Part shown: positions 1 to 64,000 of the stretch, piece by piece
Position numbering within the stretch: the first letter of the stretch is position 1
How the letters are laid out: the number at the start of each line of letters is the position of its first letter
Assembly (NCBI GenBank): GCA_026129685.1
Contig: JAHCHO010000002.1
Span: forward strand, 434,001-498,000
Direction of reading: 5' to 3'
DNA length: 64,000 bases
DNA from: Fimbriimonadaceae bacterium
Lineage (GTDB): Bacteria > Armatimonadota > Fimbriimonadia > Fimbriimonadales > Fimbriimonadaceae
Position numbers and translations under genes: made by a program
The notes under the pieces: generated by a model
Database searches by the model: none
Told to the model about the DNA's origin: nothing
Seen by the model: only the letters and a program-made list of their open reading frames with translations

Positions 1-1679
1 AGGGCGTGCAGCCTCGGGAAGAGTCCCGCGTCGAGGCTCGCAAACGGCACGTTCATCGGGTCGTCTCCTTCGAGCCACTCCCTGTAAGAGTGCATCGCCA
101 CGATGGCCAGTTCGAGGAGGGCACTGTGCGTCGCGGAGGCCGCCCCGCCGGGAGGCATTCCCCAGCCCCAGGCGGGCACCCAGTCGCCGAACTGCCAGAA
201 CTGCTCGCTGATCGGGAGGTGCTGAAGCGACCGGTAGGCGTCGATCACCCCGTCGATCACGCGCGCGTCCACGAAGTCGGGCCTCGCCTGGGGGCGATCG
301 TAGAGCATCTGGTCATGGAGCATGAGCAGCCAGAACAGGCTGAACGGCGGAATCACCTGCGGCTGACGGCTCGGGTACCGGCTCTGCGTGAGGCCGTTCT
401 CCATAAGCGACCACCCGAACTGGCGCACCGCGTTGCGGGTCAGGGCGCGGTCTCGCGAAAGAAGGTAGTGGATAAGGATCTGAATGCGGGTGTCGCCGCC
501 GTACTGCAGTTGCTCATAGTACGGGCAGTCGAAGTAGGTCTCCCCCGCGCAACGCTTGGCCGTTCGGACCGACACGTCCCAGAGAGGACCCACCCGGTCG
601 TCGTCCGCCTCGAACGAGGACTCGACGGCGTAGGGGTAGCCCGTCTCCACCGCGTCGAACGCGGCCACCGTGACCGGCCGGTCCGCCTCGATCTGGACAT
701 AGCGGAAGGTGCGCCACCAAGCCGTCTCGAAGGTCCGCGCCTCCTCGCCGCAGACGAACTTGTCGAGATAGCCTTGGATGCGTTTCCCCTTGACCTCGTT
801 GCGGTTGCCTTTGTCGTTCAGGCTCGGCTTGTCGGCGTGAACCCACATCGACTCGGCGTACACGACGGTCACGGTTGCCCCTGGATCGCCGCTCAGCCTG
901 ACCCTTGGGTAGGCGCACAGCAGTTCGCCGTAGTCGAGCAGGAGGGGTTTGCCCGGCTCGATGCGGATCGGCGCACGGAGCGGCCCTTCTTTCGGCGTCG
1001 GGTCCGCGTGGTCGTCGTGGAATCCGCGGCGGACGGTCGGCGGCGTCCCCCGGATTTCGTACCGCATGGAGGGAATCGAACGAGGCACCAGGCTCCAAGC
1101 GGTACCGCCCGCCGGGGTCCCCCGCGATTCGGCCCAGGTCACGGGATTCGGCTTTTCTCCGGGGATGGAGCCGGTCTCCCAACCTTCGGGCAGGGTTCGA
1201 CCGTCCAGTACTTCTCCCGGCCCGACGTCGATATAGAAGTATCCGAGACGGTTGTGCATCATCTCGAACCACCAACCGGGCACGGAAGCGACCGTCCACC
1301 CGCCCGGCGTGTCGAGTTCTTCCTTGAGTTCCTCGTCCTCCGCTTCGACCAGAAAGGCCGTCCGGGCGGTGTGCTGCGCCATTGGCGCCCAACGCCCGAA
1401 GTTCCAGACCAGCGCGACGATCGCGTTGCCGCCGACCTTCAGGTAGGGCGCGAGGTCCACCGTTTCGTAGTGCCAGTGAAGCCCGTCGCCTCGCTGAGGC
1501 CCGAACTCGACCAGTTTCCCGTTGACGTAGAGCTTGTAGCGCTGGTCCGCCGAAAGGCGCACCCTCGCCTTACCGGGCGTCCGGTCGAGGGTCAAGGACC
1601 TCATGAACACGAAGACGCCGAGGTCTCCTCGGGGGTCGAAGGCCGGACCGATCCAAGACGCGCGCCACTGTCCGCTCAT
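1..1679 (-). CDS. Alpha-L-rhamnosidase-like glycosidase (GH78 type), 3' end cut by window edge
   Basis: An open frame of 559 codons runs leftward from the ATG at 1679 and leaves the window. It would hydrolyse terminal alpha-L-rhamnose from glycosides or pectin side chains. The N-terminal third reads as beta-sandwich modules (YKLYVNGKLVEFGP, then a GYFYIDVGPG stretch). The later part has the six-hairpin-barrel signature CPYYEQLQYGGDTRIQ and a WQFGDWVPAWGW segment typical of GH78. No signal peptide is seen at the chosen start, so it may be cytoplasmic. It is divergent from the GH2 gene, with about 76 bases between the starts. The C-terminal part of the barrel is not in the window. The family call is good; the substrate is inferred from the family. 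Confidence 0.85.
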   Translation of the reverse strand, partial: MSGQWRASWIGPAFDPRGDLGVFVFMRSLTLDRTPGKARVRLSADQRYKLYVNGKLVEFGPQRGDGLHWHYETVDLAPYLKVGGNAIVALVWNFGRWAPMAQHTARTAFLVEAEDEELKEELDTPGGWTVASVPGWWFEMMHNRLGYFYIDVGPGEVLDGRTLPEGWETGSIPGEKPNPVTWAESRGTPAGGTAWSLVPRSIPSMRYEIRGTPPTVRRGFHDDHADPTPKEGPLRAPIRIEPGKPLLLDYGELLCAYPRVRLSGDPGATVTVVYAESMWVHADKPSLNDKGNRNEVKGKRIQGYLDKFVCGEEARTFETAWWRTFRYVQIEADRPVTVAAFDAVETGYPYAVESSFEADDDRVGPLWDVSVRTAKRCAGETYFDCPYYEQLQYGGDTRIQILIHYLLSRDRALTRNAVRQFGWSLMENGLTQSRYPSRQPQVIPPFSLFWLLMLHDQMLYDRPQARPDFVDARVIDGVIDAYRSLQHLPISEQFWQFGDWVPAWGWGMPPGGAASATHSALLELAIVAMHSYREWLEGDDPMNVPFASLDAGLFPRLHA

Positions 1680-1755
1680 GCCACCGGTTTCGTCGGCGGG
1701 CGCCCTGGGTCCTCCCTGGCAGGGCGGCCCGGTTCGTGGCAAGATGGGCGTCAGG

Positions 1756-4545
1756 ATGTTGCCCGAGCTGTTCCTCTCCGCCACCCTCCTCTTCCCCGCC
1801 CCCGACCATGCCGAGCGCACCAACTTCGACCTTGACTGGCGCTTCGCTCTTGGGCACGCGACGGACGCGAAGAAGGACTTCGGCTTTGCCGACGGCTCGT
1901 TCAGCGCCTTCGCCAAGGCGGGCACGAACGCGGGTCCGATCGGGCTAGGCTTCAACGACCGAGGCTGGCGGACGGTGGACCTGCCCCACGACTGGGCGAT
2001 CGAACTGCCCTTCGAATCGAAAGCCGACCTCATGCACGGCTACAAGCCGGTTGGGCGCGACTACCCCGAGAACTCGGTGGGCTGGTACCGCAAGCGTTTC
2101 GTCGTTCCCAAGGAGGACGAGGGCCGACGGTACCGCATCACCTTCGACGGCATCTTCCGCGACGCCCTGATCTTCGTCAACGGCCACTACCTTGGGCGCA
2201 ACGAGAGCGGCTACATCGGGGCGACCTTCGATCTTTCGGACTACGTGCGGTATGGCGGCGAGAACGTGATCGCCGTTCGGGTGGACGCGAGCTACATGGA
2301 GGGCTGGTTCTACGAGGGGGCGGGCATCTACCGGCACGTGTGGCTGCATCGCTCCGGCCCGGTGAGTTTCGTCGAAGACGGCACCTTCTTCGAGACGAAC
2401 GTGGTGACGGACGGAACGGTCCACGCGACGTCGGAGGTTCGCAACGATGGCGACGAGGAGGCGCGCGTCGCCTACCGGGTGCAACTCACGGACGGGGAGG
2501 GCAAGGTGGTCGCGAGCGCCCCTCCGGCCCAGACCACGATCCCACCCCGCTCGACCCGGACCTTCACCGCCGACCTCACGGTCGCCGCGCCGAAGCGGTG
2601 GTCGGTCGACGAGCCCACCCTCTACACGGCCGAAGCGACCATCGGCTCGGACACCGTCTCCAAGGCGATCGGCTTCCGCACCTTCCGTTTCGACCCCGAC
2701 AAGGGGTTCTTCCTCAACGACCGGCCCCTCCGGATCCAGGGCACCTGCAACCACCAGGACCATGCGGGCGTCGGCGCCGCGGTTCCCGACCGGGTGAACG
2801 CCTGGCGCGTGGCGCAGCTCAAGAAGTTCGGCTGCAACTTCTACCGAACCAGCCACAACCCGCCCACACCGGAGGTGCTCGACGCGTGCGACCGTCTTGG
2901 CGTGATGGTGCTGGACGAAACCCGCGTCTTCGGCTCGACGGGCGAGGCCCTGTCCCAACTCGAACGGATGGTCCGCCGCGACCGAAACCACCCGAGCGTG
3001 ATTTTCTGGTCCATTGGCAACGAAGAATGGGCCACCCACGGCACGGCCGAATCGGCCCGTATGGCGCGAACGATGATGGCGGCGATCCGGGCGCTCGACC
3101 CGACGAGGCCCGTCACCTATGGCGGGAACAACGGCGCGGAAACCTCGGGCATCAACTCGGTGGTGGACGTGCGGGGTTTCAACTACAACATCCACACGTT
3201 CGACGAGTACCGTCGGGCGCGCCCCGACCAGCCGATCCACGGTAGCGAGACGGCCAGCACGGTCACCACGCGCGGCGAGTACGCCGACGACCCGGTGCGA
3301 GCGTACAAGAAGTCCTACGACCACAAGGGTGTGGACTGGGGTAACTCGGCCGAGGAGTGGTGGCGCGCGACTCTCGAGCGACCTTGGTTTGCGGGCGGGT
3401 TCGTCTGGACCGGCTTCGACTACCGGGGAGAACCGACGCCCTATGCCTGGCCGAACGTGAACAGCCACTTCGGCATCCTCGACAGTTGCGGATTCCCCAA
3501 AGACGTCGCCGGTTACTACCGCGCCTGGTGGACGAACGAGCCGGTCCTGCATGTGTTTCCCCACTGGAACTGGCCCGGAATGGACGGCCGGGACATCGAG
3601 GTCTGGGCCTTTTCGAACCACGACGAGGTCGAGCTGTCGGTGAACGGAAAGAGCCTCGGCCGGCAGAAGGTCGAGCGGGGAGGACACGTCGCTTGGACCG
3701 TTCCCTATGCGCCGGGCAAGCTCGCCGCCAAGGGCTACCGCAACGGTAAGGCGGTCCAGGAGACGGTGGTGGAGACGGTTGGCGCTCCCGCAAGCCTCCT
3801 GTTGGAGACCGAACACACGCGTCTGGCCGCCGATGGTTCCGACGCCGCCGTCGTGATCGTCCGGGCGATCGACGCGAAGGGCCGTCAGGTTCCGCTGGCG
3901 AGCAACCTTGTTTCCTTCACCTTGACGGGCCCCGGACGCATCCTTGGCGTCGGCAACGGCGACCCGAGTTGCCATGAACCGGACACCCTCGTCACGTCCA
4001 AACCGACGACCCCGATCACCGGATGGCGCTTCAAAGCCGTCGAGGGCTCGCCCGAGAGCCGTCCGGAGGCAAAGCCCGGCTTCGACGTATCCGAATGGGC
4101 GACGGTGGGGAGGGAGCGGTACCAGTTGCGCCGGCCGAACACCGTCGGGGTGTTCGTCGCCACGCCCGAGGTGCCGAATCCCGAAGCGATTCAGGTCCTG
4201 GACCTGGGTCCGGTCGACGATCTCGGCTGGGTCTATCTCAACGGCGAGTTGATCGGCACGACCCGCGACTGGTCGGCCAGCCACGCGTTCAGCGTGGTCG
4301 GCAAACTCAAGAAAGGACCCAACCACCTCGCGATCGTCTGCCAGAACGAGGGCGGACAGGGCGGCTACACCGGGGAGGCGGCTTTCGTCGGCAAGGAACC
4401 GGCCCCGGCCTATCAACGGAGTTTGTTCCACGGCCTTGCCCAGGTGATCGTTCGGTCGGGCCGCGAGCCGGGCACGTTGACCCTCCGCGCGACCGCCCCC
4501 GGATTGGAACCGGCATCTTTGCGCATCGCGACCGACAAACCTTAA
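1756..4545 (+). CDS. Beta-galactosidase, glycoside hydrolase family 2
   Basis: A 929-residue exported GH2 enzyme that should cleave terminal beta-galactosides. The start at 1756 gives a signal peptide (MLPELFLSATLLFPAPDHA); an ATG at 1744 is an alternative. Domains run in the GH2 order: sugar-binding jelly roll (YPENSVGWYRKRF near residue 100), an immunoglobulin-like linker, and the TIM barrel with acid/base Glu in SIGNEEW (E423) and nucleophile Glu in HGSETAS (E498). A C-terminal Ig-like domain (VELSVNGKSLG) resembles DUF4982, and a late sandwich module follows. It stands divergent from the rhamnosidase, which fits use of plant pectin or galactan side chains. Its TAA stop lies inside the first of three phased direct repeats. 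Confidence 0.92.
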   Translation: MLPELFLSATLLFPAPDHAERTNFDLDWRFALGHATDAKKDFGFADGSFSAFAKAGTNAGPIGLGFNDRGWRTVDLPHDWAIELPFESKADLMHGYKPVGRDYPENSVGWYRKRFVVPKEDEGRRYRITFDGIFRDALIFVNGHYLGRNESGYIGATFDLSDYVRYGGENVIAVRVDASYMEGWFYEGAGIYRHVWLHRSGPVSFVEDGTFFETNVVTDGTVHATSEVRNDGDEEARVAYRVQLTDGEGKVVASAPPAQTTIPPRSTRTFTADLTVAAPKRWSVDEPTLYTAEATIGSDTVSKAIGFRTFRFDPDKGFFLNDRPLRIQGTCNHQDHAGVGAAVPDRVNAWRVAQLKKFGCNFYRTSHNPPTPEVLDACDRLGVMVLDETRVFGSTGEALSQLERMVRRDRNHPSVIFWSIGNEEWATHGTAESARMARTMMAAIRALDPTRPVTYGGNNGAETSGINSVVDVRGFNYNIHTFDEYRRARPDQPIHGSETASTVTTRGEYADDPVRAYKKSYDHKGVDWGNSAEEWWRATLERPWFAGGFVWTGFDYRGEPTPYAWPNVNSHFGILDSCGFPKDVAGYYRAWWTNEPVLHVFPHWNWPGMDGRDIEVWAFSNHDEVELSVNGKSLGRQKVERGGHVAWTVPYAPGKLAAKGYRNGKAVQETVVETVGAPASLLLETEHTRLAADGSDAAVVIVRAIDAKGRQVPLASNLVSFTLTGPGRILGVGNGDPSCHEPDTLVTSKPTTPITGWRFKAVEGSPESRPEAKPGFDVSEWATVGRERYQLRRPNTVGVFVATPEVPNPEAIQVLDLGPVDDLGWVYLNGELIGTTRDWSASHAFSVVGKLKKGPNHLAIVCQNEGGQGGYTGEAAFVGKEPAPAYQRSLFHGLAQVIVRSGREPGTLTLRATAPGLEPASLRIATDKP

Positions 4546-4592
4546 TCGGCCGGCCAGGAGCCTTAACGGGGGCTTGAATTCCCCTTAACGGG
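4540..4592 (+). promoter_or_regulatory. Three phased direct repeats upstream of the pseudopilin gene
   Basis: CCTTAATCGG at 4540-4549, CCTTAACGGG at 4561-4570 and CCTTAACGGG at 4583-4592 recur every 21-22 bases, two helical turns. Such phasing suggests sites for a DNA-binding protein on one face of the helix. The first copy includes the stop codon of the GH2 gene. No regulator is identified. Confidence 0.45.
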
Positions 4593-4643
4593 TGAGACCG
4601 CATGATGTTGGCGTCGTCCAAACGCGACGAACAACGGACTGCC

Positions 4644-5534
4644 ATGCGTCAACGAGCCTTCACTCTGATCGAACTCCTCGTCGTGATCGCGATCATCGCG
4701 ATTCTCGCCGCCATTCTGTTCCCGGTCTTCGCTCAGGCCAAAACGTCGGCGAAGCGGGCGAACGCCCTTTCCCAGGTCAAGCAGATCAGCGTCGGTTGGC
4801 AGATCTATGCCGCCGACTACGACGATCTGGCGGTTAACGTGAGCAGCGGCGGGCCTCAGGGCATCCACCGCACCGATTTCTGGGTCGTGATGCAGCCGTA
4901 CGTCAAGAGCGTCGATCTGTTCTTCAGCAGCGAGCGAACGGAGACGGGCTGTTACTACCATAGCCAAGCCGATATCCAAAGTACGCCCTGGGCCAAGCGA
5001 ATCTACGATCTGAACCCGACGGGCCGGTGCCTCGGCTATGGCTACAACTGGGGTCCCCAGATCTACGCCGGCGGCGGCGTTCTCGGCCCGGTGGTGGACA
5101 TCCCGGGCGGCGGGACCTACCAAGCGGGTCGGTCGCTCACCTCGTTCGAGGCGCCCGCCAACCTGTTCGTCTTCGGCGACACATACGACACGCCTCGCCC
5201 CACGATCGGCATGTACCCGAACAGCGCCGGCGGCAAGGCGTGGATTCTCGACACGTTCCCGGTCTCGGCGTCCACGAAGCAGAGCGACTTTCGCTGGGGT
5301 GGCAAGTTCAACATGGGCTACGCCGACGGTCACGCCAAGAACGTCCAGTATCGCGGAGGGCTGACGCCGGGCGTCGGCTACGTCTACGTTCCGGCGAACG
5401 AGAAGGATCGCCTTGGCTACTGCGCCAATCCGAGCGAAATGCTGGACGGCAGTCGGTTCAGCCTCGGCACCATCGCGTGCCAGAACTTCGTCAACTATCC
5501 GTTCACGGTCAACACGGTGTGGTCGCCCAACTAG
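4644..5534 (+). CDS. Type II/IV pseudopilin-like protein (prepilin N-terminal methylation domain)
   Basis: A 296-residue protein beginning [14 protein letters not shown], the class III prepilin leader cleaved before Phe. An alpha-helix ([15 protein letters not shown]) follows, then a globular domain ending with an [13 protein letters not shown] segment, like the H-X9-DG-type pseudopilins abundant in Armatimonadota and Planctomycetes. The start at 4644 gives the short leader expected of the family; ATGs at 4602 and 4605 would add 13-14 residues. A small lipoprotein gene begins one base after the stop, so the two are probably co-transcribed. The exact role (secretion pseudopilin or surface fibre) is not known. 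No pilus assembly genes are nearby. Confidence 0.88.
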
Positions 5535-5535
5535 G

Positions 5536-5745
5536 ATGAAGCTCATGCGATCTCTGTGGGCCGTTCTGGTCGTGGCCGGCGTCGTCGCGGGGTGCGGGGA
5601 GGGGAGTCGCGATCTGAGCAAGGTCGCGCCCCAGCCCGATGCCGACCTGGAGAAGGGCCGCAACGCCAAGACGCTCGAGGAGTGGGCCTCCGCCAACCCG
5701 AACAACGGCGCTCCCGGCAGCGGCGAGGGATCGGCGGGCAAGTAG
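5536..5745 (+). CDS. Small lipoprotein
   Basis: A 69-residue protein with a lipoprotein signal peptide (LVVAGVVAGC, lipobox VAG|C) and a hydrophilic, Gly/Asn/Ser-rich tail with no recognisable domain. It starts one base after the pseudopilin stop codon, and a strong hairpin follows its stop, so the two genes look like a closed unit. I do not recognise a function. A role as a lipid-anchored partner of the pseudopilin is only suggested by the context. Confidence 0.75.
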   Translation: MKLMRSLWAVLVVAGVVAGCGEGSRDLSKVAPQPDADLEKGRNAKTLEEWASANPNNGAPGSGEGSAGK

Positions 5746-5759
5746 CGGGACCTTCCACC

Positions 5760-5786
5760 GGGGGGACGAGCCTGAGTCGTCCCCCC
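5760..5786 (+). terminator. Hairpin terminator after pseudopilin-lipoprotein unit
   Basis: Perfect 10-bp stem GGGGGGACGA / TCGTCCCCCC with a 7-base loop. No T-run follows, so intrinsic termination is plausible but not certain. Confidence 0.5.
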
Positions 5787-5848
5787 TATCCGCGCTCGTC
5801 CGGTGACGCGGAAGGAGGATCCTGGAAGTAGGCCGAATCCTATCGCCC

Positions 5849-7861
5849 ATGATGAAGCGGGGAATTCTCCTCGTCGCTTTCCTCGCACCTACGCTCGCGG
5901 GAGCGCAGTCCGTCGCTTACGAGACGCGCGGCGAGACGCTGGGCGCGACGCTCCGCGCGATCGGGCAACGCATTGGCAAGCCGATCGAGGTGGACGGCGT
6001 CCTCGCGAACGAGATCGTGATCGTGCGAACCAAGTCTCGCCCGGTCGAGGACGTTCTGCGTCAGGTCGCCGGGGCGGTCGGTGGGAAACTCGAAACCTCG
6101 AACGGCGGTTGGCGGATCGCGGCCGACGCGGAGGTCCAAACCGCGCAAGAGAAGGCGGATTTCGCGCGCCGCCTCGAGACCCTCCGAACGGCGCTCGCCG
6201 CCCGGCGCAAGCGGTTGGACGACCAACCCGAGTTCGGTGAACGCGATGCGCGCCTGCTGGTGGCGCGCCTCCAAGCGTTCGAGAAAGACCGGCAGCGCGA
6301 TCCCATGGCGGCGGGAACCACCTTCAGCGACCTTTGGGCGGCCACCCCCGACGGACGGCTGGTAACGCGCGTTCTCACGGGCGTCGGCGCCGAAGCGCTC
6401 GCGGCAATCGAGCCAGGACAGAGAGTCGTGTTCACCGAGCGACCCAACCGTCTGCAGCGTCCGCTTCCCCCGATGGCGGCGATCACCGATCGCTACTGGG
6501 CCGAGTTCAAGCCGATGGCGGACGAAGTCGCGGGAAAGGAACTCACCGGGTTCGCCGCAATCGCCATGCCAGAGAAGCGCCCCACCCGATGGCTTCTCGA
6601 GGCCAAGCGAGGTCCGTTCGAGAGCGGTCTGGAGGTCACCCTAAAGGGGTATGACGACGGCGGGATAGTGCGGACGCGCGTGCCGACCGACCTGACGGTG
6701 TCGCGGCTGTTCCGGGGCAGCCCACCGACCCCCAGCGCCGCCGAGAAGCCGTTCGCCTTCTCGCCTGGCGTCAAGCGCATTCTCGCGGAAATGGCGAAGG
6801 GGTTCCTCGGCGGCCAGTCGGACGTCTACCTGCCGGAAGACGTTCGCAAACCGTTGCGAGACCCCGTCGCCAACGATCCCCTCTCGTGGTGGGTGGCCGA
6901 TGCGCTGTTCGCCCTTGCCGCCCGGGAAGATCGGGACCTCGTCGCCTGCGTCCCCGATCTCGTGCTGTTACCGACCCTGATGATGGCGGCGATGGAGTTC
7001 GAGGCGCCGAGGGCCGGCGCCTTCGAAACATACCTGGCGGGCGAGGCGGCCACGCTGACGCGGCCGGAGGGGTGGTTGCTTGTCTCGCCCCGCAGTTTCC
7101 GCTGGTCGCGCGAACTGCGGACCGACCGACGCATTCTCAAGGTCTACCTCGAGGCGGTCGCGAGAGGTGGGGCCACTTTCATCGAAACGGCACAGTTCGT
7201 CTACGGGGCCCCTCGCGCGTTCTCCGACAGCATTGCCCCCTACTACCTGTTGATCGTGGCGCCGGAGAGCATGGAGGCCCTGTCGTCGATCAACGACCAC
7301 TCGCTTCTTCGCATCGTCGGCTCCCTGAGTCCGGTGCAACTTGCTTCCGCCGGCTCCGGGACCATCGTCCCGATCGGGGCCTTTTCGCCCGAAACGCGCA
7401 AGGAGGTTGAATCTTACGTGTTTGGGCCCTACGCCCAAGAGCCGACGCACCTCCCCGACCCGGTCCCGGCGGCCAGCGGGCTCGGCTTCGCCGCCGACGA
7501 GCCGACGGTGCGCTATGCGAACGGTCTATCGCCCACCTTGTCGCTCGCCGTCGCCCCGTACGGGACGTCGTTCGTGTTGCGCGCCCTCGAGGAAGGCGGC
7601 GCCCCGCCCCCGCGCGATTGGGAGGAGCCCGCCAACCTCCACCGGCGTTTGGCGACGAAGACAGAGGCCGACCTGGCCCGGTTCCGATTCATGGTCGGCG
7701 AGCGGACGACGGTCACCGTCGCGCTCCACTACGAACCCGGACTGGCGACATCCGCCACGTTTCGGCTCGTTCGGATTCAGAGCGCGGAGCCTCGGCCCTT
7801 CGCCGGTCTCCCGGAGGCGGTCCGGCGCGCCCTCCTGGGCGGGACGCCGCTCAGGTCCTAG
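5849..7861 (+). CDS. Secreted protein with STN-like N-terminal domain, function unknown
   Basis: A 670-residue protein with a clear signal peptide (MMKRGILLVAFLAPTLAGAQS). Residues about 20-90 (SVAYETRGETLGATLRAIGQ, then PVEDVLRQVAG) resemble the secretin/TonB short N-terminal (STN) fold, which occurs in secretins and TonB receptors. The remainder does not look like a secretin beta domain or a TonB barrel, and I recognise nothing in it. A charged, coiled-coil-prone stretch follows the STN part. It stands alone between a terminator and dedA. The start could be 5849 or 5852. Confidence 0.65.
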   Translation: MMKRGILLVAFLAPTLAGAQSVAYETRGETLGATLRAIGQRIGKPIEVDGVLANEIVIVRTKSRPVEDVLRQVAGAVGGKLETSNGGWRIAADAEVQTAQEKADFARRLETLRTALAARRKRLDDQPEFGERDARLLVARLQAFEKDRQRDPMAAGTTFSDLWAATPDGRLVTRVLTGVGAEALAAIEPGQRVVFTERPNRLQRPLPPMAAITDRYWAEFKPMADEVAGKELTGFAAIAMPEKRPTRWLLEAKRGPFESGLEVTLKGYDDGGIVRTRVPTDLTVSRLFRGSPPTPSAAEKPFAFSPGVKRILAEMAKGFLGGQSDVYLPEDVRKPLRDPVANDPLSWWVADALFALAAREDRDLVACVPDLVLLPTLMMAAMEFEAPRAGAFETYLAGEAATLTRPEGWLLVSPRSFRWSRELRTDRRILKVYLEAVARGGATFIETAQFVYGAPRAFSDSIAPYYLLIVAPESMEALSSINDHSLLRIVGSLSPVQLASAGSGTIVPIGAFSPETRKEVESYVFGPYAQEPTHLPDPVPAASGLGFAADEPTVRYANGLSPTLSLAVAPYGTSFVLRALEEGGAPPPRDWEEPANLHRRLATKTEADLARFRFMVGERTTVTVALHYEPGLATSATFRLVRIQSAEPRPFAGLPEAVRRALLGGTPLRS

Positions 7862-7934
7862 GCGACCCGCCCGTTCCGGAACCGTAGGCCCGCCAATCGG
7901 GTTCAATGTTCCGGCGACCCGGAGTCACCCCACG

Positions 7935-8615
7935 TTGATCGACTTCTTCCTTCACCTTGACCGACACATCGAGGAACTGATCCTGCAGTTCGGGCCGTGG
8001 TCCTACGGGATTCTCGCCCTCATCGTGTTCTGTGAGACGGGGCTGGTGGTGGCGCCGTTCCTCCCGGGGGACAGCCTGCTCTTCGCCGCAGGGCTCTTCT
8101 GCAACGCCGGGGCAATCGACACGCCGTTGAATTTCTGGGTTCTGTTCCTTGTCCTAATGGTCGCGACGTTCCTCGGCGACAACGTGAACTACCACATCGG
8201 CAAAGCGATCGGCAACCGGATTTTGCGGAAGGGCGGGTCGAGGTTGATCAAAAAGGAGTATCTCGAGCTCACCCATTCGTTCCTCGAAGAGCACGGTCCC
8301 GCCGCCGTCATCATTGCCCGTTTCGTGCCGATCGTCCGGACGTTTTCCCCCTTCGTGTGCGGCATGGGAGCGATGGAGTACCGCCGGTTCATCGGCTTCA
8401 GCGTGCTCGGGGCCGCCCTCTGGGTCGGCGTCTGTGCGGGCGGGGGGTACGTGTTCGGGACGATTCCCTGGGTCCAGAAGAACTTCAGCGCGGCGATTCT
8501 CCTGATCGTTGGCCTCTCGGTGGTGCTCGGCGGGTGGAAGTTCCTCTCGCACAGCAAGAAGTCGAAGACGAAGTCCGAGGGCGGAACGGCCCTCTCGGAC
8601 GCACCGCCTCAGTAG
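7935..8615 (+). CDS. DedA family membrane protein
   Basis: About 226 residues with several membrane segments and the DedA/SNARE-associated (VTT) pattern: ETGLVVAPFLPGDSLLF near the N-terminus, GDNVNYHIGKAIGNRI, then RFVPIVRTFSPFVCGMGAM. DedA proteins act as lipid transporters or scramblases (undecaprenyl-phosphate or phospholipid) and support envelope homeostasis. The TTG at 7935 fits the usual DedA N-terminus (FFLHLDRHIEELI); no in-frame ATG lies nearby. The tail is Lys/Ser rich. It is convergent with xylA across 87 bases. Confidence 0.9.
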   Translation: MIDFFLHLDRHIEELILQFGPWSYGILALIVFCETGLVVAPFLPGDSLLFAAGLFCNAGAIDTPLNFWVLFLVLMVATFLGDNVNYHIGKAIGNRILRKGGSRLIKKEYLELTHSFLEEHGPAAVIIARFVPIVRTFSPFVCGMGAMEYRRFIGFSVLGAALWVGVCAGGGYVFGTIPWVQKNFSAAILLIVGLSVVLGGWKFLSHSKKSKTKSEGGTALSDAPPQ

Positions 8616-8702
8616 TCGCGGTTTGGGTCGCGCATCCCCCGCTCGAAGCAGGTCACCGGGCACGCTGCCGTCCGTGGCCGGCAGGTTGACCCGGCTGGAC
8701 AC

Positions 8703-10016
8703 CTACAGGACGTACTCGTTGATCAGATTCTCCAGGTATTCCTGTCTGCCGGAGCGGCGCAACGGTTCTCCGTTCGCACGAACGTACGCATCGCAATCGT
8801 CCAAGGTCGCCTTCCCCGACATCACGTCGGACCCAAACGGTCCGGACCACCCGGCGTAACGGTCGGTCACGAACGCGTCGAGGCGACCGTCCTCCATGAT
8901 CCGGTGCGCGATCTCGAGGCCGCGCGCGAAAGCGTCCATGCCGCCGATGTGAGCGTAGAACAGATCGATCGGTTCGTGCGACTGACGCCGGACCTTCGCG
9001 TCAAAGTTCAGCCCACCGGTGGTGAAGCCACCCATCGCGAGCAACTCGAGGGCGATCGTGGTGGTCAGGTAGACGTTCGTCGGGAACTGGTCGGTGTCCC
9101 AGCCGAGGAGTTCGTCGCCCGCGTTCGCGTCGATCGAGCCGAGGATGCCGGCGTGGCGCGCCGCCCGTAGCTCGTGTTGCATGGTGTGCCCGGCGAGGGT
9201 CGCGTGGTTCGTTTCGATGTTCAGTTTCAGATGGCCCATCAGATCGAACTCGCGCAGGAAGTTCAGGCAAGCCTCGACGTCGCTGTCGTACTGGTGCTTG
9301 GTGGGTTCCATCGGCTTGGGCTCGATGTATAGCTGGCCGGTGAAGCCGATCGTGCGAGCGTGGGCAATCGCCATGTGCAACAGGCGCGCAAATTGCTCCC
9401 GTTCGCGCTTCATGTCGGTGTTCCAGAGGGTCTCGTACCCTTCCCGACCTCCCCAAAAAACGTAGCCAAGGCCGCCGAGGGCATGGGTCGCCTCAAGGGC
9501 GTACTTGACCTGGGCCGCGGCACAGGCGAAAACGTGCGGGTCCGGGTTGGTCGACGCTCCCGCCTGATAGCGCGGGTTGCTGAACAGGCTTGCGGTTCCC
9601 CAGAGCAGCTTGACTCCGGTCTCTTTCTGCTTGCCGTCCGCCGCCTTGACGAGCGCCTCCAAGTTGCGGCAACTCTCGGCGTGGTCGATCCCCTCCGGGG
9701 CGATGTCGCGGTCGTGGAAGCACCAGTACTCGACCCCGAGCTTCGAGAAGAATTCGAAGGCGGCGTCGAGGGTGTCGTAGGCCCGACGCATCGGGTCTGG
9801 GTTCGCCGCCCAAGGCCGCACGAGAGTGGGCGCACCGAAGGGGTCCTGCCCGGTGCCGACAAACGTGTGCCAGTAGCAGACCGCGAAGCGAAGGTGCTCG
9901 GCCATCGTCTTCGCGCCGATCCGCTTCGCGGCGTCGTAATGGTGGAAGGCGAGAGGATTGCGGGAGGAAGGCCCTTCGTAATGGACGCGATCGGCGACTT
10001 CGGGGAAATACACCAT
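8703..10016 (-). CDS. xylA: Xylose isomerase
   Basis: A 437-residue class II xylose isomerase that interconverts D-xylose and D-xylulose in the cytoplasm. Recognised by VCYWHTFVGTGQDPFG near the N-terminus, the catalytic-region motif WCFHDRDIAPEG, and metal-site motifs YIEPKPMEPTKHQYD, LNIETNHATLAGHT and GSIDANAGDELLGWDTDQ. Length matches the class. It lies 56 bases after iorB on the same strand and may share its transcript, though the enzymes have no obvious metabolic link. No xylulokinase or transporter is near; araA lies 32 kb away. Confidence 0.96.
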   Translation of the reverse strand: MVYFPEVADRVHYEGPSSRNPLAFHHYDAAKRIGAKTMAEHLRFAVCYWHTFVGTGQDPFGAPTLVRPWAANPDPMRRAYDTLDAAFEFFSKLGVEYWCFHDRDIAPEGIDHAESCRNLEALVKAADGKQKETGVKLLWGTASLFSNPRYQAGASTNPDPHVFACAAAQVKYALEATHALGGLGYVFWGGREGYETLWNTDMKREREQFARLLHMAIAHARTIGFTGQLYIEPKPMEPTKHQYDSDVEACLNFLREFDLMGHLKLNIETNHATLAGHTMQHELRAARHAGILGSIDANAGDELLGWDTDQFPTNVYLTTTIALELLAMGGFTTGGLNFDAKVRRQSHEPIDLFYAHIGGMDAFARGLEIAHRIMEDGRLDAFVTDRYAGWSGPFGSDVMSGKATLDDCDAYVRANGEPLRRSGRQEYLENLINEYVL

Positions 10017-10072
10017 GCCGTCGGATTGATTCGACGACTTGGGCGGATTCCCTGCCGATCCCGCCGGGCGGC

Positions 10073-12124
10073 TTACGCCAGCCGGATCGGCAGGTTGCGG
10101 TAGCGCGTCCCCGTCGCGGCAAAGATCGCGTTCGCGAGGGCGGCGGGGGCGCCGGGAACGCCAACCTCGCCCATGCCCCCGGGGGACTCGCGGCTTTCGA
10201 TCCGATGGATCTCGTGGCGCGGCGCGTCCTTCATGCGGAACCACTCGAAGTCCCGATAGGAGGACTCCACGACGCCACCGTTTTCGATCGTGATCTCGGC
10301 GCGGAGCGCGCAGGAAAGACCGTCCACCGTGCCGCCGAGAATCTGCTGCTCGACCCCGCCGGGGTTTATGGCGATGCCGCAATCCACCGTGGAGACCACT
10401 CGGTTCACCTTCACTCCACCCTTCGTCATCGTCGCTTCGACGATATGGACGCAGTAGGATCCATAGTCGGCGAAACAGGCGACCCCGCGCCCCCGGCCGT
10501 TCGGCAGTTTCGAGCCCCAGTTCGCCTTCTCGGCGCACAACTCGAGGGCCTTTCTGAGGCGCGGATCTTCTATGTGGGCGAGGCGAAAGGCAACCGGGTC
10601 CTGCCCCGCCGCCGTGGCAAGTTCGTCGACGAACGCCTCGTACACGAACCCGGTGTGCGAGTGCCCGACCGAACGCCATGCGCCGGTGGGGACGGGGGTG
10701 GCGACGGAACCGCCGCGCGCCTCGACCGAACCGAACCCGTAGTCGAGGCTTTCCGCCCGGTACGGGCCCGCGTTGGTCCGTCCGCCCGCTTGAATGTACT
10801 GGTGACGCCAATGAATCGGCTTGCCGGAAGCATCGAGCACCGCGCGCAAGGCGTGGTGGCTGGCGGGACGGTAGTAGTCGTGGCGGGTGTCGTCGTCGCG
10901 ACTCCAGACGAGTTGGACGGGGTCACCGACCCGCTTGGCGATCTCGATCGCCTCCATCGCGAAATCCGAGACGAGCCGGCGCCCGAATCCGCCGCCGATG
11001 AGGGGTACGTGGATCGTCACCTTGTCGGGAGCGACCTCGGCGGCGCGGGCCGCCTGGCCAAGCAAGGAGTCGGGCACCTGGGTGGGCGCCCAAATCTCGC
11101 ACACGCCATCGTGAATCCAGACGGTGCAGTTTTGGGGCTCCATCGGGGCGTGAGCGAGGAAGGGCAGTTCGAAGGTGGCCTCGACGACCTTGCCTTCGGG
11201 GGCTTCCGGCCAGGGCTGGATGGCCGCGCGCATCGCCTCCCGGATGGAGGCCGAGGTGACCTTGCCCGCGGGCCCGGGATTCTCGGTAGTTTTGAGGCGC
11301 TTGCGTCCCTCAAAGGCGGCGTGGGTGGTGTCGCCAATGACGACGACGCCAGTCCCGAGTTGGAACACGTCGCGGACACCCTCGACCTTGCGGGCTTCCG
11401 TATCGTCGAACTCGGAGATGCGGCCGGTGAAGCAACGGGGGCGCAAGATTGCGGCACGGAACGCCTTGACGGCGCGCACGTCGAGCCCGAAGACGGCACG
11501 ACCGGTCACGACGTCGCGGTTGTCGACCCTCGAAGTTCGCTTGCCGATGATCGTGAAGGCGGCGGGGTCCTTCAGGGTCGGGTTGGCGGGGACGGGCAGT
11601 TTGGCGGCGTCGGCGGCGAGGGCGGCGAAGGCCAGTTTGTTGTCGCCGCTGAGAACAACCCCGTTCTCCGCACGGCAAGCGCTCGCCTCGACGCCCCACT
11701 TGGCGGCGGCGGCGGCGACCAGCATTTCACGGGCGGCGGCGCCCGCCCGGCGGAGCGGCGCGTAGGAGCCCCGGACGCTGGCGCTTCCGCCGACCCCCAT
11801 CGGGCCGTACTTGCGGTCGGCGACGGCTTGCTCCACCTTCACCTTCCGCCAGTCCACTCCGAGTTCCTCGGCGACGATCATCGCCATGCTCGTGCGCGTG
11901 CCTTGGCCGATATCGGGGCGGGCGACGACAATGACCACGTCGTCGTTCGGCAGAACCTTGAGCCAAGCGTTCGGCTCGAAAACGGGACCGTCCTGAGCTT
12001 CCCCATGCGACAGGTTGCGGGCATGGGAATCGGGGGACGCGAGGCGGCAACCAAGCACCAAGCCCGTGCCGGCGACGGCGGCGACGCGGAGAACATCGCG
12101 ACGGCTGACGGATTCGAGGCTCAC
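10073..12124 (-). CDS. Isoquinoline 1-oxidoreductase-type molybdenum hydroxylase, large subunit
   Basis: A 683-residue molybdopterin-binding subunit of the xanthine dehydrogenase family, IorB type, periplasmic. A Tat signal is visible ([19 protein letters not shown]). Cofactor motifs include [20 protein letters not shown], a [15 protein letters not shown] segment and [18 protein letters not shown]. The GTG start at 12124 overlaps the TGA of the small-subunit gene by four bases, so translation is coupled. With the two-cluster [2Fe-2S] subunit it should oxidise an aldehyde or N-heterocycle and pass electrons to a cytochrome. The substrate cannot be told from sequence, and no cytochrome c or CoxI-type maturation gene is seen nearby. 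Confidence 0.9.
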
Positions 12125-12606
12125 GCGGGCACCTCCTCTTCGGAACCCGGCGCGCCTTGGGCGGCGAGTTTGATGGCGGACCGGATACGGTCGTAAGTTC
12201 CGCACCGGCAGATCACGTCGCTCATCGCGGCGTCGATATCGGCGTCGGTGGGATTGGGCTTGCGCCTCAGAAGGGCGGCAGCGGCCATGATCTGCCCGGC
12301 TTGGCAGTAGCCGCACTGGGGAACGTCCAGTTCCATCCAGGCGCGCTGGAGGGGGTGGTCGCCGGTCTTGGACAGACCCTCGATCGTCAGCACGCTCTTG
12401 CCGGCGACCTGCTTCAGAGGGACCATGCAGGCGCGGGCGGCGAACTCGCCGACGAGCACCACGCACGAGCCGCAGACGCCGACCCCGCATCCATACTTGG
12501 TGCCGCAGAGGTTCAGTTTGTCGCGGAGGACCCAGAGGAGGGGCATCTCGCCGGAGGCCTCGACGCGCACGTTCTGGCCGTTCACTTTGAGTTCGAAGTG
12601 TTCCAT
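12121..12606 (-). CDS. [2Fe-2S] subunit of IorAB-type molybdenum hydroxylase
   Basis: A 161-residue two-cluster ferredoxin subunit of the CoxS/IorA family. The plant-type cluster is bound by CGVGVCGSC plus an upstream and a downstream Cys (LCGTKYG, ARAC). The second cluster is bound by CGYCQAGQ and CRCGTY. It carries electrons from the molybdenum centre of its partner. Its stop overlaps the GTG start of the large subunit. It has no export signal; IorA-type subunits travel with the Tat-exported partner. The ATG at 12606 gives the usual [11 protein letters not shown] beginning. Confidence 0.92.
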
Positions 12607-12670
12607 GGGACGGTCCACTGCCGAGCTTCGACAGCGGTCGCGAGCCGTCCTTTCCAGGCGTGGAAAAGTC

Positions 12671-14602
12671 CTAAGCGGCCGCTCGGACCGGCGCCCCCTC
12701 GAGGACGACGGCGCCCATGGGGGCGGTACGCGCGCGCATCGCCAGCGGGCGACGGTTGCCCGCGCCTTCGACGGCGACCATGGACGCCATGGCGGCCGCC
12801 TCGTTCGTCCAACTTCGGGCGAAGGACTCACTCACCTCGGGCAGAAAGGCGACGTAGTCGCCTTCGGGCCGTCGGCAGATCGCGCCGCCGCGGGGCAAGC
12901 GCGCCCGCAACTTGTGTGCGTAGTCTCGCAAGGCGCGTTGGAGAGCGGCGCGCCCGAACACCTCGAGGAGTTCCTGCCTGCGGAGCGGCTCCAGGTAGAC
13001 CAGCCAGCCGGAGGGCATCGCCTGTAGGTGAGACTGGAACTCCCGAGCGGTCATCAGACCGCTTTGCGAAGCACTCTCCTCGAGCCGCCTCGAGAACGCC
13101 TGGCCGATCTCGGCGGCGACGAGCCGAAGGGTGTGCCACTCGGCGACGTCGATCGCCCCGGCCGTTCCGGACGCGGCGCTCAAGAATCCGTAGGGGGCTT
13201 CGTCGAACTGGATCGGAACGACGCAGTAGCTCCCCACGCGTTGCTTCAGGGCCTCCGCCTTGTCGCAACGCTGATCCTCGAACACGTCGAAGATCGCCAA
13301 CTCCGGCGCTCCGATTTTGAGCCAACCGGCGATGCCGGGACCATAGGCGAAGGACATCGACTCGAGGAAGCGAACGCTGCGTCCGTGCAGAGCGGCGGGC
13401 ACCAGTTGGTCGCCGTCCAGGAAGTACGCGCCCAGGTGATCGAGTTCGGTGGCATCGGCGAGTTCGGCGACGACGCGGGCGGCGAGAGCGGCGGGGCTGG
13501 TCGCGCCGGTCCCCGTCGTGGCGATTTCGTAGAGCAACTCGGCCTCGTGCAGGCGTCGATGGGTGCGCCGGCTGGCGGCCTCTTCGCGGATCAGCCAGGC
13601 GACGAGCGAAGCGGCCTCCTCGGCGGTCGCGCGGGCTTCCGCCAGTTTGGACTCGTCGAGGCTCCGGACGGTCAGCATGCCGGTGGGCCGATGGTCGTCG
13701 AAGAGCACGATGTTCGCGCCGGTGGCACGGTCGCTTTCCGACTGAAGGGCGCGGAGCCGGTCGGCAGCCTGGCCGGCGAGGGAATCGAGCCCCCTCGACA
13801 GGTCGAACGGGATGGTCTCGCGGACGAACGCCTCCGGCACGTCGCCGGCGGTCGCTCGGGCGACGAAGGAATCGGTGAACTGGGCCGTCGTGTGCAGAAC
13901 GACCTGGTCGGCCTCGGTGAGTTGGGCGAGGGTGGCGGCGAGGTGGCGGTAGAAGGCGAGTCCGCGATGCCGGCGCGTCTCGATCAGGCGCACGGTGAGT
14001 CGGTCCCGACGTCCGCGCCGCTGGAGGTCGCGGAACTCGTCCCTCAAGGTGCGGTAATTCTCGCGAAGTTGGAGATAGGCCTCGGGAACGGGTGGCTCAA
14101 CGCCCTCGTCTTCTTCCAACGGTGCCGGGGTGGTCGCCAGGTCTCGGGTCACCGTCATCACCGTGCGTCGCTGGTTGGTCAGGAGGCCGACGGCGAGGAC
14201 GAGGGCGGTCTGGCCGAGGAGCGTCGGTGCGGGGTCGGCGGATCGAAAGACGAAGTTGGCGATCAGGATCGCGGCAGCGGCGAGGGGCGCCATCGCGCTT
14301 GGAAGCGACCCGAACCGGGCGGCGGCGTAGGCGACGGGCAACAGGACGACAAAGCCAAAGGTGTCCAACGCGTCCAACTTGCCGACGATGAGGGCGAGGG
14401 AGATCGCGTCCAGAACGGCGATCAGACCCGCGACGCCGGGGTTGCGAAGATCGCGCCGCTCGACCAGGCCGACGAGGACGGCAAGGGCGGCGAGCATCGC
14501 GCCCGTCTTCCAGGCAAGGTCGAACTCCACGCCGGCGACGTTGAACCAGCCAAGACCGACGAGCGATCCGGCGAACAGCAGACGGGCGATGAACTCGACC
14601 AT
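12671..14602 (-). CDS. Membrane GAF-domain sensor with degenerate GGDEF-like C-terminus
   Basis: A 643-residue protein. The N-terminal 150 residues hold several hydrophobic helices ([34 protein letters not shown]). A coiled-coil-prone stretch follows, then two GAF-like regions (about 230-340 and 360-510; [38 protein letters not shown]). The last 120 residues have the spacing of a GGDEF domain ([13 protein letters not shown] to [10 protein letters not shown]), but the signature GGDEF is replaced by PEGDY, so catalysis of cyclic-di-GMP synthesis is unlikely. It may be a signalling receptor. It is divergent from dinB, with TAGAGT eight bases before its ATG. Confidence 0.7.
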
Positions 14603-14679
14603 AGGAACCTACTCTAGGTTTCGGCAACCCCGGCAATGTTTGGAGGGCCGGGCGTTCGGCGGGGGAGACATGCGCGTGA

Positions 14680-14685
14680 TACAAT
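14680..14685 (+). promoter_or_regulatory. -10 box of a probably leaderless dinB transcript
   Basis: TACAAT with six bases to the ATG at 14692. The same TACAATGGTC-x-CATG layout occurs before the vapB-like gene, where the x is C instead of G. A convincing -35 is not seen. Confidence 0.6.
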
Positions 14686-14691
14686 GGTCGC

Positions 14692-15978
14692 ATGGTAGAC
14701 GCGAATCTACCAATCTTCAAGAGGGACCGACGCCCTCTGCGTTGCCTGTTCCTCGACCTCAACGCCTACTTCGCGTCGGTCGAGCAGCAGGAGGACCCGG
14801 CCTTGCGGGGGCGGCCCGTCGGGGTGGGGGCGGTCAACGCCGACACCGGCACGATCATCGCCGCCAGCTACGAGGCGAAGCGGTTCGGGGTCAAGACGGG
14901 CACGAAGGTTGGGGAGGCGAAGGCGATGTGCCCGGATATCGTCCTCGTGGGTGGGAACCACCGGAAGTACGCCGAGTACCACGACCGGGTGCTCGCGGCG
15001 GTTGAAGACGTGCTGCCGGTCGAGAAGGTGTGCTCGATCGACGAGATGAGCTTTCGACTGATCGGTCGCGAGCGTGAGCCGGACAGCGCCCTCGAGCTGG
15101 CCCGGCGGCTCAAAGCGGTGATCCGCGATCGGGTCGGCGAGTGCATGCGTTGCTCGATCGGGATCGCTCCGAACGCGTTCGTGGCCAAGTTGGGCACAGA
15201 GATGCAGAAGCCGGACGGGTTGGTGATGGTGCAAGGCCACGAACTACCCGACCGGCTGGAGATCCTCGGGCTCATGGACTTCACCGGGATCAACCGGCGG
15301 ATGCTGGTTCGGCTGAAGGCGGCGGGAATCTTCTCCTCGCGCGACCTCTGCCAAGCCGACCCCGCGACCCTTCACCGGGCGTTCGGATCGGTGATCGGCG
15401 ACCGCTGGTGGTACTTGCTGCGCGGTTTCGACCTGGCGTCGGAGGAGACGGAACGGCGAACCCTGGGCCATTCGCACGTGCTTCCACCCGACCTCCGCAC
15501 GGACCAAGGCGCGAGGGAGGTCCTGCTTCGGCTTTTGCACAAGGCGGCGGCGCGCCTACGGGCGAGCGACCTGTGGGCGGGCGGGATGGCGGTCACCGTC
15601 AACGGCTTCAAACGGAGTTGGGGGTTCAAGACGCGGATGCCGCCGACCCAAGACACCCTCACGATGCAGAAGTATGCAATGGAGGCTTGGCCGAGCCGCG
15701 ACTTCGACAAGCCGATGCAGGTCGGGGTGACCTTCTACGACCTCGCGCCGACGGCGGAAGTGACCCCCAGCCTCTTCGAGCCGACGGTGGACCTCTCAAA
15801 ACTCAGCCACGCGGTGGACGAGGTCAACCAGAAGTTTGGCAAGAACAAGGTCTACCTGGCGGGCATGGAAGGGGCCAAGGACGCTGCCGCCGAGCGCATC
15901 GCGTTCAACAAGACCTGGCTGTTCAGCGAAGGCAAGGGCGACAACGAACGCGGGTCCGAGGCCGGCGGTTTGCCGTAG
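14692..15978 (+). CDS. dinB: Y-family DNA polymerase (DNA polymerase IV-like)
   Basis: A 428-residue translesion polymerase. Catalytic motifs are intact: FLDLNAYFASVEQQ (first metal-binding Asp) and CSIDEMSF (the SIDE motif). Palm-domain IGIAPNAFVAKLGTEMQKPDG and thumb helix-hairpin-helix ILGLMDFTGINRRMLVRL follow. The C-terminal little-finger region is present but no beta-clamp peptide is obvious. It should copy past damaged bases with low fidelity. The stop is eight bases before the promoter of the riboswitch operon. Expression appears to come from a leaderless promoter; no LexA box is recognised. Confidence 0.92.
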   Translation: MVDANLPIFKRDRRPLRCLFLDLNAYFASVEQQEDPALRGRPVGVGAVNADTGTIIAASYEAKRFGVKTGTKVGEAKAMCPDIVLVGGNHRKYAEYHDRVLAAVEDVLPVEKVCSIDEMSFRLIGREREPDSALELARRLKAVIRDRVGECMRCSIGIAPNAFVAKLGTEMQKPDGLVMVQGHELPDRLEILGLMDFTGINRRMLVRLKAAGIFSSRDLCQADPATLHRAFGSVIGDRWWYLLRGFDLASEETERRTLGHSHVLPPDLRTDQGAREVLLRLLHKAAARLRASDLWAGGMAVTVNGFKRSWGFKTRMPPTQDTLTMQKYAMEAWPSRDFDKPMQVGVTFYDLAPTAEVTPSLFEPTVDLSKLSHAVDEVNQKFGKNKVYLAGMEGAKDAAAERIAFNKTWLFSEGKGDNERGSEAGGLP

Positions 15979-15985
15979 AAAGTCC

Positions 15986-16014
15986 TTGCCGTCGGGCGGA
16001 TTCCGTCGTATAAT
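15986..16014 (+). promoter_or_regulatory. Sigma-70-type promoter of the riboswitch operon
   Basis: TTGCCG at 15986-15991, a 17-base spacer and a perfect TATAAT at 16009-16014. Transcription should begin near 16021, just before the first aptamer stem. This is the best promoter in the window by consensus. Confidence 0.85.
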
Positions 16015-16020
16015 AGGACC

Positions 16021-16139
16021 AAGCATCAAGAGCGATCTCGCGAAAGCGAGGTCCGGCAACCGAGGTTTGAGACGCCAACGGTGCCTTGCGACGAACGTCG
16101 CGATGTGCGGACCGAGAGGTCCGAACGGACAAGGTCTCG
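16021..16139 (+). ncRNA. SAM-I/IV-like riboswitch aptamer
   Basis: A four-way junction is visible. P1 pairs 16023-16027 with 16102-16106. P2 is an 8-bp stem, 16034-16041 with 16046-16053, closed by a GAAA tetraloop. P3 (16059-16066 with 16074-16082) is bulged, with loop TTGAGAC. P4 pairs GCGAC with GTCGC (16088-16101). The core has ATCAAGAG after P1, GGCAACC at 16055-16061 and GGTGCC after P3, as in the SAM-I clan. The P3 loop GAGAC (16069-16073) is complementary to GTCTC at 16134-16138. A pseudoknot there, together with a tetraloop-capped P2, is the SAM-IV or SAM-I/IV arrangement, not classic SAM-I. A terminator follows and a metK homologue lies downstream, which supports S-adenosylmethionine as the ligand. 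Confidence 0.85.
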
Positions 16140-16146
16140 AAACGCG

Positions 16147-16188
16147 GCCCCGCGTTCCGCTCGATGTGGAACGTGGGGCTTTTTGTTT
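16147..16188 (+). terminator. Intrinsic terminator of the SAM riboswitch
   Basis: A 12-bp stem, GCCCCGCGTTCC with GGAACGTGGGGC (one G-T pair), 9-base loop, then TTTTTGTTT. It forms the expression platform between the aptamer and the first ORF. High SAM should favour termination and low SAM read-through. Confidence 0.88.
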
Positions 16189-16227
16189 CCGCCCCCTGGT
16201 GCGACTTCGAATGCAAGGACAAGTCGC

Positions 16228-16329
16228 ATGCAATACGAACCGATCCTCTCCGAAGACGGCCCGGAACTGACCGGCCAAGACCTCTACCTCGCCTGCCTCG
16301 CCGTGTTCCGGCCGGAGTCGGCGGTATGA
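16228..16329 (+). CDS. 33-residue ORF at the head of the riboswitch operon
   Basis: ATG at 16228 to TGA at 16327-16329 encodes 33 residues (beginning MQYEPILSEDGPELTGQ). Its stop overlaps the ATG of the MoxR gene (ATGA), as do most later junctions in the operon, so it probably is translated and couples MoxR translation. No hydrophobic segment or known domain is present. It could be a structural partner of the complex or only a leader ORF. The next in-frame start upstream lies inside the aptamer, so 16228 is preferred. Confidence 0.5.
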   Translation: MQYEPILSEDGPELTGQDLYLACLAVFRPESAV

Positions 16330-17705
16330 GCGGGATGCTCTCTTCGCTCGGCGTTTACGGATTCGACGCCATCGAGCCCCTGATCCTGTCCGCCTTGGTC
16401 ACCGAGGACCCGTTGCTCCTGATCGGCGAGAGCGGGACGGGCAAGACCTACCTCCTCAACTCGCTGAGCGAAGCGTTGGGCCTCGAGCATCGGCACTACA
16501 ACGCCAGCCTCGTCAGCTTCGACGACCTGGTCGGCTTTCCCTACCCGGACGAGGACAAGGCAACGGTGCGCTTCCTCGAGACACCGGCGACGGTCTGGGG
16601 CGCCGAAAGCGTGCTCGTCGACGAGATCAGCCGGTGCAAGCCGGAGCACCAGAACCGCCTCTTTTCGCTGATTCACGAACGTCGCGTGCAGGGCGTCGCG
16701 CTGCCGAAGCTCCGCTACCGCTGGGCGGCGATGAACCCCTGTTCACCCGATCAGGGGGGCGACTACGCGGGCAGCGAACCGCTCGACCGGGCCTTGGCGG
16801 ACCGCTTCGGCCTTATCGTGGACGTCGTGGACTGGAAAGACCTGTCGGACGAGGATCGTCTGCGGGTGGCGGACCCGGCGGGAGAGGGCCAGATCTCGGA
16901 AGACGACGGCTTTCTCGCCGGACGTCTCTTCGGCTGGCGCCAGCGCTTCGAGTCCCTGCTGAAAACCCCGCCGGAGAACATCGTCCAGTACGCCTCGACC
17001 TTGGTGACCGCCCTCAACGACGGCGGGACCCGGGTCTCGCCACGGCGGGCGCGCATGATCGCGCGAACCCTCCTGGCCTGGTCCGTCGTGGAAGGAAGGA
17101 CGGCGAGCGAAGAGGCTTTCCGAGACATCGCGGAATGCTCGATGCCCCATCGCGCCTACGGGGCGACCGTCACCCGTGAAACGATCGCCGCCGCCCATCG
17201 GGCGGCCTGGGACGCCTCGATGTGCAGCGGCACCCAACGGTGGGTGAACGAGTTTCACCTGGCCCGTAATCTCGCGCGGAAGGTCGAGAAACTCCTGGAC
17301 CATTGCCCAAGTCCAGACGCGGGCACGATGGCGCTGTGCCAGGCGCTGGCCCATGAGGATCCGGCGATGGCGGCCGCCCTCGCGTTCGTCCTCTATCCCG
17401 CGGCAGCCCTCGGCAAACTGCCGATCGGGTCCGAGGCGGTGAACGACCTCGGTCTGGTCGCACAGCCGATCTTGCGAGTCGATGCGGAAATCGACTGGCG
17501 GGAGCCCTACAAGGCGTCGGGTACTCAGCACCCGGCGTTCGATACGATCGGCCCCGTGCTCGACCGACTACGCGGCGCCCGGCTGAAACGCGCGCGTCAG
17601 TTCTTCTACTGGACGATCGCGGAGGGGCTAGCCCTCCGCGACCCGGAATCCCTTGAGAGGGACATTGAGCGAGCGGTGAGCCTCGTTTCCCGGAGGTTGG
17701 GATGA
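16326..17705 (+). CDS. MoxR-type AAA+ ATPase of the riboswitch operon
   Basis: A 459-residue cytoplasmic AAA+ protein. Walker A is GESGTGKT (residues 34-41), Walker B is SVLVDE (D99, E100), sensor 1 lies in WAAMNPCSPD, and an arginine-finger region reads DRALADRFG. The VGFPYPD insert and the helical lid match MoxR/CbbQ-like ATPases. These usually remodel a client together with a VWA protein, and an HExxH/VWA gene lies two genes downstream. The C-terminal 200 residues are an extension I do not recognise. ATGA overlaps link it to both neighbours. Expected control is by the upstream SAM riboswitch. Confidence 0.88.
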   Translation: MSGMLSSLGVYGFDAIEPLILSALVTEDPLLLIGESGTGKTYLLNSLSEALGLEHRHYNASLVSFDDLVGFPYPDEDKATVRFLETPATVWGAESVLVDEISRCKPEHQNRLFSLIHERRVQGVALPKLRYRWAAMNPCSPDQGGDYAGSEPLDRALADRFGLIVDVVDWKDLSDEDRLRVADPAGEGQISEDDGFLAGRLFGWRQRFESLLKTPPENIVQYASTLVTALNDGGTRVSPRRARMIARTLLAWSVVEGRTASEEAFRDIAECSMPHRAYGATVTRETIAAAHRAAWDASMCSGTQRWVNEFHLARNLARKVEKLLDHCPSPDAGTMALCQALAHEDPAMAAALAFVLYPAAALGKLPIGSEAVNDLGLVAQPILRVDAEIDWREPYKASGTQHPAFDTIGPVLDRLRGARLKRARQFFYWTIAEGLALRDPESLERDIERAVSLVSRRLG

Positions 17706-18154
17706 GCGGAGCGTTCGCCTGGATCGAGTGCATGGGTCCGCCAACGCGGGCGCGGAACGAGCGGCTCTTTGCGACGGTCCTCGGCCATCGCGACGGCCCG
17801 CTCGTCTGTCCTAAGGTCGTGCGGGTCGGGTTGCGCTTCCTGGACGGAAGCGACCCGGTAAAGGTGATCGAGTCCCTCGCCAAGTCGCGGTCGGTCAAGA
17901 ACGCCGAGAGCGCAAGGGCGCTCTTCGCCGGCCGGATCCCTGCGGGGCCTCGCTTGGCGTATCCGGCGTCGGGCGTGTTTCCTCGGCTGTCCGCCCACGA
18001 TTCCGACCCGGATCGGGTCCTCTGGACGGCGGTCGTCCTCGGCCTCTGCACCGCCACCTACTACGATCCCGCACGCACCGTTCTCTGGACGCGGGCGAGC
18101 CTTGTCCGCCATCTCGACCTCTTTGCCACGGAGGGATTCTATGCGCTTGACTGA
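17702..18154 (+). CDS. Unknown 150-aa protein between MoxR and VWA genes
   Basis: A 150-residue protein with no domain I recognise. It has mixed alpha/beta character with few charged clusters; CPKVVRVGLRFLDGS and TAVVLGLCTATYYD are possible core strands, and no signal peptide or membrane segment is evident. It overlaps the MoxR stop by four bases and the next gene by 14 bases, so it is made in step with both and is probably a dedicated subunit or adaptor of the MoxR-VWA pair. Confidence 0.65.
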   Translation: MSGAFAWIECMGPPTRARNERLFATVLGHRDGPLVCPKVVRVGLRFLDGSDPVKVIESLAKSRSVKNAESARALFAGRIPAGPRLAYPASGVFPRLSAHDSDPDRVLWTAVVLGLCTATYYDPARTVLWTRASLVRHLDLFATEGFYALD

Positions 18155-19439
18155 GGAGTACTCTCGACGCCTGGTCGTCGAGCTGATCGAAGAGAACCCG
18201 TTCGCGGTGCGGCCCGTGCTCCAGATTCTGGAGACGCGGTTCACCGACACGGTGCCGACCCTCGCGGTCAGCCTCCAGGAGCGGCCCGTTCTGCTCGTGA
18301 ACCTGGCTTTTTTGGCGCGACACTGCCGAACGGACGAACACGTTAAGGCGTGCCTGTTGCACGAGTTCCTCCACGTGTTGCTCGGGCACACGAGGCGCTT
18401 CAAGGAGATCGGGTTCAACCTGAACGTCGCCCTTGACGCGGTGATCAACGCGATCATCCACCGGACGGCCGGGACCGCGTACTCCGACTTCTTCACCCGT
18501 TACTACGGGCAGCGTCGCGACGTGATGGCGCTCCTGCGTCCGCCAAGACCGACGAGTGGCCGAGGGTTCCGGAACCCGGGCGGTTCGGAAGCGTTGGGAC
18601 GGGCTTGGCAGGATCTCTACGAAGGCAAGCTGGTCGCCGACGACATTCTCGACCTGGCCAAGACAATGCCGCCACCCGATGGCGACGTGGTGTTCGTCGG
18701 CAATCACGAGGGCCTTCGGTGGGACGACGAGAGTCCGATGGCCGGGGCCATCCAGGAGAGCCTTCGCCAGATCCGAGTTCCGGGCATCTGGCCGGGCGGC
18801 GCCGGACGCCCGAGCGCCTTCGATTGCCGGGCCGATCACCGGGCGGTCGCGCTCGAGCGCTGGAAGAGCCGTACCTTCGCCGTACTCAAGCGGCACCTGG
18901 TCCCGGATCGTCGCGGGCTTGCCGAAGCGTCGGACCGGCCCTACCGATTGCCAATCCCGAGCCCGCGCGATCGGCGAGGCTTCCTGCGCGCCCTCTGGTC
19001 GCCGATCGTCCCCGAGTTCGAGTGGGCGGGTTCCACGACGCGTCCGATCGGGGCGGCGAACGTGTACCTCGACGTTTCCGGCTCTATGAACCACGAAATG
19101 CCGCTGATCATCGAGCTTCTCTTCCAGCTTCGTCGCGCCATCCGCACCCCGTTCTGGGCGTTCAGCAACGAAGTCGCGCCGGCGACGATCCGGGACAGCC
19201 GGCTGGAGACGACGACGACGGGCGGCACGAGCATGAACTGCGTGTTGCGGCACCTGGAGCGGACACGACCGCCCTCGGCGGTCGTGGTCACGGACGGGTA
19301 CATCGAGCCGGTCGATCAGCAGTGCCTCCATCGCGTAGGCAAGACACGACTGGTCGCCGTGGTCACCCGCAAGGGCTCGACGGCAGAGCTGGAGCGCGCC
19401 AGCATCCCCTTCGTCCAACTGGAGGAACTCCCGCGATGA
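18141..19439 (+). CDS. Putative metallopeptidase-VWA protein (DUF2201-like)
   Basis: A 432-residue protein. The N-terminal part carries a zinc-protease helix HEFLH (H74, E75, H78) in CLLHEFLHVLLGH, as in DUF2201_N. The C-terminal part is a VWA-like domain with an apparent metal-ion-dependent adhesion site: DVSGS (D311) and a later TGGTSMN. The middle is long and unassigned. The start at 18141 has a strong Shine-Dalgarno (GGAGGG, five bases upstream) inside the previous gene. VWA proteins are the classic partners of MoxR ATPases. Whether the HExxH centre is an active protease is unknown. The last four bases overlap the metK-like gene. Confidence 0.82.
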   Translation: MRLTEEYSRRLVVELIEENPFAVRPVLQILETRFTDTVPTLAVSLQERPVLLVNLAFLARHCRTDEHVKACLLHEFLHVLLGHTRRFKEIGFNLNVALDAVINAIIHRTAGTAYSDFFTRYYGQRRDVMALLRPPRPTSGRGFRNPGGSEALGRAWQDLYEGKLVADDILDLAKTMPPPDGDVVFVGNHEGLRWDDESPMAGAIQESLRQIRVPGIWPGGAGRPSAFDCRADHRAVALERWKSRTFAVLKRHLVPDRRGLAEASDRPYRLPIPSPRDRRGFLRALWSPIVPEFEWAGSTTRPIGAANVYLDVSGSMNHEMPLIIELLFQLRRAIRTPFWAFSNEVAPATIRDSRLETTTTGGTSMNCVLRHLERTRPPSAVVVTDGYIEPVDQQCLHRVGKTRLVAVVTRKGSTAELERASIPFVQLEELPR

Positions 19440-20527
19440 TCCGCGTTTCGGAGGCCGTGTTGCCGGGGCACCCGGACAAGCTCTGCGATCGGATCGCCGA
19501 CGAGATCGTGGCGGAGGCCTACCGAGCCGACGACCGTGCGTGCGTTCAGGTCGAGATGGCCTGCTGGCGAAACGAGTTCACCTTGACCGGTCACGTCGTG
19601 GCGCGTCGGCCCGTCCGGACTCTTTTGGCCGACATTGTTCGGCGGGTAGCGAACGAGGTGGGCTTCTGCGGGGAGAACGCCGTTCAGGCCGATCGCTTCG
19701 ACGTCCGGTGCGCGGTCGGGGTCGTCCGGGACGACCCGCGCGAGTGGACGGACCGAGTGAACGATCAGAGCATCGTCGTGGGCTACGCGGGCTACGATGC
19801 CAGGACCCGTTGGCTGCCGCCCGAGCACTTCCTCGCGCTTGCTCTGAGCGAGGCGCTTGCAGATTCGTGCCGGAACGGGGCGCTCCAGGGGCAGGGCCCG
19901 GACGGCAAACTCCTGGTGCGAGTGCGGGAATCCGGAAACGAGTGGGCGCTGGAACACCTGCTGGTCAGCCTCCAGCATCTTGACCACACGCCGCTCGCCG
20001 AGTTGTGCGGCCTCGTGGTCCGGGTGCTGCGCGACGCCTACGAGGCGATCCGCCGAGGCGACCCCCGGTGGGTCCTGCCATTCGACGACGTCGGGCTCAT
20101 GGTGAACCCCAACGGCCCCTTCCTGAAAGGGGGGCCGCTCGCCGACAACGGTCAGACCGGACGCAAACTCGTGGTGGACCAGTACGGGCCCCGGGTTCCG
20201 ATCGGCGGGGGGGCCCTGTCCGGGAAGGACCTTTCGAACATCGATCGGGCGGGCGCCTACGCGGCACGAGCGGCGGCGGTGGCGACGGTGGCGGGAGGAG
20301 CGACGGAGTGCCGGGTGCGGGTGTGCTACGCGCCCAACGTCTCGAGGCCGCTCGACGTTGGTTGGGATTTGGTCGGCCGGGGACCGCGCTTTGACGACGC
20401 ATGGTTCGATCACCGGTCGGTGGTCGCTTGTTTCCCGGCGGCTTGTTTCGACCCGCGCGTCGCCTCGAGGGGGCACTACCACGACCTTGACCTGCCCTGG
20501 AATCGGCCTACCCGGGAGGACCCTTGA
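19436..20527 (+). CDS. Divergent S-adenosylmethionine synthetase (MetK-like)
   Basis: A 363-residue MetK homologue, shorter than the usual 380-400. Conserved features are GHPDK (H12, D14, K15), VEMACW (potassium-site Glu), NDQ for the usual GDQ, PDGK, a QH pair in VSLQH, GGP then TGRK, and GGGALSGKD. Unusual features, from comparison with E. coli MetK recalled from memory: the GEI Glu after the first strand is His (TGHV), the PTGRF Arg is Pro (PNGPF), and the second Lys of SGKDPSKVD is Asn (SGKDLSNID). It could still make SAM, work with an altered substrate, or be a sensor. The ATGA start overlaps the VWA gene, and the operon lies behind a SAM riboswitch. Confidence 0.85.
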   Translation: MIRVSEAVLPGHPDKLCDRIADEIVAEAYRADDRACVQVEMACWRNEFTLTGHVVARRPVRTLLADIVRRVANEVGFCGENAVQADRFDVRCAVGVVRDDPREWTDRVNDQSIVVGYAGYDARTRWLPPEHFLALALSEALADSCRNGALQGQGPDGKLLVRVRESGNEWALEHLLVSLQHLDHTPLAELCGLVVRVLRDAYEAIRRGDPRWVLPFDDVGLMVNPNGPFLKGGPLADNGQTGRKLVVDQYGPRVPIGGGALSGKDLSNIDRAGAYAARAAAVATVAGGATECRVRVCYAPNVSRPLDVGWDLVGRGPRFDDAWFDHRSVVACFPAACFDPRVASRGHYHDLDLPWNRPTREDP

Positions 20528-21251
20528 CCGATCGGGAGTGGGCACTCGCCGAGTTGGGTCTCGACGTTACGGCGCGGTACGAGGACGTGGAAGCGGCGCG
20601 CGCGGCGCGCTTGGCGTCCGCGACCCCGGAGGGGGCCAAACGAGTCGAGTACGCGCGCGACACCCTCGTTTTCTGAGACCTGTCCGGCGAGTACCCGTTC
20701 GGCTCTCCTTTGGAGCCGGAACCGACGCTCGCAGATCCGTCTCCGACAGACACGCTGTGCGATCCGACCGACACGCCCGCCTTGGGCTGTCCCCCGCCGG
20801 CCGACGAGCCCCGAGACCTTGCCGGCCGAATGCGGCAAGGGGCCCTGGTGCTGCTCCGCACGATCGCTTACTTTGGCAGCGCGCTTCTGGCGGTCTGTTG
20901 CCGGGTTTGTTCGTGTTCGGGGTATGGGCGACATACGAGTTCGTGTCGGGACTGGTCAGGCCGCCGCCCGGGTTGGAGCGCCCGCTCGGTCGCAACGTTC
21001 ACCCGAGGTCGTCCTCGATGGACCCCAGACCTCGGGTCGACGATGACACCGACTACCGCGACTCGGTCAAGGAACCGCTTCTTGAGGAGGATCTTGGGCC
21101 ACCGAAAGACCCCGACGCCACCAGGTGGCGCGGCGACTTCCTCGACGATATTGGAGACCCGGGAGACGACCCCTACGAGCCACCCCCGCTTGAATACGAA
21201 GAACCGGAAGACGAATGGGGCGGAGATCCACCCCTTGTGGACGACTACTAG
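20524..21251 (+). pseudogene. Broken membrane-protein gene with J-like N-terminus
   Basis: A TTG at 20524 overlaps the metK-like stop (TTGA) and opens 50 codons that end at TGA 20674-20676. The same frame continues coherently after the TGA (Pro/Asp/Thr-rich, then RTIAYFGSALLAV), and the protein-like reading then moves by one base near 20880-20905 into LPGLFVFGVWATYEFVSGL and a strongly acidic tail ending at 21251. Joined, this gives a protein of about 240 residues: a J-domain-like helix pair without HPD (LGLDVTARYEDVEAARAARL), one membrane segment and an acidic C-terminus. One TGA (a TGG would read Trp) and one frameshift separate it from an intact gene. Decay, assembly error or recoding are all possible. 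Confidence 0.6.
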
Positions 21252-21265
21252 AGCCCCAGCCCCCC

Positions 21266-24200
21266 TTATCCGCCGCCCCGGGACTTCGCGGGGCTCGGGT
21301 CGGGCGGCTGAACCGGGCGCTGGATCGGCTTCTCACGCACCTTCTTGAGCATCTCTTCGACCGCCCGATCGAGTTGGTCGTCCTTGCCCTTGGCCCAGTT
21401 GTTGGGGTCGTTCTCGACCTCGATATCCGGGACGACGCCCGTACCTTCGACCTGCCAACCTTCGCCGTCGCGCCAGTTGCCGTATCGCGGAACCTGGATT
21501 CCGCCGCCGTCCACGAGCGGCCACATCGGCGCCGAGCCGACGAGCGCGCCGTAAGTGCGCTTCCCGATCAGCGGCCCCAGCTTTTCAAGTCGGAACCGGG
21601 TGGGGAAGCCTTCGCCGTCCGAATACGCCTTCTCGTCGATGATCAGGCAGAGATGGCCTTCGAAGGCGTCGTGGTAGCGGGTGCTGGCCTCGACGCTGTT
21701 GCGCTGACTACGGCGGAGGGTCGGCTTCTTGGCGAGAAGTTTGGCAAGGACCCCGCCGATGTAGCCCCCACCGTTGCCACGGATGTCGATCACGATCGCC
21801 TCTTTGTCGATCTGCGCGAAGTACTGCCGGGTGAAGTCCGCGTAATCGGGGTCCCCCATGCCCGAGAGGAACACGTAGCCCACCTTGCCCGCCGACTTCT
21901 GGCGGACGTACTCGCGGTTCCGCTTCACCTCGTCGCGTTGCCAAAGGGCGCGGTGGGCGGTCGCGGGGATCGGTTTGACGTAGAGCGCGCGCGCGCCCTC
22001 CTCGCTGGGCTTGTCGTTGACCTTCACCGAAATGGTCTGGCCCGCCTTGTCCATTAGGAGGGCGTTCGGGTCCACCGACTCGGTCACCTTCTGGCCGGCG
22101 ATCTCGATCAGGTAGGCGCCTTCGCTCACGTTCATCCCGAGGGCGGCGAGGGGACCTTCCATGAGGCCGTCGCCATCGTAGATCCGGGCGATGCGGTGAA
22201 AGCCCCCCTCCGGCTTGGTCTCGATCCCTAGGAAGGCGGGCACCGAGGCACCGGAAACGGCCGGGTTGGGCGGCTGAGCGCGGAAGGAGTGGCCGATCGA
22301 GAGCTCGGCCTGGAGCCAGCGGATGAGTTCCGTCAGTTCGCTGCGCGAGCGGACCTGGGGCAGGAACCTGGCGTACTTCTGGCCGATCGCGTCCCAGTCG
22401 GCGCCGTGCATGTTCCGCACGTAGAAGTAGTCGCGGCAGAGCCGCCAGGCGTCCCAGTACATCTGTTCCCACTCCTTTGCCGGGTCCACGTCGAGTTTGA
22501 GGCTCGCGAAGTTGACCGTCGGCGTGGTGGGCGGCAGGTCGGTGCCGGTCACGTCCACGATGCGGAAGCCGCCGCCACCGGAGACAAGGAGTTTCTTGCC
22601 GTCGGCGGAGACGTCAAAGGACGTCCCCGCGATCACCTTGCCCGCCTTCTTCCCGGTCAGGTCGTAGAAGGAGATCGAGCCGTCGCCCGCGGCGAGGATG
22701 CGGTTCCCTACCATATCGACTTGCGTGTACTGGCCCGGGGGGAGCGGGACCTTCACCAGTCGACGGTAGAGCCCGTCGAGGTCGGGACCCTTCTTCTCCT
22801 CCGGTTTCTTCTCTTCCGCCGGCTTGGCCTCGACGGGCTTCGTCTCACCGGTCTTGACCTCGGTCTCGGCCTTCTTGGGCTCCTCCTTCTTCGGTTCCTC
22901 GTCGTTCTCGGGCAGGAAGGGGGACGGGGTGTCCTTGCGCAGGGCCAAGAGAAACACCTCGGGCTGTCGGCCGGAAGACAGTTGGGAGTAGATTTCGTCG
23001 TACTGGGGGTTGAAGGCGCGCCAAGAGACGAAGACGAGCCATTTGCCGTCACGGCTGAAGGCGGGCGCAGAATCGGCGTAGACGCCGTCGCTGACCGGAT
23101 GGCTCTTGCCACTTTCGATGTCGTACAGGTTGATCCGGTTCAGGTACTGCTGGGACCAGGGCTTTTGATCCTGAAACACGAGCCACTTCGAGTCGGGCGA
23201 AAAGTTGTGGGGGAGGGCGGTGATCTCGCGGCGGGCGGTGGTGACGAGGCGCTCGTCCGTTCCGTCGGCCTTGATCAGGCGGAGCCGCAGTTCGCTATCG
23301 CCGATCGCCAGCCATTTGCCGTCGGGCGACCACTTGATGGAGTCGATCTGCCTTCCCCCGTCCTTCGTGACCTGAACGGGCTTGGTGCCGTCGATCTCGG
23401 CGACGTAGACCTGGTTCTCCCGGGTCTCGTCCGAGATGTAGGCGAGTTTGGTGCCGTCGGGCGAGACGCTCGGCAGACGGTACCGGACCCCCGGCTTGGC
23501 CAACACGACACGGATTTCGCCTTCCTTGGCGGGAACGGACACGATCTGGCCGCGCGCCTCGATCACGAGACGTTTGCCAGTGGGGGTCAGACTCGCCGAA
23601 CCGGTGAACAAGGTTGCGTTGACCTTGGTCGGGCGAGCGTGGAGGCGGTCGGAGGCCAGGTCGATCGCCAGTTCTTGGACCTTTGCGCTCTTGATGTCGT
23701 ACGTTTCGAGCGTGTTGCCCTTGACGTAGATCAGCTTCTGGCCGTCCGTCTCGAGGTCCATAACCTCGACGTCGTAGGGGCCGGCGTGGCGCTTGAGGTC
23801 CTTGCCGTCCGCCGTCACCGAGCACACGCTGAACGTCGCGTTCTCCTCCTTTACGAAGTAGATGCGCTCGCCGACCCACTGGGGGTACTGGCTCTGGGTC
23901 TTGGCCTCGTAGACCTTGCGGAAAGACTTGGCAGCGAGGTCGCCGACCCAAAGGTCGTTTCTCGCGCCGCCCTGGTAGCGGAACCAGGCGCCGCCGGAGA
24001 CCGCCGGGAAGCGGGTGTAGGCGATCTTGGTCCCCGTCGCACCGTAGCCGCCCTGACCGAGAGTCTGCAGGGGCAGTTCGGTGGGCACGCCGCCCTGTAC
24101 GGGAATTTCGTAGCCTCGGAAGTCGCCGAACGCGTCGAGGCTCGTGTAGAGCACGCCGCTCGCGTCGGGCTTCCAGGCCTGGACGAGGGCGGTGGTGAGA

Positions 24201-24511
24201 TGGGTGGTCAACCGAACCGGGATGCCCCCGGCGACGGGCATCGTGTAGACCTGATTCGCGCCCTCGTATTGGGCGGTGAAAGCCAGGGTCCGGCCGTCGG
24301 GCGAGAAGCGCGCGCGGGTTTCGACCCCGTCGTGGCGGGTCAGGCGCGTCGCTTTGCCCGAAGCGATGGAAGCGAGCCAGAGGTCGCCCTCCCGCGTGAA
24401 GACCACTTGGTCACCGTGGATGTCGGGCTGGGCGAGAAAGGCGCCGATTTCCGCCTGCGCGGAGGCGACAACGAGAGCCAGAGCCAGGGAAGCGACGCTT
24501 CGACGGACCAT
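21266..24511 (-). CDS. Tricorn-type S41 serine protease, exported
   Basis: A 1081-residue protein with a signal peptide (SVASLALALVVASAQA). WD40/TolB-like beta-propeller repeats fill the first half (FSPDGRTLAF, VSPDGTKLAYISD, WSPDGKWLAI). A Lys/Glu/Pro-rich low-complexity stretch follows near residues 520-570, then the tricorn core, PDZ domain and S41 catalytic domain. Catalytic Ser-Asp sit in AYSDGEGF (near S964); the charge-relay His is in SIGHSF, where the Ser normally before it is Gly. WQVEGTGVVPDIEVE holds the probable later Glu. It should degrade peptides outside the cytoplasm. TAGACT lies six bases before its ATG, pointing to a leaderless transcript. Convergent with the broken gene. 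Confidence 0.9.
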   Translation of the reverse strand: MVRRSVASLALALVVASAQAEIGAFLAQPDIHGDQVVFTREGDLWLASIASGKATRLTRHDGVETRARFSPDGRTLAFTAQYEGANQVYTMPVAGGIPVRLTTHLTTALVQAWKPDASGVLYTSLDAFGDFRGYEIPVQGGVPTELPLQTLGQGGYGATGTKIAYTRFPAVSGGAWFRYQGGARNDLWVGDLAAKSFRKVYEAKTQSQYPQWVGERIYFVKEENATFSVCSVTADGKDLKRHAGPYDVEVMDLETDGQKLIYVKGNTLETYDIKSAKVQELAIDLASDRLHARPTKVNATLFTGSASLTPTGKRLVIEARGQIVSVPAKEGEIRVVLAKPGVRYRLPSVSPDGTKLAYISDETRENQVYVAEIDGTKPVQVTKDGGRQIDSIKWSPDGKWLAIGDSELRLRLIKADGTDERLVTTARREITALPHNFSPDSKWLVFQDQKPWSQQYLNRINLYDIESGKSHPVSDGVYADSAPAFSRDGKWLVFVSWRAFNPQYDEIYSQLSSGRQPEVFLLALRKDTPSPFLPENDEEPKKEEPKKAETEVKTGETKPVEAKPAEEKKPEEKKGPDLDGLYRRLVKVPLPPGQYTQVDMVGNRILAAGDGSISFYDLTGKKAGKVIAGTSFDVSADGKKLLVSGGGGFRIVDVTGTDLPPTTPTVNFASLKLDVDPAKEWEQMYWDAWRLCRDYFYVRNMHGADWDAIGQKYARFLPQVRSRSELTELIRWLQAELSIGHSFRAQPPNPAVSGASVPAFLGIETKPEGGFHRIARIYDGDGLMEGPLAALGMNVSEGAYLIEIAGQKVTESVDPNALLMDKAGQTISVKVNDKPSEEGARALYVKPIPATAHRALWQRDEVKRNREYVRQKSAGKVGYVFLSGMGDPDYADFTRQYFAQIDKEAIVIDIRGNGGGYIGGVLAKLLAKKPTLRRSQRNSVEASTRYHDAFEGHLCLIIDEKAYSDGEGFPTRFRLEKLGPLIGKRTYGALVGSAPMWPLVDGGGIQVPRYGNWRDGEGWQVEGTGVVPDIEVENDPNNWAKGKDDQLDRAVEEMLKKVREKPIQRPVQPPDPSPAKSRGGG

Positions 24512-24671
24512 GGCGAAAGTCTAGACGATCCCATACCGGATCGCCACCCCGGAGTCGCGGGTCAGCGGAGATTGGAGAAGACGAGACCGGCTCGATGCGG
24601 CGAGCCTCGGGGTGTCCGCAGGGATCGACCGGTCGGCAGGACGAAACGCTTCGTTCTCGAAATCGGAGAGC

Positions 24672-25310
24672 ATGGACTCGACCTCGGCGATGACGTTCCG
24701 CACGAAGTGCGTGGTGTGTCTGGGAGACAGCATCACCGAGGCGGCGGACGCCGACGAGGGGTACGTCTTGGCCATCCGGCGTCTCGTGGAGCCGGCGGGA
24801 ACGATGGTGGTGAACGCGGGCGTCGGCGGCAACCGCTCGACCGATATGCGTGCCCGCTTCGAAAGCGACGTCGTGCGCAGGCTGAAAGAGTTTGCCCCAG
24901 GGCTGGTGACGATCAGCGTCGGCGTCAACGACGTCTGGCGGTTCTTCGACAAGCTCGACGACGGCGTCCCCCTGGGCACGTACCGCCGGATGCTCGAAGA
25001 GATGGCAGACTTGGCCGTGGGCGCGGGAGGCAAGGTTCTCTTCCTCTCGCCGACGATCATCGGGGAGGACATCGACGCTGCCCCCAACCTCAAGGTCCAG
25101 GACTACATCGGCGCGATGAGCGAGATCGCCTACGGGAAGAGTTGCGCGTTCGTGAATCTGTTCGAGCCGTTCGCCCGGGTCTTGCGGGCGTACCAGGCGC
25201 TCGCCGGGAAGGAGGGTCTGCTCTTGACGACGGACGGGGTCCACCTGCGCGAGGCGGGCAACCGGCTGATGGCGATGCAGGTTCTACGAGCGCTGGGGCT
25301 GGAGGATTGA
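24672..25310 (+). CDS. SGNH/GDSL hydrolase
   Basis: About 212 residues with the SGNH blocks: GDSIT (nucleophile Ser), GVGGNRSTD (Gly), GVND (Asn) and DGVHLREAGN (Asp, His). Acts as an esterase, probably deacetylating a carbohydrate or lipid. No signal peptide is seen. The start at 24672 has GGAGAG just upstream but very close; ATG 24690 is an alternative that also retains the GDSIT block. It is divergent from the tricorn gene and convergent with the small membrane protein. Confidence 0.85.
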   Translation: MDSTSAMTFRTKCVVCLGDSITEAADADEGYVLAIRRLVEPAGTMVVNAGVGGNRSTDMRARFESDVVRRLKEFAPGLVTISVGVNDVWRFFDKLDDGVPLGTYRRMLEEMADLAVGAGGKVLFLSPTIIGEDIDAAPNLKVQDYIGAMSEIAYGKSCAFVNLFEPFARVLRAYQALAGKEGLLLTTDGVHLREAGNRLMAMQVLRALGLED

Positions 25311-25314
25311 GCGC

Positions 25315-25884
25315 TCAGCCATTGCTCGCCGGCACGTACTCGACTCCCGCCCATTCGGCGAGGACGAGTCCGAGCCACGCACTCCGCTCGGCTTCTTGAC
25401 GATAGAGCACGGTCACCGCCGTGTCGGCCTCCAAGCGGAGACCCCAGGAAGGAAAGCTGTCGTCGCCGCGTCCCCCGTCCTGAACTTGCCTCACGGAGCG
25501 GATCACCCCCTTCGGCACCTCGCGCGAGCGGAGCCACCGACCGAGGGCGCGAACAATCGCCACACGATCGTCGCCCAGCATCACCATCGTCTTGCCGAAG
25601 AACATCCACGCGGCGAACAGACCGACACCGATCAAGGACGCCAAGAACACGAGCACGAACAGAAGCGAAGGGATGGGCGGCCGCTTCATCTCGCCTCTTA
25701 TGAAGGCCAAGGTCAGGTGAAAGGTCCCGGTCGCCCAGCCACCGATCCAGGTGATAAGGAACGCCTTCATGCAACCCATGCCTTGAGGGGTGTAAACGAC
25801 GATGATCCGATCGCCGGGCTCCAGCACCTGGAACCCTTGAGGCGGGTCGGCAAGTCGCGCGGCGAGTTGGCTCAAGGTGCCCAT
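25315..25884 (-). CDS. Integral membrane protein of unknown function
   Basis: A 189-residue protein with two hydrophobic segments: AFLITWIGGWATGTFHLTLA, then SLLFVLVFLASLIGVGLFAA. The rest is soluble and mixed. I do not recognise a family. It overlaps the end of purK by 13 bases and so is the last gene of the leftward fabI-ftcD-purK run. A longer start inside purK (25929) is possible, but the ATG at 25884 is adjacent to the purK stop and is preferred. Confidence 0.65.
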   Translation of the reverse strand: MGTLSQLAARLADPPQGFQVLEPGDRIIVVYTPQGMGCMKAFLITWIGGWATGTFHLTLAFIRGEMKRPPIPSLLFVLVFLASLIGVGLFAAWMFFGKTMVMLGDDRVAIVRALGRWLRSREVPKGVIRSVRQVQDGGRGDDSFPSWGLRLEADTAVTVLYRQEAERSAWLGLVLAEWAGVEYVPASNG

Positions 25885-26972
25885 GCCTTGTAGAACCGGT
25901 GCCTCGCCTCGACGGCCCGCTCGACGCAACCCTCACCGACCGCGTTCAGGTGCCCCATCTTCCTTCCCGCCCGGTTCTCCTTGCCGTACCAATGGAGGTG
26001 GACGCCGGGCACCGTCAACGCGGCGGCCAGCCCGTGCCGAAAGTCGCCCGCGCCGGCCCGGCCCAAGAGGTTCGCCATGCATACAGGTCGCCCGGTTGGT
26101 TCCGCCAAGGGCAATCCCATCGCCAGGCGAACGTGCTGCTCGAACTGGCTCACGCCGCCCCCGTCAAGGGAGTAGTGACCGGTGTTGTGGGGGCGCGGGG
26201 CGATCTCGTTGACCAGGAACGACCCGTCCTGCGCTTCGAACAACTCGACTCCGAAGAGACCGAAGCCGCCAACCGCCTCGGCCGCCGCGATCGCTACCGC
26301 CGAGGCGTCTACCCCCGCCGGGAAGACCAGGTCGCAAACGTGGTCCGTCTGGACCGTTTCCATCGTCGAGAAGGCGCCGGTTCGGAGGGGGGAACGGAAA
26401 ACCATCACGGCGAGCTCGCGACGAAACGGGACGAAGGTCTCGGCGAGCCAACCCCCTTCGCCCCATTCGCCTTGGAGGGCCGCCAGTTCTTCGCGCGTCC
26501 GCACCGTCCGCGTTCCCTTTCCGTCGTAGCCGCCGAAACGCGCCTTGAGGACCATGGGGAGTCCGATCCGGTCAAGCGCCTGGTCGGCGTCGCGCAGGGC
26601 GAGGGCATGGGGCGAGGGCACGCCGGATCGGGCGTAGGCCTCGCGCTGGCGGAGCTTGTCCTGGATGGTCTCGAGGCAGGCGACGCCGGGCATCAAACGC
26701 GATTCGTCGGCGCCCGCCCGAAGGATCGCCTCGCGGATCGCCGAACCAGGGATGAACTCGTTCTCCAGGGTAACGCGATCGCACCGGCGGAAGACCTCGG
26801 CGATCGCCAGCGGGTCGGCGAGCGCGCCCACGACCCCTTCCGCCACTTGTGCGGCGGGGCTGTTCGGCGTCGGGTCGAGCGATAGGCAGGTAAAGCCCAT
26901 CCGCTGGGCCGCCATGATGGACATGCGGGCGAGTTGCCCTCCGCCGAGGAAGCCCAGGTCAAGCGAGGACAT
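25872..26972 (-). CDS. purK: N5-carboxyaminoimidazole ribonucleotide synthase
   Basis: A 366-residue ATP-grasp enzyme that converts AIR, ATP and bicarbonate to N5-CAIR in purine synthesis. Typical features are GFLGGGQLARM (N-terminal), VTLENEFIP, KARFGGYDGKGT (ATP-grasp loop), VELFEAQDGSFLVNEIAPRPHNTGHYS (metal-binding Glu/Asn) and HWYGKE near the end. Its start overlaps the formiminotransferase gene by 14 bases. The usual partner purE is not in the window. Confidence 0.95.
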   Translation of the reverse strand: MSSLDLGFLGGGQLARMSIMAAQRMGFTCLSLDPTPNSPAAQVAEGVVGALADPLAIAEVFRRCDRVTLENEFIPGSAIREAILRAGADESRLMPGVACLETIQDKLRQREAYARSGVPSPHALALRDADQALDRIGLPMVLKARFGGYDGKGTRTVRTREELAALQGEWGEGGWLAETFVPFRRELAVMVFRSPLRTGAFSTMETVQTDHVCDLVFPAGVDASAVAIAAAEAVGGFGLFGVELFEAQDGSFLVNEIAPRPHNTGHYSLDGGGVSQFEQHVRLAMGLPLAEPTGRPVCMANLLGRAGAGDFRHGLAAALTVPGVHLHWYGKENRAGRKMGHLNAVGEGCVERAVEARHRFYKAWAP

Positions 26973-27855
26973 CGCCGGGCCCTCCGTCCACGATCTGGGG
27001 AGGCTTGACGGGCATCGAACTGGCCCCCACCAAGTCCCGGGTGCGGATCACGCCGATCAGTTCGGTCTCCGCAATGCGCGTGCCGTGGGACCGCGCGGTG
27101 TCGGCGATCCAGTCGACGATGGGATCGACCAGCGTGAGGTCGGGCAGGGTCAGGTTGAACGAGACTTGCGCCGACTCGCGGCTCGCCAGGTAGAAGCCGA
27201 GGGCGCGGACCCCCACGAACCGAAGATCGCCTTCCGAACGCCGGGTACGAATCTCCTTGGCAATACCCTTCGCCACCGAGACGTCGGCCGTCGCGAGGTT
27301 CGCGTTCGCCGCGACCAGGAAGTCCCGGTGGCCCAGCACGGTGACGCCAAGCCGGGAATGGGCGCGGTCCGGGCCGAAGTCCGGGTTGAGGGTTCGCCCC
27401 AACAGCGAGCCGAACCCGCCCCGGCGCAGGCTCGGAAGGTCGGATTCGTGGCGTCCCCGCTCCGACTTCTCGTACAAGAACACGGGGAGATCGTGCCGAT
27501 CGGCGAGGGCGGCGGCGAAGGTCTCGATCATCGCGTGCAGTTCAGCGTTCCCCAAGACGCCCTCGGAGGACGGCAACGGGATGAACGGACAAACGTCGAG
27601 GGCGCCGACGCGCGGATGGACCCCGACGTGTCGGTTCAGGTCGATCGCGTCGAAGGCAAGGGCGGCAAGGTCGAGCAACGCTTCGAACACGATGGACGGC
27701 TCGCCACTGAACGCGCTGACCGTGCGGTTGTGGTCCACGTCGCCCTGGAGGTAGTGGACCCGGAGGGGGCGCGCTTCGAGGACTTCTCCGAATCGCCGCA
27801 CCAACGACGTCTCACGGCCGAACGACCAGTTGGGGACGGTAAGGAGGCGAAGCAT
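26959..27855 (-). CDS. Glutamate formiminotransferase-like protein (FTCD N-terminal type)
   Basis: 298 residues matching the formiminotransferase domain of FTCD, without the cyclodeaminase half. Recognisable parts are VPNWSFGRE, DVDHNRTVSAFSG, DLNRHVGVHPRVGALDVCPF and GHRDFLVAANANL. The enzyme moves a formimino (or formyl) group from formiminoglutamate to tetrahydrofolate. It starts four bases after fabI and overlaps purK, so it probably supplies one-carbon units near purine synthesis, though histidine degradation is the other known role. Confidence 0.88.
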   Translation of the reverse strand: MLRLLTVPNWSFGRETSLVRRFGEVLEARPLRVHYLQGDVDHNRTVSAFSGEPSIVFEALLDLAALAFDAIDLNRHVGVHPRVGALDVCPFIPLPSSEGVLGNAELHAMIETFAAALADRHDLPVFLYEKSERGRHESDLPSLRRGGFGSLLGRTLNPDFGPDRAHSRLGVTVLGHRDFLVAANANLATADVSVAKGIAKEIRTRRSEGDLRFVGVRALGFYLASRESAQVSFNLTLPDLTLVDPIVDWIADTARSHGTRIAETELIGVIRTRDLVGASSMPVKPPQIVDGGPGDVLA

Positions 27856-27859
27856 CGGC

Positions 27860-28627
27860 CTACGGTCCGACCATGTTGTAGCCGCCGTCGATGAACACGA
27901 TCTGTCCGGTGACGCCACGGCTCAGGTCGCTGAGGTAGTAGACGGCGGACCCGGCCACCTCGGCTTGCTCGGCCGGGCGCTTGAGGGGAGCGCGCTCCCG
28001 AACGTGCTCGATCTTCGCCGACAGACCCTTGACGCCTCGCGCGGAGACGGTATTGATCGGGCCGGGAGAGAGCACGTTGACGCGAATACCGCGACCGCCC
28101 AGGTCGAGGGCAAGGTAACGCGCGGAGGATTCAAGGGCGGCCTTGGCGACCCCCATCACGTTGTAGTTCCCCGCCGCCCGGGTGCTGCCGAGGTAGCTCA
28201 GGCAGACAATGCTCGCGTCGTCCCTCATCAGCGGCTCGAGGGTCCGACAGAGGGCGACGAACGAGTAGGCGGACACGTCGAGGGCGATCCGGAACCCCTC
28301 GCGGCTGGTGTGGATGAACTGCCCCTCGAGCTCCTCGCGCAGGGCGTAGGCCACGGAGTGCACGATGAAGTCGACGCCGTCCGGATAGAGCGCCCGAACC
28401 TGATCGGGAAGTCCGACGAGTTGCTCGTCGTCGGAAAAGTCCACGAGGACGGTTTCGTAGCGGGGATCCTCCTCGAGCAAGCGCTGGACGCCGCCGAGCA
28501 TTCGCTCGTTTTGGACTCCCAGCGCGACCTTCGCACCGTGGTCGGACGCAGCCTGAGCGATGGACCAGCCGATGCTGTGCCGATTGGTGACACCGAAGAC
28601 CAGCCCTTTCTTACCTGCGAGCAACAT
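27860..28627 (-). CDS. fabI: Enoyl-[acyl-carrier-protein] reductase (NADH)
   Basis: 255 residues of FabI-type short-chain reductase, the last step of each fatty-acid elongation cycle. GLVFGVTNRHSIGWSIA is the glycine-rich NAD(H) loop, and the Tyr-x6-Lys catalytic pair reads YNVMGVAK. GYNMVG closes the protein. The ATG at 28627 is preceded nine bases upstream by CATAAT. The frame is open upstream without a stop for the whole preceding glycosidase, so an N-terminal fusion is formally possible. The independent start and promoter-like box make normal FabI expression more likely. Confidence 0.93.
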   Translation of the reverse strand: MLLAGKKGLVFGVTNRHSIGWSIAQAASDHGAKVALGVQNERMLGGVQRLLEEDPRYETVLVDFSDDEQLVGLPDQVRALYPDGVDFIVHSVAYALREELEGQFIHTSREGFRIALDVSAYSFVALCRTLEPLMRDDASIVCLSYLGSTRAAGNYNVMGVAKAALESSARYLALDLGGRGIRVNVLSPGPINTVSARGVKGLSAKIEHVRERAPLKRPAEQAEVAGSAVYYLSDLSRGVTGQIVFIDGGYNMVGP

Positions 28628-31396
28628 ACTCCCGCCATTATGCGCGGATGCGACCGGTCGGTCCCGCCGGACGAAGGGCGGTAGGACCACATCCTTGGCC
28701 CGGGAAGCCGGGGTGATCTCGAGTTCGACGATCTCGCCGGCGCGATAGACGCATCGGACGGTCGTCCTTCCGGGCGCGTGGAGTTTGAAGTCCACGTCCC
28801 AGCCTTGCGGCCACGCGGGAAGGAGTCGGATCGCTCCACCGGCCTCGATCGAGTCCGCCTGGAGCAACATGAGGTTCGCCGTGTTAAGGAGGTTGCCGCC
28901 ATGGTTCTGGTCGGGCAACCAGTCGAAGTTGGGTCCCCAGGTCGCGGGCCAGCGGTAAGCGGGGTGCGAGTTCGCGGCTTTGACGCGGAGGATGCGGGCG
29001 GCCTCCTCGGTCATCCCGAGCAAGGCGGCGACATTGCCGTCGTAACCCCAGCCCGTGTCCAGCCGGTTTTTGCGGTGGGCATAGGCTCGCCGCGCCTCTT
29101 CGATCCGTTGGGGCCGTCCCAATTGAACCAGTCGGAACGGCCACACGCCGTACAACTCGCCGTTCTCGACGTTGCTGGTGCGAGGGTCGTACTTCTGGGC
29201 GGGAGCCAGTTCCCGGCCGGACTCGCCCTCCTCCAAGGGCAGTTCGGGACAGGCTGCGCGCATCCGGGCGAAGAAGGCCGCCTTGTCCTTCGGGACCAGG
29301 TTGGCGGGCAGGACCGTAAGGCGCTCCGTCACCTCGATCAGCCCGGCCACCGTCGGCATATCGTTGACGACGTCCGTCCAGTAGGTCTCGACGACCTGGG
29401 TGGGGTCGAGGACGATTCGTCCCTGCGCGTCCTTTCGGAATCGAGTGTCGAAGTAGCGGAGGGTCGTTTCCGCCATGGGCAGGACGCGCTCCGCTAGGAA
29501 CTTGCGATCCCGGGTGTAATCCCAGCGGTCCAGCATCAGCGCGACCAACTCAGGCCCCTGGTTCCACGCGTCGTCCCACCAAGGACACTGGACATCCTTG
29601 GGTTGGAGGCCTTCCCTATTCCAGCCGTAGTCTCCGCCGGAGTAGGTGCCGAAGGCGGTCATCGTTTCCGGAAAGTAAGCGCCCTCGGCGCCGTGGTACC
29701 GGCGTGTGCGGGATTCGGCGAGCGGGACCGCCGATTCGTAAAGGCGAAAGAAGGGATCGGACTGCTCGGCGTCGCCGGCGGCGAACATGGGATGGACAAG
29801 GTGGCGTTGGTTTTGGAACCAGAAGCAGTCGCCCCACTGGCGCCAGTCGGCGTCAAAGGGCATGCCCATCGCGGCGGGCTCCACGGAATAGAAGCCGCCG
29901 TTGAACTTGGCGGGGAACGCGCCGCGTCCCTGACACGCCTGGACGAAGCGTTGGAGGGTGTATCCCCGGGTGACGGGCGAACCCTCGTCGGCGGGACGGT
30001 GGGCGACGCGCTTGCCGTTTCGGTAGATGGCGGCTTCGCCCGTCGCGGCGTCGTAGGTGGCCGCGACGTGTTGCCACTCGTTCGGCGCGACGCACTTGGG
30101 GGCGACCAAGGTCAGGTCCCCGACGATCAGTCGAAGGGCGTCGCCGGGGTGGGTGTCGAAGAGGAAGCCGTCGTTGGCGCCGGCGGTGAGTTTGTCCACG
30201 ATTCGGCCGGGGCGGTTCCCTTCGGGGCGAATCCAGGCGTCCACCGTGAATCCCCCGAGGGACTTGACCTCCTGGTCCCCGGCTTTGGGCATGGGCGTGG
30301 GCGGCGCGCTCCAGTGGGCGGTCGCCTCGCCGGGCACCAGCCCCTGGGTCGCGGCCAGTTCGGCGATCCGGTTGGGTCGGATCGGATGATCCCACCAGGA
30401 GACCATCAGGAACTTGCCGGGGAAAACGTTCCCGCCGACCGAGTCCACCCCGATGCGGAATGGGTGCGCGTTTTGAGGAACCTCGGCGGGAGCGCGGTCG
30501 CCCTCGACGCGCACCCAACTGCGGTTCCAGAACTCCTTCCACCACTTGGCGGTCCGTCGCTGGGCCGGGTTGGCGTCGTTCGAGCCGGCGGCGACGGTGG
30601 CCAGCTTCGCTCGCCAGTCCTTGACCGTCCGAGTCTGGGCGCAAGCGGTGGCGAGGCGGAGGGCGAAGGACTTCCCTTCCCTGACCAACCCTCGATCGTC
30701 GGCGCGGACGAACCCCTCGCCCTCAAGCAAACCGCCGAAGGTCCGGTGGAGGATCGGATCGAACGTGCCCGGAAGCCCTTTGAGAGACTGGTTTTCCCAG
30801 ATCCGGGGCACGACGGAGGTTTCGTTGCGGTGGTACCAGACGAGACGGTCCGTTTCTGGCACGAACACGTCCGCCGACTCGACCTTGGGGAAGGGCCCAT
30901 CGTGAACGGTCCAAGCCGAGCGTTCCTCCTCCGGGGGCAGGGCGCGTGCCCGGTTTCGCCAGTTCTCGACGGTCGCTCGGACGGAGACCGGCTTGACAGA
31001 ACGTCCGGTCACATGGACGACATCGGCCCGGGAGTCTACGAAGAGACGCAAGTCGGTTCCGCCTCCGGAGACCTCGATGCGCCCGTCCTTCAGGTTCAGG
31101 CGCTGGCGAAAGTCGGCCGCGTGCTTCCACGGGCTCGGCTCGAAGTGAACGCGCACCCGGCCCAACTTGAGGAAGCGCGAAATCTCGGACAAAGCATCCG
31201 TTCGCGCGACGTAGAACAGGAGGTCGCCCGTATCCGCCTCGACCCATACGTTGAGGACGACCTCGCCGTTGCCGATAGGCATGGAACCGGCGGCGTCCAC
31301 CGAGGGCGTCCTCCACATCACGTCGAGCGCACTCGGATCGGGTGCGGCGGTTGTCAGCGCGGAGGCGGCGAGGAAGTTGAGGACGAGGCCGGACAT
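28628..31396 (-). CDS. Exported glycosidase with DUF5703-like N-terminus and LamG-like insert, open into fabI
   Basis: 923 codons from ATG 31396 with a signal peptide (MSGLVLNFLAASALTTAA). The N-terminus (WRTPSVDAAGSMPIGNGEVV, then SRFLKLGRVRVHF) matches DUF5703. A concanavalin-like segment (FTVDAWIRPEGNRPGRIVDK to EWQHVAATYDAATGEAAIY) is inserted, followed by an alpha/alpha-barrel similar to GH95-type fucosidases (CPWWDDAWNQGPELVALML, QNHGGNLLNTANLMLLQ). It probably attacks a plant or algal glycan. There is no stop codon before the FabI ATG: the same frame runs to 27860, making a possible 1178-residue product. Membership of the glycosidase clan is good; the substrate is unknown. Confidence 0.8.
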
Positions 31397-31470
31397 CGGA
31401 GAGCTGTTCGACGATCGTTGTCGGAACGCCTTCTCGCCTCGTTGGCATGGAAGGGCAGGACGAGTTTCGG

Positions 31471-31884
31471 TTAGCCGATCACGAGCCGCATCGCGCCGAC
31501 TCTGTCCATGACGCCTAGCATGGCTCGGTCGCTCGTGGCCAAAGGAAGGCTCCTTCGGACCGCCAACTCGACGTACGCGGCATCGTACACGGTAAGTCCC
31601 TGCTCGACGGCGAGGTCCAGGGTCGTGCTCCAGACCAGTTCGTGCGACTCCGAATCCACCTCTGTCCGGAGCGACCTGAGCAGCGCGACCGCCTCCTGGG
31701 CGAGATCGGCGTCCATTCGACCGACTCGCCGAGCGGTACGGATGCAGTTCCCAACCTCGTACAGCCATAGGGATGGAACGACCAAGCCACTCTCGGCAGC
31801 CAAGCGGAGGCAACCATCGGTGTACTCGGTGGCTTCGTCCGCGAAGCACCAGGACAAGGTGACGGAAGCGTCAGCTACGAACAA
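31471..31884 (-). CDS. vapC: PIN-domain toxin, VapC-like
   Basis: About 137 residues with the PIN acidic centre: Asp in VADAS, Glu in YEVGN, and Asp pair near LTVYDAAYVE and LATSD. VapC toxins are metal-dependent ribonucleases that cut tRNA or rRNA. It starts (TTG) directly after the stop of the antitoxin gene on the same strand, the standard antitoxin-toxin order. Confidence 0.88.
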   Translation of the reverse strand: MFVADASVTLSWCFADEATEYTDGCLRLAAESGLVVPSLWLYEVGNCIRTARRVGRMDADLAQEAVALLRSLRTEVDSESHELVWSTTLDLAVEQGLTVYDAAYVELAVRRSLPLATSDRAMLGVMDRVGAMRLVIG

Positions 31885-32136
31885 CTACCGTCGCCGCCCG
31901 TCGTCAATCATCGCGCGTACGGTCGGACCCTTACCGGTTCGAGCCTGTAACCGATGGAATCTCGCGACGATCTGGGCCGGACGATCGCCCGGTTGATGGG
32001 TTGGCGTCGGTTCGAGCGCACGGACCTCCGCGACCGGCTTGCCCTCTCGCGTCAGCACGACGGCCTCGACGGACTGAAGGCACCGGATCAGGTCCTCCAA
32101 ATCCGGCCTTGACTCAAGCGTTCGGTGCACGTGCAT
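31885..32136 (-). CDS. vapB: Antitoxin of the VapBC pair (Phd/YefM-like)
   Basis: An 83-residue antitoxin. The segment VVLTREGKPVAEVRAL is the Phd/YefM-type DNA-binding strand pattern, and the charged C-terminus (AMIDDGRRR) would bind the toxin. The start at 32136 is chosen because TACAAT lies exactly six bases upstream, matching the leaderless dinB arrangement. Stop and toxin start abut, so expression is coupled and probably autoregulated. Confidence 0.8.
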   Translation of the reverse strand: MHVHRTLESRPDLEDLIRCLQSVEAVVLTREGKPVAEVRALEPTPTHQPGDRPAQIVARFHRLQARTGKGPTVRAMIDDGRRR

Positions 32137-32142
32137 GGGACC

Positions 32143-32148
32143 ATTGTA
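32143..32148 (-). promoter_or_regulatory. -10 box of leaderless vapBC transcript
   Basis: TACAAT on the minus strand with six bases to the ATG. The sequence TACAATGGTCCCATG differs from the dinB promoter-start region by one base. Confidence 0.6.
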
Positions 32149-32217
32149 CAGTGGTCGCTGACCGGACCGGTCCACTCGGTCGGAACACGGTGGGATAGGG
32201 TCGCGGAACGCGACGGC

Positions 32218-32238
32218 GGCTAGAATCGGGATCGTGAG
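32218..32238 (+). repeat. Promoter-start repeat, copy 1
   Basis: A 21-base stretch beginning GGCTAGAATCGGG, with TAGAAT (32221-32226) as the -10 box seven bases before the GTG start of the lipoprotein gene. It is identical to 32781-32801. Confidence 0.7.
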
Positions 32239-32743
32239 GCAAGGACTCTCCCGCCGTGTTGTCGCAGGAGTTGGTGCGACAGCTCTTGGCTCGCTCGTCG
32301 CGCTCTCGTGCGAACCTGCCGCGAAGGGCCAGGTCCAGCCGGATCTCCGGAGCGAGGGAGTCGCCTATGGGATCGCCTTCGAACACGGGAGCGGGACGCT
32401 CCTTGTCTGGGTTCGCAGCGAGGCCGAGGACCTCGTCGCGGTGGACCGGTACGCGCTGGGGGTTCGAATCAGCGGTGTCCAAGGCCTCGTTCCGACAGAA
32501 TGGAACCGAGGAACCAACAAGGCGAGGGCGCCGGCCGAGTCGGACTGGGTGGCGCTTCGGAACGGTCAGACCGCGACGTGGACTTTGTCGGCACGCGGCG
32601 CGTGGCGCGAGGCCCTACGCAATGCCGACTCGCCGACCGCCTCGTTCGGAGACGAACCGAGCCCAATGCCCGCGTTCTTCGCGAAGGAGAAAGCCCGCGT
32701 CTGGGCTTTCCCGAAGGACATCCCGATCGAGATACGGCCCTGA
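32234..32743 (+). CDS. Lipoprotein of unknown function
   Basis: 169 residues. GTG start with TAGAAT seven bases upstream. The N-terminus has Arg-Arg followed by a hydrophobic stretch and Cys (GSLVALSCEP), a lipoprotein signal with Tat-like character. The mature part has no recognisable domain. It is followed 53 bases on by a Tat-signal protein gene that uses an identical promoter-start sequence, so the two appear to be parallel units with shared control. Confidence 0.6.
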   Translation: MRQGLSRRVVAGVGATALGSLVALSCEPAAKGQVQPDLRSEGVAYGIAFEHGSGTLLVWVRSEAEDLVAVDRYALGVRISGVQGLVPTEWNRGTNKARAPAESDWVALRNGQTATWTLSARGAWREALRNADSPTASFGDEPSPMPAFFAKEKARVWAFPKDIPIEIRP

Positions 32744-32780
32744 ACCCCGCCAGAGTCGCCAAGGTATGGCCCCGACGTCG

Positions 32781-32801
32781 GGCTAGAATCGGGATCGTGA
32801 G
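32781..32801 (+). repeat. Promoter-start repeat, copy 2
   Basis: Identical 21-base copy of 32218-32238; TAGAAT at 32784-32789 lies seven bases before the GTG start at 32797. Confidence 0.7.
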
Positions 32802-33087
32802 TCAGCGACCGACCCGAAGAGACGTGCTCGCGACCGGCCTGGCGGCCGGAGTCGCCGCGACCCTGAAGGCGACCGCGAAGAGTCAGGACAATCCCGAGCC
32901 TCCGGTGGACACCGCCGCCGTAGAGTCCCTGCTCGAGAAGCCCTTCCCGGCCGAGCACAAGGCGAAACTCCAGGAAGCGGTGAAAGCGAGCCGTGCGAAC
33001 TCGGAAGCCCGTCGGAAGCACCCCCTGACCGAGAACTCCGAGCCTTGCTTCCGTTTCGTCGCCAAGCCTGTCGAGGCAAAGCGATGA
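32797..33087 (+). CDS. Small Tat-signal protein upstream of amidase
   Basis: 96 residues. A twin-arginine-type signal (TRRDVLATGLAAGVAATLKA) is followed by a short charged helix-rich region with no domain I recognise. Its TGA overlaps the ATG of the amidase (ATGA), so the two are coupled. Possibly a small exported subunit or maturation factor of the amidase, which itself lacks a signal peptide. Function unknown. Confidence 0.6.
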   Translation: MSQRPTRRDVLATGLAAGVAATLKATAKSQDNPEPPVDTAAVESLLEKPFPAEHKAKLQEAVKASRANSEARRKHPLTENSEPCFRFVAKPVEAKR

Positions 33088-34445
33088 GCGTTTCTCCCTT
33101 CGCCTCGCTCGCCGAACTGGGTTCGGCACTGAAGAAGAAGCAGGTCTCGTCCCTTGAGCTCACCGACCTGTACCTGGGCCGCCTCAAAACCTTGGGGCGC
33201 GAGCACCGGGCGGTCGCCGAACTGACCGAGGAACGGGCGCGGGAACAGGCGAGACGCGCCGACGCGACCCCGCGCAAGGGTCCTTTGCACGGCATCCCGT
33301 TCGGGGTCAAGGACCTGTTGGCCACGAAGGGCATTCCCACACGATGGGGTTCGCCCGGTCACGCGGACCAGGTGTTCGACTTCGACGCGACCGTCGTGGA
33401 ACGTCTGCAGAACGCGGGCGGCGTGCTCGTCGCGAAACTCGAGATGATCGCCCTTGCCGGCGGCGGCAACTACGATGAGGCGGACGCGAGCCGCATGGGG
33501 GCGTGCCTGTGCGCCTGGGACAAGACGCTTTGGGCGGGCGGTTCGAGCAGCGGCTCGGGTTCGGCCACCGCTCTTGGCTGCGTGGGGTACGCGATCGGCA
33601 CGGAGACGAGCGGGAGCATCCTGTGCCCCTGCGCCTTCAACGGGGTCTCCGGGATACGGCCGACGTACGGTCGGGTCAGCCGCCACGGCGCGATGGCCCT
33701 TGCCTGGACCCTCGACAAGATCGGTCCGATCGCCCGATCGATCGAGGACTGCGCCCTGGTCCTGACGGCGATCGCGGGTCCCGACCCGCGCGACGAAACG
33801 ACCACCATGCCGCGCCTCGACCTTCGGCCGCGCGGCCCGCGCCCACGAGTCGGACTCATCAAAGAGACCTTCGAACCGCTCTCGAGCGTGGCGAACGCGT
33901 ACGAGTCGGCCCTTGCCGTGTTGCGCAAGCAGGGCTACGAAACGGTCGAGGTCAAGTTGCCGGATTTGCCCTACGACCTCGCGATGGGCATCTTGGTGGA
34001 CGCGGAGGGGGCGAGCGCGCACGAGCGTTTCATCCGTTCCGAACGCCTGCACCTGTTGCCGGACAAGAAGCAGATGGCGGGATTGGCCGCCTCGCTGGCG
34101 ACCCCGGCGACCGACTATCTTTGGGCGCAAAGGTTACGCCGCGAGGCCCTGGTCGCGAACCAGGTTTGGGACGCCTGCGATTGCCTCTTCTCGCCGGTCT
34201 TCTACAAGCGGTCGCTTCCGGTCGATAAGCCCTTCAGCGAAACCTGGTCGGGGATGGGCGGCGATCTGATCACGCCGAGCAACCTGCTCGGTTGGCCGGC
34301 GGCGGCGTTCCCGATCGGATTAGACGGCGGAGCGCCGCTCGGGGGACAGGTTGTGGCCCAGGCATGCCGCGAAGACGTTTGCGTCCGAGTGGCGCGCGAT
34401 TTCCAGCGGGAAACGGACTTTCACACCCGGCGGCCCGTCGGGTAG
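33084..34445 (+). CDS. Amidase-signature family hydrolase
   Basis: 453 residues with the amidase-signature Ser-cisSer-Lys triad: GVKDLLA (Lys), AGGSSSGSGSATA (cis-Ser) and TETSGSI (Ser nucleophile). It resembles GatA and other AS-family amidases. No gatB or gatC lies adjacent, so a stand-alone amidase is more likely than the glutamyl-tRNA amidotransferase subunit. Four-base overlap with the Tat-signal gene. Substrate unknown. Confidence 0.88.
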   Translation: MSVSPFASLAELGSALKKKQVSSLELTDLYLGRLKTLGREHRAVAELTEERAREQARRADATPRKGPLHGIPFGVKDLLATKGIPTRWGSPGHADQVFDFDATVVERLQNAGGVLVAKLEMIALAGGGNYDEADASRMGACLCAWDKTLWAGGSSSGSGSATALGCVGYAIGTETSGSILCPCAFNGVSGIRPTYGRVSRHGAMALAWTLDKIGPIARSIEDCALVLTAIAGPDPRDETTTMPRLDLRPRGPRPRVGLIKETFEPLSSVANAYESALAVLRKQGYETVEVKLPDLPYDLAMGILVDAEGASAHERFIRSERLHLLPDKKQMAGLAASLATPATDYLWAQRLRREALVANQVWDACDCLFSPVFYKRSLPVDKPFSETWSGMGGDLITPSNLLGWPAAAFPIGLDGGAPLGGQVVAQACREDVCVRVARDFQRETDFHTRRPVG

Positions 34446-34535
34446 CAGGGTGGACCGACCTTCCGGTCCATGGGGCGCAGAGGAGGAGGGAACCCTCGTT
34501 GCTTTCTCGAACGAAGTGCCTCGAACGGGATCGAG

Positions 34536-35450
34536 ATGAGCAACGCTGACCCCATCAAGAGAATCTCCGCGGCTTTGAGGGAGATCGCGGACGCCCTCGA
34601 CTCCATGGCTAGGCAGGCGGATGACGAGCCGGTCCGATCGTCCGCGGAAGGACGCGGCATCGCCACGAAGCTCGATCCGGAGACGGTTTGTAGCTCGCCC
34701 CTACCCGATGCGGGTCCGTTCATGTCGCCCGGCATACCCCTGTTTCTCGAGGCGAACGGGGTCACGATCGTGCAACAGAGGCCTGCGCCCGACCTGGGAC
34801 TGATCGGCATCGCCGACTTCGTCGCCCAGAAGCACGCGACGGTCAGCGAGTTCATGCAACGGCTGAAGAGAGCCCTGAACGACGGCAGAACGGTATCCCT
34901 GGATCTCTCTCGGAGGCCGCAAGAAACGATCGCGGACGTGACGATGGCCGCAACCATGATGTACCGTGCGGGCCTTCTCGAGGAGTACCGCTACGAGCGA
35001 GCCCCGAGGTGCCGGCTGCAGTGCGCCCCCGGCCGAGCCCCGATCGCGGTGGCCTTCATCACGGGCTCGTGGCTCGAGCTGCACGTCCTCGGGACCTTGC
35101 GCGACCTGGTCGACGAGTTGGCGATGCAGGATCGAACGGACATCGGCCTGGGCTACCAGATCCGGTTGCCCAACGGTGACCAGTTTGAGTTGGACATCTG
35201 CTGTCTCGTGGATCGCGGGCGTCTCATCTGGGTCGAAGCGAAGACGGGCGACAACTTCAACGCCTTGTTGGGCAAGTACGCGAGCTACCGAAAGTCTCTG
35301 AAGGTCGCCTCGACCGACGCCGTGCTGTGTTGTCCGGAGTTCGATTCGGACTCGGCCTCGAGAGCCAGAGCGGCGGTTGCGGAGATGGTGGCGGCCGGAA
35401 TCTCGGACATCCGGGCGCTCCTCAGGTCGAGGCTCAGCGCGTCGGCTTAG
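34536..35450 (+). CDS. PD-(D/E)XK-fold nuclease-like protein
   Basis: 304 residues. The last 130 read GSWLELHVLGTLRDL, then FELDICCLVDRGRLIWVEAK and LGKYASYRKS, the GxWLE...LDI...VEAKTG pattern of restriction-endonuclease-like folds near DUF1887/Card1-type nucleases. The N-terminal 150 residues lack a recognisable CARF domain. It might be a DNA or RNA nuclease in defence or repair, but this is inferred from fold motifs only. Start ATG 34536 has GGGA ahead. No effector partner is adjacent. Confidence 0.65.
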   Translation: MSNADPIKRISAALREIADALDSMARQADDEPVRSSAEGRGIATKLDPETVCSSPLPDAGPFMSPGIPLFLEANGVTIVQQRPAPDLGLIGIADFVAQKHATVSEFMQRLKRALNDGRTVSLDLSRRPQETIADVTMAATMMYRAGLLEEYRYERAPRCRLQCAPGRAPIAVAFITGSWLELHVLGTLRDLVDELAMQDRTDIGLGYQIRLPNGDQFELDICCLVDRGRLIWVEAKTGDNFNALLGKYASYRKSLKVASTDAVLCCPEFDSDSASRARAAVAEMVAAGISDIRALLRSRLSASA

Positions 35451-35487
35451 CCACGGCCGACGTGGACTCTGCCACACTCAAACGACC

Positions 35488-37161
35488 ATGATCGGCGCGG
35501 TTTCGGCCCTCTTCGCCCTCGCCCTCGTCGCCCCCGCCCAAAACCCCATGATCGCCTTCATCGAACGCTTTTCGTCGGACTACGCGGACCTCACCCGGTT
35601 TTACTCCCTCGACCTTTCCATGGCCCGCCGGGACCGGTTGGAACGGTTTCTGACCGAGTCGGAAAGACGGCTGGCGGAGGTTCGCGAGGCGGACTTGCCC
35701 TTCGACGGGCGGATTGACCGCCGACTCATGGCGAACCACCTGAGCACGTTGCGTTCGGCGCTCGCCCTGAAAGCGAGAAAGCTCTCCGAAACCGCACGAG
35801 CCACCCCCTTTCGGGATCGCATTCTGAACCTGGAGGAGGCGCGATGGCGCGTGGAGCCGCTCGACCCCAAACTCGCGGCCGACGAACTCGACGGAATTCG
35901 GAAGGAGGTCGGCGAGGTCCGAGCGGAGCTTCAGGCGGGCATCGACGGCAAGCCGGACGGTCTCAAACTCGACCGCGTGGTGGCGAACCGCGCGCGCCAA
36001 GAAGTGGAGTCTCTGCGCCGGACTCTCGAAACGTGGTTCAAGCACTACGACGGCTACAAGCCAGTGTTCGGGTGGTGGACCCGTGCTCCCTACAAGCAGG
36101 CGGACGAATCGCTAAGGGATTTCGCGAAGTATCTAAAGGAGTCCGTCCTCGGCATCAAGGAAGGCGACGAGGAACCGCTGATCGGATCGCCCATTGGTCG
36201 AGAGGCGCTGGTCGACGACATGCGCCACGAGATGTTGCCGTGGTCGCCGGAGGATCTGCTGAAGATCGCGGAGCGAGAGTTCGCCTGGTGCGAGGCCGAA
36301 TGGAAGCGGGCGGCGCGCGACATGGGATTGGGCGACGACCGGCGGGCGGCGCTGGAGCGGGTCAAAGCGGACTACGTGCCCCCCGGCGAACAGGACGACC
36401 TGGCGGCGGCCTTGGCGCGGGAGGCGATTCAGTTTCTCAAAGAGCGCGACCTCGTGACCATCGATCCGCTCTGCGAGGAGACCTGGCGCGTGGACATGAT
36501 CCCGGAAAAGGACCAGAAGCTCTGGCCGTTCCAGTTTTACGGCGGGCAACGGGTGGCGGTCTCGTACCCCCTGGACACGATGGACCACGAGACCAAGATG
36601 ATGAGCCTTCGCGGGAACAACCGGCACTTCACGCGTTGCACCATCCAGCACGAGTTGATTCCCGGGCACCACCTTCAGGGGTTCATGGCGAAGCGATTTC
36701 GGCCCTATCGGGATGTGTTCTCCACGCCGTTCTTCATCGAAGGATGGGCGTTGCACTGGGAGATGCTGTTGTGGGACCTTGGCTTCCCACAGACCCCGGA
36801 GGACCGCATCGGATTCCTGTTCTGGCGCACCCACCGGTGCGCCCGGATCATCGTTTCGCTGAAGTACCACCTGGGCGAGATGACCCCGGAGCAAATGATC
36901 GCGTTCCTCGTTGAGCGGGTCGGCCATGAGCGGTGGACGGCGACCTCGGAGGTCCGAAGGTACATTGGCGACATGTACAGCCCCCTCTACCAGGCGGCCT
37001 ATATGATCGGCGGTCTGCAGCTTCGCGAGTTGCACACGGAGCTGGTCGGTGCCGGAAAGATGACGAACCGCGCGTTCCACGACGCAGTGCTGAGGGAGGG
37101 TTCCATCCCGATGGCGATGCTTGGGGCGGCGCTTCGGGGGAGGATGCCGTCAAGCGACTAG
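35488..37161 (+). CDS. DUF885 family exported metallopeptidase-like protein
   Basis: 557 residues with a signal peptide (MIGAVSALFALALVAPAQ) and the DUF885 pattern. A zinc-binding HELIPGHHLQ is followed by FIEGWALHWEMLLWD, both characteristic. Family members act as peptidases or are uncharacterised. The CACACT element nine bases before the ATG fits a short-leader promoter. The neighbouring gene encodes a lipoprotein. Confidence 0.85.
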   Translation: MIGAVSALFALALVAPAQNPMIAFIERFSSDYADLTRFYSLDLSMARRDRLERFLTESERRLAEVREADLPFDGRIDRRLMANHLSTLRSALALKARKLSETARATPFRDRILNLEEARWRVEPLDPKLAADELDGIRKEVGEVRAELQAGIDGKPDGLKLDRVVANRARQEVESLRRTLETWFKHYDGYKPVFGWWTRAPYKQADESLRDFAKYLKESVLGIKEGDEEPLIGSPIGREALVDDMRHEMLPWSPEDLLKIAEREFAWCEAEWKRAARDMGLGDDRRAALERVKADYVPPGEQDDLAAALAREAIQFLKERDLVTIDPLCEETWRVDMIPEKDQKLWPFQFYGGQRVAVSYPLDTMDHETKMMSLRGNNRHFTRCTIQHELIPGHHLQGFMAKRFRPYRDVFSTPFFIEGWALHWEMLLWDLGFPQTPEDRIGFLFWRTHRCARIIVSLKYHLGEMTPEQMIAFLVERVGHERWTATSEVRRYIGDMYSPLYQAAYMIGGLQLRELHTELVGAGKMTNRAFHDAVLREGSIPMAMLGAALRGRMPSSD

Positions 37162-37220
37162 AGAGCTCGACGCGATTCCGCCGATACTGACGGTTGGCGG
37201 TACCATTGGCACCGACGGGT

Positions 37221-37685
37221 ATGCGTATGAAATCAGGTTCGGCTCCGGTTCTCGCGGCTTTGTTCGCGACCGTGTTCCTTGGCGGCTGTTACCATGACGA
37301 CGACTGGAACCTCAAGGCCCAGATCACTCCCATCGAGTCCCGCCTCGCGGAGGTCAACCGGGACGGCCAGACCTACCTGTACGCAGTGGCCAGTTGGAAG
37401 AACGAGGGGCCACGCCCGATCGGCGAGATTTGGGGTCGTTATCGGATCAGCGGATCGAAGAAGACCGGGGCCAGCCAGGCTCCGGACAAGCCGCTGTTGC
37501 GCGTCGAGCCCTCGATCCCGGAGGACGGTCGATTCGACCCGACCGACCCGGCCACCCAAGGGGTCGAGATCGGGCGGAAAGAGGACGTCTTCAAGGAATA
37601 CGGCGACAACCTGAAGGTCGAGTTCTTCTTCGACAACGCGATGGAAAGGTGGACCCCAGACCGCAAACCTGGGAAAAAGCCCTAA
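37221..37685 (+). CDS. Lipoprotein of unknown function
   Basis: 154 residues with a lipoprotein signal (VLAALFATVFLGGCYHDD, lipobox LGG|C). The mature part includes DGQTYLYAVASWKNEGPRP and KVEFFFDNAMERW, a possible small beta-sandwich, and has no known family. The start could be 37221 or 37227. It is the last gene before a 380-base non-coding stretch. Confidence 0.65.
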   Translation: MRMKSGSAPVLAALFATVFLGGCYHDDDWNLKAQITPIESRLAEVNRDGQTYLYAVASWKNEGPRPIGEIWGRYRISGSKKTGASQAPDKPLLRVEPSIPEDGRFDPTDPATQGVEIGRKEDVFKEYGDNLKVEFFFDNAMERWTPDRKPGKKP

Positions 37686-38065
37686 ACCCTGATTGCCGAC
37701 AAGTGGGGTCCGGCGGCCCTGGGGTAAGGGCCGACCGGACTGTGTGGTAGGGGTTGTCTGAGGCTAGAAAAGCCGATTCCGGCGCACGCCCTCTGACCGG
37801 TAGTCACCCCGAGGGGACGCCACAGGCCGGTTCCAGAAGACGAACCCCGCCTTGCCGACCGCTACGCGATAGGCGGGCGGGGATAGCGCAGACTCCTTTC
37901 AATTAACCAGAATGTCCGACGGTCTTGGCAGATGACCGAAGCGATTCCGCCGCGTTCGCCGATAACCGTTTAGTCTGGCCCGACGACGCAAAGGTTCCCA
38001 GTTTCCGCAATAAGGCCCTGCGGGCGAAGGCCACCCGCAGGTTCAAGCCGCGGCGGGACTTGGCG
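37686..38065. other. Gene-free, strongly structured region; candidate non-coding RNA
   Basis: No protein-like frame is seen here. Strong complementary stems are present. GTCCGG and CCGGAC enclose CGGCCCT and AGGGCCG (near 37708-37740), itself enclosed by GACAA and TTGTC. GGCTAGAAAAGCC at 37762-37774 is a hairpin, followed by CCCCGAGGGG (near 37807). CCCCGCC later pairs with GGCGGGCGGGG. It lies between convergent genes, so it is not a leader of either. I looked for RNase P, tmRNA, 6S, SRP and common riboswitch consensus boxes and found none. Coding strand is not known. Confidence 0.45.
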
Positions 38066-38773
38066 TCAGCCCGCGTCCTGGAACTTGAAGGGTTTCCCGA
38101 GCATCGCTTGCCAGCGTTTCTTCTGGTCGGCGGTGAGGACGGCGAGCACCTTGTCGCCCGCCTTCTTCATCATCGTTCGCATCTCCTCGCGGGACGGCAT
38201 CTTGGGCGGCTCGCCTTCTTTCGGGGGCGAGGCGGGGCGGAGGCTCTGGAGCCCCTCGAAGACCTTCTTGCGTTGCGCCTCGGTCACGCCGAGTTTCTCG
38301 GCGATATCGGGGCGCAGTACGGACATCGGTCCGGCACGCTGGAGCCCGAGTTCCTGGAGACGCGCCGACTGGGGCTTCGTCAGGATCGCGTCAACCTTCT
38401 TCTGATAGTCCTGAAAGGCCGCCATCGGGCCGGCGGCGCCACCCGGACCACCCGGGCCGCCGCCCATCGGGGGTTCGCCGCGACGTCCACCTTGTCCTCC
38501 GGGGCCACCGGGTCTACCGGGGCCACCCATCATCCCACCCGGGGGCGCGAGCTTCTTCAGCTTGGCCACCTGGTCGGCGCTCAGCGCGAGTTCCTTCTGG
38601 ACGTCGGCCCGCATCAGCAGGAAAGGGCCGCCCATCATTCCCATCCCTCCGGCCATCCGCGGGCCCTGGCCGGGACCGCCGCCGGGCGGGGGGCCACCGG
38701 GTTGCGCGAGGGCCGTCACCGCCGCCATCGCCGCCATCATCGTCGCGAGCGTCTTCCAACTGATCTGGGTCAT
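38066..38773 (-). CDS. Spy/CpxP-like periplasmic protein, Gly/Pro/Met-rich
   Basis: 235 residues with a signal peptide (TMMAAMAAVTALAQP) and Gly/Pro/Met-rich low-complexity repeats (PPGGGPGQGPRMAGGMGMMGG). LTADQKKRWQAMLG and LALSADQVAKLKKL resemble the LTxxQ helices of Spy/CpxP, so it may be a periplasmic chaperone or metal-stress protein. GGAGG lies five bases before the ATG, a clear Shine-Dalgarno. The C-terminus abuts the structured non-coding region. Confidence 0.6.
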   Translation of the reverse strand: MTQISWKTLATMMAAMAAVTALAQPGGPPPGGGPGQGPRMAGGMGMMGGPFLLMRADVQKELALSADQVAKLKKLAPPGGMMGGPGRPGGPGGQGGRRGEPPMGGGPGGPGGAAGPMAAFQDYQKKVDAILTKPQSARLQELGLQRAGPMSVLRPDIAEKLGVTEAQRKKVFEGLQSLRPASPPKEGEPPKMPSREEMRTMMKKAGDKVLAVLTADQKKRWQAMLGKPFKFQDAG

Positions 38774-38899
38774 CGTAGCCTCCGAGCGGCCCGGAACTCT
38801 GCCGCCATCGTTCTTTGACTTTAGCGGGATCGGATGAGGAAATCGTTTGGACGATGCATGGTCCCAGGACTTGCTGCCGGAACGCGCAAGACTGCCCCC

Positions 38900-39223
38900 A
38901 TGAACCACCGGTACGTTGCCGACCTACTCAACGAGATCACGATCCCCGAACACGGGATCACAAGCCGCGCCCTCTACTCGGACGAACACACCCGGGCGGT
39001 GATCTTCGGCTTCGACCAGGGGGAGGAACTCTCGGAACACACCGCTTCGATGGACGCCATTCTTCACGTCCTCCAAGGGGAAGCGACCCTGACGCTGGGA
39101 GGCGAGACGCGCGAGGCCAAGGCGGGCTCCTGGGTCCACATGGAGGCGAACCTGCCCCACAGCGTGGTCGCCAAGACTCCGCTCGTGATCCTCCTCACCC
39201 TTCTGAAGACGACGAAGAGCTGA
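38900..39223 (+). CDS. Cupin-domain protein
   Basis: 107 residues of one conserved beta-barrel cupin: GEELSEHTASMDAILHVLQG (motif 1-like) and WVHMEANLPHSVVAK (motif 2-like). Metal-binding His residues appear partly conserved. Such small cupins bind a metabolite or metal, or are minor enzymes. It precedes the RecQ-like gene by 41 bases on the same strand but has no evident functional link to it. Confidence 0.82.
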   Translation: MNHRYVADLLNEITIPEHGITSRALYSDEHTRAVIFGFDQGEELSEHTASMDAILHVLQGEATLTLGGETREAKAGSWVHMEANLPHSVVAKTPLVILLTLLKTTKS

Positions 39224-39264
39224 TCGGCAGGAATTCCGCCCCAACTCCCGAACACAGGTCGATC

Positions 39265-41328
39265 ATGGACTGGGAGGTCCGACTTCGTGCGGCGCTGGAA
39301 CAGGGCGTGGGCCCGGGCGCCGTGTGGCGCGAAGGTCAACTGGAAGCGATCCTCGCCGCCGTCGAACCGGGTGGCCGAACGCTCGTCGTGCAACGCACGG
39401 GTTGGGGCAAGAGCCTCGTGTACTTCGTCGCCACCCGGCTCCTCCGCGACGTCGGGTGCGGGCCGACGATCTTGGTCAGTCCCCTCCTGGCCCTCATGCG
39501 CAACCAGAGGGACACGGCAGCACGGCTGAAGCTGCGCGCCGTCTCGATCGACTCGACGAATCGCGACGAATGGGCGTCGCTCGAACACGAACTCGACGAG
39601 GACCGGGTCGACATCCTGCTCGTCTCGCCGGAGCGGCTGGGCAACCCGGACTTCGCGAAACGGACGCTACCGATGCTCGAACGACGATGCCGACTCCTCG
39701 TGATCGACGAGGCGCACTGCATCAGCGACTGGGGCCACGACTTCCGACCCGACTACCGTCGCATTCTCGACACGGTTCGGCGACTGCCCGTCGACGGCTC
39801 GGTCCTCGGCACCACGGCGACGGCGAACGACCGAGTTATCGCCGACGTGCGGCACCAACTCGGTGCGAACCTGACGGTCCTGAGAGGACCGCTGATGCGC
39901 GAGTCGCTCCGGCTACGGGTGGTGTCGCTGGCAGACCAGGCGGAGCGCTACGCCTTCGTCGCGAAGTTCCTCCCGAAGTTGCCTGGGAGCGGGCTCGTTT
40001 ACACCCTCACGGTGAACGACGCGCGGAGACTGGCGCAGTGGCTTCGCGACAACGGCATCGATGCACGGAGCTACCACGCGGACCTCCCCCATGAGGAACG
40101 CGTCGCCCTTGAAGATGCCTTCCAGCGCAACGAGGTCAAGGCGCTTTGCGCGACGACCGCCCTCGGCATGGGGTACGACAAGGCGGACGTCGGCTTCGTC
40201 GTTCACTTCCAGCGCCCGGGTTCGGTGATCGCGTACTACCAGCAGATCGGGCGGGCGGGACGAGCGCTGGAACGGGCGGAGGTCGTCCTTCTCGAGGGCT
40301 CGGAAGACGACGAGATCAACACCTACTTCATCGAGAGCGCGTTTCCGGACGAGTCGGTGTTCGAGGCCGTTCGGTCGGCCGTTCGCGGGCGCGAATCGAT
40401 GTCGCTCGACGAGTGCGTCGCGGCAACGAACGCAAGCCGTGGGCAGGTGGACAAGGCGCTGAAGCTGATGGAAGTGAGCGGGGCGCTGGTGCGCGACGGT
40501 ACTCGGTACCGCCTTGGCGCCGTCGACTGGCACTACGGGGTCCTCCGATCGGCGGAGGTGATCGCGGCGCGGCGTCGGGAACTGGAGCAGATGCGGGAGT
40601 ACGCGCGGACGACCGGATGCCGGATGGAGTTTCTGGCGCGCGCCCTCGACGACCCCGATCCGCACGTCTGCGGGAAGTGCGACCGGTGCGCCCACCTGCC
40701 TTTGCCGACCATACCGCGCGAACTGGTCCTTTCGGCGATGCGGGCGCTGCGGCGACACGCCCACACGATTCGGCCCCGGTTGCAGTTTCCGCCGGGAGCG
40801 TTCGGGGTGGGACGCACGAAGATACCGGCCGGCCTCGTGCTGGAACCCGGCATCGCCCTCAGCGTGTACGGGGATGCCGGATGGGGCAAGTTGGTGCGGA
40901 TCGGCAAGTACGAGACCGGACGGTACCCGGACGAGTTGCTGGCACCGTGCGTCGAGGCGATCGCGGGGTTGCCGAACCCGATCGAGTGGCTGACGTGGAT
41001 TCCCAGCCTCCGCCATCCGAACCTGGTCGGGGGATTCGCCGAAAGACTCGCGAAGGCGCTCGGGGTTCCGGGCCATGCCTGCGTCGCCAAGCAGAAGGTC
41101 ACCCCGGAGCAGAAAGAGATGCGAAACTCGACCCGACAGTTTTTGAACGCCTGGGAGGCGTTCGAGGTCGACGAAACCCGGGTCCTGCCCGGCGCGTGCC
41201 TCTTGCTCGACGACGTCGTGGATTCCGGTTGGACGCTGACGGCGGTCGGGACCCGGCTACGGAAGGCGGGCTCCGGCCCGGTGGTACCCTTCGCTCTCGC
41301 CAGCGCCCGCCCTCGTGACGACGCATGA
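39265..41328 (+). CDS. RecQ-like helicase with C-terminal phosphoribosyltransferase-like domain (PsyrT/RqlH type)
   Basis: 687 residues. Helicase part: Walker A QRTGWGKS (residues 43-50), DEAH box in VIDEAHCISDWGHDF, and RecQ motif VI QIGRAGRALE. A zinc-binding Cys cluster (C-x16-C-x2-C-x2-C, ending CGKCDRC) follows, then a winged region, then a C-terminal PRTase signature LLLDDVVDSGWTL. Canonical RecQ ends with an HRDC domain; this PRTase fusion is that of the PsyrT/RqlH proteins. In described pairs (PsyrTA, RqlHI) the helicase is toxic and is restrained by a DprA-like partner. That partner overlaps its stop here. Confidence 0.88.
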   Translation: MDWEVRLRAALEQGVGPGAVWREGQLEAILAAVEPGGRTLVVQRTGWGKSLVYFVATRLLRDVGCGPTILVSPLLALMRNQRDTAARLKLRAVSIDSTNRDEWASLEHELDEDRVDILLVSPERLGNPDFAKRTLPMLERRCRLLVIDEAHCISDWGHDFRPDYRRILDTVRRLPVDGSVLGTTATANDRVIADVRHQLGANLTVLRGPLMRESLRLRVVSLADQAERYAFVAKFLPKLPGSGLVYTLTVNDARRLAQWLRDNGIDARSYHADLPHEERVALEDAFQRNEVKALCATTALGMGYDKADVGFVVHFQRPGSVIAYYQQIGRAGRALERAEVVLLEGSEDDEINTYFIESAFPDESVFEAVRSAVRGRESMSLDECVAATNASRGQVDKALKLMEVSGALVRDGTRYRLGAVDWHYGVLRSAEVIAARRRELEQMREYARTTGCRMEFLARALDDPDPHVCGKCDRCAHLPLPTIPRELVLSAMRALRRHAHTIRPRLQFPPGAFGVGRTKIPAGLVLEPGIALSVYGDAGWGKLVRIGKYETGRYPDELLAPCVEAIAGLPNPIEWLTWIPSLRHPNLVGGFAERLAKALGVPGHACVAKQKVTPEQKEMRNSTRQFLNAWEAFEVDETRVLPGACLLLDDVVDSGWTLTAVGTRLRKAGSGPVVPFALASARPRDDA

Positions 41329-42230
41329 AGACCCTGTTGATCGCCGCCCTGACTTCGCACCTTGTCGCCGACGCACCCCCTTTGTCCGCCAAGGTCTGGC
41401 GCGCCCTGGAGCCTCTCGTCGAGGCGGGCGAACCGGTGGAAGCACTGCTCGAGTACGCGAACACCCACCTCGGAGAGCCGGAGGACGGGCCCGTCTCGGT
41501 ACGTTTGGGAAACGCGACCGCCTACGCCGACGCTCTGGAGGTCCTCGCGGAGCAAGGGGTTACGGCGCTGATCCGTTCGGACGCAGACTATCCCATTCGT
41601 TTGGTCGATCGGCTCGGCCCGAAGGCCCCGCCCTTACTGTTCGCGGGCGGATCCTTGTCCCTTCTTCGGGGCGACGGGGTCGGCATCGTGGGATCACGGG
41701 ACGTGGACGAAGGCGGCTCGGATTTCGCCGCCCAAGTGGCGCGCACGGTGGCGGCCCGGGGGGCCTCGGTGATCTCCGGAGGCGCGAGGGGGGTGGACAG
41801 CGTCGCGATGCGGGCGGCCCTCGAGGCGGGCGGGTCCGTGGTTGCCTACATGGCGGATTCGATGGGAAAGGGGTTGCGATCGCCAACGATGCGCGACGCC
41901 CTCGAGGAGGGTCGCCTTTGCCTTACTTCCCCGTTTTCGCCGTCGGCCGGATTCAGCGTCGGGAACGCGATGGGCCGAAACAAGCTGATTTACGCGCACG
42001 GGCTCGCCACCGTGGTCGTCGCCTCGGCGGAAGGGGAGGGAGGAACGTGGGCAGGCGCGATCGAGGCGGTCCAACTCGGGCTGACGCCGGTGCTGGTTCG
42101 CGAGGCCGACGAGGTGCCGCCTGGGAACCGTGCCCTTCTCCGCAAAGGGTGCCACGGGTTGCGCGAGGCCGAAGACCTCTGGGCGGCCATCGAGCGGCAT
42201 CGGCCCGAGCAAGCGTCTCTCTTTGAGTGA
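41325..42230 (+). CDS. DprA/Smf-family protein (PsyrA/RqlI-like partner)
   Basis: 301 residues of DprA-type Rossmann fold: GIVGSRDVDEGG, VISGGARGVDSVAMRAALEAG and ATVVVASAEGEGG. Ordinary DprA binds ssDNA and loads RecA. Its ATG overlaps the TGA of the RecQ-PRTase gene by four bases, and the two must be made together. By analogy with RqlI and PsyrA it should restrain the helicase. It is followed by a Phd-like antitoxin, also with a four-base overlap. Confidence 0.85.
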   Translation: MKTLLIAALTSHLVADAPPLSAKVWRALEPLVEAGEPVEALLEYANTHLGEPEDGPVSVRLGNATAYADALEVLAEQGVTALIRSDADYPIRLVDRLGPKAPPLLFAGGSLSLLRGDGVGIVGSRDVDEGGSDFAAQVARTVAARGASVISGGARGVDSVAMRAALEAGGSVVAYMADSMGKGLRSPTMRDALEEGRLCLTSPFSPSAGFSVGNAMGRNKLIYAHGLATVVVASAEGEGGTWAGAIEAVQLGLTPVLVREADEVPPGNRALLRKGCHGLREAEDLWAAIERHRPEQASLFE

Positions 42231-42481
42231 ACTCCATGCGAAGCCTCTCCGCGACCGACTTCCGCCGCCGCTACTCAGCCGTCCTGAACGGCGTGGCGGA
42301 CGGCGAGCCCGTCGTAACCGAGCGACGGGGACGTCCGGTGGCGATGCTGTCCCCTGTGCGTCCCGAACCCGATCGCCCCACGGTCGCCGAAGTCGTCACC
42401 GGTTTGCGGGTGTTGCGAGAGGGATATTCGCTCGGGGGTCTTCGGGAGAAGGACCTGATCGAGGAAGGGCGCAAGTACTAG
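42227..42481 (+). CDS. Phd/YefM-like antitoxin, without an adjacent toxin
   Basis: 84 residues. [20 protein letters not shown] then [16 protein letters not shown] is the Phd/YefM DNA-binding pattern; the C-terminal tail ([13 protein letters not shown]) is the likely toxin-binding part. A GTG at 42227 overlaps the dprA-like TGA (GTGA) and keeps the operon coupled; ATG 42236 is the alternative. No PIN or RelE toxin follows; araA begins 67 bases on. It could regulate the RecQ/DprA operon or be an orphan. Confidence 0.7.
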
Positions 42482-42548
42482 GTCCGCTTTCGCCAACGAG
42501 CAAGGTCGGGCCGGGTCGGTGGGTCCGAGGTTGGGACAAGATAGGGCT

Positions 42549-44060
42549 ATGGCTATGAAGCAGGCCGAGGTTTGGTTCGTCACCGGAAGTCAGACGTTGT
42601 ACGGGGAGGAGACCCTTCGTCAGGTCGCGGAGAACGCGCGGGCGGTCGCCGGAGCGCTCGATTCGTCGTCGGCGATCCCGACGCCGGTGGTTTTCAAGCC
42701 CGTGCTCATCGATCCGGAGGCGGTCCAGAGGATGTGCCAGGAGGCGAACGCCGACCCGAACTGCGTCGGCCTCGTGCTCTGGATGCACACGTTTTCGCCG
42801 GCGAAGATGTGGATCGGGGGGTTGTCGGCGCTGCGGAAGCCGTTCCTTCATCTGCACACCCAGTTCAATCGCGACTTGCCGTGGGGCACGATCGACATGG
42901 ATTTCATGAACCTCAACCAGGCCGCCCACGGCGACCGGGAGGCGGGGTTCCTGCACACCCGGCTGAGGCTGCCCCGCAAGGTAGTGGTCGGACACTGGAG
43001 CGACCCGGAGGTTCAAGAGCGGATCGGGGCGTGGGCGAGGGTGGCTCGCGCTTGGCAGGATATGCGGACGGCGCGGTTCTGCCGGTTCGGCGACAACATG
43101 CGGGAGGTCGCGGTCACCGAGGGCGACAAGGTCGCGGCGCAGGCTCGGTTCGGGTTTTCGGTCAACGGCTACGGGGTGGGCGACCTGGTCGCCCGGGTGA
43201 ACGCGGTGTCGGACGCCGAGATCGGGGCTTTGTGCCAAGAGTACGAAGACGCCTACGACGTGGCGCCGGAACTGCGGAAGGGCGGCGCGCGGCACGAGTC
43301 TTTGCGCGAGGGAGCGCGGATCGAGTTGGGGATGCGCGCGTTCTTGGCGGAAGGCGGCTTCCGGGGGTTCACCACGACGTTCGAGGACCTGCACGGATTG
43401 CGGCAGCTTCCCGGTTTGGCGGTTCAGCGGCTGATGGCGGACGGTTACGGGTTCGGCGCGGAGGGCGACTGGAAGACGGCGGCGCTGTTGCGGTTCATGA
43501 AGGTCGTCGCGGACGGGTTGCCGGGCGGCACCTCGTTTATGGAGGACTACACCTACCACCTCGACCCGACCCGGCCCCAGGTCCTCGGCGCGCACATGCT
43601 GGAGATCTGCCCCAGCATCGCGGCGGGCAAGCCTCGCCTCGAGTGCCATCCCTTGGGCATCGGCGGCAAGGAGGACCCGGTTCGGCTCGTGTTCGACGCC
43701 CCCGCCGGCCCCGCCCTGAACGCCTCGCTCGTGGACCTCGGGAACCGGTTCCGGCTGATCGTGAACGAAGTGGACGCCGTCGCCGCGCCGGAGCCCCTGC
43801 CCAAACTCCCCGTCGCGCGAGCTTTGTGGGAGTGCCGGCCCAGCTTCAAGACGGCCTGCGCGGCCTGGATCCATGCGGGCGGCGCCCACCATACGGGGTA
43901 CAGCTATGCGGTGACGACGGAGCACCTGCGCGACTTCGCGGAGATGGCGGGCGTCGAGGTGGTCTTGATCGACGCGGAAACCCGGCTGGAGGCGTTCCGG
44001 GACGCGTTGCGCTGGAACGAGGTGGCCTACCATCTCGGCGTCGGACTCGGTCGTTCATAG
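42549..44060 (+). CDS. araA: L-arabinose isomerase
   Basis: 503 residues. Begins [18 protein letters not shown] and carries [27 protein letters not shown], and [20 protein letters not shown] with the catalytic Glu and metal ligands of AraA. It converts L-arabinose to L-ribulose in the cytoplasm. Length is normal. No araB or araD is near. It is separate from xylA, so sugar use genes are scattered. Confidence 0.95.
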
Positions 44061-44135
44061 GGCCGGTCGGAAGCGGTTCGGGCAGGATTGTGGTTTCCAC
44101 GGCGTTCACGGGATGACGCCACGCTCTCTGGGCGT

Positions 44136-44207
44136 TCCCGTCATTCCCGTCATCCTCGTGTTCTCGCCACACGCCTCTCACTCCCGTCATTCCCGTCATT
44201 CCCGTTA
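44136..44207. repeat. Tandem TCCCGTCAT 9-mer repeats
   Basis: Two runs, TCCCGTCATTCCCGTCAT at 44136-44153 and a longer run with three copies at 44182-44207. An inverted copy (CACGGGATGACG) lies at 44107-44118. Confidence 0.7.
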
Positions 44208-44354
44208 CTTCACGACCCCCTTGGCGTTCCGGGCACCAATTCGTTCCTTTTGACGGAGTCCGGGAAGAACGATGCGGCGGTTGGCGTGAAGGCCCTCGGT
44301 CGGTCGGACCCCCACCCTGTTGTATACGGGAACGGCGTTCGTCAACCGGTCCGA

Positions 44355-44470
44355 TCAGGGCCTACGGTCGAACCAGAGATTGCCGTAGACGATGGTACGG
44401 TTGCCGTTCTTGTCCAGGAGGCCGACGCCGAGGCGGACGCGGACGGTGACCGCGCCAGCTGGAGGAAGTC
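44355..44470 (-). pseudogene. C-terminal gene remnant
   Basis: The minus strand reads AVTVRVRLGVGLLDKNGNRT then IVYGNLWFDRRP and stop (44355-44357), a protein-like beta-rich C-terminus. Upstream the frame runs directly into the 30-base dispersed repeat at 44475, with no start. It looks like the tail of a gene cut away by repeat-associated rearrangement. Family not recognised. Confidence 0.4.
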
Positions 44471-44474
44471 TCCT

Positions 44475-44504
44475 CGGGATTCTTCGCTTCGATCAGAATG
44501 ACAG
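44475..44504. repeat. Dispersed 30-bp repeat, copy 1
   Basis: CGGGATTCTTCGCTTCGATC followed by AGAATGACAG. It contains the imperfect palindrome ATTCT...AGAAT. It belongs to the GAATGACAG/CTTCGCTTCG repeat family found in many bacterial genomes. Differs from copy 2 at one base. Confidence 0.8.
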
Positions 44505-44520
44505 GGTCGGGGATGTGCGC

Positions 44521-44550
44521 CGGGATTCTTCGCTTCGCTCAGAATGACAG
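44521..44550. repeat. Dispersed 30-bp repeat, copy 2
   Basis: Same element as 44475-44504 with C for A at one position. The stop codon of the kinase gene (44539-44541) lies inside it. Confidence 0.8.
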
Positions 44551-45126
44551 CCTTGGGACGGGCGAGAGCTCCCGGAGCCACCGATCAAACTCGGACGGTC
44601 TGCGAAACGCGAGAACGACAAACCCACCTGGGTCCGCCTGCCACCGGCGAATGCGCTCGCGCTTGCGGCCGAACGACCGGAAGTGCCACACGACGAGCGA
44701 ATCCCGTGAGCACAAGTTTCGGAAGGACTCGACGTTGCCGTTGCAGACTAACTCGCCCGTGATCGCTCGCGTCACCGTGCGCCAGATCACCCGAAACAGG
44801 GACAGGCTACGCGAATAGTCCAGGCCGACGATCAGTTCGGCCCGTTCGAGGGGTATGTCGAGCCATTTGCCGTAAGCGGAGTCCAGTATCCAGGCTTCCC
44901 CGGCGCAGATCTCGGCGATGCGCGCGCGCTGGACCTCGATCGGTACCTCGACCCAGCCCGGTTCCCAGGTGAGGGTGTCCACTTCGGTCCAGGGCAGCCC
45001 GGTGACCTCGGAGAGGCGACGAGCGGCGGTCGTCTTCCCGGACCCGGTGACCCCGTAGACGAGAACCCGCCGGTAGGGGAATCCGGTCGGCGTTCGCCGC
45101 GCGTCGGGCGAGGGATCCGCGTTCAT
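44539..45126 (-). CDS. P-loop kinase (AAA/adenylate-kinase-like topology modulation family)
   Basis: About 195 residues. Walker A is GVTGSGKTTAARR and WILDSAYG / ADPGGFVVLAFRRPSEF fit the FlaR/adenylate-kinase-like NMP-kinase group. Start ATG 45126 is chosen because TATGAT lies ten bases upstream; longer starts exist at 45138 and 45141. The last residues and the stop codon are encoded in the dispersed repeat, so the original C-terminus may have been replaced. Substrate unknown. Confidence 0.75.
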   Translation of the reverse strand: MNADPSPDARRTPTGFPYRRVLVYGVTGSGKTTAARRLSEVTGLPWTEVDTLTWEPGWVEVPIEVQRARIAEICAGEAWILDSAYGKWLDIPLERAELIVGLDYSRSLSLFRVIWRTVTRAITGELVCNGNVESFRNLCSRDSLVVWHFRSFGRKRERIRRWQADPGGFVVLAFRRPSEFDRWLRELSPVPRLSF

Positions 45127-45191
45127 GGCGATTCCCATCATACGGGGCAGAGAGCCGGGAAGGGGGCCGCCGGGTCATAATGGAGCCTCCC

Positions 45192-47066
45192 ATGACCGGA
45201 GACATTCTTCGCATCGTCGCGACCGACTGCGGGTCGACCACCACGAAGGCCATTTTGATCGAGCGGAACGAAGCGGGCGAGTACCGTTTGGTGGCGCGCG
45301 GCGAGGCCCCCACCACCGTCGAGAAGCCGTTCGAGGACGTCACCCTCGGGGTGCTGAACTCGATCACCGAACTCGAGGAGATCACGGAGGCGACGGTGCC
45401 GAAGGGTTACGCGGCGGGACGGCGCGCGCTCATCAAAGACGGCAAAGTCTGGAAGCTGCTGAAGGAGGGCGAGGTCGTGGACAGCCGGGGTGACAAACCG
45501 CTGGACGCCTCCGATCTCTACGTCTCGACGAGTTCGGCGGGGGGCGGTCTGCAGATGATGGTGGCGGGCCTAGTGAAGGCGATGAGCGCGGAATCGGCGG
45601 AACGGGCCGCGCTCGGTGCGGGGGCGATCCTTATGGACACCCTCGCCAAGGACGACGGACGCAAGGACTTTGAAAAGGTCAAGCGGTTGCGGCAGTTGCG
45701 GCCCGACATCATTTTGATGTCCGGCGGGACGGACGGCGGCCAGACGAAGCACCAGGTGGAGATGGCGGAGATCATTCGGTCCGCCGACCCCAAGCCCCGT
45801 TTCGGCGACATGAAGCTTCCGGTGATCTACGCGGGGAACAAGGACTGCCGCAACGAGGTGGACGAGACGCTCGGCGAATCCATCGAGCTTCGGGCGGTGG
45901 ACAACCTCCGTCCGACGCTGGAACGGGAGAACCTCCAACCCGCCCGCGACGAGATTCACGAGCTGTTCCTCGAGCACGTCATGCAACAGGCGCCCGGCTA
46001 CGGCAAGCTCCTCGAATGGACGAGCGAGGAGGTGATGGCGACGCCGAACGCGGTCGGCAAGCTCATGAAGTCGTACGCGGAACAGGAGGGCCTGAACATC
46101 CTGGGAGTGGACATCGGGGGCGCGACGACCGACGTGTTCTCGGTCGTGATGAAGTACGACGCGGACGGCAACCAGCTGGAGCGCATCTTCAACCGGACCG
46201 TTTCCGCCAACCTGGGCCTCAGCTATTCGATCTGCAACGTGCTCAAGGAAACCGGGATCGAGAACATCGCGCGGTGGCTGCCGTTCACGATCGATCCGGC
46301 GGAGGTCAAGAACCGGCTGCGGAACAAGATGATCCGGCCGACGACCATCCCGCACTCCTACGAGGACCTGCTGATCGAGCAGGCGGTGGCGCGGGAAGCG
46401 CTGCGGCTCGCGTTCGACCACCACAAGTCGTTGGCGCGCGGGTTGACGGGCGTGCAACAGCAGATGGACATCGGCAAGATGTTCGAGGGCCAGAAGGTGG
46501 GCGAAACGCTCATCAAGATGATGGAACTCGACATGATCATCGGGTCGGGCGGCGTGCTCAGCCACGCGCCTCGGCGCGCCCAGTCGGCGCTGATGATGAT
46601 GGACGCCTACCAGCCGGAGGGCGTGACGATGCTGACGGTGGACTCGATTTTCATGATGCCGCACCTTGGCGTTTTGTCGGAGCACCATTACGAGGCAGCG
46701 AAACAGGTGTTCGAGTACGACTGCATCGTGCGTTGCGGCCACTGCATCGCGCCGGTGGGGACGGCGAAACTCGGCGAGCCGTGCGTGACGGTGACGGCGG
46801 GCGGAGCGACCCATGCGGTGGCTTTCGGGGACATCAAGGTGATCCCGCTCGGGCGAAACGAGTTTGTGGAGGCGAACATCGAGCCGGCGAAGGGCTTCGA
46901 CGTCGGGGCGGGCAAGGGCAAGCCCCGGAAAATGAAGCTGGAGGGCGGCACGGTGGGCGTGATCATCGACGCGCGGGGCCGCCCGTTCACGGTGGACCTC
47001 AACGCGCCGGGTCGGGTCGAGGCGATGCGGAAGTACCTGGCGGCGTTCGGGTTGCCTTTGCCGTAG
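45192..47066 (+). CDS. MutL-like glutamate mutase reactivase (ASKHA ATPase)
   Basis: 624 residues of the MutL/GlmL family that sits with adenosylcobalamin-dependent glutamate mutase. ASKHA signatures are VATDCGSTTTKAILIE near the start, LGVDIGGATTDVFSV in the middle, and a final IGSGGVLSHAP region. A Cys pair occurs in CIVRCGHCIAPVG. In described operons it lies with the mutase subunits (GlmS/GlmE); none are seen here, so its partner is elsewhere or its role differs. CATAAT ends ten bases before the ATG. Confidence 0.85.
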   Translation: MTGDILRIVATDCGSTTTKAILIERNEAGEYRLVARGEAPTTVEKPFEDVTLGVLNSITELEEITEATVPKGYAAGRRALIKDGKVWKLLKEGEVVDSRGDKPLDASDLYVSTSSAGGGLQMMVAGLVKAMSAESAERAALGAGAILMDTLAKDDGRKDFEKVKRLRQLRPDIILMSGGTDGGQTKHQVEMAEIIRSADPKPRFGDMKLPVIYAGNKDCRNEVDETLGESIELRAVDNLRPTLERENLQPARDEIHELFLEHVMQQAPGYGKLLEWTSEEVMATPNAVGKLMKSYAEQEGLNILGVDIGGATTDVFSVVMKYDADGNQLERIFNRTVSANLGLSYSICNVLKETGIENIARWLPFTIDPAEVKNRLRNKMIRPTTIPHSYEDLLIEQAVAREALRLAFDHHKSLARGLTGVQQQMDIGKMFEGQKVGETLIKMMELDMIIGSGGVLSHAPRRAQSALMMMDAYQPEGVTMLTVDSIFMMPHLGVLSEHHYEAAKQVFEYDCIVRCGHCIAPVGTAKLGEPCVTVTAGGATHAVAFGDIKVIPLGRNEFVEANIEPAKGFDVGAGKGKPRKMKLEGGTVGVIIDARGRPFTVDLNAPGRVEAMRKYLAAFGLPLP

Positions 47067-47080
47067 GTCGCCTTTCTCAA

Positions 47081-47134
47081 AAGCCCCGTCATTGGCCTTC
47101 GGGCCGGGCGGGAGGGGGCGCGGGGCTTCATAAT
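47081..47134 (+). promoter_or_regulatory. Hairpin and -10 box ahead of pepF
   Basis: GGCC-TTCG-GGCC (47094-47105) sits inside an outer stem AAGCCCC / GGGGCTT (47081-47128). CATAAT at 47129-47134 lies seven bases before the ATG at 47142. The hairpin may end mutL transcription, while the -10 starts a leaderless pepF message. Confidence 0.45.
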
Positions 47135-47141
47135 CGGCCCC

Positions 47142-48953
47142 ATGTCCTCCGCCACCACCTTGCCGAAAACCGACGTCCGATGGGACCTGTCCGCCCTTTT
47201 CTCGGGCATGGACGACCCGAAGATCGAGGCGACCTGGTCCGACGCCAAAGCCCGGGCGCAAGCGTTCGCCGAGCAATTCCGGAGCCGGATCGCGGGCGGC
47301 GACCTTGACCCCGACACGCTGTTCGCGGCGATTACGGAGTACGAAGCGATCCTGCAGGAGAGCCACAAGCCGGCGGGCTACGCCAACCTCGTTTTCGCGA
47401 CCGACTCGGACAACCCGGCGGTCGGGGCGTTCCTGCAGAAGCAGATGGAGAACGGGACGGAGTTGCGGGTCCTGTTGATGTTCTTCGAACTCGAACTCCA
47501 GAAGACGCCGGCCACGACGATCGAACGTTGCCTGGCCGACCCGCGGCTCGCCCCCTATCGCCACTACGTCGAGAACGTGCGGGTCTACACTCCCTACACC
47601 TTGAGCGAACCGGAGGAGGTGATCCTCGAAGAGACGTCCAACACCGGGCGAAGGGCTTGGGTCCGGTTGTTCGAGGAACTGACGGGCAACCACGTTTTCC
47701 GCACCCGGAATCCGGCGACGGGGGAGACGGAGAACAAGACCCAGCAGGAAGTGCTCTCGATGCTGCGGGACGCGAACCGCTCGGTTCGGCAAGCAGCGGC
47801 CGACGCGCTGAGCGAGGGGCTGGCCGAGTTGGAGAAGGTGATCGTGTTCACCTACAACACGGTGCTGCAGGATCAGTCGGTCGGCGATCGTTTGCGCAAG
47901 CACGACTATCCGGAACACTCCCGCCACCTGGCGAACGAACTGGACAAGGCGACGGTGGACCTGGTGGTTTCGATGTGCGGCGCGAACCACGATCTGGTGG
48001 CGCGGTATTACCGGGTGAAGCGAGAGATCCTGGGTCTGCCGGAGCTGACCCACGTGGACCGCTACGCTCCGCTCTTCGAGGCGGAGGGCGAGATCGGGTT
48101 CGAGGCCGCGCGGGAAATCGTTCTGCAGGCGTTCGGCGAGTTCAGCGCCGAGTTGCGCGCCCGCGCGTCCGACTTCTTCGAGAACAACTGGATCGACGCC
48201 GCGCCGAAGACGGGCAAATTGGGAGGCGCGTTCTGCAGCTACAACACCCCTGACACTCACCCGGTCGTGTTCCTGACCTACCTGAACAAGATGCAGGACG
48301 TGGGCACCCTGGCACACGAGTTGGGGCACGGGGTCCACGGATCGCTTTCTCGGGCGCAGAGCCTGCTGAACTTCCACGGCTCGCTTCCCTTGGCCGAACT
48401 GGCGAGCATTTTCGGGGAGATGCTGGTGTTCGAGAAGCTGGTCGCGCAGGCTTCCGCCAAAGACAAGTTGGCGCTGTACGCGGAGAAGATCGAGGGGATG
48501 TTCGCGTCGGTGTTTCGGCAGGCTTCGATGTTTCGGTTCGAGCAGCGTTGCCACGAGGCCCGGCGGTCCGAGGGGGAACTGACCGCAGAACGGTTCGGCG
48601 CGATCTGGCAGGAGGAACTCCAGGCGATGTTCGGCGACAGCGTGACCCTGGGCGACCAGCACCGGCGTTGGTGGAGCTACGTGGGGCACTTCTTCTTCGC
48701 GCCGTTCTACGTGTACGCCTACGCCTTCGGGGAGCTGCTGACCCTGTCGCTCTACCAGAAGGCGAAGGCGGAGGGGCCGGCGTTCGAGGCGACGTACGTC
48801 GAGTTGCTTCGGCTGGGGGGCTCCAAGACGCCGAAGGAACTGATGGCGGGGGTAGGGGTGGACCTGGCCTCGCGCGATTTCTGGCAAGGCGGGTTCGACG
48901 CGATGGAGCGCCTTATCGCCGAGTTCGAGGCGCTTTGGGCGGCCCACGCCTGA
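47142..48953 (+). CDS. pepF: Oligoendopeptidase F (M3 family metallopeptidase)
   Basis: 603 residues of the PepF/M3B family. Zinc site HELGHGVHGSLSRAQ (HExxH) with a downstream Glu in ELASIFGEMLVFE, and YNTPDTHPVVFLTYLNKM before it. It degrades cytoplasmic peptides of moderate length. No signal peptide. The start is supported by CATAAT seven bases upstream. Confidence 0.95.
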   Translation: MSSATTLPKTDVRWDLSALFSGMDDPKIEATWSDAKARAQAFAEQFRSRIAGGDLDPDTLFAAITEYEAILQESHKPAGYANLVFATDSDNPAVGAFLQKQMENGTELRVLLMFFELELQKTPATTIERCLADPRLAPYRHYVENVRVYTPYTLSEPEEVILEETSNTGRRAWVRLFEELTGNHVFRTRNPATGETENKTQQEVLSMLRDANRSVRQAAADALSEGLAELEKVIVFTYNTVLQDQSVGDRLRKHDYPEHSRHLANELDKATVDLVVSMCGANHDLVARYYRVKREILGLPELTHVDRYAPLFEAEGEIGFEAAREIVLQAFGEFSAELRARASDFFENNWIDAAPKTGKLGGAFCSYNTPDTHPVVFLTYLNKMQDVGTLAHELGHGVHGSLSRAQSLLNFHGSLPLAELASIFGEMLVFEKLVAQASAKDKLALYAEKIEGMFASVFRQASMFRFEQRCHEARRSEGELTAERFGAIWQEELQAMFGDSVTLGDQHRRWWSYVGHFFFAPFYVYAYAFGELLTLSLYQKAKAEGPAFEATYVELLRLGGSKTPKELMAGVGVDLASRDFWQGGFDAMERLIAEFEALWAAHA

Positions 48954-48990
48954 GGCGGGCGTTGTCCTCGCGGCGTTCGAGATCGACCCT

Positions 48991-50475
48991 TTACTCGCCT
49001 TCGCTTCCGGAGTGGGGGGCGGAGTAGTTCGGCGGCTCCTTGGTGATCCAGACGTCGTGGGGGTGGCTCTCGCGGAGGCTGGCGGAGGTGATGCGCATGA
49101 ACTCGGCGCGATCACGGAGTTCGGCAAGGCTGCCGGCCCCGACGTAACCCATGCCGCTCCGGAGGCCGCCGACGATTTGGGCGACGGTGTCGGAGAGGGC
49201 ACCCTTGAACGGGACGCGGCCCTCGACGCCTTCGGGCACGATCACGCCGGTGTCCTTGATCTGGAAGTAGCGGTCCGACGAGCCCTGCTTCATGGCGGCG
49301 ACGGAGCCCATGCCCCGGTAGACCTTGTAGGCCCGATTGCGGTAGATCTCGATCTCTCCGGGGCTTTCCTCGCAGCCGGCGAACATATTGCCCATCATCA
49401 CGCTGCTCGCCCCGGCGGCCAGGCACTTGACGATGTCTCCGCTCATGCGGACGCCGCCGTCGGCAATGGTGGGGATGCCGAGGCCGGCGGCCTCTTGGCA
49501 GCAGTCGTACACGGCGGTGAACTGGGGAACGCCGATTCCGGCGACGACGCGGGTGGTGCAGATTGAGCCGGCACCGATCCCGACGCGCAGAGCGTCCGCC
49601 CCGAGGGCATGGAGGTCGCGGACGGCCTCGCGGGTGGCAACGTTGCCGGCGACCACGCGAAGATCGGGCAACCTGTGCTTGAGCATCTTGACGCAGTTCA
49701 TCACGCCCGCACTATGGCCGTGGGCGGCGTCGATCACGACGAAGTCGACCCCGGCTTCGGCGAGCGCTTTGGCGCGCTCGTACGGTTCGCGGAGGCTCCC
49801 GATGGCGGCGCCCACGACGAGTCGGCCCTTGCCGTCCTTGGTGGCGTCGGGGTGGCGCTTGACCTTAAGGATGTCCTTGATCGTGATGAGGCCCATCAGA
49901 TGGCCCTTGTCGTCCACGATGGGGAGTTTCTCGATGCGGTGTTCGGCGAGGATGGACTCCGCCTCCTGGAGGGAGGTTCCGACGGCGGCGGTGATGAGGT
50001 TCGACTTGGTCATCCGGTCGTCGATGGACTTGGCGAAGTCGGTCTCGAAGCGGATGTCGCGGTTGGTGAGGATGCCGACCAGCCGGTTGTCCTCGTCCAC
50101 GATCGGGACGCCGCTGATGTGGAAGTGATCCATCAGGTTGACGGCGTCCTGGATCGTCTTCTCGCGGGTGAGTTTGATGGGGTTCGTGATGACGCCGTGC
50201 TCGGAGCGTTTGACCCGATCCACCATTTCGGCCTGCAGGTCGATCGGCATGTTGCGGTGGAGCACGCCGACGCCGCCTTCCCGGGCGAGGGCGATGGCGA
50301 GGCGGGCCTCCGTCACGGTGTCCATGGGAGCGGACACGATGGGAATATTCAGGCGGATGCCGGGGAGGAGTTCGGTGCCGGTATCGACTTCCGAAGGGAG
50401 CACTTCGGTTTTACGGGGCACGAGGAGAACGTCGTCGAAACTGAGTCCTTCACGAAAAGTGGGCAAATAGGTCAC
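48991..50475 (-). CDS. guaB: Inosine-5'-monophosphate dehydrogenase
   Basis: 494 residues. [12 protein letters not shown] at the N-terminus, two CBS repeats ([40 protein letters not shown]), then the catalytic flap [15 protein letters not shown] with the active-site Cys, and [16 protein letters not shown]. It converts IMP to XMP, the committed step to GMP. GTG start at 50475 because the family begins [19 protein letters not shown] ends 15 bases before it. Confidence 0.96.
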
Positions 50476-50546
50476 CTGGCTTTTCGGTTCATTATGGCGG
50501 GCGGCGTCAAGGAGGTCGCGGCTTGGTTTCCTTCCTTCACGTGACC

Positions 50547-51350
50547 TTAGTCCCAACGCCGGGGCGAAATGGTCCGCTTGGAGGGTTCGAGCGGGCCCAG
50601 GGCGGGGATGGTTTCGCGGCGCATCCGGTCGTAGGCATGGGCGGCGAGGGGCGCGAGGTTGGCGACGTCCTCACGGTTGTAGTCGAGAAGGAGGTCGAGA
50701 GCGCGGTCGTCGCGACGGTACTCGTAGCGCCGCCAGAGTTTGACGGCGTCCCACCCGGTGAGGCCGACGGTCTGGGGGCTGCGGCGGATTCCCAACGACT
50801 GCTCGATGCGCTTCAGACCACCGCGCAGTCCGACGCGGCGCAACAGCGGACAGAGGTCAATGTGGATCTGGTCGAAACGGAGGTCGAGTTGGCGCTCGAT
50901 GAGGGGCAGGTCGAACTGGGTGCCGTAGAAGGTGACGATCACCGAGTACCGGCTGATGGCGTCGCGGAAGTTGCCCAGGTTGTCCCCGGCGACGAACGGA
51001 TGGTAGCCTTCGACGTCCCACAGGCCGATGACGGTGATCCAGTTGTCGTCCACGCGCCCGCCGGTGGTCTCGATGTCGAGGTAGGCGGTGGCGTTCGGGA
51101 AGCAGGGCCAGACGCGCCAGACGTCGGTGGGCTTGAGCCGGTCCTGGAAGTACTGGTGCTCGCCGTTTTCGAGGCAGGCGCGCGACCGGGTCAGTTCGTC
51201 GGCGAGTCGGCGGCGCGAAAGGCGTTTGGACGCGAGGTAGCGGTCGGGTTCGGCGAGGAGGTGTTCCCAGGTAAGGCAACCCTGTTCCCACAGCGTTCGC
51301 TCCAGCCTTGGGCCGATGCCGGAAAGATGGACGAACGTGTGCTCGAGCAA
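50547..51350 (-). CDS. YprB-type RNase H-fold exonuclease-like protein
   Basis: 267 residues. An N-terminal helix-hairpin-helix-like region (FVHLSGIGPRLERTLWEQG) precedes an RNase H-like exonuclease core: YLDIETTGGRVDDNWITVIG (Asp-Glu catalytic pair), VIVTFYGTQFDLPLIER, and LLLDYNREDVANLAPL (late Asp). It probably degrades or trims nucleic acid. The TTG start at 51350 follows three bases after the stop of a secreted protein gene, on the same strand. Confidence 0.8.
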   Translation of the reverse strand: MLEHTFVHLSGIGPRLERTLWEQGCLTWEHLLAEPDRYLASKRLSRRRLADELTRSRACLENGEHQYFQDRLKPTDVWRVWPCFPNATAYLDIETTGGRVDDNWITVIGLWDVEGYHPFVAGDNLGNFRDAISRYSVIVTFYGTQFDLPLIERQLDLRFDQIHIDLCPLLRRVGLRGGLKRIEQSLGIRRSPQTVGLTGWDAVKLWRRYEYRRDDRALDLLLDYNREDVANLAPLAAHAYDRMRRETIPALGPLEPSKRTISPRRWD

Positions 51351-51353
51351 CCC

Positions 51354-51962
51354 CTAACCGCCGCCGGCTCCGCCTCGCTCTCGGGGAGCGGCCTGTGGGC
51401 CGCGGGTCATCTGCGGGTTGGTGACGGTGGTGGACTGGGCGTACCAGTAGAACTTCTTGGCGGGGTCCTCGTACCAGTACTCGCCAATGTTCTGGTCACG
51501 GTCGAACTCGCCGACGATGCGGATGAGGCCTTGGCCGTACCACCGGAAGAGGGTGAGGTCGCTGCCGAACCACTGGACCGCGCGCCACGTTCCCTCGAGG
51601 ATCATGCGCCCCTTGCCGTGGAACGCCTGGCGCCCGTACTTTTCGTACTCCTTTTTGATGTTGCCGATAATCTGGATCGGCGCTCCCTTGTAGTCGTTGA
51701 CCATCACCGTGCCGGCGAAATCGAACACGAGCTGGCCTTCCCCGGGGATGTTGACGCGGGTGTTGGGGTCGGTGACGCTCAGAAGCTTGAAGCTACCGAG
51801 GTTGGCCTTCATGTTGAGGGTGCCGTAAGGCTTCTGGCTGACGCGCCGGAGCGGCGGCAAGGGACCGTAGCCGGTGGCGACGGGCGGCGTCTGGGCGACG
51901 ACCACGGAGCCGCCCATGGCGAGGGAGGCGACGACGGCAAAGACGAGATTGCGCACAAACAT
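51354..51962 (-). CDS. Secreted protein of unknown function
   Basis: 202 residues with a signal peptide (NLVFAVVASLAMGGSVVVAQ). A beta-rich mature part (LNMKANLGSFKLLSV, GQLVFDFAGTVMVND) and an aromatic stretch (WFGSDLTLFRWYGQGLIRIVGEF is typical, shown in part) end in a Gly/Arg-rich tail. No family recognised. It could be a periplasmic or surface protein. TACAAT occurs 21 bases before the ATG. It is divergent from the ECF sigma gene. Confidence 0.6.
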   Translation of the reverse strand: MFVRNLVFAVVASLAMGGSVVVAQTPPVATGYGPLPPLRRVSQKPYGTLNMKANLGSFKLLSVTDPNTRVNIPGEGQLVFDFAGTVMVNDYKGAPIQIIGNIKKEYEKYGRQAFHGKGRMILEGTWRAVQWFGSDLTLFRWYGQGLIRIVGEFDRDQNIGEYWYEDPAKKFYWYAQSTTVTNPQMTRGPQAAPRERGGAGGG

Positions 51963-52075
51963 AGGCCCGATCCGGCAGGTGGGATTGTACCGGACCCGTT
52001 CAACGCCGGTTTGACGCCGGCGGTTCCGTAGGGTCGGTGCGCCACGTCGCTCGTCCCCTTCGGCTTCCCCGCGGA

Positions 52076-52081
52076 TACACT
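52076..52081 (+). promoter_or_regulatory. -10 box of sigma factor gene
   Basis: TACACT with seven bases to the ATG at 52089; fits the leaderless pattern seen elsewhere in the window. Confidence 0.5.
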
Positions 52082-52088
52082 CGGCGAG

Positions 52089-52604
52089 ATGGATTTCGAG
52101 CGGCTCGCCAATCGGCACAAGGACGCGGTGTACCGTCAAATGGTGCGCGTCTGCGGAAACCGGGACGACGCCGAGGACGTGCTGGTGGACGCTTTGCTGA
52201 GCGCGTACCAAGCGCTCGACACCCTTCGGGACGAAGCGGCTTTCCGAGGTTGGCTCGCCCGGATCGCCACCCGAATCTGCGGCCGGATGCGGCACCGGAG
52301 CGAGTTGCGGCCGCTCGTCGAGTGGTCGGCGCTCGAGGCTCAGGGATGGGAGAGCGCCGACCCGGCGCCCGCTCCGGACGCCGAGGCGATCATGCGGCAC
52401 ATGCAACGGTGCGTGTCGGGCGCGGTCGAGTTTCTGCCGGCGATCTACCGCGAGGTCTACGTCATGCGCGAACTGGAGACACGGCCCGCCGAAGAGGTCG
52501 CGGAGGCGCTCGGACTGACGGTCTCGGCGGTCAAGTCACGCTTGCACCGGGCACGGCACCTGGTTCGCGGGTACTTCGACGAAAACGCCTGCTCGGCGGA
52601 CTGA
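52089..52604 (+). CDS. ECF-type RNA polymerase sigma factor
   Basis: 171 residues. Region 2 is FERLANRHKDAVYRQMVRVC to DAEDVLVDALLSAY, and region 4 is SAVKSRLHRARHLV with the helix-turn-helix. No anti-sigma factor is adjacent, unlike many ECF loci. It may direct the nearby secreted gene, which lies divergently, but no shared promoter motif can be named. Confidence 0.92.
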   Translation: MDFERLANRHKDAVYRQMVRVCGNRDDAEDVLVDALLSAYQALDTLRDEAAFRGWLARIATRICGRMRHRSELRPLVEWSALEAQGWESADPAPAPDAEAIMRHMQRCVSGAVEFLPAIYREVYVMRELETRPAEEVAEALGLTVSAVKSRLHRARHLVRGYFDENACSAD

Positions 52605-52608
52605 GCGC

Positions 52609-53409
52609 TTACGCCTTGTCGCGCTTGACGCACGCGTAGGCGTTGTGGGCGTGGATGGACTCGTGGTTTTCGACCTCGATCTCGTAGGACACGATGCGCT
52701 CGTCTCCGTCGAGCGCGATCGCCACTTCGCGAACCATGTCCTCGACGAAGCGGGGGTTGTCGTAGGCCCGCTCCGTCACCCACTTCTCGTCCGGGCGCTT
52801 GAGCACGGGATAGAGGCCGCACGAGGCGGACGCCTCCACCATTTCGATCAGTTCTTCGAGCCAGACGTGGTCCTTGGTCCGCACCTGGACGGTGACGTAG
52901 CCCCGTTGGTTATGGGCTCCCCGTTCGCTGATCTCCTTGGAGCACGGGCACAGGGTGGTCACGGGCACCACGACCTCCATGACCATGTCGTACGACCCGT
53001 TGGCCTCGGCGATAAACCGGCAGTCGTAGGGCATCATGCCGGCCTTGCCGGTGACGGGGGCGGCCTTCTTCATGAAGAAGGGGAAGGCGACCTCGAGGTG
53101 CGCGCTCTCCGCGTCGAGTCGCTCCTTCAGCGCGGTCAGGATTTTGGGGATTCCGTGAACGCTGACCTCCTTCTGGTGCTCGCTGAGCACCTCGAGGAAG
53201 CGGCTCATATGGGTGCCCTTGAAGTGATGGGGGAGGTTGACGGTCAGGGTGAAATCGCCGATCGTGTGCTGGCGCTCGTCGGCTCGGTCCAAGACCGCGA
53301 TGGGGAACTTGACGCCCCGGACGCCGACCTTGTCGATCGCGATGTTGCGGGTGTCACGGGTGTTCTGGATATCGACCAGGGGTTGGCCAGGGGAGTTCTT
53401 CTCGGGCAT
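52609..53409 (-). CDS. folE2: GTP cyclohydrolase I type B
   Basis: 266 residues of the FolE2 (GCYH-IB, COG1469) family. Features: VPVTTLCPCSKEISERGAHNQRG (Cys and His of the metal site), FPFFMKKAAPVTGKAG, and YEIEVENHESIHAHNAYA. It makes dihydroneopterin triphosphate from GTP for folate or queuosine. FolE2 uses various metals and can function when zinc is scarce. Four bases separate its stop from the sigma gene's stop (convergent). Confidence 0.95.
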   Translation of the reverse strand: MPEKNSPGQPLVDIQNTRDTRNIAIDKVGVRGVKFPIAVLDRADERQHTIGDFTLTVNLPHHFKGTHMSRFLEVLSEHQKEVSVHGIPKILTALKERLDAESAHLEVAFPFFMKKAAPVTGKAGMMPYDCRFIAEANGSYDMVMEVVVPVTTLCPCSKEISERGAHNQRGYVTVQVRTKDHVWLEELIEMVEASASCGLYPVLKRPDEKWVTERAYDNPRFVEDMVREVAIALDGDERIVSYEIEVENHESIHAHNAYACVKRDKA

Positions 53410-53510
53410 CGGTTCAGCCTCGTCGGTTTCACCGGATGGTGGCGACCGACACCACCAATCTACGCGACGCTTGCCCGAAGTGCGTCACCCAAGGCGGCAA
53501 AGCGACCGGA

Positions 53511-54329
53511 TCAGAGTTCTTTCTCGTGGCTCTGCATCCGCTTTTCGAGTTCGGCCAGTTGCCGGTCGATGTCGGAGACGCTGGCTTCGATGGCGGGCTG
53601 ATTCGCGGCGACGCCCTCGCCGACGGACACGGTCTGGACGGCCACGGGCTCGACCTCGGCCGTTTTGGGACGCATGCCAAGTTTCTCCTCCAGTTTCTGA
53701 AGTTCTTCCTCGGCCTGGTAGTCCATGGCCTGATCCTGCATCTGCATGATCTTGCCCTGGATGCTGTCCGCCTGCATCTCTTGGCGGGCGAGGGCCTCGC
53801 TCTGGGCGTCCTTGATACGCTCGGCAGCGGCGTTGAAGGAATCCAGTTGGTTCTCGAAGGTGAGTCCCTCGAGCGCCTTGGCGATGGAGTTCTGGATTTG
53901 CGCCTGCTTCCACTGCGCCTTCATGGCGAGGGCCTCGGCGGTCTTCTTGCGGACCTCCTCCTCCTGCCGCTTGATGGCGATCTTCACGGCTTCGACGGTC
54001 TGGAGGGCTTGGGTCAGCGAGGCGCGCAACGTCTCGAGGACGGCGTCGTTGTTGGTCTTCTCCCGCATGAACTGGCGCGCCAGATCGCGGTTGCCTTGCT
54101 TCAGGGCCATCGCCGCCTGAGATTCGAGTTGGGCGGATTTCTTCTCCGCCTCGTTCAGCATCTGCTGGAGGCGGTTCTTCTGCGTGATCGCCTGAACCGC
54201 GCGCTCGCGATTTTGGATCAGGCTTTCCTGCATGTCTCGCTTGGCCTGGTCCAGCATCATGTCGGGGTCCTCCAATCGGTTCATCATCCGATTGAAGACC
54301 GCCTTAAGCCAGTTGAAGAAACGGTTCAT
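53511..54329 (-). CDS. pspA: PspA/IM30 family membrane-stress protein
   Basis: 272 residues. Begins FNWLKAVFNRMMNRLEDPDMML and then is almost wholly coiled coil (QAITQKNRLQQMLNEAEKK, LARQEMQADSIQGKIMQMQ), as in PspA/Vipp1. A Val/Glu/Pro-rich linker precedes a short helix at the end. ESCRT-III-like scaffolds of this family stabilise the inner membrane. No pspF or sigma-54 box is seen; TATAAT lies about 40 bases upstream. Confidence 0.9.
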   Translation of the reverse strand: MNRFFNWLKAVFNRMMNRLEDPDMMLDQAKRDMQESLIQNRERAVQAITQKNRLQQMLNEAEKKSAQLESQAAMALKQGNRDLARQFMREKTNNDAVLETLRASLTQALQTVEAVKIAIKRQEEEVRKKTAEALAMKAQWKQAQIQNSIAKALEGLTFENQLDSFNAAAERIKDAQSEALARQEMQADSIQGKIMQMQDQAMDYQAEEELQKLEEKLGMRPKTAEVEPVAVQTVSVGEGVAANQPAIEASVSDIDRQLAELEKRMQSHEKEL

Positions 54330-54370
54330 GGGTATTGCCGCAGCACCCGGACGCGCGCCCGGGCGGGCTT

Positions 54371-54376
54371 ATTATA
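54371..54376 (-). promoter_or_regulatory. -10 box upstream of pspA
   Basis: A perfect TATAAT on the minus strand, about 42 bases before the ATG, implies a 35-base leader. No -35 of good quality is seen. Confidence 0.5.
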
Positions 54377-54456
54377 CACAGGCGTCCCGGAAGGTCGCCC
54401 AATTCGGGTCCATGGTACGGGGTACGGGCGCGGGGTTAGGGCCGAGCATGCCCGGC

Positions 54457-54462
54457 TAGAAT
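54457..54462 (+). promoter_or_regulatory. -10 box of Kef-type antiporter gene
   Basis: TAGAAT with eight bases to the GTG start at 54471. Confidence 0.5.
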
Positions 54463-54470
54463 GAAAGCGA

Positions 54471-56111
54471 GTGACGAACGGCTGGAACCTGCTCCTGGAC
54501 CTGGTGGCGACGCTCGCGGGCGCGTTCGTTCTCGGGGCCGCCTTCGAGCGAATCCGGCTGAACGCGGTTCTCGGCTACATCGTCGCGGGCCTGATCCTCG
54601 GGCCGAGCGTTTCCGGCGTGGTGCGCGACGTGGACACGGTGCGCGGCCTGGCGGAGATCGGGGTCGCGCTCCTGCTGTTCACGATCGGGCTCGAGTTCTC
54701 GTTCGCGAGGTTGCGCCTGATGGGCGCGCGAGGGCTGATCTCCGGCGCGTTGCAGGTCCTGCTGACGACGGGCGCGGTGGCGTGTCTCGCCGTCGCGTTG
54801 GGCCACGAGTGGAGAGCCGCCCTCGCCTTGGGGGCGATCGCCGCCCTCAGCAGCACCGCGATCGTGTTGCGCATCCTGAAGGAAACGGGGGCGCTCGACG
54901 CGGTTCACGGCCGAGCGGCCCTGGTGATCCTGCTGGTACAGGACATTGCGCTCATTCCCCTCGTGCTGCTGTTCGCGTTCCTGGGGGAGCCCGGAGCGGC
55001 GCGACCGGAGGGTTCCCCGAGTCTTCTGACGGCGGTCGTGGTGGTCGTCGGCTCGTTCGTGCTCCTCACGAGGGTCGTGCCGCGCGCTCTTGCCTCTCGG
55101 GTTATGGGCCAGAACCGGGACCTGCCGATTCTACTGGCGATCGTCGTTTGCATCGCGGCGACGTACGTCGCGCACGCGCTCGGCATCTCCCCGTCGTTGG
55201 GCGCGTTCATGGCGGGGATGCTGCTCGCGGAAACGCAGTTCGCCGACCAACTTCGGGTGGACGTCGCGCCGTTGCGGACCCTCTTCGTCACGGTGTTTTT
55301 CGCCTCGATCGGGATGTTGGCGGACGTTCGGTGGATCGGGGCGAACTTGCCGCTGGTGTTCGGGACGGCGGCGGCGGTGCTGTTGTTGAAGACGGCGTTG
55401 GTCTTCGGCATCCTGCGGGCGATGGGCAACACGATCGTCCACGCGTTGGCGGCGGGCATCGCGCTCAGCCAGATCGGGGAGTTGTCGTTCGTGCTGTCCG
55501 AGTTGGCGCGGAAGGGCTCGCTTCTCGACGCGGCGACGAACCAACTCGTGAACTCGGTCGCGGTCGTGACGCTGCTCGTTTCGCCGATCCTGGTGACGCG
55601 CGCACCCTCCTACGCGCGGACGCTGGCCAAGCGGCTGTTCCGATTGCGGTTCCTCGCGCAGGACTTCCGCGAGCGGGCGCCGACCTCGTTGCTCTCCGGG
55701 CACATCGTGGTGGCGGGTCTCGGCGAGGCCGGTCTGGCGTTCGTTCGTTCGCTGGAGGACGCCCCCTGCCAAATGGTGTTGATCGACGTGAACGTGGCGG
55801 TCGCGCGGGAGTTGCGGACGCAGGGCTACCAGGTTCACCTCGGGGACGCCACGCAGACGGGCATCCTGACGGCGGCGGCGCTGCGCAACGCGGACACCCT
55901 CGTGGTGGCGGTTTCGGACCATGACACGGCCCGGCTGATCATCTCGGCGGCGCGCCGGCTAAGCCCCGACCTCCACATCGTGGCGCGGGCGCGCTACCAC
56001 AAGTTTTCGGGCGAGCTTCAGGCGGCGGGGGCGACGCTGGTGGTGGACGAGGAGCGGTCGGTCGGGCGGACGCTGGCGGACGAGGTCCGGCGGGTCATGC
56101 CGACGCGTTAG
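54471..56111 (+). CDS. Kef-type cation:proton antiporter with TrkA-N domain
   Basis: 546 residues. N-terminal CPA2 antiporter, about 12 hydrophobic segments, with VLGYIVAGLILGPSVSG and ISPSLGAFMAGMLLAETQF as CPA2 hallmarks. The C-terminal ~130 residues are a TrkA-N (RCK) nucleotide-binding domain: HIVVAGLGEAGLAFVRSLED. Controls K+ or Na+/H+ exchange in response to a nucleotide. GTG start, TAGAAT eight bases upstream. The stop overlaps the M42 peptidase stop tail to tail. Confidence 0.92.
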   Translation: MTNGWNLLLDLVATLAGAFVLGAAFERIRLNAVLGYIVAGLILGPSVSGVVRDVDTVRGLAEIGVALLLFTIGLEFSFARLRLMGARGLISGALQVLLTTGAVACLAVALGHEWRAALALGAIAALSSTAIVLRILKETGALDAVHGRAALVILLVQDIALIPLVLLFAFLGEPGAARPEGSPSLLTAVVVVVGSFVLLTRVVPRALASRVMGQNRDLPILLAIVVCIAATYVAHALGISPSLGAFMAGMLLAETQFADQLRVDVAPLRTLFVTVFFASIGMLADVRWIGANLPLVFGTAAAVLLLKTALVFGILRAMGNTIVHALAAGIALSQIGELSFVLSELARKGSLLDAATNQLVNSVAVVTLLVSPILVTRAPSYARTLAKRLFRLRFLAQDFRERAPTSLLSGHIVVAGLGEAGLAFVRSLEDAPCQMVLIDVNVAVARELRTQGYQVHLGDATQTGILTAAALRNADTLVVAVSDHDTARLIISAARRLSPDLHIVARARYHKFSGELQAAGATLVVDEERSVGRTLADEVRRVMPTR

Positions 56112-57148
56112 CCGTGCATCAGGTGCCGCAACAAGCCGACGGTCAGGCGGGCGAGGGAGACGGGGGCTTCGCGATGCATGATCTCGTAGCCGTGGCCGTT
56201 CTCCACCGGGATGCCGAAGGTGATCGGACGGGCGCAGAGGCCGTGGCTCGCCGCGCAGGAGGCGTCGCTTCCGCCCCGTGACAGCGCCTGGAAGGTCAGC
56301 GACATCCCAAGTTCGGCCCCCAAGTCCGCCAAGCGATCCAGGTCGGCCGGACGGGCCGCCGCGTAGCCGTCGATCGCCCAGACGGTCGGGTCGGCGGTCA
56401 GAGCGACGGGGGCGTCGGGCACGTGGGGACCCAGTTCGAGGGCGACGCACACCTCGGGCCGAATCGCGTGCATCAGGTAGAGGGCACCTTCACCTCCGAC
56501 TTCTTCCGAGGTCGTGGCGGCGAAAAGCGCGTCCATCGGCTCGTCCTTCAGGGCTTCCAGCGCCAAAAGCCAAGCCACCAGATCGGCCCGGTCGTCCAGG
56601 AAGTAGCTTGCCACCCACTCGCCAAGGCGGGTGACCGTCCGGCGACAGGGGGCCACGACGACACGCGTGCCCGGGCGAACGCCGAGCCTCCCGAGTTCCT
56701 CGGCGGCAAGGCCCGTGACGACCCGCGCCATGTCCCAGGTCAAGGGATGGGCGTCCGCCTGCCGCACGGTGGAACTCGGGTCCTCGGTGTGGACTCCGCC
56801 GAAGGAGAGCACGCCGGGGAGGTCGCCCGCCGTCGCCAACACGGTGACCGGCCCTTCGCCCAACTTCCAGGGACGGAGTCCCCCGATCGAAGCGACGACG
56901 AGACGCCCGTCGGGCTCGATCGCGCGCACGATCATCGCGATCTCGTCGAGGTGCGCGGTGACGACGACGCGGGGGTTGGGCGAATCGCCAAGCGGCACGA
57001 GGAGGTTGCCTTTCGCATCGATTCGGCACGGCAAGTCGAGGGCGCGAACGTGAGCGGCGACGGCCTCCCGAACCCGATCTTCCTGGCCGGGAGGGCCAGG
57101 CAGGGCGACGAGTTCCTGCAGAAGAGCGAAGGCGTCCACGAGCGACAC
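56108..57148 (-). CDS. M42 family aminopeptidase-like protein
   Basis: 346 residues of the M42 (FrvX/glutamyl aminopeptidase) family. Metal-binding and catalytic parts: VTAHLDEIAMIVRA (His/Asp), AATTSEEVGGEGALY (catalytic Glu pair), and SRGGSDASCAASHG (Asp). The C-terminal EIMHREAPVSLARL contains the last His ligand. Chosen start GTG 57148 begins VSLVDAFALLQELVALPG, which matches the family N-terminus. It lies 24 bases downstream of tRNA-Trp on the same strand. Confidence 0.9.
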   Translation of the reverse strand: MSLVDAFALLQELVALPGPPGQEDRVREAVAAHVRALDLPCRIDAKGNLLVPLGDSPNPRVVVTAHLDEIAMIVRAIEPDGRLVVASIGGLRPWKLGEGPVTVLATAGDLPGVLSFGGVHTEDPSSTVRQADAHPLTWDMARVVTGLAAEELGRLGVRPGTRVVVAPCRRTVTRLGEWVASYFLDDRADLVAWLLALEALKDEPMDALFAATTSEEVGGEGALYLMHAIRPEVCVALELGPHVPDAPVALTADPTVWAIDGYAAARPADLDRLADLGAELGMSLTFQALSRGGSDASCAASHGLCARPITFGIPVENGHGYEIMHREAPVSLARLTVGLLRHLMHG

Positions 57149-57171
57149 TTTAGACCGGCGGACGGGGGAAG

Positions 57172-57247
<76 letters not shown>

Positions 57248-57279
57248 GCGCGGAGCGGACCCATTTTACACCGGTCGGC

Positions 57280-57285
57280 CATACT
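57280..57285 (+). promoter_or_regulatory. -10 box of ribH
   Basis: CATACT with seven bases to the GTG start at 57293. Confidence 0.5.
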
Positions 57286-57292
57286 TGCGGTC

Positions 57293-57754
57293 GTGGTCAC
57301 GCGCATCGAAGGACGTTTGGACGCGGCGGGCAAACGGTTCGCCGTCGTGGTGAGCCGCTGGAACGAGCAGGTGACGAAGGAACTGCTCGAGGGCGCCCTG
57401 GACGAGTTCCGCCGCCACGGGGACCCCGAAGTGGTCGTGGTCCAGACCCCCGGAACCTGGGAGACGCCGGTCGCCGCCAAGGCGCTTCTCGATAGGGGAG
57501 GGTTGGCGGGCCTCGTGGCCTTGGGGTGCATTCTGCAGGGCGGAACGGCGCACGCGGGCATCCTGGCGGGCGACGTCGGGTCGGCGCTGATGCACCTGCA
57601 GACGCAGTACGGGGTCCCGGTGTCGTGGGGAATTCTGACGCCGGACACCCAGGAGCAAGCGCTCGACCGGGCGGGCCTCAAGATGGGCAACAAGGGGCGT
57701 GAGGCCGCGCTGGCGGCGATCGAAACGGCCGCCTTGCTCGACGCGTTGCGTTGA
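57293..57754 (+). CDS. ribH: 6,7-dimethyl-8-ribityllumazine synthase
   Basis: 153 residues of lumazine synthase, the penultimate step of riboflavin synthesis. VSRWNEQVTKELLEGALDEF, VVVQTPGTWETPVAAKAL, GCILQGGTAHAG (usually GxxIxGxTxHxxY), and VPVSWGILTPDTQEQAL (usually PVxFGVLTTxTxEQAxxRAG) mark it. The GTG at 57293 is supported by CATACT seven bases upstream. No other rib genes are adjacent. Confidence 0.93.
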   Translation: MVTRIEGRLDAAGKRFAVVVSRWNEQVTKELLEGALDEFRRHGDPEVVVVQTPGTWETPVAAKALLDRGGLAGLVALGCILQGGTAHAGILAGDVGSALMHLQTQYGVPVSWGILTPDTQEQALDRAGLKMGNKGREAALAAIETAALLDALR

Positions 57755-57848
57755 CGCGCGGGGAGGTTATCGGTCGCGCATCGCGTAACTTGAGCGTGTC
57801 TTTCGGCCCCTGCCCCCGTTCGGCGGAGAGCCTAGACTGAGAGACGCA

Positions 57849-59117
57849 ATGAACACGGTCAGTGCGCGCGAAGCGGTCCAGGTGGTGAAATCCGGGGATC
57901 GCGTTTTTGTCCACGGAATGGCCGCCGCGCCCAAGCTTCTTATCGAAGCGCTCACGGAGCGAGCCGGCGAACTCAGGAACGTCGAACTCATCCACCTCCA
58001 CACCGAGGGCGACGCTCCCTACTCCCGGCCCGAGCACAAGGACAGCTTCTTCGTCAACAACCTGTTCGTCGGCGCCAACGTTCGCAAAGCCCTGGACGAG
58101 GGGCGAGCGGACTACGTTCCGGTGTTCCTAAGCGAGATTCCCGCCCTGTTTCGGAAGGGCGTGCTTCCGATCGACGTCGCGATGATCCAGGTGACGCCGC
58201 CGGACAAGCACGGATTCTGCTCGATGGGCGTTTCGGTGGACGCGGCCCTGGCGGCGGTGCAGACGGCCAAGGTGGTGATCGCTCAGTTGAACCCGAAGAT
58301 GCCGCGCACGCACGGGCACGGGATCATCCACCACAGCAAGTTCGCGGCGATGGTCGAGAGCGACTACGAACTTCCCACGCACGCGGTCGCGCCGCCGACG
58401 GAGACGGAGCAGCAGATCGGGGACCTCGTGGCGGACCTGATTCCGGACGGGGCGACCCTGCAGATGGGGATCGGCGCCATTCCGAACGCGGTGTTGCTCG
58501 CGCTCAAGAACCATAAGAAACTGGGCATTCACACCGAGATGTTCTCGGACGGCGTGGTGGAACTGGTGGAGCACGGGGTCGTCACGAACGAGATGAAGAC
58601 CATCGAGCGCGGCAAGATCATCGCCTCGTTCGTCAGCGGCTCGAAACGCCTGTACGACTTCATCGACGACAACCCGAGCGTGGCCCTGCTCGACGTGGCG
58701 TTCGTCAACGACACCGCCGTCATCCGCAGGCTGCCCAAGATGACGGCGATCAACAGCGCGATCGAGATCGACTTCACGGGCCAGGTGTGCGCCGACTCGA
58801 TCGGCGAAAGGCTGTTCAGCGGAGTCGGCGGCCAAATGGACTTCGTCCGCGGCGCTTCGCTCTCTGAGGGGGGCAAGCCGATTTTCGCGTTGCCGGCGGT
58901 CACGAACAAGGGCATTTCGCGGATCGTGCCGCACCTGAAACAGGGGGCGGGCGTCGTCACCACGCGGGCGCACATGCACTTCGTCGTCACGGAGTACGGC
59001 GTGGCCGACCTGTACGGGAAGAACCTGCGGCAACGGGCGACGGAGATGATCAAGATCGCGCATCCCGATCACCGCGAGGAACTCGAGAAGGCCGCTTTCG
59101 CACGGTTCAAGCGGTAG
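57849..59117 (+). CDS. Acetyl-CoA hydrolase/4-hydroxybutyrate CoA-transferase family protein
   Basis: 422 residues of the Cat1/AbfT family. The catalytic Glu lies in LGIHTEMFSDGVVEL; SAIEIDFTGQVCADSIGERL, FSGVGGQMDFVRGA, and VVTTRAHMHFVVTEYGVADL are family segments. It moves CoA between short-chain acids (acetate, butyrate, 4-hydroxybutyrate or similar), probably as a homodimer. TAGACT lies ten bases before the ATG, with GAGAGA between. Confidence 0.93.
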   Translation: MNTVSAREAVQVVKSGDRVFVHGMAAAPKLLIEALTERAGELRNVELIHLHTEGDAPYSRPEHKDSFFVNNLFVGANVRKALDEGRADYVPVFLSEIPALFRKGVLPIDVAMIQVTPPDKHGFCSMGVSVDAALAAVQTAKVVIAQLNPKMPRTHGHGIIHHSKFAAMVESDYELPTHAVAPPTETEQQIGDLVADLIPDGATLQMGIGAIPNAVLLALKNHKKLGIHTEMFSDGVVELVEHGVVTNEMKTIERGKIIASFVSGSKRLYDFIDDNPSVALLDVAFVNDTAVIRRLPKMTAINSAIEIDFTGQVCADSIGERLFSGVGGQMDFVRGASLSEGGKPIFALPAVTNKGISRIVPHLKQGAGVVTTRAHMHFVVTEYGVADLYGKNLRQRATEMIKIAHPDHREELEKAAFARFKR

Positions 59118-59120
59118 GCA

Positions 59121-59162
59121 CCCTCGCTACGAGGGACGGGCGACGCTCGGCGCCGCCCGTCC
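59121..59162. terminator. Double hairpin between convergent genes
   Basis: CCCTC-GCTAC-GAGGG (59121-59135) and a 9-bp stem GGACGGGCG / CGCCCGTCC (59134-59162) overlap by two bases, so they are alternatives. Could terminate transcripts from both sides; no T-run is present. Confidence 0.55.
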
Positions 59163-59168
59163 ATGGCC

Positions 59169-61424
59169 TCAGTTCTTGGTCAACACGACGGCAAGGGTTC
59201 CCTTCGTCGGGAACCGGAGTCGCGCGACCGAACCGTCCCGCTCGATGGCGACGGACCCAGTCGGCAGGCCGTTCGCGTCCAACGCCCGCCCGTTCGTCAA
59301 GAGCCGATTCCTAATCGCGACGCGCAAGCGCGCGTCGGTTACCATCCAGGGCGCCTTGCCGTAGGAGACGACCTCTCGGCCGAGGACTTTGCGACCCTCG
59401 CCGACCTCGATCTCGGTCGGCCTATCCTGCCAACCGGCGGGCCGGCAGTCGGTCACGAACTGCACCATAACCTTTTCGCTGGTCGCGAGCGGCTTGGCGT
59501 CGAGGGAGATCGCGAGGGCGGTTCCGTAGGCGTTGTCGCACTCGAACTCGACGGTCGAGAGCGCGTATTTCGGGGCGCCCGTAAAGAATGCGCTCACGCC
59601 CTGGGCGTTGGGGGTGTCCACCGTGCAGTAGCCTTTGGCGTAGTCGAGGACGACTTCCTTCGACAGGCTCTTGATCGTCGCGCCGGCGCCCTCTCGGGGC
59701 GTCTGCTTGACCGAGGAGGCGCCGGCGAAGAGGACTTGGACCGGTCCCTGAAGGAAGGCGAGCGCATCCGGCCTGCCCTTGCCGGGCACGTTCGGAGAGG
59801 CGTCTCGGTTGGGGTCGAAGCCGGATTCCTCGGGGAGGGCGGCGGGGACACGGCCCCAAAGATCGGCGAGGGAGCGTTGTTCGACCAAGGCGGGATCGGC
59901 GCGCCGTAGGTCGCCGCGGCGGTACATCAGGGCGGCGCCGGGGAACCCGCCCACCACGTCGGGCGTCGCGAAGGTCCACTTGGCGAGGGAAGGCATGTAG
60001 CCGTTCGCGGAGGTCGGCTCGGTCCATTCGTCGTCGCCGGTGGCGAACCAGTAGTAGCCGTCGACTCCGGTGACGGATTGGTAGGCGGCGATCAGGAACG
60101 GCCCCTCGCTGCCGTAACCGTTGGGCGGCACCCAGCAGCTTTCGGTGACGAGCATGGGGCGCCCCTTCGTCTGGCGAAGGTTGATCGGCAACTGCCAAGG
60201 CTCTTTGAGGGCGGACACGCTCGTGAACTTGTCGCCGTTGACGATCGCCCATCCCTCGTTCGGACCGCGATGGAGGCCGCCGAAGTAGTGGTTCACGGCG
60301 TCCACCTGGTTGGCGGTGTATGTCCAGCGCTCGGCGTCGAACAGCCGTTCCGAACTGGCGGTTCGCCAGTTGCCGGCGTTGACGAGGGCCTTACAGCCGA
60401 GGTCGTCGCGCAGGTAGCGCCCAATCTCAGCGTTGAAGTCGTACATGGTCCGGCACCAGAACTCGAGTTGGTCGGCCAGCCGGTCCCCGACACCGCCGGT
60501 GCGCTCCTGAGTCATTTCCCACACGTTGTAGAAGTCGAGCACTCCCGCCGCCGAGTCGTCTCCCTCGAGCTTGGCGCCGGGCCAGGCTTTGAGGGCGGCG
60601 TCCAACGATCCGTGCTTTTTGGCCGCCCACGCGGCAAACTTGCGTCCGAGGTTCTTTCGTTGGGCGCCCTGGAGGTTGTTGACGGTCCAGAACAGCAGGC
60701 TGTCCTCGTTTTGAATCTGGAATATTCCAAGAACCGGATCTTTGGCGAGGGGGATTCCCGTGTAGGGGTTCGGCTCGGCGAGCAGCGCCCGTAGCCACGC
60801 CTTGTAGGCGGCCTGGAGTTGGGGGTCGAAGAAGAGGAGTCCGAGCGCGCTCTGATCGGTCCCACCGGGGACGTTCCAGTGGGCGGCGAACTCCATCGGG
60901 ACGCCCCAGTAGGGCGACACGGTGAGGTAGATGCCCTCCTTCTTGTAGGCGGCGGCGGCGCGCCAGATTCCGTCGCGCTCCTCAAGGTTCACGTCGGTGA
61001 TCTTGGCGTTCGGGTTCTTCTGAAGGTCGGGGCTCAACTGGGTGTGGAGCCGCACCATGTTGACGCCCCGCTTCGCGAGCCAGCGAGCGTGGTGGGCGAG
61101 GTCGGGTTCGGTCTGACGCCCGAGAGGACGGGCCTGCCAGGGCCTTTCGCGGCCGACCCCGCTGTTCACGCACCAGAACCGGACGGGCTTGCCGCTGCCG
61201 AGGCGGAAGTCCCCGAGTTCGTCGACGGTCAGGTAGCCGGATTCGCCCGCCACTTTCTCGTTGAGGTACCGCAGGTCCCACTGGGCGTCTGCCGAAAACG
61301 CGTCGCGAGGGGGCGTGAAGGGCCAGGATCCGGCGGCTTCCTGCAGATCGGCGCGGGGCGGGCGGCACGCCACGAGGGAAAGGACCATCAACGCGAACGC
61401 CGACCATCGGCGAAACCGTGCCAT
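59169..61424 (-). CDS. Lipoprotein glycoside hydrolase (GH42/GH5-like TIM barrel)
   Basis: 751 residues with a lipoprotein signal (FALMVLSLVACRPP). A TIM-barrel with FQIQNEDSLLFWTV (likely acid/base Glu) and MLVTESCWVPPNGYGSEGPF (likely nucleophile Glu) resembles clan GH-A enzymes. A C-terminal beta-rich part follows. It would act on the outer surface or in the periplasm; substrate unknown. The SGNH hydrolase gene lies just upstream (40 bases) and could be co-transcribed. Confidence 0.82.
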   Translation of the reverse strand: MARFRRWSAFALMVLSLVACRPPRADLQEAAGSWPFTPPRDAFSADAQWDLRYLNEKVAGESGYLTVDELGDFRLGSGKPVRFWCVNSGVGRERPWQARPLGRQTEPDLAHHARWLAKRGVNMVRLHTQLSPDLQKNPNAKITDVNLEERDGIWRAAAAYKKEGIYLTVSPYWGVPMEFAAHWNVPGGTDQSALGLLFFDPQLQAAYKAWLRALLAEPNPYTGIPLAKDPVLGIFQIQNEDSLLFWTVNNLQGAQRKNLGRKFAAWAAKKHGSLDAALKAWPGAKLEGDDSAAGVLDFYNVWEMTQERTGGVGDRLADQLEFWCRTMYDFNAEIGRYLRDDLGCKALVNAGNWRTASSERLFDAERWTYTANQVDAVNHYFGGLHRGPNEGWAIVNGDKFTSVSALKEPWQLPINLRQTKGRPMLVTESCWVPPNGYGSEGPFLIAAYQSVTGVDGYYWFATGDDEWTEPTSANGYMPSLAKWTFATPDVVGGFPGAALMYRRGDLRRADPALVEQRSLADLWGRVPAALPEESGFDPNRDASPNVPGKGRPDALAFLQGPVQVLFAGASSVKQTPREGAGATIKSLSKEVVLDYAKGYCTVDTPNAQGVSAFFTGAPKYALSTVEFECDNAYGTALAISLDAKPLATSEKVMVQFVTDCRPAGWQDRPTEIEVGEGRKVLGREVVSYGKAPWMVTDARLRVAIRNRLLTNGRALDANGLPTGSVAIERDGSVARLRFPTKGTLAVVLTKN

Positions 61425-61463
61425 GCCTCGGTATTCGGCGGGGCGACCCGGTGGGTCCTGCCC

Positions 61464-62168
61464 CTATCGCTTGAGCAACTCGCGGACGGTCGGCTCGATC
61501 GCGCGGCCCCAGATCATGTAGCCGTCCGTGTTGAGGTGAAGCATGTCGGGCATCAGGAGGGTGCGAAGCGTGCCGTCGATGCGCGTGAAGTGGGGACCAA
61601 GGTCCTGGTAGAACACGCGTTTGCCGTCGGCAAGGGCGGGCAGTTGGGCGGTGATGGCGGCGGCCTTGACGCGCATGGGATCGTCCGGCATTTCGCCCCG
61701 GGGGAAGACGCCCAAGAGGAGGACCTTGGCCCTCGGGAGACCCCGGTGAAGGGCGGCGAGGATCGCCCGGATGCCGTCCACCGCCTGATCGGGAGTCGAA
61801 GACCCATGGCCGATGTTGTTCGTGCCGATCATGATCACCACGAGCTTGGCCTTGGTGCCCAAGAGCTCCCCGTTGGCCAGACGCCAAAGGACGTGTTCGG
61901 TACGATCGCCGCTAAACCCGAAGTTCGCGGACTTCAGCGGGGCGAAGGTGGCGTCCCAGGTGGGTTTGCCGCCCCCTTCCCAGCCTTGGGTGATCGAGTC
62001 GCCGAGGAACGCGACGTCAAAGTCGTTCGCCTTGGTGGTCGCGACGCAACGCGCGTGCCGCTCGACCCACCACGCCTCGTCGTTGCGTGGCACGGGCCGA
62101 GTGGCGACGTGGTCGGGCTGGATCGCCGTGATCGCGATCACGGAGAGGAGGCAGGCGGTGACGAGCAT
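61464..62168 (-). CDS. Exported SGNH hydrolase
   Basis: 234 residues with a signal peptide (MLVTACLLSVIAITAIQP). SGNH blocks: FLGDSITQGWEG (Ser), NFGFSGDRTEHVLWRL (Gly), MIGTNNIGHG (Asn) and MLHLNTDGY (Asp/His region, DMLH). This is the platelet-activating factor acetylhydrolase-like type often coupled to glycosidases; it may remove acetyl groups from sugars. It lies directly upstream of the lipoprotein glycosidase on the same strand. Confidence 0.88.
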   Translation of the reverse strand: MLVTACLLSVIAITAIQPDHVATRPVPRNDEAWWVERHARCVATTKANDFDVAFLGDSITQGWEGGGKPTWDATFAPLKSANFGFSGDRTEHVLWRLANGELLGTKAKLVVIMIGTNNIGHGSSTPDQAVDGIRAILAALHRGLPRAKVLLLGVFPRGEMPDDPMRVKAAAITAQLPALADGKRVFYQDLGPHFTRIDGTLRTLLMPDMLHLNTDGYMIWGRAIEPTVRELLKR

Positions 62169-62208
62169 GCGATTTGAGTTCGGCGCCGCGCAGAACTTTC
62201 CTTGGCGG

Positions 62209-63615
62209 TCAGGCTTTGGCGCGCTCGCGATAGCCGAACCGGACCCAGAGGGCGAAGGCGACCACCGCCGCCGCGATCCCGCCGACCCAGATCGGCCCAA
62301 GGATCGTGGTGAGCAAGTAGACGTTGAGCCCGGAGATGATCGTGCCGATGGTGTAGCCGAGAACCTGAACCCATCGGGCGTTGACGAAACTCCCCATGCG
62401 CCGGGGGTCGCTCGTTGCCATGATGAGGGGGATGATGGCGAAGGGCAACTGCATGGAGAGGCACACCTGCGAGAAGATCAGCAACTGGACGGTGTCCTTG
62501 CCGCCGCTGGCGTGGATGATGACGATCGCCGGGACGATGGCCAGGCCGCGCGTGATCAGCCGACGCAACCAGGGGGCGATCCGCCAGCGCATGAAGCCCT
62601 CCATGACGATCTGGCCGGCGAGGGTGCCCGTGATGGTGGAGGACTGGCCGGAAGCGAGGAGCGCGACCGCGAACACCGTCGCGGACCCGGCGCCGAGGGC
62701 CGAACGCAACAACTCGTGACCTTGCTGAAGCTCTTCGACGACGATCCCGCTCGAACCGAAGACGGAGGCGGCGAGGATCAGGATGGCGGCGTTGACGAAG
62801 AAGGCGAGGCTGAGGGCGACGACGGTGTCGACGGTGTTGTACTTGATCGCCTGGCCGACGTCCTTGTCCTCGCGGCCGTGCCGTCGCGTCTGCACGATGC
62901 TGGAGTGCAGGTACAGGTTGTGGGGCATCACCGTCGCGCCAAGGATGCCGAGGGAGATGACCATCGCTTCGGCGTTGGGCATGCTCGGGACAAAGGTGCC
63001 GTGCAGCGCCTGGCCCCAGTCCGGCTTGGCGAGGGCCATCTCGTACACGAAGCACCCGAAGACGGTCATGACGAGGGTGAACACGATCGCTTCGATCTTG
63101 CGGAATCCGAACTTCATGAACCCGAGAAGGAGGAGGACGTCGAGCCCCGTCACCAAGACTCCCAGTTCGAGCGGCATTCCGAACAGCAGATTGAGGGCGA
63201 CCGCCGAACCAACCACCTCCGCCAGGTCGCAGGCGATGATCGCCAGTTCGCAGAGAATCCACATCGCGTAGACGACCGGCTTCTTGTAGCCGGCACGACA
63301 CGCCATCGCGAGGTCCTGCCCGGCGACGACGCCGAGGCGGGCGCAAAGCACCTGAAGGAACTGGGCGATGAGATTCGAGAGGAAGATCACCCAGAGCAAG
63401 GCGTAGCCGAACTTCGACCCGCCCGCCAGGTCGGTGCCCCAATTGCCGGGGTCCATGTAGCCGACGCTGACCATGAAGCCGGGCCCGGCGAAAGCGAGGA
63501 GGCGTCGCCAAGGCTTGGATCGCCCGGGGATGGCGACGCTCCGATGCGCCTCCGGAAGCGAGCGCGGCGCGTCGTCCGGGGGCGGGGAGACCTTTACCTC
63601 GGTTTCGGTGACCAT
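62209..63615 (-). CDS. mntH: NRAMP-family divalent metal transporter (MntH)
   Basis: 468 residues with about 11 membrane segments. The signature DPGNWGTDL (DPGN motif, metal ligand) and MPHNLYLHSS (second metal site) are intact. It imports Mn2+ or Fe2+ with protons. It has a long hydrophilic N-terminus of about 40 residues. Start at 63615 is supported by the promoter: TTGACG, 16-base spacer, TACATT, eight bases to ATG, overlaid by a perfect palindrome. Confidence 0.96.
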   Translation of the reverse strand: MVTETEVKVSPPPDDAPRSLPEAHRSVAIPGRSKPWRRLLAFAGPGFMVSVGYMDPGNWGTDLAGGSKFGYALLWVIFLSNLIAQFLQVLCARLGVVAGQDLAMACRAGYKKPVVYAMWILCELAIIACDLAEVVGSAVALNLLFGMPLELGVLVTGLDVLLLLGFMKFGFRKIEAIVFTLVMTVFGCFVYEMALAKPDWGQALHGTFVPSMPNAEAMVISLGILGATVMPHNLYLHSSIVQTRRHGREDKDVGQAIKYNTVDTVVALSLAFFVNAAILILAASVFGSSGIVVEELQQGHELLRSALGAGSATVFAVALLASGQSSTITGTLAGQIVMEGFMRWRIAPWLRRLITRGLAIVPAIVIIHASGGKDTVQLLIFSQVCLSMQLPFAIIPLIMATSDPRRMGSFVNARWVQVLGYTIGTIISGLNVYLLTTILGPIWVGGIAAAVVAFALWVRFGYRERAKA

Positions 63616-63623
63616 GCGGCGGC

Positions 63624-63651
63624 AATGTAGCCAATGCTACATTCGCGTCAA
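63624..63651 (-). promoter_or_regulatory. Promoter and palindromic operator of mntH
   Basis: On the minus strand TTGACG (63646-63651) and TACATT (63624-63629) are separated by 16 bases. A perfect inverted repeat, ATGTAGC-CAAT-GCTACAT (63625-63642), covers the -10 and most of the spacer. A half-site GCTACATT recurs near 63690. This suits a metal-responsive repressor (MntR/DtxR or Fur type), though the repressor is not in the window. Confidence 0.75.
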
Positions 63652-63805
63652 GTGTGACCGAGCCCCTTCTCTAATATCAACCCTCGGCTACATTTCGCAG
63701 TGATTTCTACGTCGCGGTGAAGGGACCGGGATACGCGACGCCCGGTTGTGCTCATCGCCGGCCTTGCGGTCGTGAAGATGCTCGCGGCCCGTCAACCGGG
63801 TGACT

Positions 63806-64000
63806 TCAACTATGCATCGCCGAGCGCGGAACGAAGACGCGGCCATCCTTGAGCATCGGCGCGTCGGGCATCGGTCTCCAGACGGTTCCGACCTTGACCT
63901 TGTCCGCGCCGAGCGCGAGAGTGTGCAAGGCGCCGCCCCGGACGAAGGTCCAGGCGTCGCCGTTCGGGTCGCGGGTCACCGTGGTGCCGACCGCCGATGT
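63806..64000 (-). CDS. Partial ORF, copper-amine-oxidase N-terminal-like domain
   Basis: The 5' part is outside the window. The final 64 residues read ALHTLALGADKVKVGTVWRP then MPDAPMLKDGRVFVPRSAMH before a TGA. The KDGRVFVPRSA pattern resembles the copper amine oxidase N-terminal (PF07833-type) stalk domain of secreted bacterial proteins. It is a short match, so this is tentative. A small inverted repeat (ACCGGG / CCCGGT near 63730) follows. Confidence 0.45.
   Translation of the reverse strand, partial: TSAVGTTVTRDPNGDAWTFVRGGALHTLALGADKVKVGTVWRPMPDAPMLKDGRVFVPRSAMHS

Follow-up and report, generated by a model that had tools for sequence, protein, structure and literature searches.

A SAM-riboswitch-associated MoxR/VWA operon encoding a divergent MetK-type enzyme

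Described MoxR/VWA systems and the operon in the window

In the NorQ-NorD system for nitric oxide reductase activation, a MoxR-type AAA+ ATPase and a VWA protein with a MIDAS motif are encoded beside the enzyme they serve, and the MoxR/VWA pairs CbbQ-CbbO, which acts as Rubisco activase, and CoxD-CoxE share an operon with their client enzyme. All cells rely on SAM as their main methyl donor, and SAM riboswitches are normally found 5' of methionine or SAM genes, with the SAM-bound aptamers of the classes considered here leading to termination of the transcript. A further arrangement is represented by the MoxR-vWA ternary conflict systems with VMAP, iSTAND and bp domains, in which a peptidase-like domain is joined to the vWA and a third core protein is present (PMC7159879).

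The DNA analysed here, called the window, is a stretch of 64,000 nucleotides of Armatimonadota DNA, and all position numbers are window coordinates. It contains an operon with the following features:

15986..16014, + strand: sigma-70-like promoter (TTGCCG-17-TATAAT, 10 of 12 consensus positions; one occurrence against 0.4 expected)
16018..16139, + strand: SAM-I/IV riboswitch aptamer (RF01725, 42.3 bits vs. gathering score 41.1)
16146..16187, + strand: intrinsic terminator after the aptamer, as expression platform (15-pair stem at 16146-16180, then U tail; fold z -5.3)
16228..16329, + strand: 33-aa leader ORF, outside the core (nearest relative L009 only)
16326..17705, + strand: MoxR-type AAA+ ATPase (AAA_5/AAA_3 above cut-off)
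17702..18154, + strand: p150, a 150-aa core protein between MoxR and VWA (in 70/72 loci)
18141..19439, + strand: DUF2201-type protein with HExxH metallopeptidase-like N-domain and MIDAS VWA C-domain (invariant motif residues)
19436..20527, + strand: MetK', a divergent member of the methionine-adenosyltransferase family whose methionine pocket is altered (three S-AdoMet_synt domains)
20524..20676, + strand: 50-aa ORF overlapping the MetK' stop (not conserved)

From the 33-aa ORF to MetK', the reading frames overlap by 4, 4, 14 and 4 bases, and MetK' overlaps the 50-aa ORF by another 4 bases. These overlaps, together with the promoter, the aptamer and the terminator, had been claimed in an earlier note made from the sequence of this stretch, and all of them were recovered here, the aptamer (187 bases 5' of MoxR) with a margin of only 1.2 bits over the RF01725 threshold. 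The same note had read the end of the operon as a broken J-like membrane protein. Because a Pfam search at E<=1 gave nothing for the 50-aa ORF there, and the operons of the four nearest relatives contain no equivalent of it, we dropped a J-domain membrane protein as a component, and this ORF probably lies outside the system. The 33-aa ORF matched L009 with 60% over 30 aa and no other relative.

As in NorQ-NorD, a MoxR/VWA pair is encoded beside an enzyme gene, and the best Foldseek match of the VWA model is NorD (PDB 9qhe, NorQD; E 7.6e-5), whereas the module adds an HExxH N-domain, p150 and a SAM riboswitch, and a MetK-type enzyme replaces the reductase. CbbQ-CbbO and CoxD-CoxE likewise combine the pair with an enzyme in one operon, and a CoxE-like VWA profile matches 5 of the 57 VWA members, but the module differs from both in its client, its peptidase-like domain, p150 and its regulation. 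With the ternary conflict systems (PMC7159879), it has in common MoxR and vWA, a peptidase-like domain joined to the vWA and a third core protein; however, this third protein, p150, gave no Pfam match to VMAP or iSTAND, the gene content is fixed, and MetK' and a SAM riboswitch are present. When the Pfam families of 108 neighbours were ranked, the top 25 included no effector-associated family. We found no paper in the open-access PMC literature on this four-gene operon or on a SAM riboswitch tied to a MoxR/VWA operon, and the four-gene operon is apparently undescribed.

Spread of the module and its probable control by SAM riboswitches

We scanned GTDB with the VWA protein as sole query and then scored the neighbours at the testable loci. 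The identical gene order was found in about 17 phyla, with MoxR beside VWA in all 72 testable loci, p150 in 70 of these 72 and a MetK-type gene in 61 of 63, the loci L046 and L097 having no MetK nearby. The 4- or 14-base overlaps are retained across phyla. The earlier note had proposed an undescribed SAM-tied system, to be sought near DUF2201-like VWA genes and to be given up if its genes never co-occurred outside close relatives or if the genome lacked a normal metK besides MetK'. Neither was the case, as the order recurs across about 17 phyla and the carrier genomes, including that of the window, contain a separate canonical metK elsewhere, and the proposal is supported. Cultured carriers include Cnuella takakiae (L063) and strain IMCC26134 (L074). 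In Opitutae and L094, MetK' is replaced by a dedicated second MetK with canonical residues in the same operon, while five loci (L041, L043, L045, L047 and L101) contain a linked canonical MetK plus MetK' or its distant homologue.

Clustering of all ORFs at the module loci yielded no fifth conserved gene, and no neighbour outside the four core genes was recurrent, the neighbour content being mixed. The module is sporadic, occurring in 4 of 61 relatives, and the same-genus relative G002 carries it at another chromosomal site, with neither the module nor a tricorn gene within 8 kb beside its dinB. We read the set of MoxR, p150, HExxH/VWA and MetK' as a self-contained unit that moves horizontally between genomes. 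No VWA homologue was found in the viral-contig, plasmid and phage collections searched, and we therefore dropped a phage or plasmid origin.

The sporadic presence and transfer between genomes would suit a role in phage defence or counter-counter-defence, in which SAM depletion, e.g., by phage SAM lyases, induces the module, with MoxR-VWA then freeing the HExxH peptidase, or with MetK' replenishing SAM or providing a replacement. C5 DNA methylases adjoin the module in L009, L010 and L049, and genes for AbiEii toxin, Sir2 and integrase are among the neighbours; moreover, phage SAM lyases do lower SAM (PMC7877911), and MoxR-vWA pairs with a peptidase-fused vWA have been proposed as defence cores (PMC7159879, PMC12839542). 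We nevertheless consider this role unlikely, given that the mixed neighbours include no recurrent defence gene and no hypervariable effector, that the module is absent from the phage, plasmid and viral-contig collections, and that PADLOC gave no defence-model match for p150, VWA or MetK' of the window and only weak generic ATPase matches for MoxR. For the same lack of a consistent defence gene among the neighbours, membership in defence islands was dropped.

The earlier note had asked whether the aptamer is conserved in this position: a SAM riboswitch lies upstream of 54 of 67 module loci, always on the module strand (29 at the Rfam gathering score and 25 by our own models at E<0.01), and no recognised riboswitch is present upstream of the other 13. 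The 54 loci comprise 38 SAM-I/IV, 14 SAM-II and 2 SAM-I riboswitches. Because three classes are involved and SAM-II is structurally unrelated to SAM-I and SAM-I/IV, the predicted SAM control arose on more than one occasion. Terminator-like hairpins 3' of the aptamer were also found in L009, L011 and L022. Only 1 of 20 housekeeping metKs of carrier genomes has a SAM riboswitch, and we dropped these genes as the usual riboswitch site in such genomes. The module shares Rfam-recognised aptamers and a terminator platform with known SAM-I, SAM-I/IV and SAM-II regulons, which usually comprise methionine or SAM genes, whereas its switch precedes a MoxR/VWA operon. By analogy to these regulons, the module is probably turned on at low SAM.

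The MoxR, VWA and p150 proteins

Walker A and B are conserved in the MoxR family, and the window MoxR matches bpMoxR below the cut-off. In the 57 VWA sequences, H74, E75 and H78 of the HExxH motif and the MIDAS residues D311, S313, S315, T363 and D385 are invariant, and the adjoining of an AAA+ MoxR and an intact-MIDAS VWA in 72/72 loci marks the two as a putative MoxR-VWA chaperone pair of the NorQD/CbbQO type. At E<=0.001, 27 of 57 members match DUF2201 and 21 match DUF2201_N, the window copy staying below the curated DUF2201 cut-off; with an HExxH N-domain and a DUF2201 VWA across the family, the protein belongs to the DUF2201 (PF09967/PF13203) VWA-metallopeptidases, for which, however, we found no report of a MetK partner. 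The module offers a function lead for DUF2201 proteins. A fold search for the HExxH domain was filled by VWA-domain matches.

The p150 of the window has no Pfam, NCBIfam or PADLOC match, and 69 p150 members showed no credible Pfam match, including the VMAP, iSTAND and bp domains. Its AF2 model is confident (pLDDT 87.6), and neither Foldseek nor VIA-align matched it to a PDB entry. Gene order and fold suggest that p150 may be a dedicated adaptor of the MoxR/VWA machine.

MetK' and the possible function of the module

All three S-AdoMet_synt domains of the window MetK' score above the Pfam cut-off, and with its ATP/Mg/K+ catalytic residues it belongs to the S-AdoMet synthetase superfamily, but it reaches only 166.2 bits vs. 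the cut-off of 309.4 for the metK equivalog (TIGR01034). The residues E8, H14, D16, E42, D118, Q119, D163, K165, D238, R244 and K245 are invariant in 55/55 MetK' sequences, as are K265 and D271 in 54/54 aligned sequences; this is the ATP/Mg/K+/tripolyphosphate set, which MetK' shares, like the fold family, with bacterial MetK (EC 2.5.1.6). In contrast to the latter, E55 is lost in 55/55, Q98 is kept in only 8/55, K269 has become H in 52/55 sequences, the window copy having N here, I302 is P in 55/55, and the gating loop is 7 residues shorter. Since Glu55, Gln98 and Lys269 recognise the amine and carboxylate of methionine in MAT (PMC3853416), MetK' lacks one and mostly also the other two of the methionine-recognising residues of EC 2.5.1.6. 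Their loss is no proof of a new acceptor, because archaeal MATs bind methionine without this set (PMC3853416). Although MetK' falls within the MetK superfamily, it forms its own clade (98/98) spanning many phyla, and this clade together with the separate canonical metK in carrier genomes refutes a fast-evolving ordinary metK operon of one lineage, to which we assign practically no probability. As a side observation, two viral MetK matches at 31% were recorded (L007, L008).

The sequences themselves show that the four genes form a unit with SAM riboswitches, while its reaction and client are what we infer. With invariant residues for ATP, Mg, K+ and tripolyphosphate, MetK' is predicted to be an active ATP-dependent adenosyltransferase, and a rebuilt acceptor site would mean that it either adenosylates something besides free methionine or binds methionine in a new way. 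We tentatively favour, at somewhat less than even confidence, a system that acts during SAM shortage, with a NorQD/CbbQO-like machine servicing this enzyme. As expected from the riboswitch class, the aptamer would bind SAM when it is plentiful and the transcript would stop at the terminator, while at low SAM, the four overlapping genes would be expressed together. Going by gene order and fold, MoxR and the VWA protein would together act as a remodelling machine, as NorQ/NorD and CbbQ/CbbO do. The client of this machine would be the neighbouring MetK-type enzyme, though it may instead be a protein encoded elsewhere, and adenosylation may thereby be sustained, or a substitute sulfonium made, during SAM shortage. 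That a MoxR-VWA machine may handle the MetK-like protein is strengthened by the nearly constant presence of a MetK-type gene and by the dedicated second MetK where MetK' is missing (Opitutae, L094). Against a SAM-shortage system of this kind stand the Opitutae modules, whose MetK has a full methionine pocket, the two loci without nearby MetK, the 13 without recognised riboswitch, the narrow score margin of the window aptamer and the archaeal MATs lacking the same residues (PMC3853416), and it gives the HExxH domain no role. A widespread SAM-riboswitch module combining an AAA+ machine with an acceptor-remodelled MetK would point to a new branch of SAM metabolism or to SAM-related defence.

It is conceivable, if doubtful, that MetK' has a new activity, using ATP to adenosylate an acceptor that is not free methionine and thereby producing a SAM substitute or a new adenosyl-sulfonium modification when SAM runs out. 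The acceptor might be a different thioether or a protein methionine presented by MoxR/p150/VWA, and MetK' would then found a new activity in the methionine-adenosyltransferase superfamily.

We give a rather poor chance to backup SAM synthesis, in which MetK' would be a MAT with the ordinary product and a new mode of methionine recognition, standing in for an inhibited or overrun housekeeping MetK, and MoxR, p150 and VWA would activate or assemble it, in the way that CbbQO acts on Rubisco. The SAM riboswitch, the second MetK with a canonical-type pocket in the Opitutae and L094 modules, the canonical MetK added at the five loci named above and the different methionine binding of archaeal MATs (PMC3853416) are all consistent with such a backup. 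However, the retention of both enzymes at those five loci indicates that canonical MetK and MetK' are not interchangeable, and the substitutions at the methionine contacts occurred jointly and have persisted (I302P in 55/55, K269H in 52/55), while the ATP residues remained fixed. Finally, MAT active sites are located between two subunits (PMC3853416), and the altered methionine side next to an intact ATP side would suit a regulatory subunit that makes no SAM itself but modulates housekeeping MetK by pairing with it across the common dimer interface. This is very improbable, as catalytic residues kept in 55/55 are not expected of such a subunit, and the module moves between phyla with differing housekeeping MetKs.

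Operon layout and distribution of the four-gene module

The window (C11:434001-498000 of a 3.94 Mb genome in 18 contigs) contains the following features of the operon.

Features of the operon in the window
from 15986, +, sigma-70-like promoter
downstream of the promoter, +, SAM-I/IV aptamer (RF01725, 42.3 bits vs. a gathering score of 41.1)
16146-16180, +, intrinsic terminator, 3' of the aptamer
between terminator and MoxR, +, 33-aa ORF
16326-17705, +, MoxR ATPase
17702-18154, +, p150, the 150-aa core protein
18141-19439, +, VWA, a DUF2201-type HExxH/VWA protein
19436-20527, +, MetK', a divergent MetK-type enzyme
next after MetK', 50-aa ORF

The arrangement of promoter, SAM aptamer and terminator ahead of overlapping genes, as described in an earlier note, was recovered, with overlaps of 4, 4, 14 and 4 bases between the 33-aa ORF, MoxR, p150, VWA and MetK'. 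The "broken J-like" protein of that note corresponds to the 50-aa ORF, which matches no Pfam family and is missing from the sister operons. The operon is flanked by a gene for a DinB-type polymerase upstream and one for a tricorn-like protease on the opposite strand downstream. In G002, a genome of the same genus, the module is present at a different site, and the 8 kb covered beside its dinB gene contain no module.

Genome contigs were scanned once with the VWA alignment as the sole query, and the best 80 of 202 relatives yielded 78 loci, in which MoxR, p150 and a MetK-type gene were sought only afterwards. Once near-duplicates and contig-truncated loci had been removed, this set contained MoxR in 72 of 72 loci, p150 in 70 of 72 (detected by profile) and a MetK-type gene in 61 of 63 (56 directly downstream, 5 only upstream); L046 and L097 have no MetK close to the module. 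By record title, these best 80 of 202 relatives cover at least about 17 phyla with the same gene order, including Pseudomonadota, Acidobacteriota, Verrucomicrobiota, Bacteroidota, Elusimicrobiota, Myxococcota, Actinomycetota, Spirochaetota, Gemmatimonadota, Latescibacterota and Cloacimonadota, so the co-occurrence extends beyond close relatives. Most carriers are metagenome-assembled genomes (MAGs), whose titles and hence phyla may err, and the spread is a lower bound skewed to close relatives because only the best matches were used. Named-strain carriers are Cnuella takakiae (L063) and strain IMCC26134 (L074, complete genome). Gene junctions of -4 or -14 bases are repeated across phyla, and clustering all ORFs of the loci revealed no fifth recurrent gene. 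In several MAG copies (L022, L080, L081, L084, L086, L087 and G298:C5:12728-13030), one core gene is interrupted by a single in-frame stop or frameshift, which may reflect assembly error or decay.

Relatives with the same genes as the window belong to the Armatimonadota (Fimbriimonadales), as judged by record titles. Within the phylum, MetK' of more than 40% identity occurs in 5 of 291 genomes, all of which keep the order MoxR-p150-VWA-MetK'; p150 was detected in 4 of 61 genomes, including the window's own. A separate ordinary metK is present in all five MetK' genomes, which refutes the possibility that a normal metK is absent. The 55 MetK' sequences form a single clade (98/98) apart from canonical MetK, the housekeeping-type methionine adenosyltransferase (MAT). 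Two Armatimonadota copies (L011 and L022) are nested among Proteobacterial MetK' (97/90), distant from the window copy, which indicates horizontal transfer.

SAM riboswitches upstream of the module

Rfam detected a SAM riboswitch at gathering score upstream of 29 loci. Two covariance models built from these (E<0.01) added 25 loci, all on the module strand and upstream of MoxR or a MoxR-linked MetK gene. In total, a SAM riboswitch precedes 54 of the 67 loci having upstream sequence (38 SAM-I/IV, 14 SAM-II, 2 SAM-I). SAM-II is structurally unrelated to SAM-I and SAM-I/IV; the operon has therefore come under SAM control repeatedly, strong evidence that the SAM level is the relevant signal. As a control, only 1 of 20 housekeeping metK loci of carrier genomes, including the window's own, has a riboswitch at gathering score, indicating that the switch goes with the module rather than reflecting a habit of the host metK genes. 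Two or three tandem SAM-I/IV riboswitches precede MoxR in L010, L031, L082, L083, L085, L091 and L098; a small gene mostly separates them, an arrangement that looks like a stack of riboswitch-gene cassettes.

MetK' and its putative machine

Residues were numbered after an E. coli MetK sequence used for numbering only; canonical MetKs agree with it at the positions considered here, except that 98, 99, 101, 102 and 229 show scattered variation. MetK' retains E8, H14, D16, E42, D118, Q119, D163, K165, D238, R244 and K245 in 55 of 55 sequences, K265 and D271 in all 54 sequences aligned there, and K17 in 53 of 55. This constancy argues against a dead enzyme, and we regard a purely regulatory subunit as highly improbable. 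The methionine pocket differs: E55 is lost in all 55 sequences, Q98 is kept in only 8, K269 is replaced by histidine in 52 and I302 by proline in all 55. F230 is mostly leucine, and the gating loop is shortened by 7 residues. L099 and L101 encode distant homologues that share the I302 exchange to P and carry R at 55 and G at 98, but keep K269. Glu55 contacts the methionine amine, and Gln98 and Lys269 its carboxylate (PMC3853416). A changed acceptor for MetK' is plausible but, as archaeal MATs bind methionine through other residues (PMC3853416), unproven.

Four Opitutae loci (L064, L065, L067, L074) and L094 lack MetK' and instead carry a MetK with canonical-type methionine pocket between riboswitch and MoxR; their genomes, including the complete one of L074, contain another canonical metK elsewhere. 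L041, L043, L045, L047 and L101 combine a linked canonical MetK with MetK' or its distant homologue, so neither kind can simply stand in for the other. Judged by gene content, both groups identify a MetK-type enzyme as a functional partner of the module. Backup SAM synthesis by the module is a somewhat unlikely reading.

MoxR retains Walker A and Walker B, its nearest solved relatives by sequence being midasin AAA modules. H74-E75-H78 and a complete MIDAS are present in 57 of 57 aligned VWA sequences; DUF2201 matches occur in 27 of them and matches to the DUF2201_N metallopeptidase domain in 21. The VWA model (pLDDT 85.9) has NorD of NorQD as best Foldseek match (E 7.6e-5), which hardly bears on the N-domain. 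The confident p150 model (pLDDT 87.6) has no PDB match, and none of 69 members has a credible Pfam match. Residues 1-30 are modeled with low confidence yet share an N-x-GGP-x-SR-x-R motif, which suggests that they would fold on a partner.

The MoxR-VWA pairs NorQD, CbbQO and CoxDE serve enzymes encoded alongside; by analogy, we infer that the client is the MetK-type enzyme, in line with the guess made in the earlier note. Low SAM would switch the module on, the MoxR/VWA machine would assemble, metallate or reactivate MetK', and MetK' would pass the adenosyl group to a changed acceptor or form SAM in a changed way. A defence triggered by SAM depletion, e.g., by a phage SAM lyase (PMC7877911), seems unlikely. 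Like the MoxR-vWA ternary systems (PMC7159879), the module combines MoxR with a vWA joined to a peptidase. However, no VMAP/iSTAND sequence match was found and no variable effectors were seen, and MetK' and the riboswitch are new. In the open-access PMC literature, we found no paper describing the operon or tying a SAM riboswitch to MoxR; the parts belong to known superfamilies, while the whole system is of no described kind that we could find there.

Neighbouring genes

In ten Verrucomicrobiota modules, a 76-102-aa protein is encoded between riboswitch and next gene (L059 5642-5950, L064 4700-4963, L065 4681-4956, L067 4620-4886, L069 5668-5949, L070 3674-3946, L072 5707-5937, L074 3593-3862, L075 2453-2722, L078 5662-5892). 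Its common N(H/N)G(T/S)W(W/F) motif is reminiscent of a tyrosine integrase N-terminus; the L065 copy has no Pfam match. Between SAM-II riboswitch and MoxR, histone-deacetylase-like genes (L040 2874-3824, by eye; L055 4079-4939, by Pfam) and YbjN-like genes (L055 5280-5846, by Pfam; L052 4841-5470, by eye) were observed. In unrelated taxa, the surroundings of the module repeatedly include a small Cys/His-rich protein, CPxC...C(E/S)HxxG (L047 2496-3128 and 5204-6118, L067 1960-2502, L074 2717-3199, the last without Pfam match). In L047, a PF01048 nucleosidase/phosphorylase-superfamily gene (3186-3902), possibly for an MTA/SAH nucleosidase, and the canonical metK share a riboswitch-headed stretch with the module. 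Genes for two members of the PnuC-type nicotinamide-nucleoside transporters (PF04973) lie downstream of the module in Rhodoferax (L040 11188-11781) and Chitinophagaceae (L066 11258-11902) records, and C5 DNA methyltransferase genes are found near the module in three genomes (L009 11523-13828, L010 12723-13916, L049 3754-5289). Finally, the IMG/VR contigs L007 and L008 (each ~93 kb) carry a gene (6001-6939) for a MetK relative that shares 31% identity with MetK'.
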